A stretch of 64,000 nt of DNA from Archaeoglobus sp. GTDB taxonomy: Archaea; Halobacteriota; Archaeoglobi; Archaeoglobales; Archaeoglobaceae. The first letter of the stretch is position 1. Each line of letters begins with the position of its first letter. A program made the position numbers and the translations under genes. The stretch lies in contig JACDNU010000009.1 of the NCBI GenBank assembly GCA_017656505.1, forward strand, positions 1-64,000, written 5' to 3'. Shown piece after piece: positions 1 through 64,000 of this stretch. The notes under the pieces were generated by a model. It did not search any database. It was not told where the DNA came from and was given only the letters and a program-made list of their open reading frames with translations.

Positions 1-108
1 TGGTTGCATAATTTGTATCTTCTTTATTTATTTTTTGTTATTTTGACACTACCGAGATTTACTAAAATTGAGAGAAAAATTTATTTTTTCCGCGGAATTT
101 CAAGGAAC

Positions 109-744
109 ATGGGACTAACAAATTTTAGGGTCATTGTTGATAACAAACTCGCCGGAATGGGTTATCCGGATCGCGAAGCACTTATCCAACTCAAAAAAAT
201 GGGGTATAGGGGCTTGCTAACTCTAACCGAAAAACCACTGGAGTATGAAGAGGTAAGAGATTTCGAATACTTCCACATCCCTCTTTCTGAGTTCAAAGCA
301 CCGTATCTCGATCAGCTTGCAGATGCCGTTCACTTCATCGATTCGGTAAACGGGCCTGTTGCTGTTCACTGTCAGTTCGGAAAGAGCAAGACTGGATGCA
401 TTCTCGGAGCTTATTTAATTTACAAGTATAACTTGCCAGCCGATGAGGTTGCAAGGAGGCTGAAAGACATCTTTGAGAATTATATCGAGCTTTCAGAGCA
501 GGTAGAGGCTCTAAAGGACTTTGAAAGATTTCTAAAGACGAAGGCCTTTTTTGAAGAAGAATGCGAGGGGAAGCTTAAGATTAAAATCGATCACCAGATC
601 GTCGAAGAATGTGTGAAAAAGCTTAAAGTTTACGTCTACGATGATGGAACCGAAATAGTTGTTAAAACCAGGGATGGAGAGATTCTGCTGAAATTCGAGG
701 GTGAAGCGGGAAGAAAAATGGTGAGATCAATTTGCTACGTTTGA
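109..744 (+). CDS. Dual-specificity/protein tyrosine phosphatase-like protein
   Basis: VHCQFGKSKTG resembles the HCx5R phosphatase loop; start chosen at ATG 109 (MGLTNFRVI) rather than track start 4. Confidence 0.75.
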   Translation: MGLTNFRVIVDNKLAGMGYPDREALIQLKKMGYRGLLTLTEKPLEYEEVRDFEYFHIPLSEFKAPYLDQLADAVHFIDSVNGPVAVHCQFGKSKTGCILGAYLIYKYNLPADEVARRLKDIFENYIELSEQVEALKDFERFLKTKAFFEEECEGKLKIKIDHQIVEECVKKLKVYVYDDGTEIVVKTRDGEILLKFEGEAGRKMVRSICYV

Positions 745-761
745 CTCCTCTGCGTTCAACT

Positions 762-1001
762 TTATGTTTGACTCCTTCTCTTAATCACTCCTATCTCTTC
801 TCCAATCTCAATCCATGCCCACGCCCAGATTATGCACTCAAACGCCCTTACCAGATCATTTTTCTCAAGAAAGTACTTTGAGTCTTTGATATAAGCCTCT
901 ATGTTTCTGCCAAATTTCTGATCGAGGATTTCGATGTTTAAGTTTTCAGCCTTTTTGATCCATTTCTGCGTTTCATTCAGCAATTCTTCTTCGACTGACA
1001 T
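762..1001 (-). CDS. Small helical protein, DUF357-like
   Basis: 79 aa ORF; HEPN/DUF357-like helical pattern (AFECIIWAWAWIEIGEEIGV). Confidence 0.6.
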   Translation of the reverse strand: MSVEEELLNETQKWIKKAENLNIEILDQKFGRNIEAYIKDSKYFLEKNDLVRAFECIIWAWAWIEIGEEIGVIKRRSQT

Positions 1002-1028
1002 TTTCTACTGATCTTTTATTGGCATTTT

Positions 1029-2339
1029 CTAAACCTTTCTAACCTTAAGCACAAGCCCTTCCCTTTCAATAACCTCGAACTTGTCACCTTTCTTAAGGTT
1101 GTCGGAACTCTCTATCTTCCAAAGTTCCCCTCTTACTCTGCCTATACCTTCCCCGTTCTCAAATTCCACGACTTTCCCTTTTTGATTTATAATAGCCTCC
1201 CCTCCAACTTTCTTCCTTTCCTTTCGAAGCTGAAATACCTTTATGATTAAAAAGGTCATGAGAGCCCCAAGTCCTATTCCCAAACCAATTATGAACGTTC
1301 TAAAAGATTCGTAGAATCCCTTGGGCATGAGGGGTTCATCGATAAGCATCAAAGCTCCGAGTGTTATACAGATGACCGAAGCAGAGCCCAACACGCCGTA
1401 GGTTGGCGTAAGGAGTTCTGCTATAAGGAAGATTACCCCCAGGAGAAACAGAATAATTCCTAGAGTGTTGATTCCGATTGCTCCAAATCCAAATAGGGCC
1501 AAAACCAAACACACAACTCCGACGGTCTCGGGAAGTATCCCTGGAGAAGTGAGACCGAATATCAGGCCATAAAGGCCAATTAGAAAGAGGACAGTTGCAA
1601 TTTGGGGGTTGGAAATGAACTCAAATATTTTCGCTTGGAGAGGTTTTTCTACAACCACTATCTCATTATCAAGATGCAAAACCTTGCCCTCAACTCTGAT
1701 TCCTTTTGAATTTATCTTCCTTATGAGATCAGCTTTGGAATCAGCAATAAAGTCGATTACACCAGCTTCGTAAGCCTCTTTTGCCGTTAGGCTTAAGCTT
1801 TCGGTGACAAATTTTTCAGCGATTTCAGCTGGCCTATTTCTCTTCTCAGCAATGCTTCTCGCATAGCTAGCGATGTAATTTATCGTTTTATTTTCAACAA
1901 CAGTCCCAGTGACTCCGATACCAACTGGTGTTGCAGCTCCGGTGGAAGTTCCGTTTGACATCGCTGCAATGTGGCCAGAGAGCAGAACGAAAGAACCACC
2001 TGAAGCGGAGAAGGCCCCCTGGGGATAAACATAAGTTATTACAGGTATTTCACTGTTTAAGATTAGAGAGACTATCTTTTCGGTCGAAGATACCAACCCA
2101 CCTGGAGTATCCAAGATCACGAGGATAGCGTCCGAGTTCCTTTCCCTTGCGACTTCAAACGCCTTTTCAACAATTATGACTGTTCCTTCATTAATCTCTC
2201 CTTTAATGTCAACCTCGACTATCTCAGCTTTTGTTATTTGAGAGAGAGAAAGAATTAAAAGTGATATAAGAAACAGATGTGCTATCAAAACGACTGAAGT
2301 CATTCGGCGAAGTGGAATCCCTAACATATTTCTTTCCAT
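1029..2339 (-). CDS. nfeD: NfeD-family membrane-bound serine protease (ClpP class)
   Basis: DTPGGLVSSTEKIV, PQGAFSASGGSFVLLSGHIAAMSNGTSTGAATPV, TM domain and C-terminal OB domain; start moved to ATG 2339 because the longer ORF crosses a tRNA. Confidence 0.85.
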   Translation of the reverse strand: MERNMLGIPLRRMTSVVLIAHLFLISLLILSLSQITKAEIVEVDIKGEINEGTVIIVEKAFEVARERNSDAILVILDTPGGLVSSTEKIVSLILNSEIPVITYVYPQGAFSASGGSFVLLSGHIAAMSNGTSTGAATPVGIGVTGTVVENKTINYIASYARSIAEKRNRPAEIAEKFVTESLSLTAKEAYEAGVIDFIADSKADLIRKINSKGIRVEGKVLHLDNEIVVVEKPLQAKIFEFISNPQIATVLFLIGLYGLIFGLTSPGILPETVGVVCLVLALFGFGAIGINTLGIILFLLGVIFLIAELLTPTYGVLGSASVICITLGALMLIDEPLMPKGFYESFRTFIIGLGIGLGALMTFLIIKVFQLRKERKKVGGEAIINQKGKVVEFENGEGIGRVRGELWKIESSDNLKKGDKFEVIEREGLVLKVRKV

Positions 2340-2462
2340 TGCGAACAAATAATATAAGGTTTTCAATGCTTTCGACTTAGTTTTTAGTTTAAGGTCACTC
2401 CAAGCGATGCCAGAAAGCAACACCATAAAATTCATAAACCCGAAAAGGTAAAACGCAAAAGA

Positions 2463-2536
2463 GGGCTCGTAGTCTAGCTGGTTATGACGTCGCCTTGACG
2501 AGGCGAAGGTCCCCGGTTCGAATCCGGGCGAGCCCA
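2463..2536 (+). tRNA. tRNA-Val (GAC)
   Basis: Acceptor stem GGGCTCG/CGAGCCC, T-arm CCCGGTTCGAATCCGGG, anticodon loop TTGACGA. Confidence 0.93.
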
Positions 2537-2594
2537 CTCCTATATTGTTTTTAGGCACATTCTGAGGCACATTCCTTGAAATAAGCTCCCTGAT

Positions 2595-2878
2595 TTACAT
2601 GATAGCTTTTTCAAGCTTAACAATCCTTTCTTCATGGTTCTGAAAGTTTAAACTTTGTAGAGGAGAGTTTAAACGAGGGAGTTCAAAGTTTAAACGTTCA
2701 TCCGAAACCACAGTTAAATAAGCCTCAAATCCTCCAATTTGAAGTTTATAAAGCTGAGCTGTTTTTCCCCACATTATTAAGCTCCTCTGGAACTCTTATC
2801 ATCAAATAATCCTTGATCTCCCTTTATTTTCCCTAATTTCGTTTTTCCCAGCCAGATTGGTTTTCTTGCTTCTGTCAT
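2595..2878 (-). pseudogene. Frameshifted small ORF remnant downstream of tRNA-Val(GAC)
   Basis: ggagg-ATG start MTEARKPIWLGKTKLGKIKGD... then continuity only by frame changes (EIKDYLMIRVPEEL; MWGKTAQLYKLQIGGFEAYLTVVSDERLN). Confidence 0.4.
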
Positions 2879-3263
2879 TTTAATCCTCCACACAAATTCA
2901 CATAAAGCGTTATAAAGAGTAATAAAGTATGATCTGATTTATTTGGACTCACCATCACGGCCAAGTCCGAAAGTATCCTTATAAGATAATAAATCGATCC
3001 TTAGATGGGTGGCGGGGATGGCTGTTACTGCATTCCTAAGGTGGAAAAAAACTGAAGTTCGGGATGAAAATACAGCCGAGTACAGGATGTTAACCAGACT
3101 GGAGACCATCAAAGAGACCATTAAAATAGCTACGGAAACAACAACTACTCAGACTTCGCATTCTAAACGGAATCTCTACTTCGCCTACATTTTCAGCAAA
3201 TGGGAGACGCGAAAAACTTCCCCCAAGAATTAAATATGCTGACTCCCATAATAGTGGGAGAGT

Positions 3264-3977
3264 ATGAACCCTTCCAGATACATCCTGCTCTTCACACTTT
3301 TTCTGATCTTAGTCCCGGTTACCAGCGAGGAAGTTTTCCAAATCTCCATTACCTCCCAGAATTTCGGATGTATTATGCTCGATCCCTCGGTGTACTACTA
3401 TTCAACCGGAGAAGACGTCAAGAGCGTAAAGGAGGGGGTGGAAGCAAAGGGAATCAGAGAGATGATCCGTATTCCGGGAGGAGGGGAAATCAGGATAAAA
3501 CTTGGAAAACACAGGATTTTACCCACCAACACCCTAATCCTTCTGGATGATGACAGAGTTCCCGAACCGAACGATGAGACCCAAGTTGTTATAAAAGGGA
3601 ATGAGAGTGGTGTGGCCGAGATCGTTGGCGATTACACCCTCACAACCGAGAAAATCTATGTTTTTCTAAGAACCGGCTCTGCAGGTGATTTCTAGGTTGA
3701 CATCGAGGGAATCTTAACTGCAGAATCGAATATTAATAATCTTTCTCTGAACGATACCTCATCGAACAACGTCTTGGTTAAAAACAACCACTCAGAACAT
3801 AGTCCTCAAAAACCCACGAGTACCTCAACACCCGCCTCAACACCCATACCCACAACTACCATACCCGTAACCAAGACATTCGTGCCTACAACATCGGCAA
3901 AACCGATCTCAGGATTTGAAATTGTCTTTGGCCTAGCTGGGTTTATACTCGCATACGTTTTGAGAGTAGGAAAGTAG
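3264..3977 (+). pseudogene. Secreted/S-layer-like protein with PGF-CTERM-like tail, interrupted by one in-frame TAG at 3693-3695
   Basis: ORFs 3264-3695 and 3774-3977 are in the same frame; signal peptide at N-term, Thr/Pro-rich linker and GFEIVFGLAGFILAYVLRVGK at C-term. Confidence 0.6.
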
Positions 3978-4042
3978 TCTTGTGGGTTGTAAAAAGTAAA
4001 AAAACACCGACAACTTTAAGTATGCAAAAAACATAATTATTA

Positions 4043-4156
4043 ATGGTGAAATTTATGCCCGAATGCCCCATATGTAAAATTGAATTGGAAGAATATGAGG
4101 CTGTAGCATTGCACTTCCAGCTTTTCCATAGGGCAGAGGACGGAATAGGCAGATAA
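4043..4156 (+). CDS. 37-aa C2H2-type zinc finger protein
   Basis: MVKFMPECPICKIELEEYEAVALHFQLFHRAEDGIGR; C-x2-C...H-x4-H. Confidence 0.6.
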   Translation: MVKFMPECPICKIELEEYEAVALHFQLFHRAEDGIGR

Positions 4157-4218
4157 CAAATCTTCTCTATTTGTAACGTTTAGGCTAGCTTTCAGGTTAG
4201 TTGTGTTCACTAACCTTA

Positions 4219-4844
4219 TTAACTTATAAATTCCTTGGTTATCTTATCTATTTCCATTCGCTTTATGTAACGGATTCCCAGTATCAATGAAATTGCTAAA
4301 ACGACGAATACTAAGACTACTGTTATCACATAGGTTCTTGGGTAGATTACAAGGGGGAGATGATAAAGTTCACTTTCGAAGGATAAAAAGTAGAGTTTTG
4401 CAAGTCCATAGGCAAGCAGAAGTCCAGCAACAACCCCCATCAAGCCGATTATCATGTTCTCGATGAACAGAGTTATGGAGACCTCCTTTGCCGTATAACC
4501 GATCATTCTGAGCGTAGCGATTTCCCTACTTCTCTCCAGCAGATTCACTGTTGTCGTGTTGAAAATCGACGCGAAACCAAGAGAAGCTCCAAATAATAGG
4601 GAAAAGAATATGAATACGTAAAAGAAACTCATGAGTTGCATCATGTCCTCTTTGTAACCTTCTATGGTATCAACTCTGAGAACCGCTCATCATCTTCCAG
4701 TTTGCTTTTAACCCTCTCCAATTCCGACTTTTCAACCGAAATTATAACCTGATTGAATCCATCTATTCCCAGCATTCTCTGAAGTTCCTCAAGGCTTGCG
4801 AATGCTGCGGGCGAGAGAACTATTTCAACAACATCGTAGACCAA
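4219..4844 (-). pseudogene. N-terminally truncated, frameshifted ABC transporter permease (FtsX/MacB type)
   Basis: ORF 4662-4844 continues in another frame into 4219-4644 (LLERSREIATLRMIGYTAKEVSITLFIENMIIG). Confidence 0.65.
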
Positions 4845-4984
4845 GACACTCTTTTTCCCTTTTCCATTCTTTACGTCATTTTTATTTACTCAAAAATAGA
4901 AATTGTAAGAACAGTGACTAACCTCTAAAGTTAATCACTCAAGTTGGGAAAAGCTTTTATTTGAGAATTTCACCCTTTCGAAAG

Positions 4985-5233
4985 ATGGTGGTAAAAGTCA
5001 TCAGATGTCCGTCTTGTGGAGAGATACTTGAACTCACAGATATGTACGAGGGAATGGAGATCCACTGCGATTTATGCGGGTTGGTTATGATAGTTAGAGG
5101 GGACGAGCTGCTCGTCCTTGACACAAACGAAGCGTATCCGATCGAGAGCCTAGTTTATGAGGAAGAAAAAGAAGAGTTTGAAGAGGAATTTGATGAGGAG
5201 GAAGAATACTACGATTACGATTACGAAGATTAA
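4985..5233 (+). CDS. Zinc-ribbon protein with acidic tail (LysW-like)
   Basis: CPSCGEILEL...IHCDLCGLVMIV followed by an E/D/Y-rich tail. Confidence 0.5.
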   Translation: MVVKVIRCPSCGEILELTDMYEGMEIHCDLCGLVMIVRGDELLVLDTNEAYPIESLVYEEEKEEFEEEFDEEEEYYDYDYED

Positions 5234-5310
5234 CAAGTAAGATTAGATTAATTAATAAATTAATTATCTAAAATTAGAAAAATGTGTTTTTGGTTTTAAC
5301 TCTTTAATTT

Positions 5311-6489
5311 TTACTTCAGCTCTTCATACCACTCGCAAAGAATCTCAAATTGTTTGTGGGTGTTTACAATATTCGTTTCCATCGGGCTCTTGAAGAAGAA
5401 TCCCAGCTCTTTCACAACTCCAAACTGCCCTTTCTTCTTTGCGAATATCAAAAATCTGGCCAGATCAATTATGAGTGGGGCAGCAACTATCGCATCTATG
5501 GCATCCCAGATGAAGTAGAACTTCATCGCCGTTCCAAGGAAGCCTTTGAAGTGTATGAAGTCGAAAGCGGTTTTGTTATCCACAAGACTCGGGAAGTACT
5601 CTATCTCCGTAATACTGTAAGGCGCCTCTCCAAGAATCTTCTCCAGAACGCTGTCCTTGCTTACAACCTTACTCTCCTTGTTGTCCTTGTGACTTAAGAC
5701 CATTCCATCGAAGTCGCCCAGAATATTGTATCCCATCCAACCCAAAACCTTGAGATTCCTATAAGCGAACATAGGAGCCAGAGTTGTTTTAACGAGCGTC
5801 TCACCAGTTTTTCCATCGTTACCGGCATGAGGCGTTTTGTTCACCCTCGCAAGCTCCTTTAAAGCGGGAATGCTTGAACCTGCACTGGGTGTGAAATTCG
5901 CATACGGTATGCCAAGCTTAAGCGATGCGTATGCATAGAGCATGCTTGCAGAAATGTACTCCCTCTCATCATCGTCCAAAGCTCTCTCGAATCCATCAAG
6001 AGTGCCATGGACTTCATCCTTGTAGTTCGGTAGCGGCTCAGTTGAGGCAGTATTTATCACTACAGTCTCATCATCGGCGAATTCTTTCATGTCCGCGATG
6101 AGAATATCGGCTATCTCTCTCAGCGAAAGCTCGCTGTCCTCAAGGGTTTTTATCTCACCCAGTTCGTTAAGGCCAGTTCCGCAGTTCAAAGCGGTTCCAG
6201 TTTTTGCCTCTATTTTTTCAAGCTCCTCCCTCACGTTCTCAAGTAGTCGAAAATCGAAGTGTCGGTTGAGGTTCCAGTGCTCCAGTGCCGCATCGTATGC
6301 ATTCTCTTTCATCCGTATCTCATGTCCCCCGAATTCAAAACCGGACGATATCTGGTCTTTTAAATCTTGAAAATGAGGGAGCTCAGAAACTAATCCTGTG
6401 TAATCATCATACCCTTTTTCGAGGTTCTTTGCTCCCACCATTGCAGTAGTGGAAACAATCCCGTATGAACCGATGATCCAAACTTTCAT
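5311..6489 (-). CDS. ino1: myo-inositol-1-phosphate synthase
   Basis: MKVWIIGSYGIVSTTAMVGAKNL, NDGKTGETLVKTTLAPMF, GDFDGMVLSHKDNKESKV. Confidence 0.85.
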   Translation of the reverse strand: MKVWIIGSYGIVSTTAMVGAKNLEKGYDDYTGLVSELPHFQDLKDQISSGFEFGGHEIRMKENAYDAALEHWNLNRHFDFRLLENVREELEKIEAKTGTALNCGTGLNELGEIKTLEDSELSLREIADILIADMKEFADDETVVINTASTEPLPNYKDEVHGTLDGFERALDDDEREYISASMLYAYASLKLGIPYANFTPSAGSSIPALKELARVNKTPHAGNDGKTGETLVKTTLAPMFAYRNLKVLGWMGYNILGDFDGMVLSHKDNKESKVVSKDSVLEKILGEAPYSITEIEYFPSLVDNKTAFDFIHFKGFLGTAMKFYFIWDAIDAIVAAPLIIDLARFLIFAKKKGQFGVVKELGFFFKSPMETNIVNTHKQFEILCEWYEELK

Positions 6490-6631
6490 AATCACACCTC
6501 CAACAAAGATAGAGGATCAGAATAAATTTTCCTGCTGGGCATAAATATCTTGCTATTGACATAGTTGATTGACGAAGTAAAATTCGATAATTTTCGATAA
6601 ATTTATAAATGCGAAGTACAATTCAGAACGT

Positions 6632-7333
6632 ATGGATGATGCTGTTAGGCTGCTCGTTGACAAGATTTCCGGTGATATTGTCTTCTCAAGTCATCCCGGC
6701 AAGACTATAAAGAAGTGGAGGAATGTTTTTCAGGTTTCGCAGAAAGAACTCTCAGAAAAGTTAGGGGTGTCGCCCTCAGTCATAAGTGACTACGAAAGCG
6801 ATAGAAGGAAATCTCCTGGAATAGCGTTCATAAGAAAGCTAATTGAAGCTTTGCTGAGTATAGATCGAGAAAGAGGATATACGACCCTATCCAAGTACAG
6901 AAACCTCCTATACGGCTTTAATCTGGATGTCATCCTTGATATCTTAGAGTATGAGAGACCCGTCCCATTTCAAGATTTTGTTGAAAAGATAAATGGAACT
7001 CCGGTAAACCAGTTTAGGAGAGACGTTAATGGCCATACGGTGATAGACAGCCTTGATGCCATTCTAAAATTGAACTCCTACGACTTCTACAAGCTTTATG
7101 GATTCACATCTGAAAGAGCGATGATCTTCACAAAGGTTTCTTCAGGCAGATCACCGCTTGTTGCCGTGAGAGTGGCAGCCTTCAAGCCTGCTTTGATCGT
7201 TTTACATGGCTTAAAGCCCGAAGATGTCGATGACATAGCTATTAAGATTTCTGAGGTGGAAAGGATACCCCTTATCGTTTCTGAAACTCCAATTGATGAA
7301 ATAATCAGGAATTTAAGGAGGTTCGTTCAATGA
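6632..7333 (+). CDS. Xre-type HTH transcriptional regulator upstream of HMG-CoA synthase
   Basis: [36 protein letters not shown]. Confidence 0.85.
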
Positions 7334-8373
7334 AAGTCGGAATAGTTTCTTACGGAACTTACATTCCAAGGTTTAGGCTGAGTGTAGAGGAAATAGCGAG
7401 GGTCTGGGGAGAAAATCCAGAGAATATCAAATCTGGCCTTGGAGTTCTCAGAAAGAGCGTTTCAGATTTAGACGAAGACACGGCAACCATCTCGGTTGAG
7501 GCAGCAAGAGAAGCCGTTGAGCGGTCAGGAATAGATCCCGAGAGGATAGGGGCCATTTTTGTTGGATCAGAAAGCCATCCGTATGCCGTCAAACCAACAG
7601 CGACGATCGTTGGAGACGCTATCGGCTGTGGGAACAACTTTCATGCTGCTGATTTCGAATTCGCTTGCAAGGCCGGAACTGCGGGAATTCAGGCATGTAT
7701 GGGGATGGTCAAGGCAGGAATGATAGAGTTTGGATTGGCTATCGGGGCTGACACAAGCCAATCCGCGCCGGGAGATCCGTTAGAATATTCCGCTTCAGCT
7801 GGAGGGGCAGCATTTCTGGTTGGAAAAAAGGGAGTAATCGCAGAAATCGAGGAAACCCTCTCTTTCACCTCCGATACCCCGGATTTCTGGAGGAGGGAAG
7901 GCCAGCCTTACCCAAGCCACGGAGGAAGGTTTACAGGAATCCCTGCTTACTTCAGGCATGTTGTAACTGCAGCGGAGCAGATAATGGAGAAGACCGGCTA
8001 TAAACCATCTGATTTTGATTATGCTGTATTTCACCAACCAAACGGAAAGTTTCCGGTTAGGGCTGCAAGAATGCTCGGATTCAGCAACGATCAGATCGCT
8101 CAAGGGCTCGTTGTGAGGGAAATCGGAAACACGTATTCCGGTTCGTCGGTGTTAGGATTTTCAGCGGTTTTAGATATAGCAAAACCCGGAAACAAGATTC
8201 TTCTGGTTTCCTTTGGATCAGGTGCTGGAAGCGATGCCTTCATTTTCAACGTAACGGATTCAATAGAAAGTTTTCCAAGACATCCGAGCGTTTGGGAGAA
8301 GATTAGGAGCGGTATAGCGGTTGACTACAGCACCTATCTGAAGTTAAGGAAGAAGATAAAGCTGAAAGGGTGA
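7330..8373 (+). CDS. Hydroxymethylglutaryl-CoA synthase
   Basis: Archaeal HMG-CoA synthase pattern; Cys in [17 protein letters not shown]; clustered with thiolase and OB-fold protein. Confidence 0.9.
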
Positions 8374-8377
8374 GAAG

Positions 8378-9541
8378 ATGGAAAGGGTTGCCATTATCGG
8401 CGTGGGACAGAGTGAGTTCGGAGAGCTCTGGGAGAAGGGATTCAGGGAGATCGTTCTGAAAGCGGGAATCGAGGCATTGGAAGATGCAGGACTTGAGGGA
8501 AAGGAAATCGAAGCTATGTATGTTGGAAACATGAGTGGTGGGAGGTATCTTGCTCAAGAACACATTGCAGCTTTAATAGCTGACTACTCGGGGCTTTCCC
8601 AGATGGGTATTCCCTCAACGAGAGTTGAGGGGGCGGATGCTAGTGGGGGACTTGCCTTAAGACAGGCATTTCTTTCAGTTGCCTCTGGGTTGCATGATAT
8701 AGTGATAGCTGCGGGGGCGGAGAAGGTTAGCGATGTTGGATCGGAGATGACCACGGACATCATCGCCTCTTCAGCCGATAGGGAGTGGGAAGGATTTGTA
8801 GGGGCAACAATTCCTGCTCTCTACGCTTTGATGGCGAGAATGCATTTCACGAAATACGGAACTACTCCCGAGGATCTTGCTCTGGTAAGCGTTAAAAACC
8901 ACAGAAATGGAGCTCTGAATCCCAAAGCTCAGTTCAGAAGAGAAATTACTATTGAGGATGTTCTGAGATCTCCTTTCGTTGCAGAACCTTTAAGGCTCCT
9001 AGACTGCGCCCCCTTAAGCGATGGAGCGGCAGCAGTTATCCTTGCAAACGAGAAGGTGGCGAAAGAATACACGGATGCTCCCGTTTATATCAAAGCTTGC
9101 ACACAGGCTAGCGATTATCTCGCTCTTCAAAACAGAGAAGACATTACAACGATGCGGGCGGTAAAAATTGCCGCTGAAATGGCCTATAAGCAGTCTAATT
9201 TGACTCCAGACTCAATCGATGTTGTCGAGCTTCACGACTCTTTCACGATTGCTGAACTTATAGCATACGAAGATTTAGGATTTGTTGAAAAGGGGAGAGG
9301 AGCAGAATTGATAAGGGAAGGAATAACCTCACTCGATGGTTCCCTGCCAACAAATCCGAGTGGAGGGCTAAAAGCATGTGGACATGCAATAGGTGCTACG
9401 GGAATAAGGCAAGCAGTAGAGATAACCTACCAACTCAGGGGAAAGGCCGGCAAGAGACAGGTTGATGCGGAGACAGGTTTATCCTTAAACATAGGCGGTA
9501 CAGGAGCAACTGCTGTGGTTACTATTTATGAAATAGGATAG
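8378..9541 (+). CDS. Acetyl-CoA acetyltransferase (thiolase)
   Basis: VVELHDSFTIAELIAYEDLGF, NPSGGLKACGHAIGATG. Confidence 0.9.
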   Translation: MERVAIIGVGQSEFGELWEKGFREIVLKAGIEALEDAGLEGKEIEAMYVGNMSGGRYLAQEHIAALIADYSGLSQMGIPSTRVEGADASGGLALRQAFLSVASGLHDIVIAAGAEKVSDVGSEMTTDIIASSADREWEGFVGATIPALYALMARMHFTKYGTTPEDLALVSVKNHRNGALNPKAQFRREITIEDVLRSPFVAEPLRLLDCAPLSDGAAAVILANEKVAKEYTDAPVYIKACTQASDYLALQNREDITTMRAVKIAAEMAYKQSNLTPDSIDVVELHDSFTIAELIAYEDLGFVEKGRGAELIREGITSLDGSLPTNPSGGLKACGHAIGATGIRQAVEITYQLRGKAGKRQVDAETGLSLNIGGTGATAVVTIYEIG

Positions 9542-9577
9542 ATTGGATAGCAGATTGAAAGCAAAAAAGGTGGTAAA

Positions 9578-10003
9578 ATGATTCCGAGATTTTGGAGAAA
9601 GATTAAGTATCGATACGACATCGTCGGGAGCATTTGCGAAAGCTGTGGTTCAAAATTCTACCCTCCAAGAAACTTCTGTCCGGTTTGTCGGAGGAAAAGC
9701 AGGATAAAGGAGCAGAGATTCAATGGGAGAGGAAAGATTTTGAGCTATACTGTCGTGCATGATACTCCCGATGAATTCAAACTCAACAAACCCTATGTTG
9801 TAGCTTTAATAGAGCTCGATGACGGACCGATTATCACTTCCCAAGTTGTTTGCGGCCCGAATGAGGTGGAAGTTGGGATGAGGGTTGTCAAGGCTTTCAG
9901 AAAGTACTTCGAAGATGGAGATGATGGGGTGATATACTACGGCACGAAGTTCATACCAGAGGATAAAAGTATGGAAAGTGTCAGCAGCAATTCCTCCAAT
10001 TGA
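9578..10003 (+). CDS. DUF35 zinc-ribbon/OB-fold protein partner of thiolase/HMGCS
   Basis: CESCGSKFYPPRNFCPVCRRK plus OB-fold; cluster context. Confidence 0.85.
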   Translation: MIPRFWRKIKYRYDIVGSICESCGSKFYPPRNFCPVCRRKSRIKEQRFNGRGKILSYTVVHDTPDEFKLNKPYVVALIELDDGPIITSQVVCGPNEVEVGMRVVKAFRKYFEDGDDGVIYYGTKFIPEDKSMESVSSNSSN

Positions 10004-10074
10004 AGATCTTCAATTGAAGAATTTGAAAATTAATGCATGGAAAATTAAAAATATTTTAAAGTTTAACGAGAATC

Positions 10075-10566
10075 ATGGCCGATAAACTCGACTCTCTCGA
10101 CATTAAGATCCTGATCGAACTCCAGAAAGATGCAAGGAAAAGCCTAAGAGAGATAGCTGAAAAACTTGGAGTGGCTGAAGGAACCGTTTATAACCGAATA
10201 AACAAGCTCAGGAGAATGGGCGTGATCGAACGCTTCATCCCCGTAATAAATCACGGTAAGCTGGGATTTAACCTTATAGCTGTTATCGGTGTTACTGCTG
10301 AGGGCGGACATCTTGTTGAAATCGAGGAAAAAATTGCTCAGGAGCCATACGTCACAGCCCTCTACGATGTCACGGGCGAGTTTGACATGATGTTAGTTGC
10401 AAAGTTCCGAGACAGGGAGACACTCAACAGCTTCGTTAAGAGGGTTGCGGGAATGGAGCACGTTGTTAAAACCTACACCATGCTCGTGCTAAACGTGGTA
10501 AAGGAGTCCCATGGGGTTGATGTAGAAAAACTGTTGCTTGAGGAATTCGAGGAAAAAGGGAAATAA
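10075..10566 (+). CDS. Lrp/AsnC family regulator
   Basis: LDSLDIKILIELQKDARKSLREIAEKLGVAEGTVYNRINKL. Confidence 0.9.
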   Translation: MADKLDSLDIKILIELQKDARKSLREIAEKLGVAEGTVYNRINKLRRMGVIERFIPVINHGKLGFNLIAVIGVTAEGGHLVEIEEKIAQEPYVTALYDVTGEFDMMLVAKFRDRETLNSFVKRVAGMEHVVKTYTMLVLNVVKESHGVDVEKLLLEEFEEKGK

Positions 10567-10596
10567 GTTAATATCCCAAGGTTGATTCTTCTAACT

Positions 10597-11514
10597 CTAT
10601 TTCAGGCCTAAATCCTCCAAGAGATCTTCAACAGCCCTCCTCACAGCCTCTTCAGAGTTGTATCTGGGTTTCCACCCCAACTTTTTCAGTTTCTCATTGG
10701 AAAGGAACATTACGGGTACATCACCCTTCCATCCTCTCTTGCCTCCAGTGAAAACGAATTTAGGAGTTAAATTCATTGCCTCGCTCACGATCTCGGCGAT
10801 TCTTTTTACCTTAATCTGATCGTCACTACCTATGTTGAACACGTTTATTTGATCTTGCGCCCTTAAACCGAAAAACATCGCATCTATACAGTCATCGATG
10901 TAAATGTAAGATTTGTTCTGCTCCCCATCTCCAAGAATCTCAAGCTGATTGGGATTTTTTAACAGCTTTTGGATGAAATCGAAGATGACCCCATGGTTTG
11001 ATCTTCTGCCAATTACGTTGGCAAAGCGGTAGATCCAGCTCTGCATGTCGAATGTGTGACAGTAGGAGAAGATTAAAGCTTCACAAGCAAGTTTTGACGC
11101 TCCATAGATGGAAATCGGAAATGTAGGGTGGTTCTCGGGAGTAGGGATGCTGGCTTCTCCATATACTGTTGAGGTAGATGTGAAGATTATTTTTTTCACA
11201 CCATCTCTCCTCATAGCCTCGAGAAGGTTATAGGTGGCTTGAATGTTGTTTTCGTAGATTTGAGCCGGCGAGTGCTCACCCACTCTCACATCCGGGTTTG
11301 CGGCGATATGCCAGATCTCATCGAAGTTTTTGAGATCTATTTTTCCCATTTCCTTTGCAAGATCGAGCTTAAAAAACTCTGCTTTTTCGTTTAAAAATTC
11401 GGTTTTGCCCGAGGAAAGATTATCATAAACTGTAACCTCGTAACCCATCTCAATTAGCCTGTCCACGATGTGACTCCCGATAAACCCGGCTCCTCCTGTG
11501 ACAAGAGCTCTCAT
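10597..11514 (-). CDS. NAD-dependent epimerase (UDP-glucose 4-epimerase-like)
   Basis: MRALVTGGAGFIGSHIVDRL; YGASK motif. Confidence 0.85.
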   Translation of the reverse strand: MRALVTGGAGFIGSHIVDRLIEMGYEVTVYDNLSSGKTEFLNEKAEFFKLDLAKEMGKIDLKNFDEIWHIAANPDVRVGEHSPAQIYENNIQATYNLLEAMRRDGVKKIIFTSTSTVYGEASIPTPENHPTFPISIYGASKLACEALIFSYCHTFDMQSWIYRFANVIGRRSNHGVIFDFIQKLLKNPNQLEILGDGEQNKSYIYIDDCIDAMFFGLRAQDQINVFNIGSDDQIKVKRIAEIVSEAMNLTPKFVFTGGKRGWKGDVPVMFLSNEKLKKLGWKPRYNSEEAVRRAVEDLLEDLGLK

Positions 11515-11744
11515 GAAGCTTCGTTAGTCAAGAGATATTTACAATTTTTGATGGCCGTTTTGATGGACACAAAGATGCAAACGAAGAGATGCAAGGTGTT
11601 CAGATGATCTCTCGACGAGCAGTCTAATCAAAGGGATAGATTCCGAAACACCATAATACTAAAATATTTGGATGCATAACTGAATATGGTGGAAGAAAGT
11701 AACCAGTAAATCTGGGGATTAATCATTAAAAAAGAGGTGATCAG

Positions 11745-11966
11745 ATGCTTCCAAACCAAATGGTGAAATCCTTGATTGGAAAAATGATCAAAGTGGAGAT
11801 GAAGGGCGAGGAGAGCGACCTAGTCGGCAAACTCGAGAGTGTAGACGACTATATGAACCTCCATCTCAGCAACGCTGTGGAATACAAGAACGATGAAAAG
11901 GTCAGAAATCTCGGACACATCGTGCTGAGGGGAAACAACGTCATCCTGATCCAGCCTTTCGAGTAA
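11745..11966 (+). CDS. LSm/Sm-like archaeal protein
   Basis: VDDYMNLHLSNAVEY, LGHIVLRGNNVILI. Confidence 0.9.
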   Translation: MLPNQMVKSLIGKMIKVEMKGEESDLVGKLESVDDYMNLHLSNAVEYKNDEKVRNLGHIVLRGNNVILIQPFE

Positions 11967-11988
11967 AAACGGAGGAGAGTAATACAGA

Positions 11989-12354
11989 ATGGACACCAGG
12001 GATGAGATAATTCAGATTCTGGAGAAAAAAGGTTCTATTCTTCAAAAGGATTTGTGGAAGGAGCTGAATATAGACAGCAGCAAATGCTCCAGAATCTTAA
12101 GAAAGCTTGAGAAAGAGGATATTATCAGGAGACTTGAGGTTGTTGTCGATGGTGTTAAGACTTTCAAGATAGTTCCTGCAGATGCGGAGATTGAGGAGGA
12201 GCCGAAGGAGGAGGAACTCAGCCTCCAGCAGATAATGGAAAGAATGGAAGATCTAACAGGCCTGCCTCCCTGCTTCGGCTGTAAAGAGTTCGAGTGTGAG
12301 GCCCAAAACTGCATAAAAATGGAAGTTTGGTTTTTGAGAAGAGTTAGGGATTGA
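11989..12354 (+). CDS. Winged-helix regulator with C-terminal Cys cluster
   Basis: wHTH plus CFGCKEFECEAQNC. Confidence 0.7.
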   Translation: MDTRDEIIQILEKKGSILQKDLWKELNIDSSKCSRILRKLEKEDIIRRLEVVVDGVKTFKIVPADAEIEEEPKEEELSLQQIMERMEDLTGLPPCFGCKEFECEAQNCIKMEVWFLRRVRD

Positions 12355-12501
12355 GGTGGGGATTAAGATAATAAAAATTAAAATAAAATTAAAGTTAGTA
12401 ATAAAATTAGTAATTGCATTTCTAATCTAGTTTCAATCTAACAACCACAATTTCAAAAAACCGATTAAAGAAAAACAGAATAAAGATATGTTACTCCCAA
12501 A

Positions 12502-12969
12502 TTACTTTCTAAGGGCAATTCTAAGTTTAACTGGATCGTAACTCCAGTCCTTTGGCAAAATTCCCTTTTCCTTGTAGTAGCAGGAAAGCCTCCAGATTTT
12601 CGCCTCTATTAGTTGCAAGCCTCTCTTGTTGTGGAAGTCTTTCTTGTGAACCTCGAGATGCTTTCTCAAATTTAGTGCCTTCTTTATCAAAGCCTTGAGA
12701 TCTTCAGGATAATCAATCTTCACTCCTTTCTCTTTCAGAAGCTTCACTAGCTTCTTGCCGGTGATCTGTCTTACGGATGGAACTCCATAGCGGTCTCTGA
12801 GGATCATCCCAATCATGCTCGGTTCGTAGCCCTCGTTATACAGCTCTAAGATCCTTTTTTCTACCTCTTCAGGAGTTAGATCCACCCATTCTGGAGGAGA
12901 ATCACGGTAAACCCTCTTTGATCCTGAACTTCCCCTTCTTCTTGCATGCATTCTTGCCATAAGCATCAC
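12502..12969 (-). CDS. rpsO: 30S ribosomal protein S15
   Basis: Archaeal S15 pattern: MARMHARRRGSSGSKR, PEDLKALIKKALNLRKHLEVHKKDFHNKRGLQLIEAKIWRLSCYYK. Confidence 0.93.
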   Translation of the reverse strand: MMLMARMHARRRGSSGSKRVYRDSPPEWVDLTPEEVEKRILELYNEGYEPSMIGMILRDRYGVPSVRQITGKKLVKLLKEKGVKIDYPEDLKALIKKALNLRKHLEVHKKDFHNKRGLQLIEAKIWRLSCYYKEKGILPKDWSYDPVKLRIALRK

Positions 12970-13054
12970 CCTAAGTTATCACCTTAAGTTATCAGTTCTC
13001 AGCGTATTCTGTTTCAACTTAAATATTTTTTGTTAGAGATTCTGGAGTTGAATT

Positions 13055-13609
13055 TTACTGAGTTCTTGATCTATCCTTTGCAATCGACCTGAAAAAGTTC
13101 TCTATCGCCCTCCTTCTATGCGAGACTTCATTTTTCTCATCACCCATCTCCGCAAAGGTTCTCCCTTTGTACTCAAAAATCGGATCGTAGCCGAATCCCT
13201 TCTCTCCCCTCTTTTCTGTTGCAATCAGGCCATGGACCTCACCGCTAAAAGTTCTAACCCCCTTACCATCAAAGTAAGCCACAACAGCTTTAAATTTTGC
13301 TTTTCTGTTATTTACTCCCTCCATTAACTTCAATATCCCGTTATTACCTATAGTTTTGAAAACATAGGATGAATATGGGCCAGGGAAACCTTTTAGGGCT
13401 TCAACGAAGAGGCCACTGTCTTCGATGAAAAATGGCTTTTTGATTTCTTTGGCCAGCAATTCTGCGCTCTTTATTGCAATCTCTTCAAGATCACTTCCTT
13501 GGATTTCCTCATATTCCATTTTCATCCATTCAACTTCCACTCCGAAAGTCTCCCCTATCCTCTTCACTTCTTTGAACTTTCCTTCGTTAGAAGTGATGAA
13601 AAGTATCAT
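13055..13609 (-). CDS. XTP/dITP diphosphatase (RdgB/HAM1)
   Basis: [43 protein letters not shown]. Confidence 0.9.
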
Positions 13610-13707
13610 CCTCCCACCTCTCGAATTTTTTTTCTTGAGTTGCTTATTAATTTTTTTAATTTTTAATAGAAAATCTTTTAAAGGGTTCTGCGCTTATAAA
13701 ACGAAAG

Positions 13708-14076
13708 GTGATAATTTTGGAAGAGAAGGAGAGTAAAGACGAGGGTAAAAAAACTTCTGTAGGATTGGAAGAGAATATTGAAGGAGCCTTAGCGTATTTG
13801 CTCGGATTCGTTACCGGTATAGTGTTTCTGCTTATTGAAAAGGAGAGCCAATTCGTAAGATTCCACGCGATGCAATCAACGGTTACGTTTATCGTAATCT
13901 TCATAGTGAATGTAATTCTTGGCTACATACCTTTCATCGGATGGGCTTTGAACTCGATAGTAAGCTTGGTAGCACTGATTTTATGGCTCCTTGGTATGTA
14001 CAAAGCTTACAAAGGCGAGCTTTACAAGTTTCCCATATTTGGGGATATTGCCGAATCACAACTTGGGAAACTTTAG
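13708..14076 (+). CDS. DUF4870-like membrane protein
   Basis: GALAYLLGFVTGIVFLLIEKESQFVRFHAMQS. Confidence 0.7.
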   Translation: MIILEEKESKDEGKKTSVGLEENIEGALAYLLGFVTGIVFLLIEKESQFVRFHAMQSTVTFIVIFIVNVILGYIPFIGWALNSIVSLVALILWLLGMYKAYKGELYKFPIFGDIAESQLGKL

Positions 14077-14136
14077 AGCTTTTAAAGCCTTATTTTTTCA
14101 TTTTTGCAATCGAAGAATTTAGGATAAAACGTTATC

Positions 14137-15021
14137 TTGCAAGAGAAAAAACGTAGCGATATGAGAGCGGAAGGTCAGAAAGATTTCAGATCGGATTTAA
14201 GACTGATAGTATTCTACAACGGATTTTTTGGAGAGAGGTTTATTGCAAATCTCATGAACTATCCAAACTCTTGTCCTTCTTTCGGGGCATGCGGGATTGA
14301 TCAGTGTGTACAGTGCAAGGAAAACGTTTACAGCTTTTCGAAGAACATTGTCGCTGCTTTTGGAATGCTTGATCCGACAACCATGCCGCAATTTATAGAG
14401 GAGGCTGAAGATTTTCTACCTAAGGTAATCCCTTCTGCTGACATAGCAATCGCAATAAACCTGCATCCAGACGTCCTTTACGCTTTGCCAGAGAAATTAA
14501 AGGAGTCTGGGATTAAAGGGCTAATAGTTCCGGTTGAAGAATCTAGATGGTGTTCTGCCGGGCTTGCAAAGCAGCTAAAAGAGAAATGCTCCGAACTTGG
14601 TATAGAATTCGCCGCTCCAAAGCCATTCTGCACAATGAGAGTGCAAGAGGATACACCACTCTTAAACAGATTCGTTGAGGAGTTTGGAATGGGATATCCT
14701 GAGTTCGAGATAGAGTATAGCGAAAGGAATGGATACAAGAAGATTGAGACCGTTAGAATCCTAAGAAGTGAGCCTTGTGGAGCTGCATGGTTTGTAGGCA
14801 TTCGCTTGCGGGAATTCGAATTTGAGAACTTCAGGGAGCTTTGGGACAGAGTTGCTGAAACGCATCACTCTTTCCCATGTACTGGAAGTATGGAAAAGGA
14901 CAACGAGTACAATGAGACACTCCTTCATGTAGCGGGCTATGCTGTAAGGCGTGCAGTCGATAAAGCCCTTGGATATGAGGGGGATGAAGACATTCCCGAG
15001 CATCTGGATAAGATAATCTAA
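14137..15021 (+). CDS. DUF166-family protein
   Basis: Cys-rich N-term FGERFIANLMNYPNSCPSFGACGIDQCVQCK and SEPCGAAWFVGIRL. Confidence 0.6.
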   Translation: MQEKKRSDMRAEGQKDFRSDLRLIVFYNGFFGERFIANLMNYPNSCPSFGACGIDQCVQCKENVYSFSKNIVAAFGMLDPTTMPQFIEEAEDFLPKVIPSADIAIAINLHPDVLYALPEKLKESGIKGLIVPVEESRWCSAGLAKQLKEKCSELGIEFAAPKPFCTMRVQEDTPLLNRFVEEFGMGYPEFEIEYSERNGYKKIETVRILRSEPCGAAWFVGIRLREFEFENFRELWDRVAETHHSFPCTGSMEKDNEYNETLLHVAGYAVRRAVDKALGYEGDEDIPEHLDKII

Positions 15022-15064
15022 TCCGATAATAACTATTCTACCGAAAACTTTATATACTTATAAA

Positions 15065-15079
15065 CTAACTTAAGGTTAG
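15065..15079. promoter_or_regulatory. Heat-shock regulator operator CTAAC-N5-GTTAG
   Basis: ctaac ttaag gttag just upstream of the HTH gene; matches the motif reported for the A. fulgidus HSR1 regulator. Confidence 0.8.
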
Positions 15080-15102
15080 TAACAAAAAGGTCAGGTGATG
15101 CT

Positions 15103-15795
15103 ATGCCCTCAGTAGACACGATACTGGAGATCCTCGGAAACGACAGCAGGAGAAGGATACTCTCTCTACTGGCCAAAAAGCCTTGCTACGTTAGCGAGAT
15201 CTCCTACGCCCTTAAAATGGCTCCAAAGGCTGTGATAGAGCATCTAGAGAAGCTGGAGAAAGCTGGGCTAATCAGAAGTTTTGAGGATGGCAGAAGGAGA
15301 TACTACTACATAAATCAGAATATGAGACTCGAGATATCCATAAGCCCCCACATCTTTCAGACCAACCTTGTTAATAACGTGAGGGAAATGGAGAGGAAAA
15401 TGGACAAGCTAATGGATGAGGTCTTCAGAATCAGGGATGAAATCAGCGGGATTTCAACGAGATTCATGGAGGACACGATCACGAACATCTACAGAACCCT
15501 CAGGAATGTCGAAGAAATACAGAGGAAGTTCTCGATGATTCAGGGGTACTTAGCTTCGAGGGCGAGCGAGATCTTCGAGAGGTTCCTCGATGAGCTCGAC
15601 AAGTGCGTTGAGGATGACTACGAAAAAATGGTCCTCCTTGCACTCTCAAAAGGAGCGAAGAGGGTTTCAGAGATATCAGAGGAATTTGGAATTCCGTATT
15701 CGGAGGTTGAGAAGGCAATCGAGAGGTTGAAGAGGAAGGGTGTTGTTGAGGAAAAAAAGGGTAGGAGAGGTCTTGAAATAATAATAAAATGTTAA
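15103..15795 (+). CDS. ArsR-type HTH heat-shock regulator (HSR1-like)
   Basis: ILGNDSRRRILSLLAKKPCYVSEISYALKMAPKAVIEHLEKLEKAGLI; operon with cdc48 and hsp20. Confidence 0.8.
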   Translation: MPSVDTILEILGNDSRRRILSLLAKKPCYVSEISYALKMAPKAVIEHLEKLEKAGLIRSFEDGRRRYYYINQNMRLEISISPHIFQTNLVNNVREMERKMDKLMDEVFRIRDEISGISTRFMEDTITNIYRTLRNVEEIQRKFSMIQGYLASRASEIFERFLDELDKCVEDDYEKMVLLALSKGAKRVSEISEEFGIPYSEVEKAIERLKRKGVVEEKKGRRGLEIIIKC

Positions 15796-15817
15796 TTATA
15801 ATTAAATAATTAAATAA

Positions 15818-18043
<2,226 letters not shown>

Positions 18044-18124
18044 TTAGGTAAGCTTGATGGTTAGCCGGGCAAAAGTTTATTTAATTTATATTTAATCAAA
18101 AAATAAAAAAGGAGGTGGTGAAAA

Positions 18125-18664
18125 ATGCCCTGGAAGAGGAGGAGAAGGGACTGGGATGACATATTCGATGAAATGTTCGATATGCTGAGCTTCCCGTTCA
18201 GCGAGGAGTTCGACGAAATCTTCAGAAGGATAACCAGAGATTTTAACGAGATCTTCAGAAGCGCCCCCGAGTCAAGACCCTTCATTCGAGGATTCTCGAT
18301 AAGAATCGGCCCTGATGGAAAGCCGGAGATCAAGGAATTCGGCACTAAATTCGAAACCCTGAGGAGTGAAACTGGCATCGAAGAAAGAAAACCGCTCATC
18401 GATGTGATGGAAACGGATGATGAGGTTCAGGTTATCGCAGAGATGCCGGGAGTCAGCAAGGAGGACATCGATCTCAATGCAACGGAGAAAACCTTGGAGA
18501 TAAAGGCAGACGGAGAGAACAGGAAGTACTTCGAAACAGTCGAGCTGCCGGTTGAAGTTTTGCCAGAGACCGCTAAAGCGAGATACAACAACGGCGTGCT
18601 CGAGGTTGTGATGAAAAAGAAACACCCGGAGAAGGGAGAGAAGAAGAAGATTAATATCGAGTGA
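18125..18664 (+). CDS. hsp20: Small heat shock protein Hsp20
   Basis: alpha-crystallin domain VQVIAEMPGVSKEDIDLNATEKTLEIKA; YNNGVLEVVMKK. Confidence 0.88.
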   Translation: MPWKRRRRDWDDIFDEMFDMLSFPFSEEFDEIFRRITRDFNEIFRSAPESRPFIRGFSIRIGPDGKPEIKEFGTKFETLRSETGIEERKPLIDVMETDDEVQVIAEMPGVSKEDIDLNATEKTLEIKADGENRKYFETVELPVEVLPETAKARYNNGVLEVVMKKKHPEKGEKKKINIE

Positions 18665-18741
18665 TTTTTTTAATTTTTTATTTAATTTATTTTAAAATTT
18701 GGTATTAATTAAATATCAAACCAAATATCAAAGCAAAATAC

Positions 18742-19986
18742 TCAACCACCAAAAAGATCGAGAGAAACTATACTCTGAATCTGCTTTTCCGATTTTGATA
18801 GAATTTTTAGCCTGTAATCTTCCAGAATGACGTTTTTAACAGATTCAACTGGTATATCCAGCCTTATCTCTCTCGTCCTGCCATACCTCCCCTTTGATAT
18901 AACAATTGAATTCAAAATGCCAAGCATGTCGAGCTCCGAGATGAGATCACTTATCCTTCGCTGGGTTAAAGCGTCTATTCCCGCTCTCTTACAAAGGGAT
19001 TTGTAAACCGTATAAACCTCTCCAGTCGTGAATTTCCTTCTCCCAGTCTGAGCAAGGAGAATCATCCCGTAAAGCAGAATCTTGTTCTGGGTCGGGAGAG
19101 TTCTAACGACCTCATTCACGTGATCGCTCTCTATCTTCTTTACAGCCTTCTTAACATGATCCCTTGAAACCTTACTGGCCCCTTCCCTTTCAGCGATTTC
19201 TCCGCTTACTCTAAGCAAATCCAAAGCCTTCCTCGCATCCCCGTGCTCTTGGGCTGCCAGAGCAGCGCAGTAAGGAATGACCTCTTCGTCAAGAACTCCA
19301 TCATAGAACGCGAGCTCTGCTCTCTGAGCTAAGATGTCCTTGAGCTGTTCAGCGTTGTAGGGGGGGAAGATTATCTCTTCTTCGCTCAAGGAGCTTATCA
19401 CTCTTGGATCGAGAAAGTTCTTGAATTTCAGATCATTTGATATTCCGATAAGGCTCACGCGAGCTCTCTCAAGCTCAGAATTGATCCTCGAGAGGCTGTA
19501 CAGCACCTCATCCCCTTTTCTGACGAGCTTGTCTATCTCATCGAGAACTATGATTATCGTTTGCGAGTGGGCATCAATTGCCATCTTAACTTCTTCATAA
19601 ACCTGATCAGTAGGCCAACCGGTCATCGGGACGTTTCTTCCAAGAACCTTCGCCAATGTTGCTAGAACTCGGTATTGCGTATCAATGATTTCGCAATTCA
19701 AGTAATGCATGTAACATCTGCAGTTATGCTTCTTGCTGAACTTTTCGAGCTCCTTTCCTACGAATTTTACAGTAGCAGTCTTACCCGTTCCAGTCTTACC
19801 GTAGATGAGGATGTTCGAGGGAGTTTCGCCTTTCAAAGCTGAAACGAGAATGGAAGCTAAGGCTTCAAGCTGCCTTTTCCTGTGGGGCAATTGCTCGGGG
19901 GTGTAGGAGTGGCGGAGCACATCCCTGTTCCTGAAAATCCTTACCCCCTTAATTATATCGTCAAAAATATTAAAATTATCTGTCAT
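18742..19986 (-). CDS. cdc6: Orc1/Cdc6 replication initiator
   Basis: ILIYGKTGTGKTATVKFV, IIVLDEIDKLV, C-terminal wHTH. Confidence 0.95.
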   Translation of the reverse strand: MTDNFNIFDDIIKGVRIFRNRDVLRHSYTPEQLPHRKRQLEALASILVSALKGETPSNILIYGKTGTGKTATVKFVGKELEKFSKKHNCRCYMHYLNCEIIDTQYRVLATLAKVLGRNVPMTGWPTDQVYEEVKMAIDAHSQTIIIVLDEIDKLVRKGDEVLYSLSRINSELERARVSLIGISNDLKFKNFLDPRVISSLSEEEIIFPPYNAEQLKDILAQRAELAFYDGVLDEEVIPYCAALAAQEHGDARKALDLLRVSGEIAEREGASKVSRDHVKKAVKKIESDHVNEVVRTLPTQNKILLYGMILLAQTGRRKFTTGEVYTVYKSLCKRAGIDALTQRRISDLISELDMLGILNSIVISKGRYGRTREIRLDIPVESVKNVILEDYRLKILSKSEKQIQSIVSLDLFGG

Positions 19987-20152
19987 TTAGATCACCTAGA
20001 ACATTCTACCTACTGCTTAGGCCTTTAAGAATTTTACCATTTCAGTTATTTGTTTATTTATGAGAAATAATTTTCTTTTAAAGAAATTTTATTTGAGTGG
20101 CCTATTTTGTAAAATTTGATTAGTAGCGAGTCACTTGAACTTTGGATTATAA

Positions 20153-20175
20153 TACCCCTTCATTTCCTGTGGAAT
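20153..20175 (-). promoter_or_regulatory. ORB-like origin recognition box
   Basis: Reverse complement attccacaggaaatgaaggggta resembles archaeal ORB (TTCCAGTGGAAA-N-GGGGT); lies in the orc1/cdc6-proximal intergenic region. Confidence 0.55.
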
Positions 20176-20410
20176 GCGAGAATAAAAAAGAGGCAGAAAG
20201 ATTTGATAAGCTTTCGCTCTGACTAAACCAAATTACCATGTATTTTTGAAGAAAGTGTTTCAGATAGTTGTTGAGAAACTAAAGTCGTTGGTTAAACTTG
20301 CGCTTGTCTTTCCAAGACTTAAAAGGAATTTTTTATATGATCGCTTTTTTTCCAATCTCCCCTGAGCATTTACCTTATTCCAACATCTTTTTTGCGCTGA
20401 TAATCCCGAA

Positions 20411-21910
20411 TCATGAGGCCTTTTCAGCGGTAATGCTCCTTCTGCCGTGATCTATGATCCTCACATCTAAAAAAGTGTTTCTGGGGTAGTTTCCTTTGAT
20501 TGCGATTAGCAGAGGGTAGGTTGCGAGCTGCCTTCCGAAAGTATAAGCTCCCTCAACAAATTCACATCTGACATCGGTTATTTTCCTTCCCAGTGGAAGG
20601 ATTCTTCTCAACATCTCTCTATCTACGTTCTTTCTGACTTTCTCCTTAAAAATTCTGAATTCCTTCTTGTGCTTTTTCAGCAACTTGTCTCCAAAGCTAT
20701 GCATTGGTGTTTTCGAAAGAATCTTTACCTGCCTGATGTTTATCCTCCTCAACCACAGATCCTGCTCTAAAATTTTTTCAAGGAAAGCGTAGTTGATTTC
20801 AAATGTCTTTTTCGTCTCTCCCTTGAGGCCTATCACGAAATTTATTCCAGGCAGGAAGCACGGCATTCCATTGTAGCCTATCTGCTTGCCATAAGCATTC
20901 ACGAGCTTTATCGCCTCCATAACTTCGTCGGGATTGGCGGCGAGATCGTTTGCATCAACCACACGATCATCAGCACTCTCAAGTCCCATCGCAGCGATGT
21001 TTCCAGGGCTTTGATAGATTACGATCGTTTTAACGATCTCTTTGCTCTCCTCCGGCCAAGTTGCTATCGTTTTTGGATTGGCATTGTCCATATGCAAAAC
21101 CCTTATCTTCGGGCATTTTTTCCATATCGCTCTGTGGAAGTTTTTCATAGCTTCAGGATCAGGCTTTGGTATTTCCCTTGAAAAATCCCCCATGTACGTA
21201 AAGAAGTCCGTCTGATTTCCGAGTCTGAAATACCTGCATCCTTTCTTATACAAGGCTTCTATTTCAGCAACAACGGCTTTAGGCTCCCTTTGCGATGGGA
21301 AGCCATGGATTCTCTCGATGCAGAAGGAGCATCTCCTCCAGTAGCAGCCCTTATACGTTTCAATCTCACAGATCACGAAGGGGAAATCAGGGTGATGTTT
21401 TATCACCTCAGCTCCGAGGATGCTGAACTCATTCAGAAAATTCCTGTCAGCTTGGGCTGATTTTAAATTTGAACGGGTTGAACTTGTTGAACCAATTTCC
21501 AAGCTTAAAAAATTAAAAAGATCTGCCTCGAATGGAAAATCAATAATCTCGTAATTTTCCAGCATTAGTCTATCTCTTTTCGACATCTCAAGCACTATTG
21601 GGCCAACAAGGATCTTCTTTTTCGGTTTTTCGGCAGGAAACAAACCTTTGAGCTCTCTCAAGCCGAGAGGTTTTCCGCCCACATACTTCCCCGGTACAAC
21701 CATTCCCGCTATCACAACAACCAAGTCAAAATCGTAAAGTTCCTTTTTTAGCCTGTAATCTTCCCTCAATCTATCTATTGTGGTGTAGAGAGGAGTGTAG
21801 CCTAATTTTTTCAGCATTCCGTAAACGTATCTTGGATATGGGGAGATGTAAGGAGGAACTCCCAAGCATGAAGGTTCGTCAACGTATCCGTCAACGATCG
21901 CAACTTTCAT
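20411..21910 (-). CDS. Radical SAM protein with B12-binding-like N-terminus
   Basis: CEIETYKGCYWRRCSFCIE. Confidence 0.8.
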   Translation of the reverse strand: MKVAIVDGYVDEPSCLGVPPYISPYPRYVYGMLKKLGYTPLYTTIDRLREDYRLKKELYDFDLVVVIAGMVVPGKYVGGKPLGLRELKGLFPAEKPKKKILVGPIVLEMSKRDRLMLENYEIIDFPFEADLFNFLSLEIGSTSSTRSNLKSAQADRNFLNEFSILGAEVIKHHPDFPFVICEIETYKGCYWRRCSFCIERIHGFPSQREPKAVVAEIEALYKKGCRYFRLGNQTDFFTYMGDFSREIPKPDPEAMKNFHRAIWKKCPKIRVLHMDNANPKTIATWPEESKEIVKTIVIYQSPGNIAAMGLESADDRVVDANDLAANPDEVMEAIKLVNAYGKQIGYNGMPCFLPGINFVIGLKGETKKTFEINYAFLEKILEQDLWLRRINIRQVKILSKTPMHSFGDKLLKKHKKEFRIFKEKVRKNVDREMLRRILPLGRKITDVRCEFVEGAYTFGRQLATYPLLIAIKGNYPRNTFLDVRIIDHGRRSITAEKAS

Positions 21911-21991
21911 TGAACTTTCGTGGATGTGATTTCATAAATATTCAACTGTCTCGGTTATAATATAATAACCACTTAACCGCTGATTATCCAA

Positions 21992-23482
21992 TTAAATCCC
22001 TTGTTTGACCCTCTGAACGAGTCTCTTCCACCTAATAAACTTTTCACTCAAATCTCGCTTTCTCTCGAACTCTTTTTCAGGTATAAATTCTATCTCTCCA
22101 ATCCTCCACTGATCCATCGCCAGACCGGCTATCAGATGAGCTCCGTAGGAGGATCCTTCAAGAATCCCGCTTCGGATGACTTTAAAGCCTGTCACATCCG
22201 CAATCCTTTGCAAGAGAAAATCGTTTGAGCTGAGCTTTCCATCCATTCTTATTCGCTCCTCGACGTTGGCTTCCTCTTTCATAATCTCTACGATTTCCGC
22301 AATTCTGAACGCTATGCCTTCAAGCAAAGCCCTGACGATATCCTCTTTTCTCGTTCGATTTGAAATCCCCCAGAAAACGGCCGGAACTTCCTCGTAGTGT
22401 GGAGTCCCCAAACCGGTAAACGATGGGACTGCTAAAACACTCTCATCTTCCGATTCCAAAGCGAGCTTCTCGCTTTCCTCAGGCTTTTCAATGAGGCCGA
22501 GTTCCCTCAACCATTCGATTGATGAGCCGCTGAAACTCAGATAGCCTTCAAGCAGATACCTCTTCATTTTCCTCGTCCTTACTCCTACCATCGGGATCAA
22601 ACCTTTGAGCGAAGCGGAAGGAGCTTCACCAGCGTTCAAGTCAACGAAAGTTCCAGTGCCATTTGTGCACTTTATCGATCCCTTTTCAAAGCATGCCTGG
22701 GCAAAGAAGGATGCTTGCTGGTCTGCTACTACAGAGCAAATGGGAATTCCTTTGTATTCTCCAAAGACTGAGTCTGATGGTTTTATTTCTGGAAGATTCT
22801 CCTTTGGAAAACCGATGATCTTTAGGATGTTATCACTCCATTTCTCATAGAATATGTCATAGATCCCAGTTGCACTCGCGTTGGTGAAGTCTGTAGCATG
22901 TTCTCCACACAGATTGTAAAGTAGCCAGGAGTCCAGGGTTCCGAACTTCAATCTGTCAACGCTGACACCCTTGGGATTGTGACCGAGATTTCGAAGCATC
23001 CACATAAGGTGTACGCTCGCGTGATTCGGGCGAAATGAGAGTTTAGAGATCGTTACCAGATACTTGATCCTTCTGCTTTCTTTTGCGAGGGGATAGAGCA
23101 GCGAAGCTAACTTTCCCAGCGCTTTTCCCACTCTGATTATTGCTAGGTTGTTCAAAGCTTCTGCAATAGGTTTAGCTCTAACATCTTGCCATGTCAACGA
23201 TGGAAAAAGGTTTTCCGATGTTTTACCATCCCACAGAACCGAGGTAGTTCTCTGATTTGTTATAGCGATTGCATCAACCTTCCATTTCTCAATAGCTCTA
23301 TCCAAAAGGTTTTTACTTTTTAAGAAAATATCCTTTGGATCTAGCTCAACAAATCCCGGCTGTGGATTTCTTTTCTCAACCTTCTCAAATCGAGAATCTA
23401 TCATTTTGTGGTCTTCACCGTAATCCTCGTAGACAACAGCTTTTATGTTTGTAGTCCCCACGTCGAGCACGCAAGTTCGCAT
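21992..23482 (-). CDS. Glycerol kinase / FGGY family
   Basis: DVGTTNIKAVVYED, AITNQRTTSVLWD, GTGTFVDLNAGEAP. Confidence 0.8.
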   Translation of the reverse strand: MRTCVLDVGTTNIKAVVYEDYGEDHKMIDSRFEKVEKRNPQPGFVELDPKDIFLKSKNLLDRAIEKWKVDAIAITNQRTTSVLWDGKTSENLFPSLTWQDVRAKPIAEALNNLAIIRVGKALGKLASLLYPLAKESRRIKYLVTISKLSFRPNHASVHLMWMLRNLGHNPKGVSVDRLKFGTLDSWLLYNLCGEHATDFTNASATGIYDIFYEKWSDNILKIIGFPKENLPEIKPSDSVFGEYKGIPICSVVADQQASFFAQACFEKGSIKCTNGTGTFVDLNAGEAPSASLKGLIPMVGVRTRKMKRYLLEGYLSFSGSSIEWLRELGLIEKPEESEKLALESEDESVLAVPSFTGLGTPHYEEVPAVFWGISNRTRKEDIVRALLEGIAFRIAEIVEIMKEEANVEERIRMDGKLSSNDFLLQRIADVTGFKVIRSGILEGSSYGAHLIAGLAMDQWRIGEIEFIPEKEFERKRDLSEKFIRWKRLVQRVKQGI

Positions 23483-23584
23483 TAAGCCTAGTTCGTTTTC
23501 TAGAATAAAGATGTTTGGTTAAGGACAGTTAAGAATAGTTAAGAACATTTGGTTGTGGATTACTATTAACTGAACTCGTAAGGT

Positions 23585-24679
23585 TCAGAGAAGCTCAGCC
23601 ACAACCTCCACAACATCTTTCGCATTTAAAGCTCTTTTGCATACCGGACATGAAGTTATGATCGTGTCAGAAGCTTCTAGCAACTGCTTCCTTCTCTCTT
23701 CAGCCATCTTAGACGCCACTACCGGATCGATGTATGCGTAAATCCCACCAAATCCGCAGCAGTATGTTTTCTCTTTGCCGTACCCTACCTCCTTCACTTC
23801 AACACCCACAGCTTTCAGGATTCTTCTGGGGCCGTCTATCACCTTCAAATCCCTTGACAGAATGCAGGGGTCATGATAGCTTGCCGTAGAGGAGTTTAAC
23901 TTCAAACCCAGCTTTTCAAGTTCTCCGAGCTTACCCTCCAGAAACTGGGAAAAGTGTATGGCTTTCATGTTGTATTTTTCATTGAAAATTTTGACGCAGT
24001 GTGGGCAGTTGCTGATAATGCCTTCGTAATTTTTCACGATTTCCCAGATTCTAGCTTTATGCTCCTTGAACTGCCTGAGATAACCCAGTTCTTTCAGATG
24101 AGCCCCACAGCAAATCACATTCTGGAAAGCAAAATCGACTTTGAAATATTCAAGGATTTTTAGCGAAGCATGGATCACCTCCGGCACCTCAAAAGTTCTG
24201 CAGCCGGGGAAGTAGAGGACTTTCCCCTCCTTTATCTCATACCTCTCACCGAAATTTTTCTCTAGATCCTTTACCAAGCTCTCATGGGAAACAAAAGCGA
24301 GCTTGACAGCTTCAGGCTCCTCATCCAGCTCGCAGACTTTACTTCTCTCATCTATAAGAATCTCGTTCACGCTTATATCCATCGGACATGCCTGCTTACA
24401 AGCATTGCATGGCACGCATCTCCATATTGCATCTCCCAATTTTTCTCCAGCGGAACTAAAATATGCGAGCCTAGACTTAACAGAAGGTGAAACTGTAAGC
24501 CTTCTCTCCACATCGAAAACCGGGCAGACATGCAAGCACATGTTCGGGCACAGCATGCATTTCTTGATGTCATCAACTCTCCCGGCCTTCGTTAAAGCCT
24601 CTTTGAGAAAAGATAGCTTGGTTTTAAGGGTTGAGGAGGATGTCGCCTGGAGAACCCACTTTACCGGAATGGGAGGCAT
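23585..24679 (-). CDS. Fe-S / CCG-domain oxidoreductase subunit (GlpC/GlcF-like)
   Basis: CMLCPNMCLHVCPV, CVPCNACKQACPMD, CCGAH, CCGFGG. Confidence 0.82.
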   Translation of the reverse strand: MPPIPVKWVLQATSSSTLKTKLSFLKEALTKAGRVDDIKKCMLCPNMCLHVCPVFDVERRLTVSPSVKSRLAYFSSAGEKLGDAIWRCVPCNACKQACPMDISVNEILIDERSKVCELDEEPEAVKLAFVSHESLVKDLEKNFGERYEIKEGKVLYFPGCRTFEVPEVIHASLKILEYFKVDFAFQNVICCGAHLKELGYLRQFKEHKARIWEIVKNYEGIISNCPHCVKIFNEKYNMKAIHFSQFLEGKLGELEKLGLKLNSSTASYHDPCILSRDLKVIDGPRRILKAVGVEVKEVGYGKEKTYCCGFGGIYAYIDPVVASKMAEERRKQLLEASDTIITSCPVCKRALNAKDVVEVVAELL

Positions 24680-24693
24680 ACTACCACCTCACC

Positions 24694-26085
24694 CTAGCTT
24701 TCGATAATTTTCGCAACAGAAGGATTCAGGATGTTCTTTCTGTCGAAGATCGTTTTCAGGTCTCTGAAGATGGAGTAGTAACCTCCCAGCTCTTTCTGAA
24801 GCCATTTTGCCCTTATCTTTCCTATTCCGTGATGGTGGCTCAAGCTGGCATACTTTGACGCAACGTTCATTGCCTGCTCCCAAACTTCTCTGTAGTATTC
24901 TTCAAGATCTCCCCTTATTCCTGCAAAGGTGAAGTAGAAGCACAACCCCTCCTCATAGAAGTGCGAAGCGTGGCAGGAAGCGAAAAGCGTTCCGTCGACA
25001 TCTCTTATAGCCTTTAAAATTTTTCTGTAGACTTTCATCGCGTTTTCCCAGAAGCATGAAACCTCAATCGTATCGAAAACTATCCCGAGAGGAACGTATT
25101 TGGATATATCTGAGACATTGAACCGCTCTTTCAGCCAAATTTCAACGGGCTTTTCACCAATAAATTCCCCGGTAGAAACTTCTTTAATCAAAAAATCCCT
25201 TTCGAATTCTGCAAGCTTTCCTTCGACCATAGCAATCATAACAACCCCCTCTACTCCGAAATTTTTCAGAGATTCCAGCCTGTCGAAAATCCGTAGCAAA
25301 GCAGGTTTGAAGCTTTGGAGTATTTTTCTTGCGTTCTCTACCGCCTCATCCATTGATTCGAACTTGAAAGCTACCTTGAAACTTTTTTCTGGAATCTTCC
25401 TTATCTTGAGCGTTACCTCACATATTACTCCCAGCAAACCCTCGCTTCCCGTGAAGATGTCTGCTGGATTGATGAACGCCTTTCTCGGCATTGGCTTGGC
25501 TTCCAGGATTTCCCCATCCGGTGTAACAACCTTAAGGCTTACGATCAGATCTTCAATGTTCCCGTACTTAGTTGAGAACTGTCCGCTTGCCTTCGTAGCT
25601 ACCCACCCTCCAACGGTTGAGCAGTAAAGGCTCTGGGGCGAATGACGGAGGGTGAAACCCTTCTGGTTTAAAATTTCTTCAAGCTTTCCTCCAACCACTC
25701 CAGCTCCGGCTGTTACGAGCATCCTTTTTCCATCGATCTGTATGCTATTCAAGCCAAGGGTTGATAAGGCAATTCCCCCGCAGTAAGGTGTTGCTCCATC
25801 AACAACTCCACTCGCTCCACCGAAGATGTAAACGGGAACTGAATGGGCATTGCAAATCTGCATAACCAATGAAATCTCTTCGGCTGTTGAAGGAAAAACC
25901 ACAGCATCTGGCAAAGCTGGAAGCTCAAATTTCAGCATGCGATTGAGATGAATGGGATTGAAGTCCTTTGAATAGGCTATTCTGTCTTCCAATCGCGTGG
26001 ATACCCTTACTCCCTTTTTTGCTATCTCCCCAACAACCCCCTCAATTTTTCCCGAATACCTCGACTTGCTGAGGATTCTGAGCAT
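24694..26085 (-). CDS. FAD-linked oxidase, alkyldihydroxyacetonephosphate synthase-like
   Basis: FAD-binding PVYIFGGASGVVDGATP; C-terminal SLSHHHGIGKIRAKWLQ motif. Confidence 0.8.
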   Translation of the reverse strand: MLRILSKSRYSGKIEGVVGEIAKKGVRVSTRLEDRIAYSKDFNPIHLNRMLKFELPALPDAVVFPSTAEEISLVMQICNAHSVPVYIFGGASGVVDGATPYCGGIALSTLGLNSIQIDGKRMLVTAGAGVVGGKLEEILNQKGFTLRHSPQSLYCSTVGGWVATKASGQFSTKYGNIEDLIVSLKVVTPDGEILEAKPMPRKAFINPADIFTGSEGLLGVICEVTLKIRKIPEKSFKVAFKFESMDEAVENARKILQSFKPALLRIFDRLESLKNFGVEGVVMIAMVEGKLAEFERDFLIKEVSTGEFIGEKPVEIWLKERFNVSDISKYVPLGIVFDTIEVSCFWENAMKVYRKILKAIRDVDGTLFASCHASHFYEEGLCFYFTFAGIRGDLEEYYREVWEQAMNVASKYASLSHHHGIGKIRAKWLQKELGGYYSIFRDLKTIFDRKNILNPSVAKIIES

Positions 26086-26136
26086 GCCAATTCTAAAATG
26101 GGAAACTATTTTATTTCTTCTGTATTTTTGATTTTG

Positions 26137-26607
26137 ATGGACGTGTTTTCTGCGGTGAAGGATTGGTTGCTTGAGGAGGGTTTCTTGAAATCCGAAGTTC
26201 CAGACGAGATGGCTGACTGGCATTATGTGGTTGAATTCCCGATCAAATCCAATCAGGTTTCAGATATAATAAAGCCCAAGAACAAGAGGATGATCCTTAT
26301 TTTGAGCGGTATCGTTCTTTCAGAGACCCACTACAAAGCTTTCAACTCACTAACTCCTGAGGAGAAGCAGAGACTAGTTCATAGGTGGAAGATGGATCTG
26401 ATATTCAGAAAAGCAGATTTCAGACTCATCCCGGATGCGATGAATTTGCAAAGAATAGAGTTTTCCATCCCTATTTTCGAGGATTCACTAACAAAAACTT
26501 CAGTTATTGAGGCTTTAAGAGAGCTTTTCAAGTGCAAGTTATACATAATATGGAATGTTCAACACGAGTTCGACAGATTCAGCGATGTGGATTCTATGTA
26601 CCTTTAA
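26137..26607 (+). CDS. DUF2299-like protein
   Basis: WHYVVEFPIKSNQVSDIIKP... VDLIFRKADF pattern. Confidence 0.6.
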   Translation: MDVFSAVKDWLLEEGFLKSEVPDEMADWHYVVEFPIKSNQVSDIIKPKNKRMILILSGIVLSETHYKAFNSLTPEEKQRLVHRWKMDLIFRKADFRLIPDAMNLQRIEFSIPIFEDSLTKTSVIEALRELFKCKLYIIWNVQHEFDRFSDVDSMYL

Positions 26608-26768
26608 ATTCGTATCTTTGTTATTGTTCATTGTTATTCATTGTTATTGTTCAAGAGAATAATTCAAGGAAATGGAAAATAGAGAACATCTGAAATCAAC
26701 TCGGAAGTTACCAATGATGGTGGAAGAATAAGTAAGTTCATATAAAATCTATTATAATCTCTGATTAG

Positions 26769-27725
26769 ATGAGTGACTTTCAAGATTCTCAGGATTCTCA
26801 AAACTCCCAAGACTCCCAAAACTTGCAGAAGTTGAAAGAAAATTCTGAATCAGAAAGCTCGAACAATCTGGACAGTTTTAAGCTTAGAGAGCTGATTAGC
26901 CTTTTGAGAAAAAGAAAGGTTGAAGCCGCAAAGCAGATTGCAGAATTCGGAGAAAAGGCTGTAAAGTTACTCGTACCAATCTTGAAAGAAGGAAAAAACG
27001 ACGTTAGAGAGGGTGCAATTATCGCTCTTGCAGAAATTGGAAAAAGGAATCCTAGAGCTCTTGACCCTCTCTTGGAAGATGAGGACGAGAACGTTAGGGC
27101 TGGAGCTGTATTTGCCCTTTTTCTTGCCGGCGAGGTTGAGAAGGTTATAGAATCGCTGAAAGATGAAAGTGCCTTAGTCAGGGTGACTGCAAAGAATGCT
27201 CTCAGCCTTTCCGATTCGATTGACAAGCTGATTAAAGCACTAGAAAACGAGGATTGGAGGGTAAGATACGGTGTTTCTGCTGCACTCGAAGAGTCGGGTG
27301 AGAGAGCTGTTAAACCCTTGCTCAGGGTTTTAGTTGAGGGAAATAAACAGATGGAACTTGCAAAGTCAATCTTGCTGAGGATAGCTCAGAGAGACCCGGA
27401 GAACTTTATCGATGCATTAGATGATCCAGAGCTAAGAATACCTGCGATGGAGATCCTTTTAGAATCTGGATTGAAAAGAGAGTTTCTTTCTGAGCTTATA
27501 GAGCACAAAAGCAAGAGGGTTAGGGAAGCGGGAATCGTTTTGATCTCTTTCAACCCCGATGAAAGAATTCTGGAGAAGGCTCTCAAGGACGAATCTTGGT
27601 TTGTAAGGATGGTTGCAGCAGAAACCCTTGCAAAGAGATTCGGAAGTAAATATCACAAACGATTAAAAAAACTCCTCAATGATGTGGAGATCGTTAGAGA
27701 AACTGTGAATGAGTTTCTGGAATAG
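26769..27725 (+). CDS. HEAT-repeat protein
   Basis: Repeated LKDES.LVRVTAKNAL-type helices; N-terminal Q/S/D tandem repeat. Confidence 0.8.
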   Translation: MSDFQDSQDSQNSQDSQNLQKLKENSESESSNNLDSFKLRELISLLRKRKVEAAKQIAEFGEKAVKLLVPILKEGKNDVREGAIIALAEIGKRNPRALDPLLEDEDENVRAGAVFALFLAGEVEKVIESLKDESALVRVTAKNALSLSDSIDKLIKALENEDWRVRYGVSAALEESGERAVKPLLRVLVEGNKQMELAKSILLRIAQRDPENFIDALDDPELRIPAMEILLESGLKREFLSELIEHKSKRVREAGIVLISFNPDERILEKALKDESWFVRMVAAETLAKRFGSKYHKRLKKLLNDVEIVRETVNEFLE

Positions 27726-27862
27726 TCCAAATTCAGGAGTTAATTATCAACTCCACCTCCAAATCTGAGGATTTTTTACTAACTTTGCGAACTTTTCGAA
27801 ATTTTTTTCCTTATCATCATATATTTAGCAACTTATATTAATAAATCTACCAACTCCTAGAC

Positions 27863-28009
27863 ATGGAGAGACTGATTCACTGTCAGACTGTGATGGAGGA
27901 GGAAAGATTAGGAGAGCTTAAAAGAAAAACGGGGGAAAATTCTACCAAAGACGCGCTTTTGAAGGCGATACAGCATTATCTCCAATGCTACTATTCCGAC
28001 AACTATTGA
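27863..28009 (+). CDS. Small DUF5371-like protein
   Basis: MERLIHCQTVMEEERLGELKRKTGENSTKDALLKAIQHYLQCYYSDNY; similar to ORF 28203-28415. Confidence 0.7.
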   Translation: MERLIHCQTVMEEERLGELKRKTGENSTKDALLKAIQHYLQCYYSDNY

Positions 28010-28018
28010 GGTGATAAT

Positions 28019-28147
28019 ATGATCAAATGTCCCAACTGTAACTTGCTGGTCGAGGAGAGATCTTACAACTTCGACAAAAAAACCGGCACGTTCAATTGCC
28101 CCATTTGCGGGTTTAAGATTACAATTATGAGTTCTATTACTTTTTAA
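28019..28147 (+). CDS. 42-aa zinc-ribbon protein
   Basis: MIKCPNCNLL...FNCPICGFKI. Confidence 0.6.
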   Translation: MIKCPNCNLLVEERSYNFDKKTGTFNCPICGFKITIMSSITF

Positions 28148-28202
28148 TTTTTATTTAAATTTTATTAAAAAACTTTGAAAAGTAGAAACAGATTCCGATA
28201 AC

Positions 28203-28415
28203 CTAATTTTCTCCAACGAGTTCCTCTTTCAGCTCCCTTATAACATTTAAGCTATTTTCTATTCTCTTCAACCCTATATGGCTCATTTCGAGATTGCATG
28301 ACAGATAGTGCAAGATCGCCTCAAGCAAAGCGTCTTTCGTATTCTTTCCTGTCCTTCTCTTTAACTCCTCCAACTTCTCTTCTTTGATGACCGTTTGAGC
28401 GTGAACGTATCGCAT
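28203..28415 (-). CDS. Small DUF5371-like protein
   Basis: MRYVHAQTVIKEEKLEELKRRTGKNTKDALLEAILHYLSC. Confidence 0.7.
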   Translation of the reverse strand: MRYVHAQTVIKEEKLEELKRRTGKNTKDALLEAILHYLSCNLEMSHIGLKRIENSLNVIRELKEELVGEN

Positions 28416-28558
28416 GCAAGAAAATTAAGCTGGAGAGGTATAAAACTTTTGAAATGTAAGATGATAATGATGCCTTTTGCCTCATGAGCTGATGAAAGAT
28501 TAATTTCCGGAAAATAAAAAGCTGATGAGAATATTTCTTTTAAAAATTAAAATTTAAA

Positions 28559-29575
<1,017 letters not shown>

Positions 29576-29667
29576 CTAACTTCACAAATAATTCTTTCGA
29601 TTTTTTTCCTAAACTGTCTTTTCCTAAACAAGCGATATGATTTTATTGATGAAATGCAAGTGCCTTT

Positions 29668-30096
29668 ATGGATTACAGACTTTTAGATCACACCGCAGAC
29701 ATAGCATTCGAGGCTTTTGGCGCATCTTTAGATGAGCTTTTTGAGAATGCCGCCAAAGCATTTTACGATGCTTTTGTTATGGTTGAAAACGTTAGGGCTG
29801 AAGAAGAGCGTAGAATAGAGGTCAGCGAATTTGAGATCGACTATCTCCTCTATAAATGGCTTAATGAGATTCTTTTCCTATTCGATACGGAATTTTTTGC
29901 CGCAAAGAATGTAAGTGTATCTATTAAAAAAGAGAAAAAAGAATACCTGCTGGAAGCAAACTTGCTTGGAGGCAAAATTGGGCCTGAAATGATAAAAACC
30001 GAACCAAAAGCAATTACAATGCACAATTTTACGGTAGAGAAAAGAAAAGAAGGAGAAAGAGAATTCTGGTATGCTCACGTCGTGATTGACATCTGA
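29668..30096 (+). CDS. Archease
   Basis: LLDHTADIAFEAFGASLDELFENAAKAFYD. Confidence 0.92.
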   Translation: MDYRLLDHTADIAFEAFGASLDELFENAAKAFYDAFVMVENVRAEEERRIEVSEFEIDYLLYKWLNEILFLFDTEFFAAKNVSVSIKKEKKEYLLEANLLGGKIGPEMIKTEPKAITMHNFTVEKRKEGEREFWYAHVVIDI

Positions 30097-30128
30097 CTGA
30101 AATCCGATTCTATTTAATCGGATTCTTC

Positions 30129-31313
30129 TCAATCCTTCCTTTTCACAATCTCTCTGTACAACCTACCCTGCAAGCCGTGGAAAGCCGAATATCCCTCCGC
30201 TAATCTTTGATCGATCGTAGTTGTGTCAAAGGAAGTTAATTCCTCGCTGTAAAGAGCATATTCAGAAAATCTTGCCACAGGAGTTGCTGAACCTTTGAAA
30301 AGTCTGATTTTCACCCATCCTGTCACCCTTTCCTGGGTCTTATCGATAAAAGCATTGAGCGCATCGTACAAAGGATCGTTTGTCAGGCCATAATAAACCA
30401 GTTCAGCCCATTCCTCCTCAATCATTCGCTTAAACTTGAGTTCTCTTCTGCTCAAGACAAGCTTCTCTAGATCTCTGTGAGCTGTAAGGAGAATCGTCGC
30501 AGCCGGATGCTCGTAATTCTCCCTTGCTTTCAATCCGAGAACTCTGTCTTCCATCATGTCCGTTCTTCCAACGCCGTGCTTTCCGCCTATTTCGTTCAGC
30601 TTTTTTATCAGTTCAAAGCCATCCTTCCTCTCATCATTCAGAGCAACGGGAACACCCTTCTCAAAATCAATTTTAACTATCTCTGGTTGATTTGGAGCCT
30701 TTTCTGGGCTAACAGTCCACTCGAATATCTCTTCTGGCGGTATGAATGATGGATCTTCAAGCTTACCTCCCTCAACACTCCTGCTCCAGAGATTCTCGTC
30801 GATGCTCCATGGCTTTTCTTTGCTTACCTTTATGTCGATTCCCTTCTCCTTCGCATAATTAATTTCCCACTCTCTCGTGAGATTGAGCTCCCTCATTGGA
30901 GCTATAACCTTGAAGCCATACTGAAGGAATATGTTCTCAAATCTGAGCTGATCGTTTCCTTTTCCCGTACAGCCATGGGCAATCGCATCTGCTTTCTCTT
31001 TTAAAGCTATTTCCGCCGTTTTTGTTGCTATTATTGGCCTCGCAAGTGAAGTGCCCAAAACGTAGCCCTCGTAATCTCCATTCGCCTTGATGAGCATGAA
31101 AAGGGAATCAACGAACTCCTTTTTAGCATCGATCGTGTAATGTTTGTCAGAATACTTTTTACCCCTCTCTTCAGCCTCCTTTACATCCGATTCCGGCTGA
31201 CCTATGTCAACGGTAACTGTTACAACCTCATCGAATCCGTATTTTTCCCTGAGCAGGGGTATGCAGACGGTTGTGTCCAAACCTCCTGAATAGGAAAGAA
31301 CGACCTTGCTCAT
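30129..31313 (-). CDS. argG: Argininosuccinate synthase
   Basis: [31 protein letters not shown]. Confidence 0.96.
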
Positions 31314-31367
31314 GTTTTAGCTTCACCAACTCTTTTTAAATAATTTACCGGAAGTGTTTCGCTTAAT

Positions 31368-33029
31368 TCAATCTCTGGTTTCGATTCCCCTCTGCCTGAG
31401 ATAATCCTTGACTTCTCGAATGGACACCTCCCTCCTATGGAAAATTCCCGCAGCCAGAGCAGCCTCAGCCTCCGTTTCACTGAAGACTTCGTAGAAATGC
31501 TCAACCCTTCCCGCCCCGCTTGATGCGATGACGGGGATTGTTACACCGCTTTTGACGTGGTTTATCAGCTCAATGTCAAAGCCTAGCTTCGTTCCATCCC
31601 TGTCGATGCAGTTGAGCAGAATCTCCCCAGCTCCAAGCTTCTCCACTATCCTTGCAAGCTGTAAGGCATCGATGTCCCTCTCTTCCCTCCCCCCTTTAAC
31701 CGTGCACTGGTACCAGCAGTATTCCTCGCCATTTGGGCCTGGAATCTTGGTTTTAATTACATTATGATCGGTGTCGTCCGGAGACTCGACATACACCCTC
31801 TTCGGATCGATCGAAACCACTACAGCCTGGCTGCCATAAACCTTCGAAGTCTGCTCGATCGAGCTCTCACCCGTTGCTCCATGTTTCAAATATTCTTCAG
31901 CGGCATAAACAGCATCGCTGCCTATGGACACCTTATCCGCTCCAGAGCGGAAGTATTCGGAGGCAACATCCAAAGCGGAATAATAGGTTCCATCCGAATC
32001 CTCGTAAGCCTGAATTCCACCGCCGATCGTGAGCGGAACGAAAACATTCCGCGAGGTTAATCTTAAAACTTCGAGCATCGGCTGATCTTTGAGCGGAAAA
32101 TCTCTGAAACCAGTTATATTCAGAAAAACAATCTCGTCTGCCCCCTCTTCGAAGTATCTCCTGGCAAGTTCAACCGGCTTGCCGAGGTTTCTAACCCTGC
32201 CCATCTCCCTAACATCGTACTTGTCTCCTTTCGTAACGACTAAGTCCCCTTCATCGTTCGTTCTCACATCGAGGCATGCGACTATCCTCTTGGCAAGCTT
32301 TGTTTTTCTCGATTCATACTTCCCTGCTAATTCACTATCCAGTGCTGAATCTAGAGAATCAGACTCCAAGAAGCTCTTTAAAATTCTTAATCCGGTTTCA
32401 CCGCTCTTCTCCGGATGGAATTGAACTGCTGCAACGTTACCCTTTTGAACCGCGCTGATGAACTCTCCGCCATAATCAGTTACGGCGAGAATCCAGTCGG
32501 AATTCTCTTTGCTTGGAACAGCTCTGTAAGAGTGGACGAAGTACAGCTTTTCCCCTTTGTAATCTCTAAAAAGTTTTGAGTCCTTTTTTGTCCTTATCCC
32601 ATTCCAGCCGATGTGTGGAACTGAAACCTTTTTGCTATCGAATTTGCTGATAGTACCCTTTATTATCCCCAACCCTTTTACATCAGGGGCCTCCTCACTC
32701 CCTTCAAAAAGCACCTGTAACCCGAGGCATATTCCCAAAAAAGGTCTGTTGGCTTGGATGTAATCTTTCAAGGCTTCTACGTATCCAAGCGATTCCAGTC
32801 TCTCCATTGCACTCCCAAAACTTCCAACACCAGGAAAAACGAGCTTTTCCGCTTTAAGAATGTCTTCAGGAGAGGTTACATCCTTTATCGAATATCCAAG
32901 CTTCCTTATCGCGTTCCTTATGCTCCTTATGTTTCCGGCTCCATAATCGAGGAGTGTTATTTGATTTTTGCTCACTTCTGGGTTCACTTCCAAGCTCCCT
33001 TCCAAGCTCACTTTCAAGCCTTTCCCCAA
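31368..33029 (-). CDS. hisHF: Fused imidazole glycerol phosphate synthase, HisH (glutaminase)-HisF (cyclase), eukaryote-like
   Basis: N-half [33 protein letters not shown]-half [27 protein letters not shown]...[20 protein letters not shown]; one uninterrupted frame. Confidence 0.93.
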
Positions 33030-33142
33030 TGAATATTTAAGGTTGTCCCAGCTATCTCTAATCTAGAAAGGTGAATTAATAAAGTTAAAAGATTAAGTAA
33101 GCAAAATAATTAAATAATTAAAGCTTTGATCAATTTAATCCT

Positions 33143-33679
33143 TCAGATTGCTCCCTCGAGCTTCAGCAAGGCCTTTTTAAGGTAAACTTTTTCTCCTGAA
33201 TACCCACCAAGCGAGTTTTTCCCTACCACCCTGTGACATGGAATTATAACTGCCAAAGGATTTCTCTTCAAAGCCTGCCCAACTGCTCTGTAGCCTTTCG
33301 TTCCAATCCTCTCCGCCAATTCCTTGTAGGTTACCACCTCACCGTAAGGAATTTTTCTGGTCTCCTCCAGAACCTTTTGCTGGAAAGGAGCAAAGTCCAG
33401 CTTCTCAGAAATGGGATAATCGAAGTACACTTCCTCACCAGAAAAGTATTCGATGAGATCCTCCTTCAGTTTTCTCGCTGCTTCAATTTCTATTCTATCT
33501 TCTCGCTCAAATTCGATCTCCCTCTCCACGAAAGTCGAGGCATAAATACCGCTCGAATCCAAAAGCACTCTGAAGTAGATATTCTCCAACCCTAATTTCA
33601 ATCCTAACTTTCGAAAACAATCGGAAATTTCTGAGACGTTAACCAGAATTTCCTTAAGGCTAAGAGTTTCACTACTCAT
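33143..33679 (-). CDS. ogt: Methylated-DNA--protein-cysteine methyltransferase
   Basis: IPYGEVVTYKELAERIG, AVIIPCHRVVGKN. Confidence 0.93.
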   Translation of the reverse strand: MSSETLSLKEILVNVSEISDCFRKLGLKLGLENIYFRVLLDSSGIYASTFVEREIEFEREDRIEIEAARKLKEDLIEYFSGEEVYFDYPISEKLDFAPFQQKVLEETRKIPYGEVVTYKELAERIGTKGYRAVGQALKRNPLAVIIPCHRVVGKNSLGGYSGEKVYLKKALLKLEGAI

Positions 33680-33706
33680 TTCATCTGCTCATTTCACTTT
33701 CCCGTT

Positions 33707-35952
<2,246 letters not shown>

Positions 35953-36039
35953 ATTCTAATTTTATATCTGTGAAATAAGAATTACCCATATTTTTAATAA
36001 AGCCGAAAGAGATATATCAAGCTTTCGTTATTCGCTTTT

Positions 36040-36582
36040 ATGCTTAATCTTCTCCTTAAAACGATATGGCTTCTCATTCCGGCTTACACTCCAAATAATT
36101 TTGCAGTAGTTTTTGGAGGTGGAACACCGATAGATTTTGGAAAAAATTTCATAGATGGAAGGAGGATTCTCGGTGATGGAAAAACAATAAGAGGCTTTGT
36201 ATGCGGTGTTGCAGGTGGGATATTCTGTGGAATTCTGCAATTCAACCTTGAGAAACTTTTTGGGGTTGCCCTATTCTCCTCCCTAGCATTTTCGGATGCA
36301 TTAGTCCTGATAGCTTCTCTTTCCCTTGGATCGCTAACGGGAGATGTTTTAGGCAGTTTCATCAAACGAAGGTTTGGGCTAAAAAGGGGGCAAGCATTTC
36401 CTTTTTTTGATCAATTGACCTTTTTAGTTGTGGCATTCATCTTTGCTTGCTTTTCTTCACCTTTCTTCAGCCAACTCTTCACGCTTGACGTGATCGTCGT
36501 AGCATTGGTACTCACCCCTATCCTGCATCTCCTTACGAACTACCTAGCATACAAGCTCCGGCTCAAGGATGTTCCATGGTAA
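36040..36582 (+). CDS. carS: CDP-archaeol synthase
   Basis: AYTPNNFAVVFGGGTPIDFGKNFIDGRRILGDGKTIRGF; multiple TM. Confidence 0.9.
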   Translation: MLNLLLKTIWLLIPAYTPNNFAVVFGGGTPIDFGKNFIDGRRILGDGKTIRGFVCGVAGGIFCGILQFNLEKLFGVALFSSLAFSDALVLIASLSLGSLTGDVLGSFIKRRFGLKRGQAFPFFDQLTFLVVAFIFACFSSPFFSQLFTLDVIVVALVLTPILHLLTNYLAYKLRLKDVPW

Positions 36583-36677
36583 ATGGTAGATGTAAATTTG
36601 ATAGACAACCTGATAGAAACTAAAAGATTTTAAAATTTGAACCGTAATTATCCAACGGGATACGGGGATGAAAATGA

Positions 36678-37220
36678 ATGAGGATGAATGAAGAGAAGCT
36701 TATAGAAAGAATGATCGAGGCTGAATGCCTGAAATTTGGAGAATTCATCCTTTCTTCCGGAAGAAAAAGCAACTTCTACATCGATATCAAGCAAGCTTCA
36801 ACTTATCCAGATATTCTGGAGATGATAGCAGAGATTGTGAGTGAGAAAATCAGGGATGCAAATATAGAATACGAAAAGATAGCCTGCGTTGAGCTTGGAG
36901 GAGTTCCGATTGCCGTGGCTGTTTCTCTAAAAACCAAAAAACCCTTACTGATATTCCGAAAGGTGAAAAAGGATTATGGTGTGAAGTCAGATATGATTGG
37001 CGAATTGCTGGAAGGAGAGAAAGTTCTGGTAGTAGAGGATGTCACAACTACTGGCAACTCAGCTTACTCCGTTGTCGAAAGGGTGAGAGATAAAGGGGGG
37101 AATGTGGAAGCAGTTATCGTGATAGTTGATCGCGAAGAGGGAGCAGCTGAATTTTTCAAAGAAAAGGAGATTCCCTTTCTTCCTATCCTGACGGCTTCAA
37201 AGTTACTCGCTTGGAAATGA
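36678..37220 (+). CDS. pyrE: Orotate phosphoribosyltransferase
   Basis: FILSSGRKSNFYIDIK, EKVLVVEDVTTTGNS. Confidence 0.92.
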   Translation: MRMNEEKLIERMIEAECLKFGEFILSSGRKSNFYIDIKQASTYPDILEMIAEIVSEKIRDANIEYEKIACVELGGVPIAVAVSLKTKKPLLIFRKVKKDYGVKSDMIGELLEGEKVLVVEDVTTTGNSAYSVVERVRDKGGNVEAVIVIVDREEGAAEFFKEKEIPFLPILTASKLLAWK

Positions 37221-38207
37221 GAGCTTGAGAACAGTTCTGAGGCTCTCTCTACTGAGATTAATTCCAGATCCTTCTAAATACGACACAATTTCCTCTTCTT
37301 TAACTTCCGGGCAAAAGATGTAACTCTTGATCGATCTTTCCAATAAACCTACTTCAAATTCCAGTTTTTCAGCAATCAAATTTAGATCTTCTCTCTTTAG
37401 TTCCTTACCGCACCCTCCATCGTAAATCCCAAGGAAACTTTCTATTTTTCCTCTGTTCAGAGCCAAGGATTCCTCATTCACCGCAAGTGAACAGCAAACA
37501 AACTCGCCAATCACTTCACTGAAACGTTTTGCTTTATATCCTTCCTCCTCCAGAAGCGTAAGATAAGGCTCCCATATAGCGAGCCCCTCAATTTCCCCAT
37601 TTCTCAGACTCTCAATCATGGACTCCGGAGAGTTGAAATAATGGATCTTAAAATCAATCTTGAAATCTTTCCCGATAAGGGAAAGAAACCTTCGAAGATT
37701 CCTGTCCATCGTTGACATCTCTGTTGTTCCAAATACTCCAACCTTCGAATTCGAAAAAACAACCCCACTACCATTTTTCGCAACGATTCTGATTATTCTG
37801 AAATTTTTCATCAAAACACCCATTACCAGCTGGGTAAGGAGGGGGCTTGCAGCCATGTCGACCCTCCCTTGGCTAAGAGATCTCGTTAGATCAATTGGAT
37901 CGTTGAAGAGCTTAACGACTACACCTTCTTCAACGGCAGCTTTAATCAGATACGCATATTCGCTCGATTTCAGTATGCCAAGCTTTAAAACACCCGGATA
38001 GGGAAAAGGATAATTTTCAGTCCTCCAAACTCGATTGGCTCTAGCTGAGATCTTCTTTCTAATAACCAGTCCCTTCGACTCAAATTCGCTGAGAATTTCG
38101 GAAACTGTCGATTTCGAGAGATTCAGGATCTTAGGGATTTCACTTTGAAGTATTCCATCTCCTCCGACTTCATCCAGCAAATCGAGTATTCTTTTTTCTG
38201 CTCCCAC
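37203..38207 (-). CDS. wHTH regulator fused to a substrate-binding-protein-like (NMT1/SBP) domain
   Basis: N-terminal wHTH, then VLKLGILKSSEYAYLIKAAVEEGVVVKLFND... Confidence 0.72.
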   Translation of the reverse strand: MGAEKRILDLLDEVGGDGILQSEIPKILNLSKSTVSEILSEFESKGLVIRKKISARANRVWRTENYPFPYPGVLKLGILKSSEYAYLIKAAVEEGVVVKLFNDPIDLTRSLSQGRVDMAASPLLTQLVMGVLMKNFRIIRIVAKNGSGVVFSNSKVGVFGTTEMSTMDRNLRRFLSLIGKDFKIDFKIHYFNSPESMIESLRNGEIEGLAIWEPYLTLLEEEGYKAKRFSEVIGEFVCCSLAVNEESLALNRGKIESFLGIYDGGCGKELKREDLNLIAEKLEFEVGLLERSIKSYIFCPEVKEEEIVSYLEGSGINLSRESLRTVLKLSFPSE

Positions 38208-38299
38208 ATGAAAATTTTATTTTAGAGCCATATAAACGTTACATAACGTCGTCGATATACCCAAACAAATTTAAGTTTCTGATTTCGGGAATAGTTTGA

Positions 38300-39001
38300 A
38301 TGAGGGGGAAGAGGCGAAAGGTTAAGGCTTTACTTATAATCTCTACAATATCGCTAATGCTGTTTTCTGGTTGCTTAAGTTCACCGAATGAAAAGGTGGT
38401 AGGAGAAAAACACATCACCGATAATTCAAATAATTCGAGTAATTCAAACATCGAAGAAGCAAACTCAGATCTGATAAAACAAATAAATCTGAAAAACATT
38501 TCCGATTCTGAAATAATAGAGCTCTTTTTGAATGAATCCGGTATGAAAGAAAAGTATCGAACATGGAATTTCAGCATCAGTGTAAAAACACTCACTGGAG
38601 ACAAGTTATCCGTTGATCTCTACGCTTACAAGGGTGAATGGGAAAGTGTGAACAAAATAAGTTTCCTTTTAGATAGCAAGGGGGAAATCTCTGAGCTGCA
38701 TGTTTATCCCTACATAAAAACATCAATGCCGTCTCCACTTTCCTCTGAAGAAAGAGAAAGAGTTCTTAATCTCGTTTTTAACAATTCAGAAGTTAAGAAA
38801 ATAGTAGCCGGTCGAGGATTTGAAATCTGGCAGATGTCAAAATTCGTGAACCCTTTTACCGGAAAGGAGAGAGGAATAGAGATCTATCTGAGCATAAACG
38901 ATTCAAAAGAGACCTATGTAATCAGCTTGAAAGACAATAACGTTTCAATTATAAACCTGCATTTTTGGAGAGAAGAAGGGCTGGTGTTTTTCAGAGAGTA
39001 A
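38300..39001 (+). CDS. Putative lipoprotein
   Basis: LLIISTISLMLFSGCLSSPNE lipobox. Confidence 0.65.
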   Translation: MRGKRRKVKALLIISTISLMLFSGCLSSPNEKVVGEKHITDNSNNSSNSNIEEANSDLIKQINLKNISDSEIIELFLNESGMKEKYRTWNFSISVKTLTGDKLSVDLYAYKGEWESVNKISFLLDSKGEISELHVYPYIKTSMPSPLSSEERERVLNLVFNNSEVKKIVAGRGFEIWQMSKFVNPFTGKERGIEIYLSINDSKETYVISLKDNNVSIINLHFWREEGLVFFRE

Positions 39002-39066
39002 GTAGAACTAAATCAAACAGAATCAAATCAAAAACCTTTTATTCAGCTTTACCGAACATATGTTCG

Positions 39067-39210
39067 ATGAAGTTTCTAGAGGGTTTGATAGTAATACTAG
39101 CAATGCTCGTGCCTTTTGCGTTCATAAAAACGCATGATATGCTTACTTACGCGTATTGGTGTGTTGTAGTTTCAATTTACCTTGCATACATAGCCCTCTC
39201 GAGGTGGTGA
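39067..39210 (+). CDS. Small membrane subunit adjacent to SSS symporter (DUF3311-like)
   Basis: MKFLEGLIVILAMLVPFAFIKTHDMLTYAYWCVVVSIYLAYIALSRW; start refined to ATG 39067. Confidence 0.65.
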   Translation: MKFLEGLIVILAMLVPFAFIKTHDMLTYAYWCVVVSIYLAYIALSRW

Positions 39211-39211
39211 G

Positions 39212-40609
39212 ATGCTTTACATTCTCGCTTTCATCGCTTACGCGATAATAGGAACGGTAATCGCCCTCTATGCGAGAAAGGGAATTAGAACTCAAGAAGA
39301 CTACTACATAGGTGGAAGAAAGATTGGTGGGGCTGTTTCTGCTTTGACCTACGCTGCCACAACCTACTCAGCTTTCATGATGGTTGGGCTGGTTGGTTTA
39401 AGCTACGCCTCGGGAGTTGGGGCTTTGGGTTTTGAGCTTTTCTATCTCGTCGGCACCCTACTGCTTCTATCCTATTACGCTCCAAAGGTTTGGAAGCTTG
39501 GAAAGGAAAAGGGATTCATAACCCCCGGGGACATGATGGCCGAAAGATACGGCAGCGTTGTGCCAAAAATAATGGCTTTAATCGTCTCCACTGCCTTAAT
39601 CCCTTACATATCGGTGCAGCTCATTGGAGTTGCCTTGATAATCGAGAAAACTTCGGGAATAAGCTTCATCAACGGAATTTTCCTTGCAGCAATCCTGATA
39701 GCCTTCTGGGCATTCCTCGGCGGTCTCAGAGGCGTTGCTTGGACGGATGCCGTGCAAGGAGTTTTCATGCTCGTGCTTGCAATCTTAGCTGTTGTGTGGG
39801 TTTACACCTATGCCTTCAGCGATGTTTCCTTTACAACCGAAGTTTCAAAACTCGGTGATTTGCTTGTGGTACCTAACAAAATCTGGACACCGATGAGATT
39901 TATTTCACTGACAGTTCCATGGTTCTTCTTTGCTTTAACAAATCCTCAAGTTTTTCAGCGCCTTTACATTCCTAAGAGCGAGTTCGCGTTGAAGAGAATG
40001 GTTGTTCTCTTCGGACTTTTCGGGCTTGTTTATACGATCCTCGTAACCTTTCTTGGCTTAGAGCTTAGAACAATGACTGAATTTGGAGCTTTTCCGATTA
40101 TAAAAGACAGAGACGCTGTAACGCCAACATTGCTTAGTTTAATGCCTCCCGCTTTAGGTGTTCTGCTATCTCTCAGCATCTTCGCAGCAGCGATAACCAC
40201 AGCAAACTCGATCGTTTTAACTCTCGCTTCGATGATATCCCGCGATTTGTTTGGAAGTGAGAAAATATCAACCGGAAAGCTTCTCATCGTGTTGCTAACG
40301 ATTGCCATAACCGTTTTCGCCCTTCAGAGACCGGGATATATTGTGGAGCTTGCCGTTCTAAGCTCAACGCTTTTACTTTGCCAACTTCCTTTAATATTCG
40401 GGGTCTTCCACTGGAAAATTGGAGGAAAGGTAGCTGCAAGCTTCACGCTACTTTCCGGTTTTTCGATTGCGGTCTTTCTCTTCTATTCCAAGCTGAATCC
40501 CCTTAGCGTTCCAGCTTCCGTTTGGGTTTTTGCAGTATCCTTTGCAGTCTTCTTTGTTTCTGCATTCCTCGAGGATAAGCTGACTGGAGTTAAGTTAAGT
40601 GGAGAATAG
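39212..40609 (+). CDS. Sodium:solute symporter (SSS) family
   Basis: GGRKIGGAVSALTYAATTYSAFMMVG; about 13 TM. Confidence 0.9.
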   Translation: MLYILAFIAYAIIGTVIALYARKGIRTQEDYYIGGRKIGGAVSALTYAATTYSAFMMVGLVGLSYASGVGALGFELFYLVGTLLLLSYYAPKVWKLGKEKGFITPGDMMAERYGSVVPKIMALIVSTALIPYISVQLIGVALIIEKTSGISFINGIFLAAILIAFWAFLGGLRGVAWTDAVQGVFMLVLAILAVVWVYTYAFSDVSFTTEVSKLGDLLVVPNKIWTPMRFISLTVPWFFFALTNPQVFQRLYIPKSEFALKRMVVLFGLFGLVYTILVTFLGLELRTMTEFGAFPIIKDRDAVTPTLLSLMPPALGVLLSLSIFAAAITTANSIVLTLASMISRDLFGSEKISTGKLLIVLLTIAITVFALQRPGYIVELAVLSSTLLLCQLPLIFGVFHWKIGGKVAASFTLLSGFSIAVFLFYSKLNPLSVPASVWVFAVSFAVFFVSAFLEDKLTGVKLSGE

Positions 40610-41653
40610 AATTCCTTTAAGCTTCTCTTTAAATTCGGGATGTTTCTCCGCCAGCTCTTCCAAGCTTTTGCTATCAAGTTTCCTGAGAGACTCTATTACA
40701 ACTTCTCTCACATTCGGGTTCGAGTCGTTCAGGAAGGAAAGCATGTGCTCGGCTATCTTCTCCCTCTCCTCTTTTTCATCGGTTTCCTCCATAATTCTGC
40801 TAAGAGCTGAGAGAGCGTGAAATCTCACCGTCCAGTCATCGCTTTTTGAAACCTCAAAGAGCCTCTCAACCGCTCTCCTTGATCTTATCCCTGAGAAAGC
40901 TTCGGATGCGAAAATTTTTGTGTTCCAGTCTTCATCCTTTAAAGCTACGGTAAGGGGCTCTATTGCCGCATCACCCAACAAAACAAGCTTTGGAGTTAGT
41001 TTTAAGGCAGCATAGTACTTTGCCAGCTCCTCATTACTTTCAGGCTTCCAACCGAGGGTCTCAAGAGTCTTGGCTGCAGCACTCCTAACATCGGAATCCG
41101 GATCCGTTAGCGCGGTTAACAGCGCATTTTTAACTTCATCGGTAAAAATCCCGATTCTTCCCAACGCTTCGGCAGCCCTTTTCCTTAATACAGGGTCATG
41201 ATCCTTTAATGCGGAGATGAGATACGGCAAGCTCTTTTCGTCTCCAATACTGCCCATCGCTATCACACAGGCTCTCCTAACGTACTTATCCCCAAATTCC
41301 AGAGCCTCTGCCAAGGCCGGTATAGCTTTCTTAATCTTATACCTCCCAAGTAACCACGCAAGCGAAACCTTCTGAAATACAGAACTGCTCTGGGAGAAGA
41401 CTTCGATTAAAAGATCGATTTTGTCCTTGCAGAGGTATTCCAATGATTTTGCCGCATTCCATCTAACTTTTCTATCCTCATCCTTCAAGCCCTCCAGCAA
41501 GGCCTCAATAACCTCCAGCTTATCGAAATCCCCCAACGCCTCTGCAGCATCCGCTCTGATTTTTGGATTTCCCTCCCTCAGCAGCTTGATTAATTCATCG
41601 ACTTTTCCCTTTATTCTGAGCTTTTCGACATCCTTATCCTTTAGAATCCACAT
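40595..41653 (-). CDS. HEAT-repeat (PBS-lyase type) protein
   Basis: Repeated LKDEDRKVRWNAAKSLE / LTDPDSDVRSAAAKTLE. Confidence 0.88.
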   Translation of the reverse strand: MWILKDKDVEKLRIKGKVDELIKLLREGNPKIRADAAEALGDFDKLEVIEALLEGLKDEDRKVRWNAAKSLEYLCKDKIDLLIEVFSQSSSVFQKVSLAWLLGRYKIKKAIPALAEALEFGDKYVRRACVIAMGSIGDEKSLPYLISALKDHDPVLRKRAAEALGRIGIFTDEVKNALLTALTDPDSDVRSAAAKTLETLGWKPESNEELAKYYAALKLTPKLVLLGDAAIEPLTVALKDEDWNTKIFASEAFSGIRSRRAVERLFEVSKSDDWTVRFHALSALSRIMEETDEKEEREKIAEHMLSFLNDSNPNVREVVIESLRKLDSKSLEELAEKHPEFKEKLKGILFST

Positions 41654-41996
41654 CCTAAACCCCTACACGAGTTTTGGTAGGATTGCAGTGTGCGATTGCC
41701 TTTGCACTTGTACTCCATTCAGCTACCAGAGGTGGATTGACAGCCTGCGGTTTCGGATGATTCGTAACTCTCACCATGGTAACCAAATATCCTTTTCCCC
41801 TTCCCATTTATATAATCTCTGTCTTTTTTTCATTTTCAAAATTAAATCCTCCGTTTCAAATTCTTACCAATCTGCATATACCTCTTGAATATTGATGGAT
41901 TAATTCAAATAAAGTCTGATTTGCTAATCAGTTAACCCACCAACCCAAGCAAGAAATACCAAAAAATTGAAATTGGAAGCAAAAGGTAGGAAAAAC

Positions 41997-42551
41997 ATGG
42001 TAAGAATCTATGTCGTCTACAACTACGGCCAGTACAATCACCTCATTCATCGAACCTTGAGGGATCTTGATGTTGAATCAAAGCTGATACAAAACGACAC
42101 ACCTGTTGAGGATCTCCGTGACATTGATGGCTTGGTTTTAGGAGGCGGTCCAACGATTGAGAGGGCTGGCAACTCGTTTTTGTACCTCGATAGCTTGGAG
42201 GTTCCGATCCTGGGAATCTGTTTGGGACTGCATATCATAGCCCAGCATTTCGGTGGCGAAGTCAGAACCGGAGAAGTTGGCGAGTATTCAGAAGTAAGAA
42301 TCAACCTGCTGAGGAAAGATGAATTGTTCGAAGGAATCCCCGAATCTTTCAGGGTTTGGGCAAGCCATGCTGATGAGGTGATAAGAATTCCCGATGGGTT
42401 CATTCATCTCGCAAGATCCGACGTTTGTGAGTATGAGGCAATAAAACATCCTAAAAAGCCAATATACGGCATTCAGTGGCATCCAGAAGTGTATCATTCG
42501 GAATACGGTGAGGAGATATACAAAAACTTCATAGCGATCTGCAAGAGGTAG
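41997..42551 (+). CDS. guaAA: GMP synthase glutamine amidotransferase subunit
   Basis: VPILGICLGLHIIAQHFGGEV, YGIQWHPEVYHSEYG. Confidence 0.92.
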   Translation: MVRIYVVYNYGQYNHLIHRTLRDLDVESKLIQNDTPVEDLRDIDGLVLGGGPTIERAGNSFLYLDSLEVPILGICLGLHIIAQHFGGEVRTGEVGEYSEVRINLLRKDELFEGIPESFRVWASHADEVIRIPDGFIHLARSDVCEYEAIKHPKKPIYGIQWHPEVYHSEYGEEIYKNFIAICKR

Positions 42552-42569
42552 AAAGGCAGCAAAATAATG

Positions 42570-43181
42570 TCACAAATGTCGCGTTACTTCATCCACCCTT
42601 TCTCCGATCTCTCCAATCCAGTCTATCTTCCCGGGCAAAAAGTTCTCGACTTTCTCACCCTTCCTTTCTCTCTCGACTAACTCAACTATGATCTCAGCTA
42701 CCTCCTCAGGAGTTTTATCTGTGGTGTCGATTTCGTAAACAGGAACCTCCATGTCCATTGCCTCAATCAGAATAACGTCCAGCAACTCGGCCTCAACGTT
42801 TTCCAGAATTTTATCCTCCTTCCAGCTTTTGGTTTTGAGTCTTTCCTTCAGCTTGACGGGGTTGCATCGGAGTACGATTATGAGATCGGAAGGCAAAAGA
42901 TGAGACAGATGTCCTTCAACTATCAAAAGCCCTCCTGAAGTCTGAGCTTTCACTTGCTCTTCCAGTCGTCCTTCCAACCGCCCTCTCAGTCGTCCTGCCA
43001 GGCATTCTACATCTACAAGCAAAACCTTCTCGCCATTTTCCGGCTCTTCACCCATAATACAGCCAAATTCCTCGGCAAGTTCCGAAACTGCTCTCACTTC
43101 ATACTTTTGAGATAAGTGTTTTGCCACACTCGATTTTCCGGTGCCGGGTGTTCCGGTTAACGCAACAATCATCTTGATCAT
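42570..43181 (-). CDS. Adenylate kinase (Fap7/AK6-like)
   Basis: MIVALTGTPGTGKSSVAKHLS; IIVLRCNP. Confidence 0.88.
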   Translation of the reverse strand: MIKMIVALTGTPGTGKSSVAKHLSQKYEVRAVSELAEEFGCIMGEEPENGEKVLLVDVECLAGRLRGRLEGRLEEQVKAQTSGGLLIVEGHLSHLLPSDLIIVLRCNPVKLKERLKTKSWKEDKILENVEAELLDVILIEAMDMEVPVYEIDTTDKTPEEVAEIIVELVERERKGEKVENFLPGKIDWIGEIGERVDEVTRHL

Positions 43182-43228
43182 CCTATTCTATCTATTTCCC
43201 TATCTTGCAGTCCACATGTAGTACATCA

Positions 43229-44293
43229 TTAGCCAATCAACTCAATCGCTTTTTCAAGGAAGAAGTCATTGTCTTCCTCCCTTCCTATCGAGACCCGAAC
43301 GTCACCCTCTTTACACCCTTCAAAGGCCAAGCAGTCTCTGACTATTACTCCTCTCTTCATAAGCTCCTCACAGAAATCGGGTTTTGTCCTCATGAAAAGG
43401 AAATTTGCTTCAGATGGGAATACTTTCACACCAAGGTTTGAGAGAATCCTAAAAATCCTTTCCCTATCCTTTTTTATTCTCTCAACAGTAGATCTCATGT
43501 ATTCGATATCGTCCAAGGCTGCGATTGCTGCTTTTATTGCAGGGGTTGAGAGGGGAAAAGGGGATATGACTTTTAGATACTCCTTTCTGAGCCATTCAGG
43601 AACGATCGCATACCCTATCCGGAGGTTTGCAAGGCCAAAAGCTTTAGAAAAGGTTCTAGCTATTATAACATTCTCATAATCGGCAAAATCCAAGAGGCTT
43701 TGGGACGCAAACTCAACATAAGCCTCATCTATGAAAACAACACCATCGCTTTCAGCCATTTCCCTTACAATCTCCCTTACCACTTCACACCTTTCAAGAT
43801 TTCCCGTGGGATTGTTCGGTGAACAAATCAATGTAAGCTTTGAATTTGTTTTGGTCGGCTTGATTTGGAAATTCTCATTTCTCGCAAGCCTTTCGATTTT
43901 CGCATCATGAATTGTGGCGAGAGTGAAATAGTAGGGAAAGGTTGGAGGAGAAATGGAAACCGTGTCACCTTTCTCAAGAAAGATATCGAAGGTTGCCTCG
44001 AGAATCCCGTCGATTCCAGCTGCAAGGATTATTCGCTTCTCCTCAACCCCAACATATTCAGATATCCGCTCTATCAGTTCTTCAGGCTGAGAGGGAGGAT
44101 ACAGATGGAGATCCTCAAAATTTTTGAAAGCTTCGACCGCTTTCGGGCTAGGGCCATAGAGATTCTCATTTGACGCGAGCTTCACAACCTTCTCGAGCCC
44201 ATACTTCTTTTTTACAAACTCCACACTCTTCCCCGGCTGATACTCTTTAACTCTACTAAGAGACGCTCTAACCCTCGGTTTTCCCATGTCCAT
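43229..44293 (-). CDS. hisC: Histidinol-phosphate aminotransferase
   Basis: KLASNENLYGPSPKA, SPNNPTGN, ARTFSKAFGLANLRIGYAI. Confidence 0.93.
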   Translation of the reverse strand: MDMGKPRVRASLSRVKEYQPGKSVEFVKKKYGLEKVVKLASNENLYGPSPKAVEAFKNFEDLHLYPPSQPEELIERISEYVGVEEKRIILAAGIDGILEATFDIFLEKGDTVSISPPTFPYYFTLATIHDAKIERLARNENFQIKPTKTNSKLTLICSPNNPTGNLERCEVVREIVREMAESDGVVFIDEAYVEFASQSLLDFADYENVIIARTFSKAFGLANLRIGYAIVPEWLRKEYLKVISPFPLSTPAIKAAIAALDDIEYMRSTVERIKKDRERIFRILSNLGVKVFPSEANFLFMRTKPDFCEELMKRGVIVRDCLAFEGCKEGDVRVSIGREEDNDFFLEKAIELIG

Positions 44294-44312
44294 CAGCTCT
44301 CGGGAAGTTTAA

Positions 44313-44477
44313 TTACCTGTCCAGAATCAGTTCTGCATGATTCCAGTTCTCGTCCACTCCTTTCAGTGTTGAAATCATCGCCCTAACAACCTCTCCAAAA
44401 ACCTTTTGGACGTAAGGATTCATCGGGACTTCTTTTCCATCAATCAAAAGTCTAACATCTATCTCAACTTCTGCCAA
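44313..44477 (-). CDS. 54-aa conserved small protein between moaA and hisC
   Basis: MAEVEIDVRLLIDGKEVPMNPYVQKVFGEVVRAMISTLKGVDENWNHAELILDR; TTG start. Confidence 0.6.
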   Translation of the reverse strand: MAEVEIDVRLLIDGKEVPMNPYVQKVFGEVVRAMISTLKGVDENWNHAELILDR

Positions 44478-44482
44478 ACGAA

Positions 44483-45454
44483 TCACCTCTTTTCCTCACA
44501 GTTTCTAACTCCTCTAACTTCTCTAACCCCTCTAACCTCACTAATCTTTCTAACTTCAATTTTCCTCTTAAAATATGGCTCTCTTAAATTCACAGCCTCG
44601 AGTATTTTTTTCTTCAGCTCTTCCCCCTCCAATCCTCTTACATCCACCAGATTATCGTTTCTCAGGAGGCATGGCTTGATCTTTCCGTCAGAAGTTACCC
44701 TTATGCGGTTACAGTTGTAACAAAACTCTGTATTATCCACCGGCCTTACGAACTCCACGGCTCCTTTTTCGATCAGATACTGTTTTCTTTTATGCATTCT
44801 TCTCACTCTAACCTCTTTAGCAACTGCAGCAATCTTTTTTTCAATTAAACCAATGTCATACCAGTAGCTTTCAAGCCCGGGAAGCTTCAACAGCTCGATT
44901 AGCTGAAGGATAACCCTAATCTCACCCTTGTTGTACCGTGAGAGGAAGTCTATCATCCCATCTACTTCATCATCGTTTATTCCCTTCATCACGACCATGT
45001 TCACCTTAACTGGGGTAAGCTGCGCCTCAACAGCCGCATTCAAGCCGGCGAGAACCCTTTCAAGCCTTCCACCGCTCAAGCTCTTGTATTTTTCCGGATT
45101 TAGCGAGTCGATGCTTATGTTAACCCTACTCAATCCGCTCTCTTTTAAATCCTCTGCGTAGTCTTTAAGCAGAATTCCGTTGGTTGTGAGCGATATTTCA
45201 TCAAAGCTCGGCAATGCTGCCACAATCTCTACGATATCTCTCCTTACAAGGGGCTCCCCACCAGTTATCTTCACCTTCTTTATACCAAGCTCTTTGAAAG
45301 CTAGAGCTATTTTTGCAATTTCTTCCGGGGAGAGTTCATAAGATCCCTTACTAAGTATCCCCTCCTTATGGCAGTAAAAGCAGTTGAGATTGCACCTGTC
45401 TGTAACCGAGATTCTCAGATTCGTTATTTTTCTATTGAACCTGTCCACCAGCAT
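44483..45454 (-). CDS. moaA: GTP 3',8-cyclase MoaA
   Basis: LRISVTDRCNLNCFYCHKEG, CYNCNRIRVTSDGKIKPCL. Confidence 0.93.
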   Translation of the reverse strand: MLVDRFNRKITNLRISVTDRCNLNCFYCHKEGILSKGSYELSPEEIAKIALAFKELGIKKVKITGGEPLVRRDIVEIVAALPSFDEISLTTNGILLKDYAEDLKESGLSRVNISIDSLNPEKYKSLSGGRLERVLAGLNAAVEAQLTPVKVNMVVMKGINDDEVDGMIDFLSRYNKGEIRVILQLIELLKLPGLESYWYDIGLIEKKIAAVAKEVRVRRMHKRKQYLIEKGAVEFVRPVDNTEFCYNCNRIRVTSDGKIKPCLLRNDNLVDVRGLEGEELKKKILEAVNLREPYFKRKIEVRKISEVRGVREVRGVRNCEEKR

Positions 45455-45533
45455 TTCGAACCCTCTTATGCACCTTTTAACTTCAACTAGGAATCACTTA
45501 AACCAAACATTTAAACCAAATCCTAACTAAATC

Positions 45534-46139
45534 TTAAACTGAACCTAAATTTCTCTTTTTCCTAATTTCTTCAGCTCTCTTCAAATCCTCACTCGTGTTT
45601 ATGTTCATGAACGTTAAAAGCTCCCTATCGAACTTTTTCAATTCCTCGATCGGATAGAATTTCACCCTCTTAAGTCCCTCAACCGCCTTTAAAACCTTTT
45701 TCTTTCCCGTTTCATAGCATCTTTCGATTTCGGGTATTAGGCTTGTTGAATAGGATGCCAAGGTGGGTTCAAGCTTGCCATCAGGCCATTTCGGAATCAC
45801 CGCATCGGCATTTTCGCATTCCATATATAGAGTTTTGCAGACTGTCGAATTCAAAAAAGGCATATCCGAGCTAACGACAAGTACGGGTTTCTTGAAGTGC
45901 ATTAAAGCAGCATGAATTCCTCCCAAGGGACCCATACCTTCTAAGATATCGGTGATCGTAAGACTATATTTCGAATAGAGATCAGATTGCTCTTCATCTC
46001 TGCAAACAATAACGGTGTCAAAATCTTTTAGGGCTTCGAGGATGTATTCGATGATTTTTCTTCCTCCGATCTTCAAAAGACCCTTTTCAACCCCTCCAAG
46101 CCTCTTTCCTCTGCCTCCCGCAAGTACCGCTGCAAACAC
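45534..46139 (-). CDS. mobA: Molybdenum cofactor guanylyltransferase
   Basis: FAAVLAGGRGKRLGGVEKGLL, GPLGGIHAAL, VSSDMPFL. Confidence 0.88.
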   Translation of the reverse strand: MFAAVLAGGRGKRLGGVEKGLLKIGGRKIIEYILEALKDFDTVIVCRDEEQSDLYSKYSLTITDILEGMGPLGGIHAALMHFKKPVLVVSSDMPFLNSTVCKTLYMECENADAVIPKWPDGKLEPTLASYSTSLIPEIERCYETGKKKVLKAVEGLKRVKFYPIEELKKFDRELLTFMNINTSEDLKRAEEIRKKRNLGSV

Positions 46140-46151
46140 AAATTTGCGTAG

Positions 46152-47372
46152 ATGGATATCTATTTAAGACCATTGCTTTTCCATGGCAAAAGGGAGATGG
46201 TGGCCGTGGAAGGCGATGACAGGAATGGGATTTTCGGAGATTTTGATCTCAAAGAGCTGGAGGAGAAACTCTCTGAATTTCGGAGAGAAGATATACCCTA
46301 CTCCCAAGTTTTAAGCTCAATGTGCACAGTTCCACATCCTCTTGCTTTAAGGGCACACGAGATTTTTATAGAAACAAATCTTGGAGATCCAGGGATATTC
46401 CAAGGCACAAAGAAGCTCGAAGCTTTGCTACTCAAACTCCTCGGCGAAATTCTCCACAACCCAAAAGTTGCAGGATACATCTCGTCCGGTGGGACTGAGG
46501 CGAATATACAGGGCATAAGAGCTGCAAGGAACCTCATGCGAGGGAAAATTGATGATTCAAGGAAACCCAACATCGTCATTCCGAAATCAGCCCATTTCTC
46601 CTTTGAAAAGATAGGTGACATTCTCGGCGTTGAGATTAGGAGAGCATCCCTGGACGAAGAATACAGGGTCGATTTGGCAGAGGTTGAATCCCTTATAGAC
46701 TCGAATACGGTTGCTCTCGTCGGAATAGCTGGCACAACTGAGCTTGGTCAGATAGATCCGATCGTTGAGCTGTCTGAGCTTGCTCTTGAAAAAGGAATCG
46801 AGCTCCATGTCGATGCTGCATTTGGAGGGCTCGTTATCCCATTCATGGAAAATCCGTACCCCTTCGATTTCCAGCTTGAGGGCGTTTCATCCATAACAAT
46901 CGATCCCCACAAAATGGGTATGGCGACGATTCCTTCTGGAGGCATTCTTTTCAAGGATGAGGGATATCTCCGTGCTTTAGAAGTAGAGACGCCTTATCTC
47001 ACAACAAGAACCCAGTACACGCTAACTGGCACCAGACCTGGCACGGGCGTTGCCTCTGCCTTTGCCGTTCTCTACTCTTTGGGAGTAGAAGGTATGCGGA
47101 AGATAGTTGGAGAGTGTCTGAGAAATACAAGGCTTCTCGTTGAGGAAATGGCCACGCTGGGTTTTGAGCCGGTGATTGATCCGGTGATGAACGTGGTTAG
47201 CTTTCCAGCAGAAAATGCAGAGCGAATAAAAGACGAACTCATGAAAAGGAAATGGGTTATCTCCACAATTAGGGAGCCGAGAGCCATAAGGTTCGTGATA
47301 ATGCCCCACGTAACACCCAAAGTCATAGAAAGCTTCATCGACGAATTAAAAAAAGTTTTGAGTGGTCTTTGA
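46152..47372 (+). CDS. mfnA: L-tyrosine/L-aspartate decarboxylase
   Basis: PLP motif SITIDPHKMGMATIPSGG; ELHVDAAFGGLV. Confidence 0.92.
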   Translation: MDIYLRPLLFHGKREMVAVEGDDRNGIFGDFDLKELEEKLSEFRREDIPYSQVLSSMCTVPHPLALRAHEIFIETNLGDPGIFQGTKKLEALLLKLLGEILHNPKVAGYISSGGTEANIQGIRAARNLMRGKIDDSRKPNIVIPKSAHFSFEKIGDILGVEIRRASLDEEYRVDLAEVESLIDSNTVALVGIAGTTELGQIDPIVELSELALEKGIELHVDAAFGGLVIPFMENPYPFDFQLEGVSSITIDPHKMGMATIPSGGILFKDEGYLRALEVETPYLTTRTQYTLTGTRPGTGVASAFAVLYSLGVEGMRKIVGECLRNTRLLVEEMATLGFEPVIDPVMNVVSFPAENAERIKDELMKRKWVISTIREPRAIRFVIMPHVTPKVIESFIDELKKVLSGL

Positions 47373-47389
47373 TCTTCAAAAATTCTTCA

Positions 47390-47484
47390 GGCAGCCAGTG
47401 TCGGATGCTTAGGTCGGACAAGAGGAGGCAGAGGAGCGGGATGTCTTCTGCCATTCAGTAACCCAGCATTTTCCGCTGGCTGCC
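47390..47484. ncRNA. Putative structured RNA
   Basis: 9-bp terminal helix GGCAGCCAG/CTGGCTGCC, extended by CGG/CCG and ATGCT/AGCAT, plus inner hairpin GGCAGAGGA/TCTTCTGCC; G+C-rich island in an AT-rich intergenic region. Confidence 0.5.
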
Positions 47485-47646
47485 AAAATAAGTTGTATTT
47501 AAATTAAATATAGCTTGTGAAATATATGATGATGAGATGGAGAATTATCACTTATGATAATGATGTAGTGATAATGATAAGTATTTTTTTATAATCGAAA
47601 GATTTATTTATATTTGACAACAACTGTACTCGTTATAGGTGGGCGA

Positions 47647-48591
47647 ATGATAGACGTTGGCGTCATTGGAGTAGGAGCGATGGGAAGACATCATGCAAGG
47701 ATTTACAGCCAGCTTGAGTCAGCAAATTTGGTTGGAGTTTCTGATTTGAACAAAAAAGTTGGCAAAGAAGTCGCAAACAGTTACAAAACAAGATTCTTTT
47801 CTGATTACATCGAACTTTTGGAGAAGGTTGATGCGGTAAGCATAGCGGTTCCAACAAGCTTGCATGTTGATGTGGGCATCACTGCTGCAAAGCACGGTGT
47901 GCACATGCTGGTGGAGAAGCCGATAGCCGAATCCATCTCAAGGGCTGAGAAGCTGATAAAAGAGGCGAAAAGGAATAGAGTAAAGCTTATGGTTGGCCAC
48001 ATCGAAAGATTCAATCCGGCAATTTTAGCATTAAAAGAGCTTGTAAAGAGGGGAGAGCTTGGAGATGTTTTGACGATGACGGCCGAGAGAGTTGGCCCAT
48101 ATTCGCCCCGCATAAGGGACGTCGGTATAATAATCGATCTCGCCGTCCATGACATTGACACAATGTCTTATATTTACGAAAGACAGGCAGAGGAGGTTTA
48201 CACAATAGCGGGTAACAGCTTCCACACGAGCGAGGATCATGCATCTATTTTGCTTAAGTTTTCTGGAAATAGAGCTGGAATAATCAACACGAACTGGCTC
48301 ACTCCAAAGAAAATCCGGAAGCTTACTTCCGTAGGAACTGGTGGAGTTGCAAGGGTAGATTATCTAACACAGGATTTAGAAATGATGAGAAGTGAGGGGG
48401 TTCTTAAGATTGAAGTGAAAAAAAAGGAACCTCTCAGAAACGAGATAGAAGAGTTCTTGAGATGCGTAATCGAGAATAAGAAACCCCTTCCATCGGGAGA
48501 GGATGGAAAGTACGTGCTTGAAGTTGCCATTTCTGCGATAAGGAGCTATAAAGAGGGAAGGATGATCGATCTTAGAGAGATGACCTTGTAG
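47647..48591 (+). CDS. Gfo/Idh/MocA family oxidoreductase
   Basis: IDVGVIGVGAMGRHHARIYSQL, LVEKPIAESISRAEKLI. Confidence 0.9.
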   Translation: MIDVGVIGVGAMGRHHARIYSQLESANLVGVSDLNKKVGKEVANSYKTRFFSDYIELLEKVDAVSIAVPTSLHVDVGITAAKHGVHMLVEKPIAESISRAEKLIKEAKRNRVKLMVGHIERFNPAILALKELVKRGELGDVLTMTAERVGPYSPRIRDVGIIIDLAVHDIDTMSYIYERQAEEVYTIAGNSFHTSEDHASILLKFSGNRAGIINTNWLTPKKIRKLTSVGTGGVARVDYLTQDLEMMRSEGVLKIEVKKKEPLRNEIEEFLRCVIENKKPLPSGEDGKYVLEVAISAIRSYKEGRMIDLREMTL

Positions 48592-48601
48592 CATTTTTTG
48601 C

Positions 48602-49057
48602 TTATCGTTTGCTTATATCCACAACCCTTGCCACCTTCAAAAGCTCTTTAGGATGGATTTTAACAAGATGGTCTTCATCTCCTCCCCCTCCGTAAACGAT
48701 TTCCTGATTCATTACTTTACTGTCAACGAAAACCATGCAACCAGTTCCAAACGGTGATACACCACCAGCAGGAAACCCCGTTAGCCTTAAAACCTCCTCT
48801 CTACCAGCAATTTTTAGCTTTTTACCGCAAATTTTCTCCAGTTTTGATTTACTAACCCTCGACTCCCCGTCAACTATCCCAACTATGCCTTTGCCATCTT
48901 CTGTTATAAATACTACTGACTTGAAAATCTGGCTTTTGCTGCAGTTTAGCCGTTTCGCAGCTTTCTCCACCGTCTGAACCTCCGGAGCGAGTATAATCTC
49001 CCCTTTTATTCCTTTTTCTTCCATATACATTTCAAGCCATTTGTGATCCTTTTGCAT
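48602..49057 (-). CDS. YbaK/EbsC-type aminoacyl-tRNA deacylase
   Basis: KRLNCSKSQIFKSVVFI, GFPAGGVSPFG. Confidence 0.88.
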   Translation of the reverse strand: MQKDHKWLEMYMEEKGIKGEIILAPEVQTVEKAAKRLNCSKSQIFKSVVFITEDGKGIVGIVDGESRVSKSKLEKICGKKLKIAGREEVLRLTGFPAGGVSPFGTGCMVFVDSKVMNQEIVYGGGGDEDHLVKIHPKELLKVARVVDISKR

Positions 49058-49174
49058 GATACCTTAATGGTTTTATCCTGAGTTTAATTTTATCCCTCTT
49101 AAAAGATGGAGTGAATTTGAAATGAATTTGAAACAGTAAGGTACTCCGGTAAAATATCAATCGTTAACCAATCG

Positions 49175-49510
49175 TTAAACTTTAATAGCTGTCATGCTGA
49201 ATGGTTGAAAGAGGGCTCGTGGTCTAGCGGTTATGACGTCGCCCTTACAAGGCGGAGGTCGAGGGTTCAAATCCCTCCGAGCCCATTTATTTCCAAATAC
49301 AATGATCTCAAAAGGTTGTTCAGTCCTAAGAGAGTCCAGAAGTTTATCGATAGTCTCTGAAAAGCGATTTCTAAAATTCTCTTTTAGAAATATATAATTC
49401 TCTTGTGAAATTCTGATATGGAGATCAACCCTTCTCTGGCGGTTTTTGGGATTTTGAGAATCTCTTAATGTTGATTCAGAGTATGTTCCAGATTGTTCCA
49501 TGTGGAACAT
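49175..49510 (-). CDS. RHH-like protein whose ORF reads through the antisense of the tRNA
   Basis: RRVDLHIRISQENYIFLKENFRNRFSETIDKLLDSL; C-terminus ARRDLNPRPPP... is tRNA antisense. Confidence 0.45.
   Translation of the reverse strand: MFHMEQSGTYSESTLRDSQNPKNRQRRVDLHIRISQENYIFLKENFRNRFSETIDKLLDSLRTEQPFEIIVFGNKWARRDLNPRPPPCKGDVITARPRALFQPFSMTAIKV
49213..49285 (+). tRNA. tRNA-Val (TAC); candidate integration site of the adjacent provirus
   Basis: GGGCTCG/CGAGCCC acceptor stem, T-arm GAGGGTTCAAATCCCTC, anticodon loop CTTACAA. Confidence 0.93.
49484..49509. promoter_or_regulatory. Repeated operator TGTTCCA/TGTTCCA/TGGAACA at start of RHH-like ORF
   Basis: tgttcca 49484-49490, 49494-49500, inverted tggaaca 49503-49509. 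Confidence 0.5.
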
Positions 49511-49566
49511 AACAGGCGGGTAAACTTAAACGTTTCGTGATGAACAAAGAAAAAAGAGAGATGGAG

Positions 49567-49818
49567 TTACTCTCTGATCCTTGATGATATGAGGTTGCGG
49601 AGCTTTTCAACGTGCTCAAGAATTTCCAGCATGTTTGGTTCTTGCTCCTTAACTCCCTCCCTCGTGCAGAGTATAATAACAATCTTCTCCCTGATTGCAT
49701 CCTTTATAAACTCAGAAACAGAGGAGTAACCCATCTCAGGGTAATTTTCGATAACTTCTTTAATCTTCTCGACCATCTCCGCTGGAAGTGTTACACCCTT
49801 ATAGTTCTTTGGTGGCAT
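49567..49818 (-). CDS. Ribbon-helix-helix regulator
   Basis: MPPKNYKGVTLPAEMVEKIKEVIENYPEMGYSSVSEFIKDAIREKI; start set at 49818 by alignment with its paralogue. Confidence 0.75.
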   Translation of the reverse strand: MPPKNYKGVTLPAEMVEKIKEVIENYPEMGYSSVSEFIKDAIREKIVIILCTREGVKEQEPNMLEILEHVEKLRNLISSRIRE

Positions 49819-49831
49819 TTTTACATCATGG

Positions 49832-49996
49832 TTACTACATCTATATAACATTTTTTAAATTGGCATTATAAATATTTTATGATTTTGTTTTTCGAACTCG
49901 GTTTTTTAACGATTCCACATGAAACTATGCTCGTTTTTAGCAATTACCGTAAGTATGTAGTAAAATTTAAAAATCAGAGCTTTAACTTTACTACAT
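49832..49996. promoter_or_regulatory. Shared operators TTACTACAT / ATGTAGTAA between divergent RHH genes
   Basis: ttactacat 49832-49840; atgtagtaaa 49955-49964; tttactacat 49987-49996. Confidence 0.65.
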
Positions 49997-50234
49997 GGTT
50001 GCAGTAAAAACGAGTAAGGGCGGATACAGAGGCATAACACTTCCTGCAAGGCTGGTTGAAGAGGTCGAGAGAACGATTGAGAAGCTTGGAACTTACAGAA
50101 GTGTTGCAGATTTCGTTAAGGAGGCTGTGAGGGAGAAGCTTGAGAGAGTAAGAACAGCATACAGCGATATCATCGATGCGGATGCTCTTTCTGTTCAGGT
50201 GTTTGACGGGCAGGAGCAGGAGGGTGAGGCATGA
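49995..50234 (+). CDS. Ribbon-helix-helix regulator
   Basis: GGYRGITLPARLVEEVERTIEKLGTYRSVADFVKEAVREKLERV. Confidence 0.8.
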   Translation: MVAVKTSKGGYRGITLPARLVEEVERTIEKLGTYRSVADFVKEAVREKLERVRTAYSDIIDADALSVQVFDGQEQEGEA

Positions 50235-50338
50235 AGGAGGCCGTTGCTTACTTCATTGCCTTCTTCATGCTACTGTTAGGGTTGCTCTGGTTTTTTTGGG
50301 AACTCTGCAAGGGTTTAAGCATGCTTGGGGGGTGGTAA
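50231..50338 (+). CDS. 35-aa single-TM protein
   Basis: MKEAVAYFIAFFMLLLGLLWFFWELCKGLSMLGGW; overlaps previous stop. Confidence 0.5.
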   Translation: MKEAVAYFIAFFMLLLGLLWFFWELCKGLSMLGGW

Positions 50339-50339
50339 G

Positions 50340-50543
50340 ATGGCAGAGGCAATTCTGGTTGGGGCTGAATTATGCGAATATCGGGCTAAGCTTTCTGAAA
50401 GCAATCCTGCTGAGTGGGATTGCTTGGATTGTGTTTCGCATGGGTTTGAACCATGCGAGATCGAATGCTCTGTTCCCTGTAGCGAGTGTATTGCAAGGCG
50501 GTTGTGCTCCAAGAAGGGGGTGGAAGCATGTTTAGTTGGTTGA
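50340..50543 (+). CDS. Cys-rich small protein
   Basis: MAEAILVGAELCEYRAK...CLDCVSHGFEPCEIECSVPCSECIARRLCSKKGVEACLVG. Confidence 0.55.
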   Translation: MAEAILVGAELCEYRAKLSESNPAEWDCLDCVSHGFEPCEIECSVPCSECIARRLCSKKGVEACLVG

Positions 50544-50779
50544 AGAAGCTGTTTGGTGGGAAATCCGTTAAGGGCTTGATGGATGAGGTGTTGGGATTTT
50601 TTGATAAGGTTGAAGATGTGCTGGGAGTTTTCGAGGAGCTGATCCACGAAGGCAGGGAGATGCTGGAGAAGATTGAGGAGGAAATCAGAGAACATGAGAG
50701 GCAGATCGAGGAGCTGAGCAGAACGAAAGATGAGGTCGCTCAGAAGATTGAGAGAATCAAGAAGGTTCTGGGGGAGTAA
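50528..50779 (+). CDS. Coiled-coil small protein
   Basis: MFSWLKKLFGGKSVKGLMDEVLGFFDKVEDVL...IREHERQIEEL. Confidence 0.65.
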   Translation: MFSWLKKLFGGKSVKGLMDEVLGFFDKVEDVLGVFEELIHEGREMLEKIEEEIREHERQIEELSRTKDEVAQKIERIKKVLGE

Positions 50780-50780
50780 C

Positions 50781-51092
50781 ATGAGTGGCGAACTGTTTGG
50801 AGTTCCTAACAAAAGGGTAAACCAGATCGAGAGTAATCTACTGAAGCTCATGGCTGAATTCCAGAAAAACAAGGAGTTCAACGATGCTGAGTTTAGAAAA
50901 TTCATGGATTCTCTTGAAACAAAAGAAGAGGCGTTTATAGCTGGTATGAGCTTCTCAAATGCTGGTAATGCTTTGATGTTCTTTGAGAATCAGCGTGAAT
51001 TCCTCAGAATGATGGAAACTTACTACCATCTGCTCGAACTCTACCATTTGGAGGCTGCAGGCGTGATTAAGATCAATAGGGAGGAGGAGTAG
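50781..51092 (+). CDS. Hypothetical viral protein
   Basis: Start ATG 50781 MSGELFGVPNKRVNQIESNLLKLM; tight spacing. Confidence 0.65.
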   Translation: MSGELFGVPNKRVNQIESNLLKLMAEFQKNKEFNDAEFRKFMDSLETKEEAFIAGMSFSNAGNALMFFENQREFLRMMETYYHLLELYHLEAAGVIKINREEE

Positions 51093-51093
51093 C

Positions 51094-51465
51094 ATGAGGA
51101 CTCAGTATCACCAGATCTATGCAGAAAGCTCTAATCTCTTTGATTTCTTTGATCTCGACAAGATTACCAAAAAACAATACATCCCACTTAAGATCTCAGA
51201 TTTTTATGGATGGATTTTTGGGGCTATCGGCAACCTCAAAAGAGAGATCAAGGAATTCAGGGATGATGGAAAGCAATACATCTTCCTTCTTGAAGGCGAT
51301 ATAGAGGTTAAAATTGCAGGTTACCCTGCCTTTAACACTCCATACAGCAGCAAGTTCTGGATGCATGTATCAGCAAAGAGGCTCGAAGATGCTATGGATG
51401 TCTTTGATTACATTGTTTTAGCCGTTCAGGAGAAGGTTAAGGAGCTTGTGAAAGATCCTTCCTAA
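51094..51465 (+). CDS. Hypothetical viral protein
   Basis: 123-aa ORF in tight array. Confidence 0.65.
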   Translation: MRTQYHQIYAESSNLFDFFDLDKITKKQYIPLKISDFYGWIFGAIGNLKREIKEFRDDGKQYIFLLEGDIEVKIAGYPAFNTPYSSKFWMHVSAKRLEDAMDVFDYIVLAVQEKVKELVKDPS

Positions 51466-51485
51466 TTTTTTCAGGGGGGAGGGGG

Positions 51486-51890
51486 ATGACGTGGCAGAAA
51501 GAAGTTTCTGAGCTGATAGAGAACGTAATCTGTGATCTGTTCAACTTGCGGAGGATAAACGGATTTTACGATGCAGAGGATGAAAAGTTCAGGAAAACCA
51601 TAGAGATCAAGGCAGCATCACGGTTTGTTCTTGTATCTGGGAAAAAGAGGGCTGGAAGATTCTTTTTCTACCACGAAAACCACGCTAAGCTTAGAGATAA
51701 GCCAAATCCGCATTATCTGTTTGTCGTTTACCACATCAAGAACGGAGAACTATGGCTCATGGGTATCAAAGAACTCGATTGGCAAAGGGTTGATGAAATG
51801 CTCAATTTCTACAATGAGAACCTTGCAAATCTCGGAATTGGCAAAGTCTTCAGGGTTTCTGAGCTAAAACCTGTTTTGAAGGTGATATAA
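51486..51890 (+). CDS. Hypothetical protein, possible PD-(D/E)xK-like fold
   Basis: FRKTIEIKAASRF; RBS gggggaggggg upstream. Confidence 0.6.
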   Translation: MTWQKEVSELIENVICDLFNLRRINGFYDAEDEKFRKTIEIKAASRFVLVSGKKRAGRFFFYHENHAKLRDKPNPHYLFVVYHIKNGELWLMGIKELDWQRVDEMLNFYNENLANLGIGKVFRVSELKPVLKVI

Positions 51891-52189
51891 TGATCGAAGA
51901 AGTTCATGACATTGAAGAGTTCAAGAATATCGTTAGGGAGGGCTGCAGACTTCGATATCAGATCCTCGTGGACGTTGATACGTTTCATGGGGTTATAATG
52001 GGAGGAACAGCGAGGCTTGAGATCTGGGGGATAGCGAAAGAGGGGCACATAACGAAATACGTTGAATCTAAATCGATTAAGGGGCTAATGAAGCCTGAAG
52101 AGTTTCAAGAGAAAATTGCAGAGATAGGCAAGGAGCTTGAGGAGAAAGCTAAGAATTTAGGGGCGAGAAAGGGGAGATACTATGAATAA
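51890..52189 (+). CDS. Hypothetical viral protein
   Basis: 99-aa ORF, overlapping stop/start with neighbours. Confidence 0.6.
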   Translation: MIEEVHDIEEFKNIVREGCRLRYQILVDVDTFHGVIMGGTARLEIWGIAKEGHITKYVESKSIKGLMKPEEFQEKIAEIGKELEEKAKNLGARKGRYYE

Positions 52190-52757
52190 ACTCGATCTCG
52201 TTCAAGAGGATTCTATCAATTTTTCTTTACAGGCGATAGATCTTGCAAAGAACATCATTAACGCTAAGATCATTGAGCTTGCAGCCCTCGGCGGCAATCA
52301 GAACGTGATAAACGGGCTACAATACGTGATTAACAAGCTGGATGAGCTTAAAACCCACCTTAAAACAAGTAATCTCATCCTGAAGGCTCAGGGGAGCATT
52401 AAGGTAAGCATCACGGATCTTGACGTTTTGATACACAAGGATGGGAAGCTAATAGCGGGCTTTGAGCAGAAATTCAGGAGAGATGCATTTTACAACCACT
52501 TTATCCCGTTGAATGCTGCTCAATACATCACATTGAAGGATATCAAGAAGAAGTTAGGGCTTAAGAGGTTTTACTACCTTTTCCACCTTCCGAAAAACCG
52601 TTACATCGTTCTCCCGTTAAGTGATGGCTGGAAAATCGAGAAGCTTGGAACAGGGCATGCAAGGGCTTCCTATGCTTTAGCTCCAATCGGAGAAGCCCAA
52701 AACATGAGTGAAGGGCAGCTAATCAACTTCTTGAGGGAGATAATCAGGGAGGGTTAA
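52182..52757 (+). CDS. Possible PD-(D/E)xK nuclease-like protein
   Basis: ITDLDVLIHKDGKLIAGFEQKFRR (D...ExK spacing). Confidence 0.6.
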   Translation: MNKLDLVQEDSINFSLQAIDLAKNIINAKIIELAALGGNQNVINGLQYVINKLDELKTHLKTSNLILKAQGSIKVSITDLDVLIHKDGKLIAGFEQKFRRDAFYNHFIPLNAAQYITLKDIKKKLGLKRFYYLFHLPKNRYIVLPLSDGWKIEKLGTGHARASYALAPIGEAQNMSEGQLINFLREIIREG

Positions 52758-52758
52758 A

Positions 52759-53076
52759 ATGCTGCAATGTCCGTTTTGCCCAACTCAAACTGAAACTTTT
52801 CTGGGAATGCAGAGGCACATGAGAAAACACGTTGAGGGCGGTTATTGCCCTGCTTGCAGGCAAACGTTCAGGAATGTAATCCACCATCTTGCAAGGAATT
52901 CCGAAAAAGATGATCTCCACATGATCCTCTATACTACAATTGCAAGGATTAACGCAAATAACGGTGAGAGGCTCAGAAAGTTAAGAGAGAAGGCTATTGA
53001 ACTGATGGAACTTCTTGCAACAGGTAAAGCGGAGATCCACTATAACACTATTCTCCTGAAAGAGGGATCAAAATGA
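52759..53076 (+). CDS. C2H2 zinc-finger protein
   Basis: LQCPFCPTQTETFLGMQRHMRKH and YCPACRQTFRNVIHHL. Confidence 0.75.
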   Translation: MLQCPFCPTQTETFLGMQRHMRKHVEGGYCPACRQTFRNVIHHLARNSEKDDLHMILYTTIARINANNGERLRKLREKAIELMELLATGKAEIHYNTILLKEGSK

Positions 53077-53243
53077 AGGGGATTGAAACAGTTACGGAAG
53101 TCTGGCTGAAGTGCAAAAAGCTCAACGGGATGCTCATAACACAAGAGAGATGCACAGAACTCTATGATGCTAATAAATGCCCTTCTTCTTGTGAGAAAGT
53201 GTACCGAAAGGTAAAGAGGAGTAGAACCAGAACCCTCTGGTGA
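53073..53243 (+). CDS. 56-aa Cys-containing basic protein
   Basis: MKGIETVTEVWLKCKKLNGMLITQERCTELYDANKCPSSCEKVYRKVKRSRTRTLW; start overlaps previous stop. Confidence 0.55.
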   Translation: MKGIETVTEVWLKCKKLNGMLITQERCTELYDANKCPSSCEKVYRKVKRSRTRTLW

Positions 53244-53362
53244 GGGCATGGAACTAAGCATGAATTTCATGCATGCTGCAAAACATGTGTGTGCTCATCG
53301 AGGAAAAACACCTATAACCCTATCTGAAAAAGCCCTCAGAATTTTTATCAGAGGTTCAAATG

Positions 53363-53495
53363 ATGTAAGTTGGCAACCAAGATACATAAATCCGCTATTA
53401 TATCTATATCTATATTTTGCAGATCGGTTACCAAGTAACCACGAGTGGTTACCAAGTAACCAAGATGCAAAAATTTCATGTAAGTTGGTATCCAA
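53363..53495. repeat. Cluster of palindromic operator/iteron-like repeats
   Basis: TTGGCAACCAA 53370-53380; GGTTACCAAGTAACC 53426-53440 and 53447-53461; TTGGTATCCAA 53485-53495; ATGTAAGTTGG at 53363 and 53478. Confidence 0.75.
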
Positions 53496-53541
53496 ACTGC
53501 ATTTTTCACGGTTCTTAACCAGATTGAAAGGAGGGTTCTAA

Positions 53542-54219
53542 ATGTCTCCAAAAGTAAAAATACATGTTTTCGTTGATCCAGAGATTTGGGAAGCCTTCAA
53601 GAATTATGTATTCTCGAAATACGGAACCCTCAATAAATATCTTGGGGATGAAATATCAAGAGCTATGGAGGCTTACCTTAGGGATCATCAGACTGCACAC
53701 ACACAAGAATTTGAGCACATGATTTCAAAACCAAACAAGAAGCACATCAAGCTGTTGGTATGGCTACTCAAAAACTATCCCTCAGAGGTTCTTTACTCCA
53801 TCGTTAAAACCTACATTAACGACAATTACGGGATCGATAAGAGAACGGTAAAGAAGTATCTGCACGATTTTCTGATAAATGGCGGGTTTGTGAAAGTCCT
53901 AAAGCCGATAAGGGGGAATAGGGATCTAATTCTCCAAGTCAATGCTAATAGGATTCTCGATTATCTGAGTAAATTCGTTCCTGAAAAGGAGCTAAGGGAG
54001 AAATACGGGATTTGCAGAGAGGCGTTCAAACCTGCAGAAGAAGTTAAGGAGGAGGAAGAGGAAAGCAAAGGCAGCATAAAAGCTTATGCTGCTGAAAGAT
54101 ATGAGGCGGGAGATTCTATAGATGAAATCCAGCAGAAAGTGGCCGATTTTGGGTTAGAGTTGGGTAAGAAGGCAATTCGTTCAATTATTAGAAAAGCAAG
54201 GAGGGAGGGATATGGTTAA
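53542..54219 (+). CDS. RHH plus winged-helix DNA-binding protein; candidate replication initiator or master regulator
   Basis: N-term PKVKIHVFVDPEIWEAFKNYVFSKYGTLNKYLGDEISRAME; wHTH in middle; C-term HTH-like YEAGDSIDEIQQKVADFGLELGKKAIRSIIRKAR. Confidence 0.65.
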   Translation: MSPKVKIHVFVDPEIWEAFKNYVFSKYGTLNKYLGDEISRAMEAYLRDHQTAHTQEFEHMISKPNKKHIKLLVWLLKNYPSEVLYSIVKTYINDNYGIDKRTVKKYLHDFLINGGFVKVLKPIRGNRDLILQVNANRILDYLSKFVPEKELREKYGICREAFKPAEEVKEEEEESKGSIKAYAAERYEAGDSIDEIQQKVADFGLELGKKAIRSIIRKARREGYG

Positions 54220-54445
54220 GCGGATATACATTGATGAGAACATCGAAAATGCCCCTGTGAGGGTTTCGATTATTATACCAAGAAAGCTGTTTGAAGAGGC
54301 TTTAGAAGCTGCCAAATACGTTGGGAAGGGCAGCGTTGAGAACTTGATAACGTTCCTTCTGGAGAACTTTGTTGAGGAGCTTAAGGAAATGGGCTATGAG
54401 ATCATACCGTTTTGGGAGATGGCAAAGAGGCAAGGAGGGAGATGA
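54212..54445 (+). CDS. Ribbon-helix-helix-like protein
   Basis: APVRVSIIIPRKLFEEALEAAKYVGKGSVENLITFLLENFVEE. Confidence 0.6.
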   Translation: MVKRIYIDENIENAPVRVSIIIPRKLFEEALEAAKYVGKGSVENLITFLLENFVEELKEMGYEIIPFWEMAKRQGGR

Positions 54446-54448
54446 ACC

Positions 54449-54616
54449 ATGGATATGGAGATGGTTTTGATTGTGCTGGGGCTTGGGATGATCGTAATGG
54501 CAATCGTTGAGAGCTTGGTTGAGGCTTACTTGGTAAAAGTCTCCTTGCAAGAGGCAGGGGAAGAGCTGATCAAGGCATATTTGCAGGAGGTCAAGGAGGC
54601 AGAGGAAGATGAGTAA
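54449..54616 (+). CDS. 55-aa single-TM protein
   Basis: MDMEMVLIVLGLGMIVMAIVESLVEAYLVKVSLQEAGEELIKAYLQEVKEAEEDE. Confidence 0.55.
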   Translation: MDMEMVLIVLGLGMIVMAIVESLVEAYLVKVSLQEAGEELIKAYLQEVKEAEEDE

Positions 54617-54800
54617 CGTTATACTGTTTTACCAGCAGAGCTTGGGCGGAAAAACCAGAGGTAAACACCAAAATTGCCCCATCTGTGGAGGGGTAATGAA
54701 AAGGATCTACATGAAGTTCCAATATTGCAAGAGTCCAACCTTCAGAGCAGTGGGCTGGTTGTGTTTGGAATGTCTCCACGTGGAGGTCGATAAACGATGA
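54609..54800 (+). CDS. Zinc-ribbon protein
   Basis: NCPICGGVMKRIYMKFQYCKSPTFRAVGWLCLECLHVEV. Confidence 0.65.
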   Translation: MSNVILFYQQSLGGKTRGKHQNCPICGGVMKRIYMKFQYCKSPTFRAVGWLCLECLHVEVDKR

Positions 54801-54985
54801 AAGTGAAATTTGAGGACATTTTCAGAACTTACGGGAAGCATCTCAGGATAATAATTCCAGACATTGTAAGGGAGAAAATGGGGCTCGATGAAGGAGATGA
54901 GGTTCTAATAGAGGTAAAAGAAGATTGCATCATAATAAAGAGAGCTAATCGAAAGTTGAATGAATTCTGGGGGGAGGAGGCATGA
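54797..54985 (+). CDS. AbrB/MazE-like SpoVT-domain protein
   Basis: YGKHLRIIIPDIVREKMGLDEGDEVLIEVKEDCIIIKRA. Confidence 0.82.
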   Translation: MKVKFEDIFRTYGKHLRIIIPDIVREKMGLDEGDEVLIEVKEDCIIIKRANRKLNEFWGEEA

Positions 54986-55107
54986 ATTGTGATGGTTCTT
55001 ACTGTAGATATTGTAAGCATTACTCCAAACTGTTTGGAGTTTGCCTGATCGAGATCATGTGGGAGGTTGGAGAAGAATTAAGAGCTAAGAGGAGGGATCG
55101 AGCTTGA
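54982..55107 (+). CDS. 41-aa Cys-cluster protein
   Basis: MNCDGSYCRYCKHYSKLFGVCLIEIMWEVGEELRAKRRDRA. Confidence 0.5.
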   Translation: MNCDGSYCRYCKHYSKLFGVCLIEIMWEVGEELRAKRRDRA

Positions 55108-55229
55108 AAACCTGCCCACGTTGTGGTGCTCCATTGTGGGGGGTTGGAGATTTCAGATATTGTAGGATGTGTGGCTGGAAGGGAGAGATGGAGTATCGTT
55201 GGAGGAGGGAGAGGGATGGTGAGGTTTAG
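55104..55229 (+). CDS. 41-aa zinc-ribbon protein
   Basis: TTG start; KTCPRCGAPLWGVGDFRYCRMCGWKGEMEYRW. Confidence 0.55.
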   Translation: MKTCPRCGAPLWGVGDFRYCRMCGWKGEMEYRWRRERDGEV

Positions 55230-55497
55230 TAGAGGCAAGGAGAAGAAAATCAAGCTGGTTCTGGAAGTGCTGGTGCAAAACGATATTGAGGCTATGGAGG
55301 TTGCGGTTGCTATTGGCGGACTGCTCAGAGATCTCGATAACAGGTTCAAGTATGGTGTTTTTTACGGGATAGAGGGAGTTCACGGCTACAAATCTAACAG
55401 AGTAAAGCAGGAATGGTGGGATGAGGAGGAAGATGAGGAAGAGGAAGAGGGGAAGATCCCACCAGATAACCATTTTAACAGAATCGAGGTGAAATGA
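55216..55497 (+). CDS. Hypothetical viral protein with acidic tail
   Basis: Start ATG 55216 MVRFSRGKEKKIKLVLEVLVQND; C-term DEEEDEEEEEGK. Confidence 0.55.
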   Translation: MVRFSRGKEKKIKLVLEVLVQNDIEAMEVAVAIGGLLRDLDNRFKYGVFYGIEGVHGYKSNRVKQEWWDEEEDEEEEEGKIPPDNHFNRIEVK

Positions 55498-56279
55498 TGC
55501 CCTGCTTGGTTGATGCATCCGAGTGGTGCATGAAGCATTGCAGGGGCAAGAACAAAGATGATGAATGTATTTTGTATCTGGAGAATCCAGAGGAATTTAA
55601 TAAGCACGAGCCTATTTGGAAGTCTTGGGAAATTAAAAGAGAAGGGGGAAACATAATAATTGGCTTCGATGGGGCATCAGGAGGAGGCAAAACAACGTTA
55701 GTAAACAAACTTGCAGAAATTCTTGAACGGGAAGGTTATGATGTTGGGGTTGTTCAGGAAGTCGTTAGGGGAGTTTTCAGGGAGTTTAAGAAGAGATACG
55801 GATTTAACAACCTTACAGAGTTAAGGGCAAGCTCCAGAATAGTAGAATTCCAGCAAAAATGCCTGTTTGAACAATATTTACAAGAAGAACTTATGATGGA
55901 TGAGCACGATATAGTTCTTAGTGATAGAACGCTTTTTGGCAATGAATTCTTTACTCTCCTTTACTGCAACAGAGATTCAAGAGCTTTAAACGAATATTTC
56001 AGCAAACTGGAGGAATACATGAAAGTTAGGAAGCTAACGTATGGGAAAATCTATGATGCTGTTGTAATAGTTCATCCCCTTCCCCCTGAAATCAATGTGG
56101 ATGATGGATTCAGATCTCAGGATCTCCACTACAGGGAGGTTCAAACCTTTGCAATTAAGCAGCTTGCAAAGGCTTATGTTGATCGCATAATAGAGCTGAA
56201 AACAGCAGATCTATGGGAGCGGATCAACTTAGTTAAACCGCTTGTTGATTACCTTGTTGTTGAACAGTTGATCCACTAA
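55494..56279 (+). CDS. P-loop NTPase/nucleotide kinase-like (AAA_28/NadR-kinase type)
   Basis: IIIGFDGASGGGKTTLVNKLAEILEREGYDVGVVQEVVRGVF; DIVLSDRTLFGNEFF. Confidence 0.75.
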   Translation: MMPCLVDASEWCMKHCRGKNKDDECILYLENPEEFNKHEPIWKSWEIKREGGNIIIGFDGASGGGKTTLVNKLAEILEREGYDVGVVQEVVRGVFREFKKRYGFNNLTELRASSRIVEFQQKCLFEQYLQEELMMDEHDIVLSDRTLFGNEFFTLLYCNRDSRALNEYFSKLEEYMKVRKLTYGKIYDAVVIVHPLPPEINVDDGFRSQDLHYREVQTFAIKQLAKAYVDRIIELKTADLWERINLVKPLVDYLVVEQLIH

Positions 56280-56333
56280 TTTTTTATAAGTTCCTTAAGG
56301 CAAGATCCAGCCTAATTTGATTATAATTGATAA

Positions 56334-56595
56334 GTTGATGTTGAATTGATTGATGTTGATGTTGATCAACATGTTGATCAACGTTGATGTTGATTTCACC
56401 ACGAATCATTAAAGTGATTCAAATCAACATTTATCAACATGTCTGAGGAGGGAGATTCTGAACCAAAAAAGGTTGTTTGCTTGAATTGCGGGCATGTTTG
56501 GGAAACTACAGCTAAACGTCCTCAGTGCTCAATCTGCAAATCAACAAGAGTTGAGGAGGTTGATTCTGCTGATGTTGATGTTGATGTTGATCAAC
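56334..56595. repeat. GTTGAT/ATCAAC iteron-like repeat array with three GTTGATCAAC palindromes
   Basis: GTTGATCAAC at 56361-56370, 56373-56382, 56586-56595; further GTTGAT and ATCAAC copies in between and around. Confidence 0.8.
56401..56414 (+). promoter_or_regulatory. Virus-specific promoter-like element ACGAATCATTAAAG
   Basis: TTAAAG begins 30 nt before ATG 56439; same motif at 58443 and 61281. Confidence 0.65.
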
Positions 56596-56948
56596 AGGAA
56601 TCAACATCAGAGAAATCAAACGTCGATGATTTCTTTGAGCTGGATGATTCAGCAATCGATGAGTTGATCAAGGAGGATAAGCCCAAGAAGAAGAAGGGCA
56701 GGAAGAAAAAGGAGCAGAAGGCTGAAGATAAAGAGAATGGAGAGAAAAAAGGCTTTTCAATCAGGGGAGGGCTTAAAGCTGTAGGTAGCAAAGTTGGATC
56801 GGGAGTAATACTCATTGGAGTGGGGCTGATATTCTTGTTCTTCATTCTGAGAGGGATTGCAGCAAGGAAAAGCAGGAAGATCGTTCAGGATATGGGAATG
56901 GATATTCAAGAAGAACAGGGTTTCGATCCTTATTCAGCATTGGGCTAA
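56439..56948 (+). CDS. Zinc-ribbon, acidic/basic linker and single-TM protein
   Basis: VCLNCGHVWETTAKRPQCSICKS; TM SGVILIGVGLIFLFFILRGIAARK. Confidence 0.7.
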   Translation: MSEEGDSEPKKVVCLNCGHVWETTAKRPQCSICKSTRVEEVDSADVDVDVDQQESTSEKSNVDDFFELDDSAIDELIKEDKPKKKKGRKKKEQKAEDKENGEKKGFSIRGGLKAVGSKVGSGVILIGVGLIFLFFILRGIAARKSRKIVQDMGMDIQEEQGFDPYSALG

Positions 56949-56957
56949 GGTGATTAC

Positions 56958-57125
56958 ATGCTCGGATCTCTGAAAGCCATCAATGGCTTGATTGATCAGC
57001 TTAATAAGTTGCTGGAAAGAGAAGATATTCAGGAAAAGCTGAAGAATGAAGGAGTTAAGGGCAAGCTGGAGATAGAAGGCTACAAAATCTATTTTGTAAT
57101 TAAGAAGGAGGGAGAGGATGAGTGA
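56958..57125 (+). CDS. 55-aa hypothetical protein
   Basis: MLGSLKAINGLIDQLNKLLEREDIQEKLKNEGVKGKLEIEGYKIYFVIKKEGEDE. Confidence 0.55.
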   Translation: MLGSLKAINGLIDQLNKLLEREDIQEKLKNEGVKGKLEIEGYKIYFVIKKEGEDE

Positions 57126-57717
57126 TGATGAAGTCTTTGAGCAATTGAGTAGCAAGGATATTACAGCAGATCTTGAAATTAAGGTTGAATCAAAAGGAAC
57201 TCCAACCTCCACTTCAGCAGAAACTGAAGGAGAAGGAGAAGAGTTTGAGATCCCTGATTCTCCTCATCCTCTCACAGAGCTGCTTGATATGAGCATCAAC
57301 TTTACCGATCAGCATGCAAGTGAACTTCAGAAGAAAGGTATTGATGTTCCTAACGTGAATAAGCCATTGTGGGAGAACTTTGGAAGGCCATTACTCAATA
57401 AGGCTTTCTGGTATTACTTCCCCGAATCGGATGGGATGGAAGATCCAAGAATAGCTTTGCTGGCTGGAGGAGCATTAACTGTTATGGCGGTTGCTCCTTC
57501 CTTGATCGGAATCGTTAGGCATTACAGGAAACAAGATGAGAAGGAGAAAAGAAAGGTGCAGAACGATAAACCCAAAACGATAAAGCAAGCTCAGAAAGAG
57601 CAGATAAAGGAAGTTGCAAAGGAGGCTGAAGAGGAGAGGCAGAAACAGCTTGAGCAGGCAATCAGGGAATCCCCGTATCTAAAGAAAATCAAGTATGAGG
57701 AGTTTGCTGGAATTTAA
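57118..57717 (+). CDS. Membrane protein, virion-associated candidate
   Basis: TM IALLAGGALTVMAVAPSLIGIV followed by charged C-terminal helix. Confidence 0.65.
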   Translation: MSDDEVFEQLSSKDITADLEIKVESKGTPTSTSAETEGEGEEFEIPDSPHPLTELLDMSINFTDQHASELQKKGIDVPNVNKPLWENFGRPLLNKAFWYYFPESDGMEDPRIALLAGGALTVMAVAPSLIGIVRHYRKQDEKEKRKVQNDKPKTIKQAQKEQIKEVAKEAEEERQKQLEQAIRESPYLKKIKYEEFAGI

Positions 57718-57762
57718 TTCCCACTAATTTATTTATCCTTGGGGATTCCTTGGGGTGGTTAC

Positions 57763-58443
57763 ATGGACTACAAGTTTATGAAGAATGCTCACATGATGGT
57801 TGCTGCTCCAACTGGTGGAGGCAAGAGCTATTTCGTAGGATGGATGGCTGAAAAGCTATATCAGGCTGGAAGGAGATTCATAATTCTGGATACAAAAACC
57901 AGAAACCACATCGGGCTGGTTGCCCTTAAAAAGCTCAAACTGCTCAAAATTAAGCCAAATACAGCTTATGATTACTGGAAGCTCATCAATTACGATCAGG
58001 TTCTTTGCATTCCTACAGAACGGACTAAAACAAAGGAGCTAATCAACCACTACAGGGCGATTCTGGATACAATCTTTGCAGCAAAAAAGCCCGTTACGGT
58101 TTTCGTTGAGGAAGCCCATAACTACAACCCAAACCCTCACGTTCCTGATGAGCTTTTAGAGCTTATAGCAAGGGAGGGGCGAAGCTCCCGAATTAACTTA
58201 GTTTTCATAACTCAGAGGATTCAGGATTTCCCAAAACTCTTGTGGAGTCAATGTAAGCTTACTTACCTTTTCAAATTCATGATTCCCCAAGATGTCAAGT
58301 ATATAGCAAGGATGATTCCCGATTTTGAGGAAATAAACAGGGAGCTGCAGAAGCATGATTGCCTTGAATACGATCATGAATCAAATAAGATAAGGATCAT
58401 CAGAGCTTCAGAAGTCATCAGGAAGACTAAACATTACGGCTAA
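57763..58443 (+). CDS. FtsK/HerA-type genome-packaging ATPase
   Basis: Walker A MMVAAPTGGGKSYF, Walker B VTVFVEEAHNY, FITQRIQDF; ATG 57763 preferred over TTG 57739. Confidence 0.82.
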   Translation: MDYKFMKNAHMMVAAPTGGGKSYFVGWMAEKLYQAGRRFIILDTKTRNHIGLVALKKLKLLKIKPNTAYDYWKLINYDQVLCIPTERTKTKELINHYRAILDTIFAAKKPVTVFVEEAHNYNPNPHVPDELLELIAREGRSSRINLVFITQRIQDFPKLLWSQCKLTYLFKFMIPQDVKYIARMIPDFEEINRELQKHDCLEYDHESNKIRIIRASEVIRKTKHYG

Positions 58444-58456
58444 CGAATTGTTAAAG
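58443..58456 (+). promoter_or_regulatory. Virus-specific promoter-like element ACGAATTGTTAAAG
   Basis: TTAAAG begins 30 nt before ATG 58481. Confidence 0.65.
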
Positions 58457-58480
58457 TTCTAACTCTTTTTATTTTTAGTT

Positions 58481-58636
58481 ATGAGATGGTATAGTATCTC
58501 AGTTAGTCAGCAAACCCTTAACAAGCTGAAAAAGCTGAAAGAAAAGGTTGAGAAGGCTACAGGCAAGAAAATGAGTATGAATGATGTTATTTCTGCCTTA
58601 ATAAGGGAAGGAGGGGATAAAATTGTCGAAGCCTAA
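58481..58636 (+). CDS. 51-aa RHH-like protein
   Basis: MRWYSISVSQQTLNKLKKLKEKVEKATGKKMSMNDVISALIREGGDKIVEA. Confidence 0.65.
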   Translation: MRWYSISVSQQTLNKLKKLKEKVEKATGKKMSMNDVISALIREGGDKIVEA

Positions 58637-58862
58637 ACTTGCTTATCAGGAAAAGCTGATTGATGATGAGAGAGGAGGCAAGAAGGTTGTTCAAACTGTT
58701 TTCCTCGATGTTCCCTCTAAGGGCAAGGAAGAAAAAAGGATTCTCAGCGTTATAATTAGGAATCAGAAGAAAACGAAAACCAAGCAGGCAGATTTGAAGA
58801 TTATAGGGATTCGTCCACATGGGCAGATGGGTTTGGAGATAATCTTGAAGGAGGAGGATTGA
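58623..58862 (+). CDS. 79-aa hypothetical viral protein
   Basis: TTG start overlapping the previous stop; track ORF. Confidence 0.55.
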   Translation: MSKPKLAYQEKLIDDERGGKKVVQTVFLDVPSKGKEEKRILSVIIRNQKKTKTKQADLKIIGIRPHGQMGLEIILKEED

Positions 58863-58866
58863 TAAG

Positions 58867-61254
58867 ATGGCATCGGAAGTAAAGGCTGAAAACATAATAT
58901 CGCCTTACGATCTCCTTCCAGAGAATGAAGCGAACAAGCTTGAGCTAATTTTCAACGTTTTGATCAAAAACGGCTGGAGATTGGGCAGATTCGATAAGAA
59001 ATTCTTCTTCAAGTTCAAGAAATACGGCATTAAAACCTATCTGGATAAAGAAAAGCTGGCTCACCTGCTCTACAAATACAGGAAGCAAATTGAGGGAATT
59101 GTAAGGAAGATGGATAAAACGGATCTGGATATTCTCACAGAGGCAGGGTTCTTTGATCTGATGGATAAACTTCAGAAAGGAGAACCAGTAACGGAATCAG
59201 AGGTTAAAATCCCTTACGATAAGCTTGATACCAAAACTCCATTCGATGAGGATTTGCAATATCGTTATGAGTGTGCAACGTTTTTCCCAAGAGATCTTAA
59301 TGAGTGGTATTGGAGCTATTATCAGTATGCTCTGGGCGATATCCTCATGAAGATAGATATGGGAGAAATCAAGCCCTCTCCAGCCTTAGTGGATGCAATG
59401 GAGAAAGTCAAGAGGGCTTTATACGAATACATCTACATTTGGGCAACTGAAACAATCAAGTATCCTTCTCCCATCGTGGTGGGATTCTCAAAGTATCCTT
59501 ACGCTCAGGCTCAGAAATCAGCAGATCGGAAGCTGAGAGCGATGGAAAAGTTTGCAAAAGCCCTCAAATACTTGGATAAGGTTCTGGAGAATGAAGGAGT
59601 AAGAGCAAAAGGGATCAAGGATTTAGAGCTAAAGTTTAGCAAGGTTAAGGAGATCAAGCAAGTTAAGGTTGATAGAGTTGAGATCAAGGGGTTCATGTAT
59701 CCAAGCGGGCAGGAGCACGTTAGGCTGTTCTTCCACTTCACATGGGATGGTAAACCTCTCACGATTGAGGAAATCTTTAAGGGAAGGGGCTATGCAATCA
59801 GCAATCTTAACGGGCTGCTGAAGTTGGGGCATTACGTTTTCAATATCGGGGATGAGCTTGTTCAGCTTGAATGGGATGTTCCAGAAGTCAAAAGGTGGGA
59901 AATGTTCTTCTTCAACGCATGGTATAATTTGGGCTTTTACGTGGGGGTAAACAAGGGAAATATCGTTAGAAAAAGGTTATACTTTAACAAAGTTACAGGG
60001 CTTTCGGGCTGGATGGATGAGGATGAAAAGCCATCAAAGGATAACTGGATCGCATGTCGGGTAGATACTTATTTCAAGTGGGCTAAGGAGGTTATAGGGA
60101 AGCTGAACAAGGATCTCAGAGATCTTGAAAAGCTGGTTAAAAAGAAGTGGGATGAGAACAAGATCTATTATCTGGATCATCTCTCAGAGATCAAAAGAGA
60201 GGTTGAACTTAAGCAAAAGGAGAAGGCAGAAAAAACGGCTGTTGATCTTGCAGAAAAGGAGCATGAGATTCCAGCGGAGAAGCTGGAGAAGGTTGCAGAG
60301 ATAGTTCTTAAGCACATGAATGAGGGTGTGGAAACTGTTGATAGGCTGAAGTCGTGGGTAACAAATAAGCTATACTTCCCTGATGAGAGGAAGCTTGAGC
60401 AAATCATCAAGGAGATTATCAAAGAGCATGATAAGGAGTTGAACAAGCTCAAAGTTCTGGATGTTGATATGGGCAAGATTCAGGGATTTGAAGATGCTTA
60501 TACCTTCCTCCCCGTTCCCTCTGATGAGGAAATTTACAGGGCAGCAATGAAGGCTTACAATCTGGATAAGATTGCAGAGCGTGAACAGGTAAGAGTTAGC
60601 TTGCTTGAAGATCAGCTCAGAGATAAATATGATCCAAAGGTGATTACTGCCAAGCTGGAGGATATGGCATCAAGAGGATTAGTTGATCCCCACATGCTCT
60701 TTAAGGGCAGAGTTCTTTTCCTAAAAGAGTATAAGCCAAAGGAAGAGAAAAAGGATAAAAAAGCGACTAAAAAAGGCAAGAAGAAAAAGCAAACTAAGGC
60801 TAAAAAGTCGAGAGTCATGAATAAGGGGCTGCAAATTGCAAAGCTCAAACAATTCTTAAAGAAACATGGCATTGATCCAGATCTTGTGGATCTTGAGGCT
60901 CTTGTTGATTCAACCCTAACTTACAGGGAGAACAAGGAAAACATCATGAGGCAGCTTGGGATTTCGGAGGGCTTAACGGTTAAACCATCACATATAGAGC
61001 TGCAGGAGATAGAGGATGCAATAAGGCAGGCTCAGATGTATCATGAAATGAGGAGCGAAAGAGCACAGAGGATGGATGAGAGTAAAGTTGCCAAGATACC
61101 AAAAGATCCAGAGGCGTGGTTCAGGCATCCAGAACGCTATGATCTCCCTGAAGTGGATTATCCTGATCCCACCTATTCTGTTGAGGATTATCTAAAAGAT
61201 ATCAAGCAGAAAAAGCAGAAAAAGAGAACGAGAAGAAAGAGCAAGAGTAAATAA
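58867..61254 (+). CDS. 795-aa viral protein of unknown function with Lys-rich C-terminal region
   Basis: Largest complete ORF of element; KKDKKATKKGKKKKQTKAKKS and KQKKQKKRTRRKSKSK. Confidence 0.85.
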   Translation: MASEVKAENIISPYDLLPENEANKLELIFNVLIKNGWRLGRFDKKFFFKFKKYGIKTYLDKEKLAHLLYKYRKQIEGIVRKMDKTDLDILTEAGFFDLMDKLQKGEPVTESEVKIPYDKLDTKTPFDEDLQYRYECATFFPRDLNEWYWSYYQYALGDILMKIDMGEIKPSPALVDAMEKVKRALYEYIYIWATETIKYPSPIVVGFSKYPYAQAQKSADRKLRAMEKFAKALKYLDKVLENEGVRAKGIKDLELKFSKVKEIKQVKVDRVEIKGFMYPSGQEHVRLFFHFTWDGKPLTIEEIFKGRGYAISNLNGLLKLGHYVFNIGDELVQLEWDVPEVKRWEMFFFNAWYNLGFYVGVNKGNIVRKRLYFNKVTGLSGWMDEDEKPSKDNWIACRVDTYFKWAKEVIGKLNKDLRDLEKLVKKKWDENKIYYLDHLSEIKREVELKQKEKAEKTAVDLAEKEHEIPAEKLEKVAEIVLKHMNEGVETVDRLKSWVTNKLYFPDERKLEQIIKEIIKEHDKELNKLKVLDVDMGKIQGFEDAYTFLPVPSDEEIYRAAMKAYNLDKIAEREQVRVSLLEDQLRDKYDPKVITAKLEDMASRGLVDPHMLFKGRVLFLKEYKPKEEKKDKKATKKGKKKKQTKAKKSRVMNKGLQIAKLKQFLKKHGIDPDLVDLEALVDSTLTYRENKENIMRQLGISEGLTVKPSHIELQEIEDAIRQAQMYHEMRSERAQRMDESKVAKIPKDPEAWFRHPERYDLPEVDYPDPTYSVEDYLKDIKQKKQKKRTRRKSKSK

Positions 61255-61280
61255 CTTTTCTCTTATTTTTTTAGCTCATC

Positions 61281-61294
61281 ACGAATTATTAAAG
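61281..61294 (+). promoter_or_regulatory. Virus-specific promoter-like element ACGAATTATTAAAG
   Basis: TTAAAG begins 29 nt before ATG 61318. Confidence 0.65.
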
Positions 61295-61317
61295 AGGTTT
61301 CAGGCTGAATCTCGATT

Positions 61318-61428
61318 ATGAGCGAATGGGTGGTAATTGGCTTGATTGGTTGTGCCCCGTTTTGGCTGTCTGCCTGCCTTGCGGGGCTGAGAGCTGTAAC
61401 AAGCCTGTGGAGTGCTGAAAAGGAGTAA
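61318..61428 (+). CDS. 36-aa TM protein, virion membrane candidate
   Basis: MSEWVVIGLIGCAPFWLSACLAGLRAVTSLWSAEKE. Confidence 0.5.
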   Translation: MSEWVVIGLIGCAPFWLSACLAGLRAVTSLWSAEKE

Positions 61429-61435
61429 TGGGGGG

Positions 61436-61570
61436 ATGAAGATGTTTGGAGTGAACGTTGAGAGAGGGATAAAGAAAGTGATGGAGGTTGTTGTGCCTGT
61501 TGCGGTTGGAGTGTTCATAGAGGGAGCTTTCGATATTTCTGGCAAGGTTAAGAAGCTGCTTAAGATGTGA
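61436..61570 (+). CDS. 44-aa hydrophobic protein, virion membrane candidate
   Basis: MKMFGVNVERGIKKVMEVVVPVAVGVFIEGAFDISGKVKKLLKM. Confidence 0.55.
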   Translation: MKMFGVNVERGIKKVMEVVVPVAVGVFIEGAFDISGKVKKLLKM

Positions 61571-61580
61571 GGAAGGAGGG

Positions 61581-62567
61581 ATGGCGATGTATAGCAAGAA
61601 GAGAACTCTCAGCCAGAGGATAACGCTCACGAATAGGAAGATCGACCTGCCACGTGATGCGGTTATTGATGCGATCATGCTTTACTGCAAGCTAACTCTG
61701 AAAAACAACGATGGGGCTAACGCATTCAGCGGAAAGATGAGAGATGTGTTGGATGCTCTGAAGGAAGTTAGGGTTGTTTCGGATGGTAACAACATCCACT
61801 ACTCACTGAGCGGTTCTGATATCGCTGTAATTAACTACTATGATAATCAGGGCAAGGCTGTAAACGTTGATGCGGATGTTTCAATCGATGCTGGAGCTAC
61901 TAAGGAGTTTGATTTCCTGCTCATTCTGGATGCTGGAGATATTCTCGCCCTCACGAAGGATTCTCTGGAGCTTTCGGTTGATTTCGAAGATGCAATTGAT
62001 GATTCAGGAAACGTTACGGTTGAGGATGCTGAGATCAAGATAACGATAGAGGAGAACGTTTTCACTGTTGCGGAGTTTGCAAACACTTATGGGGCAAATC
62101 TGGAGCTGGCTGCAGAGCCTAAAATTTACGCAAGGGAGAAGAAGTTCTCCGCTTCGAATGAGCTTGTTGAGGTTATGGAGCTTCCTGTGGGAACTCTGCT
62201 CAGAAAGGCTTTCATAACGTTTAGAGATTCTAACGGGGAGGAGTCGGATTCTCTGGTTGAGAAATACGGAATCATCATCACTACTCCAGATAGAAGGGAG
62301 CTTTACACCATAGATTACAATACGGCTAAGGAGTATCAGAAGCTCATGTTCCTTGCCGATCCAATTACGGGAACGGTTGTGCTGGATTATGGGGCTGAAA
62401 TCACTAACGATGTTTACGGAGTGAGGGCGTGGAAGTTTAACAAGGGAGATTACCAGCTTGCCCTTAAAGCAAATGCTGAGGGAACTCTGAGATACGTGAG
62501 CTATGAGTTTGTAGTTAACACTAAAGTGATGGATGCGGTGGATAAGGCAGTGATAGAGGCCTCTTAA
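61581..62567 (+). CDS. Candidate major capsid protein, double-jelly-roll-like
   Basis: 328 aa, beta-rich, two halves with parallel LPxx[AT]hhxxA[IF][MI] openings and VRVVSDGNNIHY / GIIITTPDRREL strands; sits downstream of packaging ATPase and small TM proteins. Confidence 0.6.
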   Translation: MAMYSKKRTLSQRITLTNRKIDLPRDAVIDAIMLYCKLTLKNNDGANAFSGKMRDVLDALKEVRVVSDGNNIHYSLSGSDIAVINYYDNQGKAVNVDADVSIDAGATKEFDFLLILDAGDILALTKDSLELSVDFEDAIDDSGNVTVEDAEIKITIEENVFTVAEFANTYGANLELAAEPKIYAREKKFSASNELVEVMELPVGTLLRKAFITFRDSNGEESDSLVEKYGIIITTPDRRELYTIDYNTAKEYQKLMFLADPITGTVVLDYGAEITNDVYGVRAWKFNKGDYQLALKANAEGTLRYVSYEFVVNTKVMDAVDKAVIEAS

Positions 62568-62655
62568 GCCATGCTCCTCAGAGAGCTGTTAAAGCTTCCA
62601 TCTTTTCTTTTTTGGGATCGATTTTTGCTTAAAGTAGTCGCTAAAGGGTGATGCA

Positions 62656-64000
62656 ATGTTTGATCTGTTTGGTGCAATAGGTTCAGCCGTTAGCTCCTTC
62701 ACTCGTTCAGTTTCTTCAGCATTTAGCTCATTTTCTCGTTCAGTTACTTCAGGAATCAGCCACGTTCAGAGATCAGTTCAGAGAACGATTTCAACGATTC
62801 CAAGAACTGTAAGCTCAGGGATTAGCCACATTCAGAGAACTGTAAGTGGAGGGATTACCCAAGCAAGGAGAACGGTTTATTCAGGATTCAGAAATTTCCA
62901 GAGAACAGTTTCGAGAACGATCCCAAGAACGATTCCAACTCCTCAGATCCCACAAATCAAAATGCCACCTATAAAACCAAAACTCCCACCAATCACTCCG
63001 AAAACTGTTTCTCAAGTTTCCAACATAGTTGTTAGAAAAGTATCTGAAGCTGCTCATTCTTTGCCCACGATAAAGGTTAAAACTCCTCAATTGCCCCAGA
63101 TAAAGCCATCATCAATTAAGCTTCCAGAAATCAAGCTCCCTGAGATTAAAGTTCAAACTCCTCAGATTAAGCTTCCCGAAGTTAAACTTCAAGCTCCTAA
63201 GGTTAAGCTCCCCGAAATCAGACTTCCTGAAATTAAAATCGAAAATAAGCCTATAGTTAAACCTCAGGATGTTAATACTGTTGCAGATTCCGCAAGAAAG
63301 GCGATCATAAATATCGTTGAAAAGAGGGATGCAATTTACGAAAGAGGGAGCTTGCCACAAGTTGCGGCAGCAATGGCTGCAGATTTTGTTTTACCTCTTG
63401 ATCTTGCCAAAGTTTTAACGAAAGGAGCTGAAAAACCAGAGGATTACTTTTGGGCTGGAATTGACGTGATAGGGCTTATTCCTTTCGCTGGATGGGCAGT
63501 CAAAGGAGCTGTTAAGGGCGGATTGAAGAGTGCTAAGCTCTTGAAGCTTGCTAAATTTGCAAAAACAGGTAAGGAGGTTGAAGAAGTTGCGAAATTAGGA
63601 AAGGGGGTTGAAAGTATGAGTTGGATTAAAGGTTTGTTTAGGTTGGGTAAGTTGGAAGGTAAAGAAATTAAAGAGCTGAAAAGTTTGAGAACTCCGAGAA
63701 TCAAGCTTCCTGAAATTCCGAAATTCAGCAGGTTCAGGATCTTCAAAGATATAAAAGAAATTAAAGGAGCAAGAGAATTCAGAGGGTTCAGAAGGCTGAG
63801 GTTGCCACGAAAAATACCGCATTTTGAGATGCCAAAGCTGAGAAATCCCTTCGCAAGGATGAAGCCCGTTAGAACTTTCAAAGTTGCTGATGAGATCCCT
63901 GAGGTTGCCAAACTTGCTGGAAAGGCTGGAAAAGAGGGATCAGCAATTGCCAAACTTGCAAAGAAGGCAGCAATTCCACTTGCAGTTGGTGGGATTCCGC
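62656..64000 (+). CDS. Repeat-rich, membrane-segment-containing large viral protein, incomplete at window end
   Basis: Open from ATG 62656 to window end with no stop; absent from ORF track; repeats RTVSSGISHIQRTVSGGI and LPEIKLPEIKVQTPQIKLPEVKLQ; segment DVIGLIPFAGWAVKGAVKGGLKSAKLLK. Confidence 0.85.
   Translation, partial: MFDLFGAIGSAVSSFTRSVSSAFSSFSRSVTSGISHVQRSVQRTISTIPRTVSSGISHIQRTVSGGITQARRTVYSGFRNFQRTVSRTIPRTIPTPQIPQIKMPPIKPKLPPITPKTVSQVSNIVVRKVSEAAHSLPTIKVKTPQLPQIKPSSIKLPEIKLPEIKVQTPQIKLPEVKLQAPKVKLPEIRLPEIKIENKPIVKPQDVNTVADSARKAIINIVEKRDAIYERGSLPQVAAAMAADFVLPLDLAKVLTKGAEKPEDYFWAGIDVIGLIPFAGWAVKGAVKGGLKSAKLLKLAKFAKTGKEVEEVAKLGKGVESMSWIKGLFRLGKLEGKEIKELKSLRTPRIKLPEIPKFSRFRIFKDIKEIKGAREFRGFRRLRLPRKIPHFEMPKLRNPFARMKPVRTFKVADEIPEVAKLAGKAGKEGSAIAKLAKKAAIPLAVGGIP

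Follow-up and report, generated by a model that had tools for sequence, protein, structure and literature searches.

A probable double-jelly-roll capsid gene of the STIV/pTN3 group in a provirus of the Archaeoglobaceae

Described archaeal elements and the capsid gene

Viruses with a double-jelly-roll (DJR) major capsid protein (MCP) are thought to form an ancient lineage, with members infecting all three domains of life. Among them, the STIV group has been defined, which contains a TKV4-MVV-like archaeal subgroup and to which pTN3 and a Pyrobaculum element belong; a STIV-like packaging ATPase is common to all its genomes (Yutin et al. 2018, PMC5894146). The pTN3-like elements of the Thermococcales have more recently been named ‘Yamaviridae’, a candidate family (2026 preprint, PMC12934983). 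Within the host class considered here, ArcVen-P3 of Archaeoglobus veneficus is a provirus that is integrated in a tRNA gene and encodes a split integrase and an FtsK-like ATPase for packaging (PMC4158269); it has a single-jelly-roll capsid protein of the sphaerolipovirus type (VP16-like), whereas that of the element presented in this work is predicted to be a DJR protein.

We analyzed a stretch of 64,000 nucleotides from an Archaeoglobus sp. contig (hereafter the window), and the rest of that contig up to position 68218. An initial annotation of the window had proposed that a 328-aa open reading frame at positions 61581-62567 encodes a DJR MCP and that it lies downstream of an ATPase and tiny transmembrane (TM) proteins. 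The exact frame is present on the plus strand with an ATG start and contains both peptides quoted in that annotation; an ATPase gene (57739-58443) and two hydrophobic frames (61318-61428 and 61412-61570) do precede it, and the DJR assignment is backed by the sequence matches given here and by the structural matches described below.

A ten-sequence profile of archaeal relatives aligned with the STIV coat protein (PDB 2BBD/3J31) over positions 17-296, with an E value of 6e-15. In tblastn searches, the MCP of pTN3 from Thermococcus nautili showed 43% identity over 94% with the window protein (E 4e-60), and this match carries the annotation ‘Major capsid protein, double jelly roll fold protein’. 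The ‘putative Major Capsid Protein’ of the Pyrobaculum oguniense extrachromosomal element is 38% identical. The PHROG ‘head protein’ family phrog_37140 matched residues 16-308 (E 0.002), and a ‘minor head protein’ family matched the protein with E 0.009. When a distant Archaeoglobaceae relative (genome G009) was the query, STIV1 and STIV2 were matched directly, with weak E values between 0.002 and 0.01.

Other searches were negative. Pfam returned no family for the MCP, the single sequence found nothing of note among PDB sequences, and neither the window MCP nor two alignments used as queries had a direct match in the phage records and IMG/VR. STIV itself, present in the phage records, was missed by the single sequence and was reached only by the profile and by the distant relative. 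The profile match, the pTN3 and Pyrobaculum matches and the G009-STIV matches settle, at the level of sequence, the identity of the protein as an MCP. Considering all the evidence, we estimate a probability of about 95% that this gene encodes the MCP of a dsDNA virus of the STIV/pTN3 group that is temperate, icosahedral and tailless and whose provirus lies in the chromosome of a member of the Archaeoglobaceae.

Boundaries and gene content of the provirus

The provirus spans at least 19 kb and occupies a tRNA-Val gene, from position 49213 to beyond the window. This tRNA-Val(TAC) gene, predicted by ARAGORN at 49213-49285 on the plus strand, is the likely integration target (attL). It is overlapped by int(N) (49175-49510, minus strand), which encodes the N-terminal part of an SSV-type integrase whose gene is split; int(C) is found on the minus strand of the contig at 67405-68218, after the distal gene of 199 aa. 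Both pieces correspond to a single integrase of the related genome G008 that is full-length though interrupted: int(N) is 56% identical to its N part and int(C) 88% identical to its C part. Furthermore, the antisense of the 3’ part of the tRNA gene (49238-49288) matches the att-region peptide of the full-length related integrase. The Pfam match of int(C) to Phage_integrase (E 3e-4) is below the curated cut-off. This layout is that of the suicidal SSV-type integrases, which disrupt their own gene on integrating (PMC8371274). Such an enzyme would have recombined within the 3’ part of tRNA-Val(TAC) to bring the element into the chromosome, leaving int(N) at one end of the element and int(C) at the other. 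The pTN3-like integrases differ in using the 5’ half of the tRNA gene (PMC8371274).

The contig ends inside int(C) at position 68218, so the right boundary and att site of this copy lie outside the assembled sequence. The missing N half of int(C) was sought elsewhere in the assembly and was not found; a tRNA-like match on another contig (C12) was considered as attR and rejected, as it reads as another tRNA gene.

All the genes upstream of the MCP mentioned hereafter are on the plus strand. The gene at 52182-52757 possibly encodes a Holliday-junction-resolvase-like nuclease, as suggested by a weak match (PHROG 27407, E 0.0017), and the one at 55494-56279 encodes a P-loop kinase-like/AAA_28 protein (Pfam PF13521, E 1.4e-15). 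A morphogenesis block follows. It comprises a 169-aa zinc-ribbon protein with one TM stretch (56439-56948), whose zinc-ribbon matches are weak and below cut-off and which matches the pTN3-03 gene region (E 2e-6); a small conserved protein of 55 aa with matches in eight related loci (56958-57125); and a 199-aa protein with one hydrophobic stretch (57118-57717), a likely virion membrane protein that adjoins the ATPase in relatives and matches the pTN3-01 gene region (E 4e-5).

The 234-aa ATPase (57739-58443) has a TTG start and the Walker A motif APTGGGKS, and is assigned to the FtsK/HerA-type genome-packaging ATPases by its matches to DUF87/HerA in Pfam (E 4e-7) and to PHROG 2666, of the head and packaging category (E 2e-28). 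As a single sequence it matches STIV B204 (4R2H) with E values of 5e-4 and 9e-4; it is 46% identical to the packaging ATPase of pTN3 and is present at most of the related loci searched. Between the ATPase and the MCP lies a 795-aa protein (58867-61254) that matched no Pfam family above cut-off and no PHROG; it is kept in G008, is shorter (628 aa) in Archaeoglobus sp. UBA234, and has no match at that place in Archaeoglobus sp. UBA230. Two small hydrophobic proteins with TM stretches come next, one of 36 aa that is 41-97% conserved in relatives (61318-61428) and one of 52 aa, also conserved, directly before the MCP (61412-61570). Directly after the MCP, a 625-aa gene with two hydrophobic stretches starts at 62656 on the plus strand, crosses the window end at 64000 and runs to contig position 64533. 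The genes after the MCP encode proteins of 625, 98, 50, 88, 63, 124, 311 and 199 aa, so that, with the frames described above, small one-TM proteins occur on both sides of the MCP. The 311-aa protein is a turret or spike candidate whose predicted model, built from two sequences, is unusable (pLDDT 40).

Compared with pTN3, five genes of the element (zinc-ribbon, 199-aa, ATPase, MCP and 88-aa) are homologous and collinear; an SSV1-like integrase at the end and a length of about 18 kb are further points of likeness to pTN3/TKV4. Of the features of the ‘Yamaviridae’, the element has a close MCP, a collinear morphogenesis block and an SSV-type integrase. The MCM helicase of pTN3 and TKV4 was absent among the larger proteins scanned, nor did any gene match the region of pTN3 that encodes it, and the 795-aa, 625-aa, 311-aa and distal 199-aa proteins had no pTN3 match at E 1e-3. 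With the Pyrobaculum oguniense TE7 element (CP003317), the window element shares, besides the MCP, the integrase and the order ATPase, tiny ORF, MCP; the other genes have no match at E 1e-3, and the host is of a different phylum. A tiny ORF is found at the place of the 52-aa frame in both pTN3 and the Pyrobaculum element.

STIV (Turriviridae; MCP B345, ATPase B204) shares the DJR fold, the profile-level homology of the MCP and a B204-like ATPase, as well as the order ATPase, MCP, large protein. Two properties of the STIV group are present: an MCP with a profile match at E 6e-15 and a fold match at TM 0.60, and a STIV-like packaging ATPase. Direct tblastn of the element genes against STIV1 gave no match at E 1e-3; hence, no homologue was found at this threshold of the turret proteins A223 and C381 or of the pyramid protein C92, which define the Turriviridae, and divergent forms of them may exist. 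The 625-aa gene is conserved after the MCP in relatives and is the positional counterpart of STIV C557, to which no homology was detected.

Related proviruses and the condition of the element

Relatives of the MCP occur in 10 of 99 related genomes, a tally that apparently includes the genome of the window itself. The full-length frame is kept in relatives at 95, 90, 54, 43, 41 and 24% identity, which indicates that the MCP is conserved as a protein. With the ten-sequence profile, the MCP was found in 17 of the 397 genomes of the phylum, from nine genera, several of them outside the class. In four relatives, a region of about 13 to 18 kb that includes the ATPase and the MCP is exactly bounded by direct repeats at a tRNA gene: 74 bases at tRNA-Thr, 50 at tRNA-Gly, 46 at tRNA-Leu and 58 at tRNA-Gly. 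The MCP tree is poorly resolved outside the closest group and, for this reason, gives no family placement.

The loci of these relatives vary. UBA230 (G019) carries two different DJR proviruses, L021 and L025, with MCPs 95% and 53% identical to that of the window. At locus L030 of G009, whose MCP is 24% identical, the att repeat (6308-6353 and 19611-19656) lies over the 5’ half of a tRNA-Leu gene, the half that pTN3 integrases are reported to use, whereas the other bounded relatives use the 3’ part. Loci L045, L046, L047, L048, L050, L051 and L054, from several other families of the same phylum, hold DJR MCP relatives of 28-39% identity, most of them with a B204-like ATPase nearby. Contig MTOP01000070.1 (L022) was assigned to the bin ‘Candidatus Aminicenantes bacterium JdFR-80’, and over 6784 bases it shares 99.99% identity with the UBA234 provirus; it probably comes from an archaeal virus and was placed in a bacterial MAG by mistake. 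At positions 12023-13950 of locus L032 (G008:C11:62000-81900), the MCP breaks off after about 140 residues, and a full-length integrase region with an internal stop comes directly after it; the distal structural genes are missing from this decayed relative.

The alternative that survives best accepts the gene as a DJR MCP and holds that the element is no longer a virus, being an integrative plasmid or a decayed provirus, as is possible for pTN3 and TKV4, which encode an MCP and for which no particles are known (PMC12934983). The loss in G008 of half of the MCP and of everything up to the integrase is consistent with such a fate, as is the split integrase, since the window copy could be excised only with the help of a second integrase gene that is intact (PMC8371274). 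On the other hand, the window copy has intact open frames for the MCP, the ATPase and the flanking structural genes, and full-length MCPs persist in relatives of 95, 90 and 54% identity. We consider the loss of viral function a real possibility, although not the favored one.

Capsid fold, kinship and significance

The AlphaFold2 model of the MCP, computed from six sequences in three clusters, is mostly beta and of modest confidence (pLDDT 63.5, pTM 0.51). Foldseek matched it to two-barrel folds: in the PDB, the STIV MCP ranked first (E 1.4e-13, TM 0.60), followed by P3 of PRD1 and PR772, PBCV-1, PM2 P2 and mavirus, which are DJR capsids, and STIV 1 was likewise first in the viral library. It is very unlikely that such a list would arise by chance, though the model is too poor for detail. 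In this structural comparison, which the initial annotation had suggested, DJR capsids were matched, with STIV as the best of them and PM2 P2 also present. Its observation that the two halves of the protein are similar did not hold. The Smith-Waterman score of half 1 against half 2 was 29, at the level of shuffled sequences (mean 31.9; 342 of 500 shuffles scored at least as high), and a profile-profile alignment of the halves from 18 sequences gave a probability of 0.5% (P = 0.12). An internal duplication in sequence is ruled out by these two analyses, and the duplication appears to be visible only in the predicted fold. Since a double jelly roll is a duplication at the level of the fold, the conclusion of the annotation was right and the proposed similarity of the halves is no evidence for it.

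That annotation had compared the protein mainly with PM2, implying a PM2-type, corticovirus-like capsid. PM2 P2 does appear among the fold matches (2VVF, E 3e-7, TM 0.42-0.48), but STIV and PRD1 outscore it, the sequence matches of the MCP are limited to STIV, pTN3 and the Pyrobaculum element, and the packaging ATPase resembles that of STIV. A member of the Corticoviridae would be expected to have an MCP closest to P2; here, P2 ranks 35th by fold and has no sequence match. We judge this kinship highly improbable in view of the STIV profile match and the Foldseek order, and the nearest kin of the MCP is the STIV/pTN3 group. Even less credible is a beta-rich cellular protein, such as an adhesin or surface protein, that merely resembles the DJR fold: the modest confidence of the model leaves some room for it, but the protein is homologous in sequence to annotated viral MCPs, co-occurs with a packaging ATPase and an integrase in tRNA-bounded elements, and is distributed patchily (10/99).

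If the gene is the MCP of a STIV/pTN3-group virus, its mode of action can be proposed by analogy. As in STIV and PRD1, the MCP would fold into two jelly rolls and trimerize into pseudo-hexagonal capsomers, which may build the capsid around an internal membrane. This membrane would hold the small TM proteins (36, 52, 169 and 199 aa, and further ones encoded beyond the window), and the HerA/FtsK-type ATPase would drive the genome into the capsid. Trimers of vertical DJR proteins characterize the Varidnaviria (Bamfordvirae); for this MCP, the two-barrel fold match is the feature observed. Production of particles by the element can likewise be proposed from these analogies.

Our search, which covered the main texts of the open literature, found no DJR virus of this kind in the Archaeoglobi, and Archaeoglobus is not mentioned in the main text of Yutin et al. 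2018 (PMC5894146). The STIV/pTN3 lineage is known and seems to be new to this host class. More tentatively, the Archaeoglobaceae elements could represent a family-level lineage of their own, made up of functional temperate DJR viruses that would be the first varidnaviruses in the Archaeoglobi. Their spike and penton proteins (candidates being the 625-aa, 311-aa and distal 199-aa proteins) would then have no kinship with those of STIV or pTN3. The set of elements offers candidates for the isolation of particles from the pTN3-like branch. Together, the intact and decayed DJR proviruses of the Archaeoglobi and their distant kin across the phylum fill a gap between the members of this lineage from Thermococcus, Pyrobaculum and Sulfolobus.
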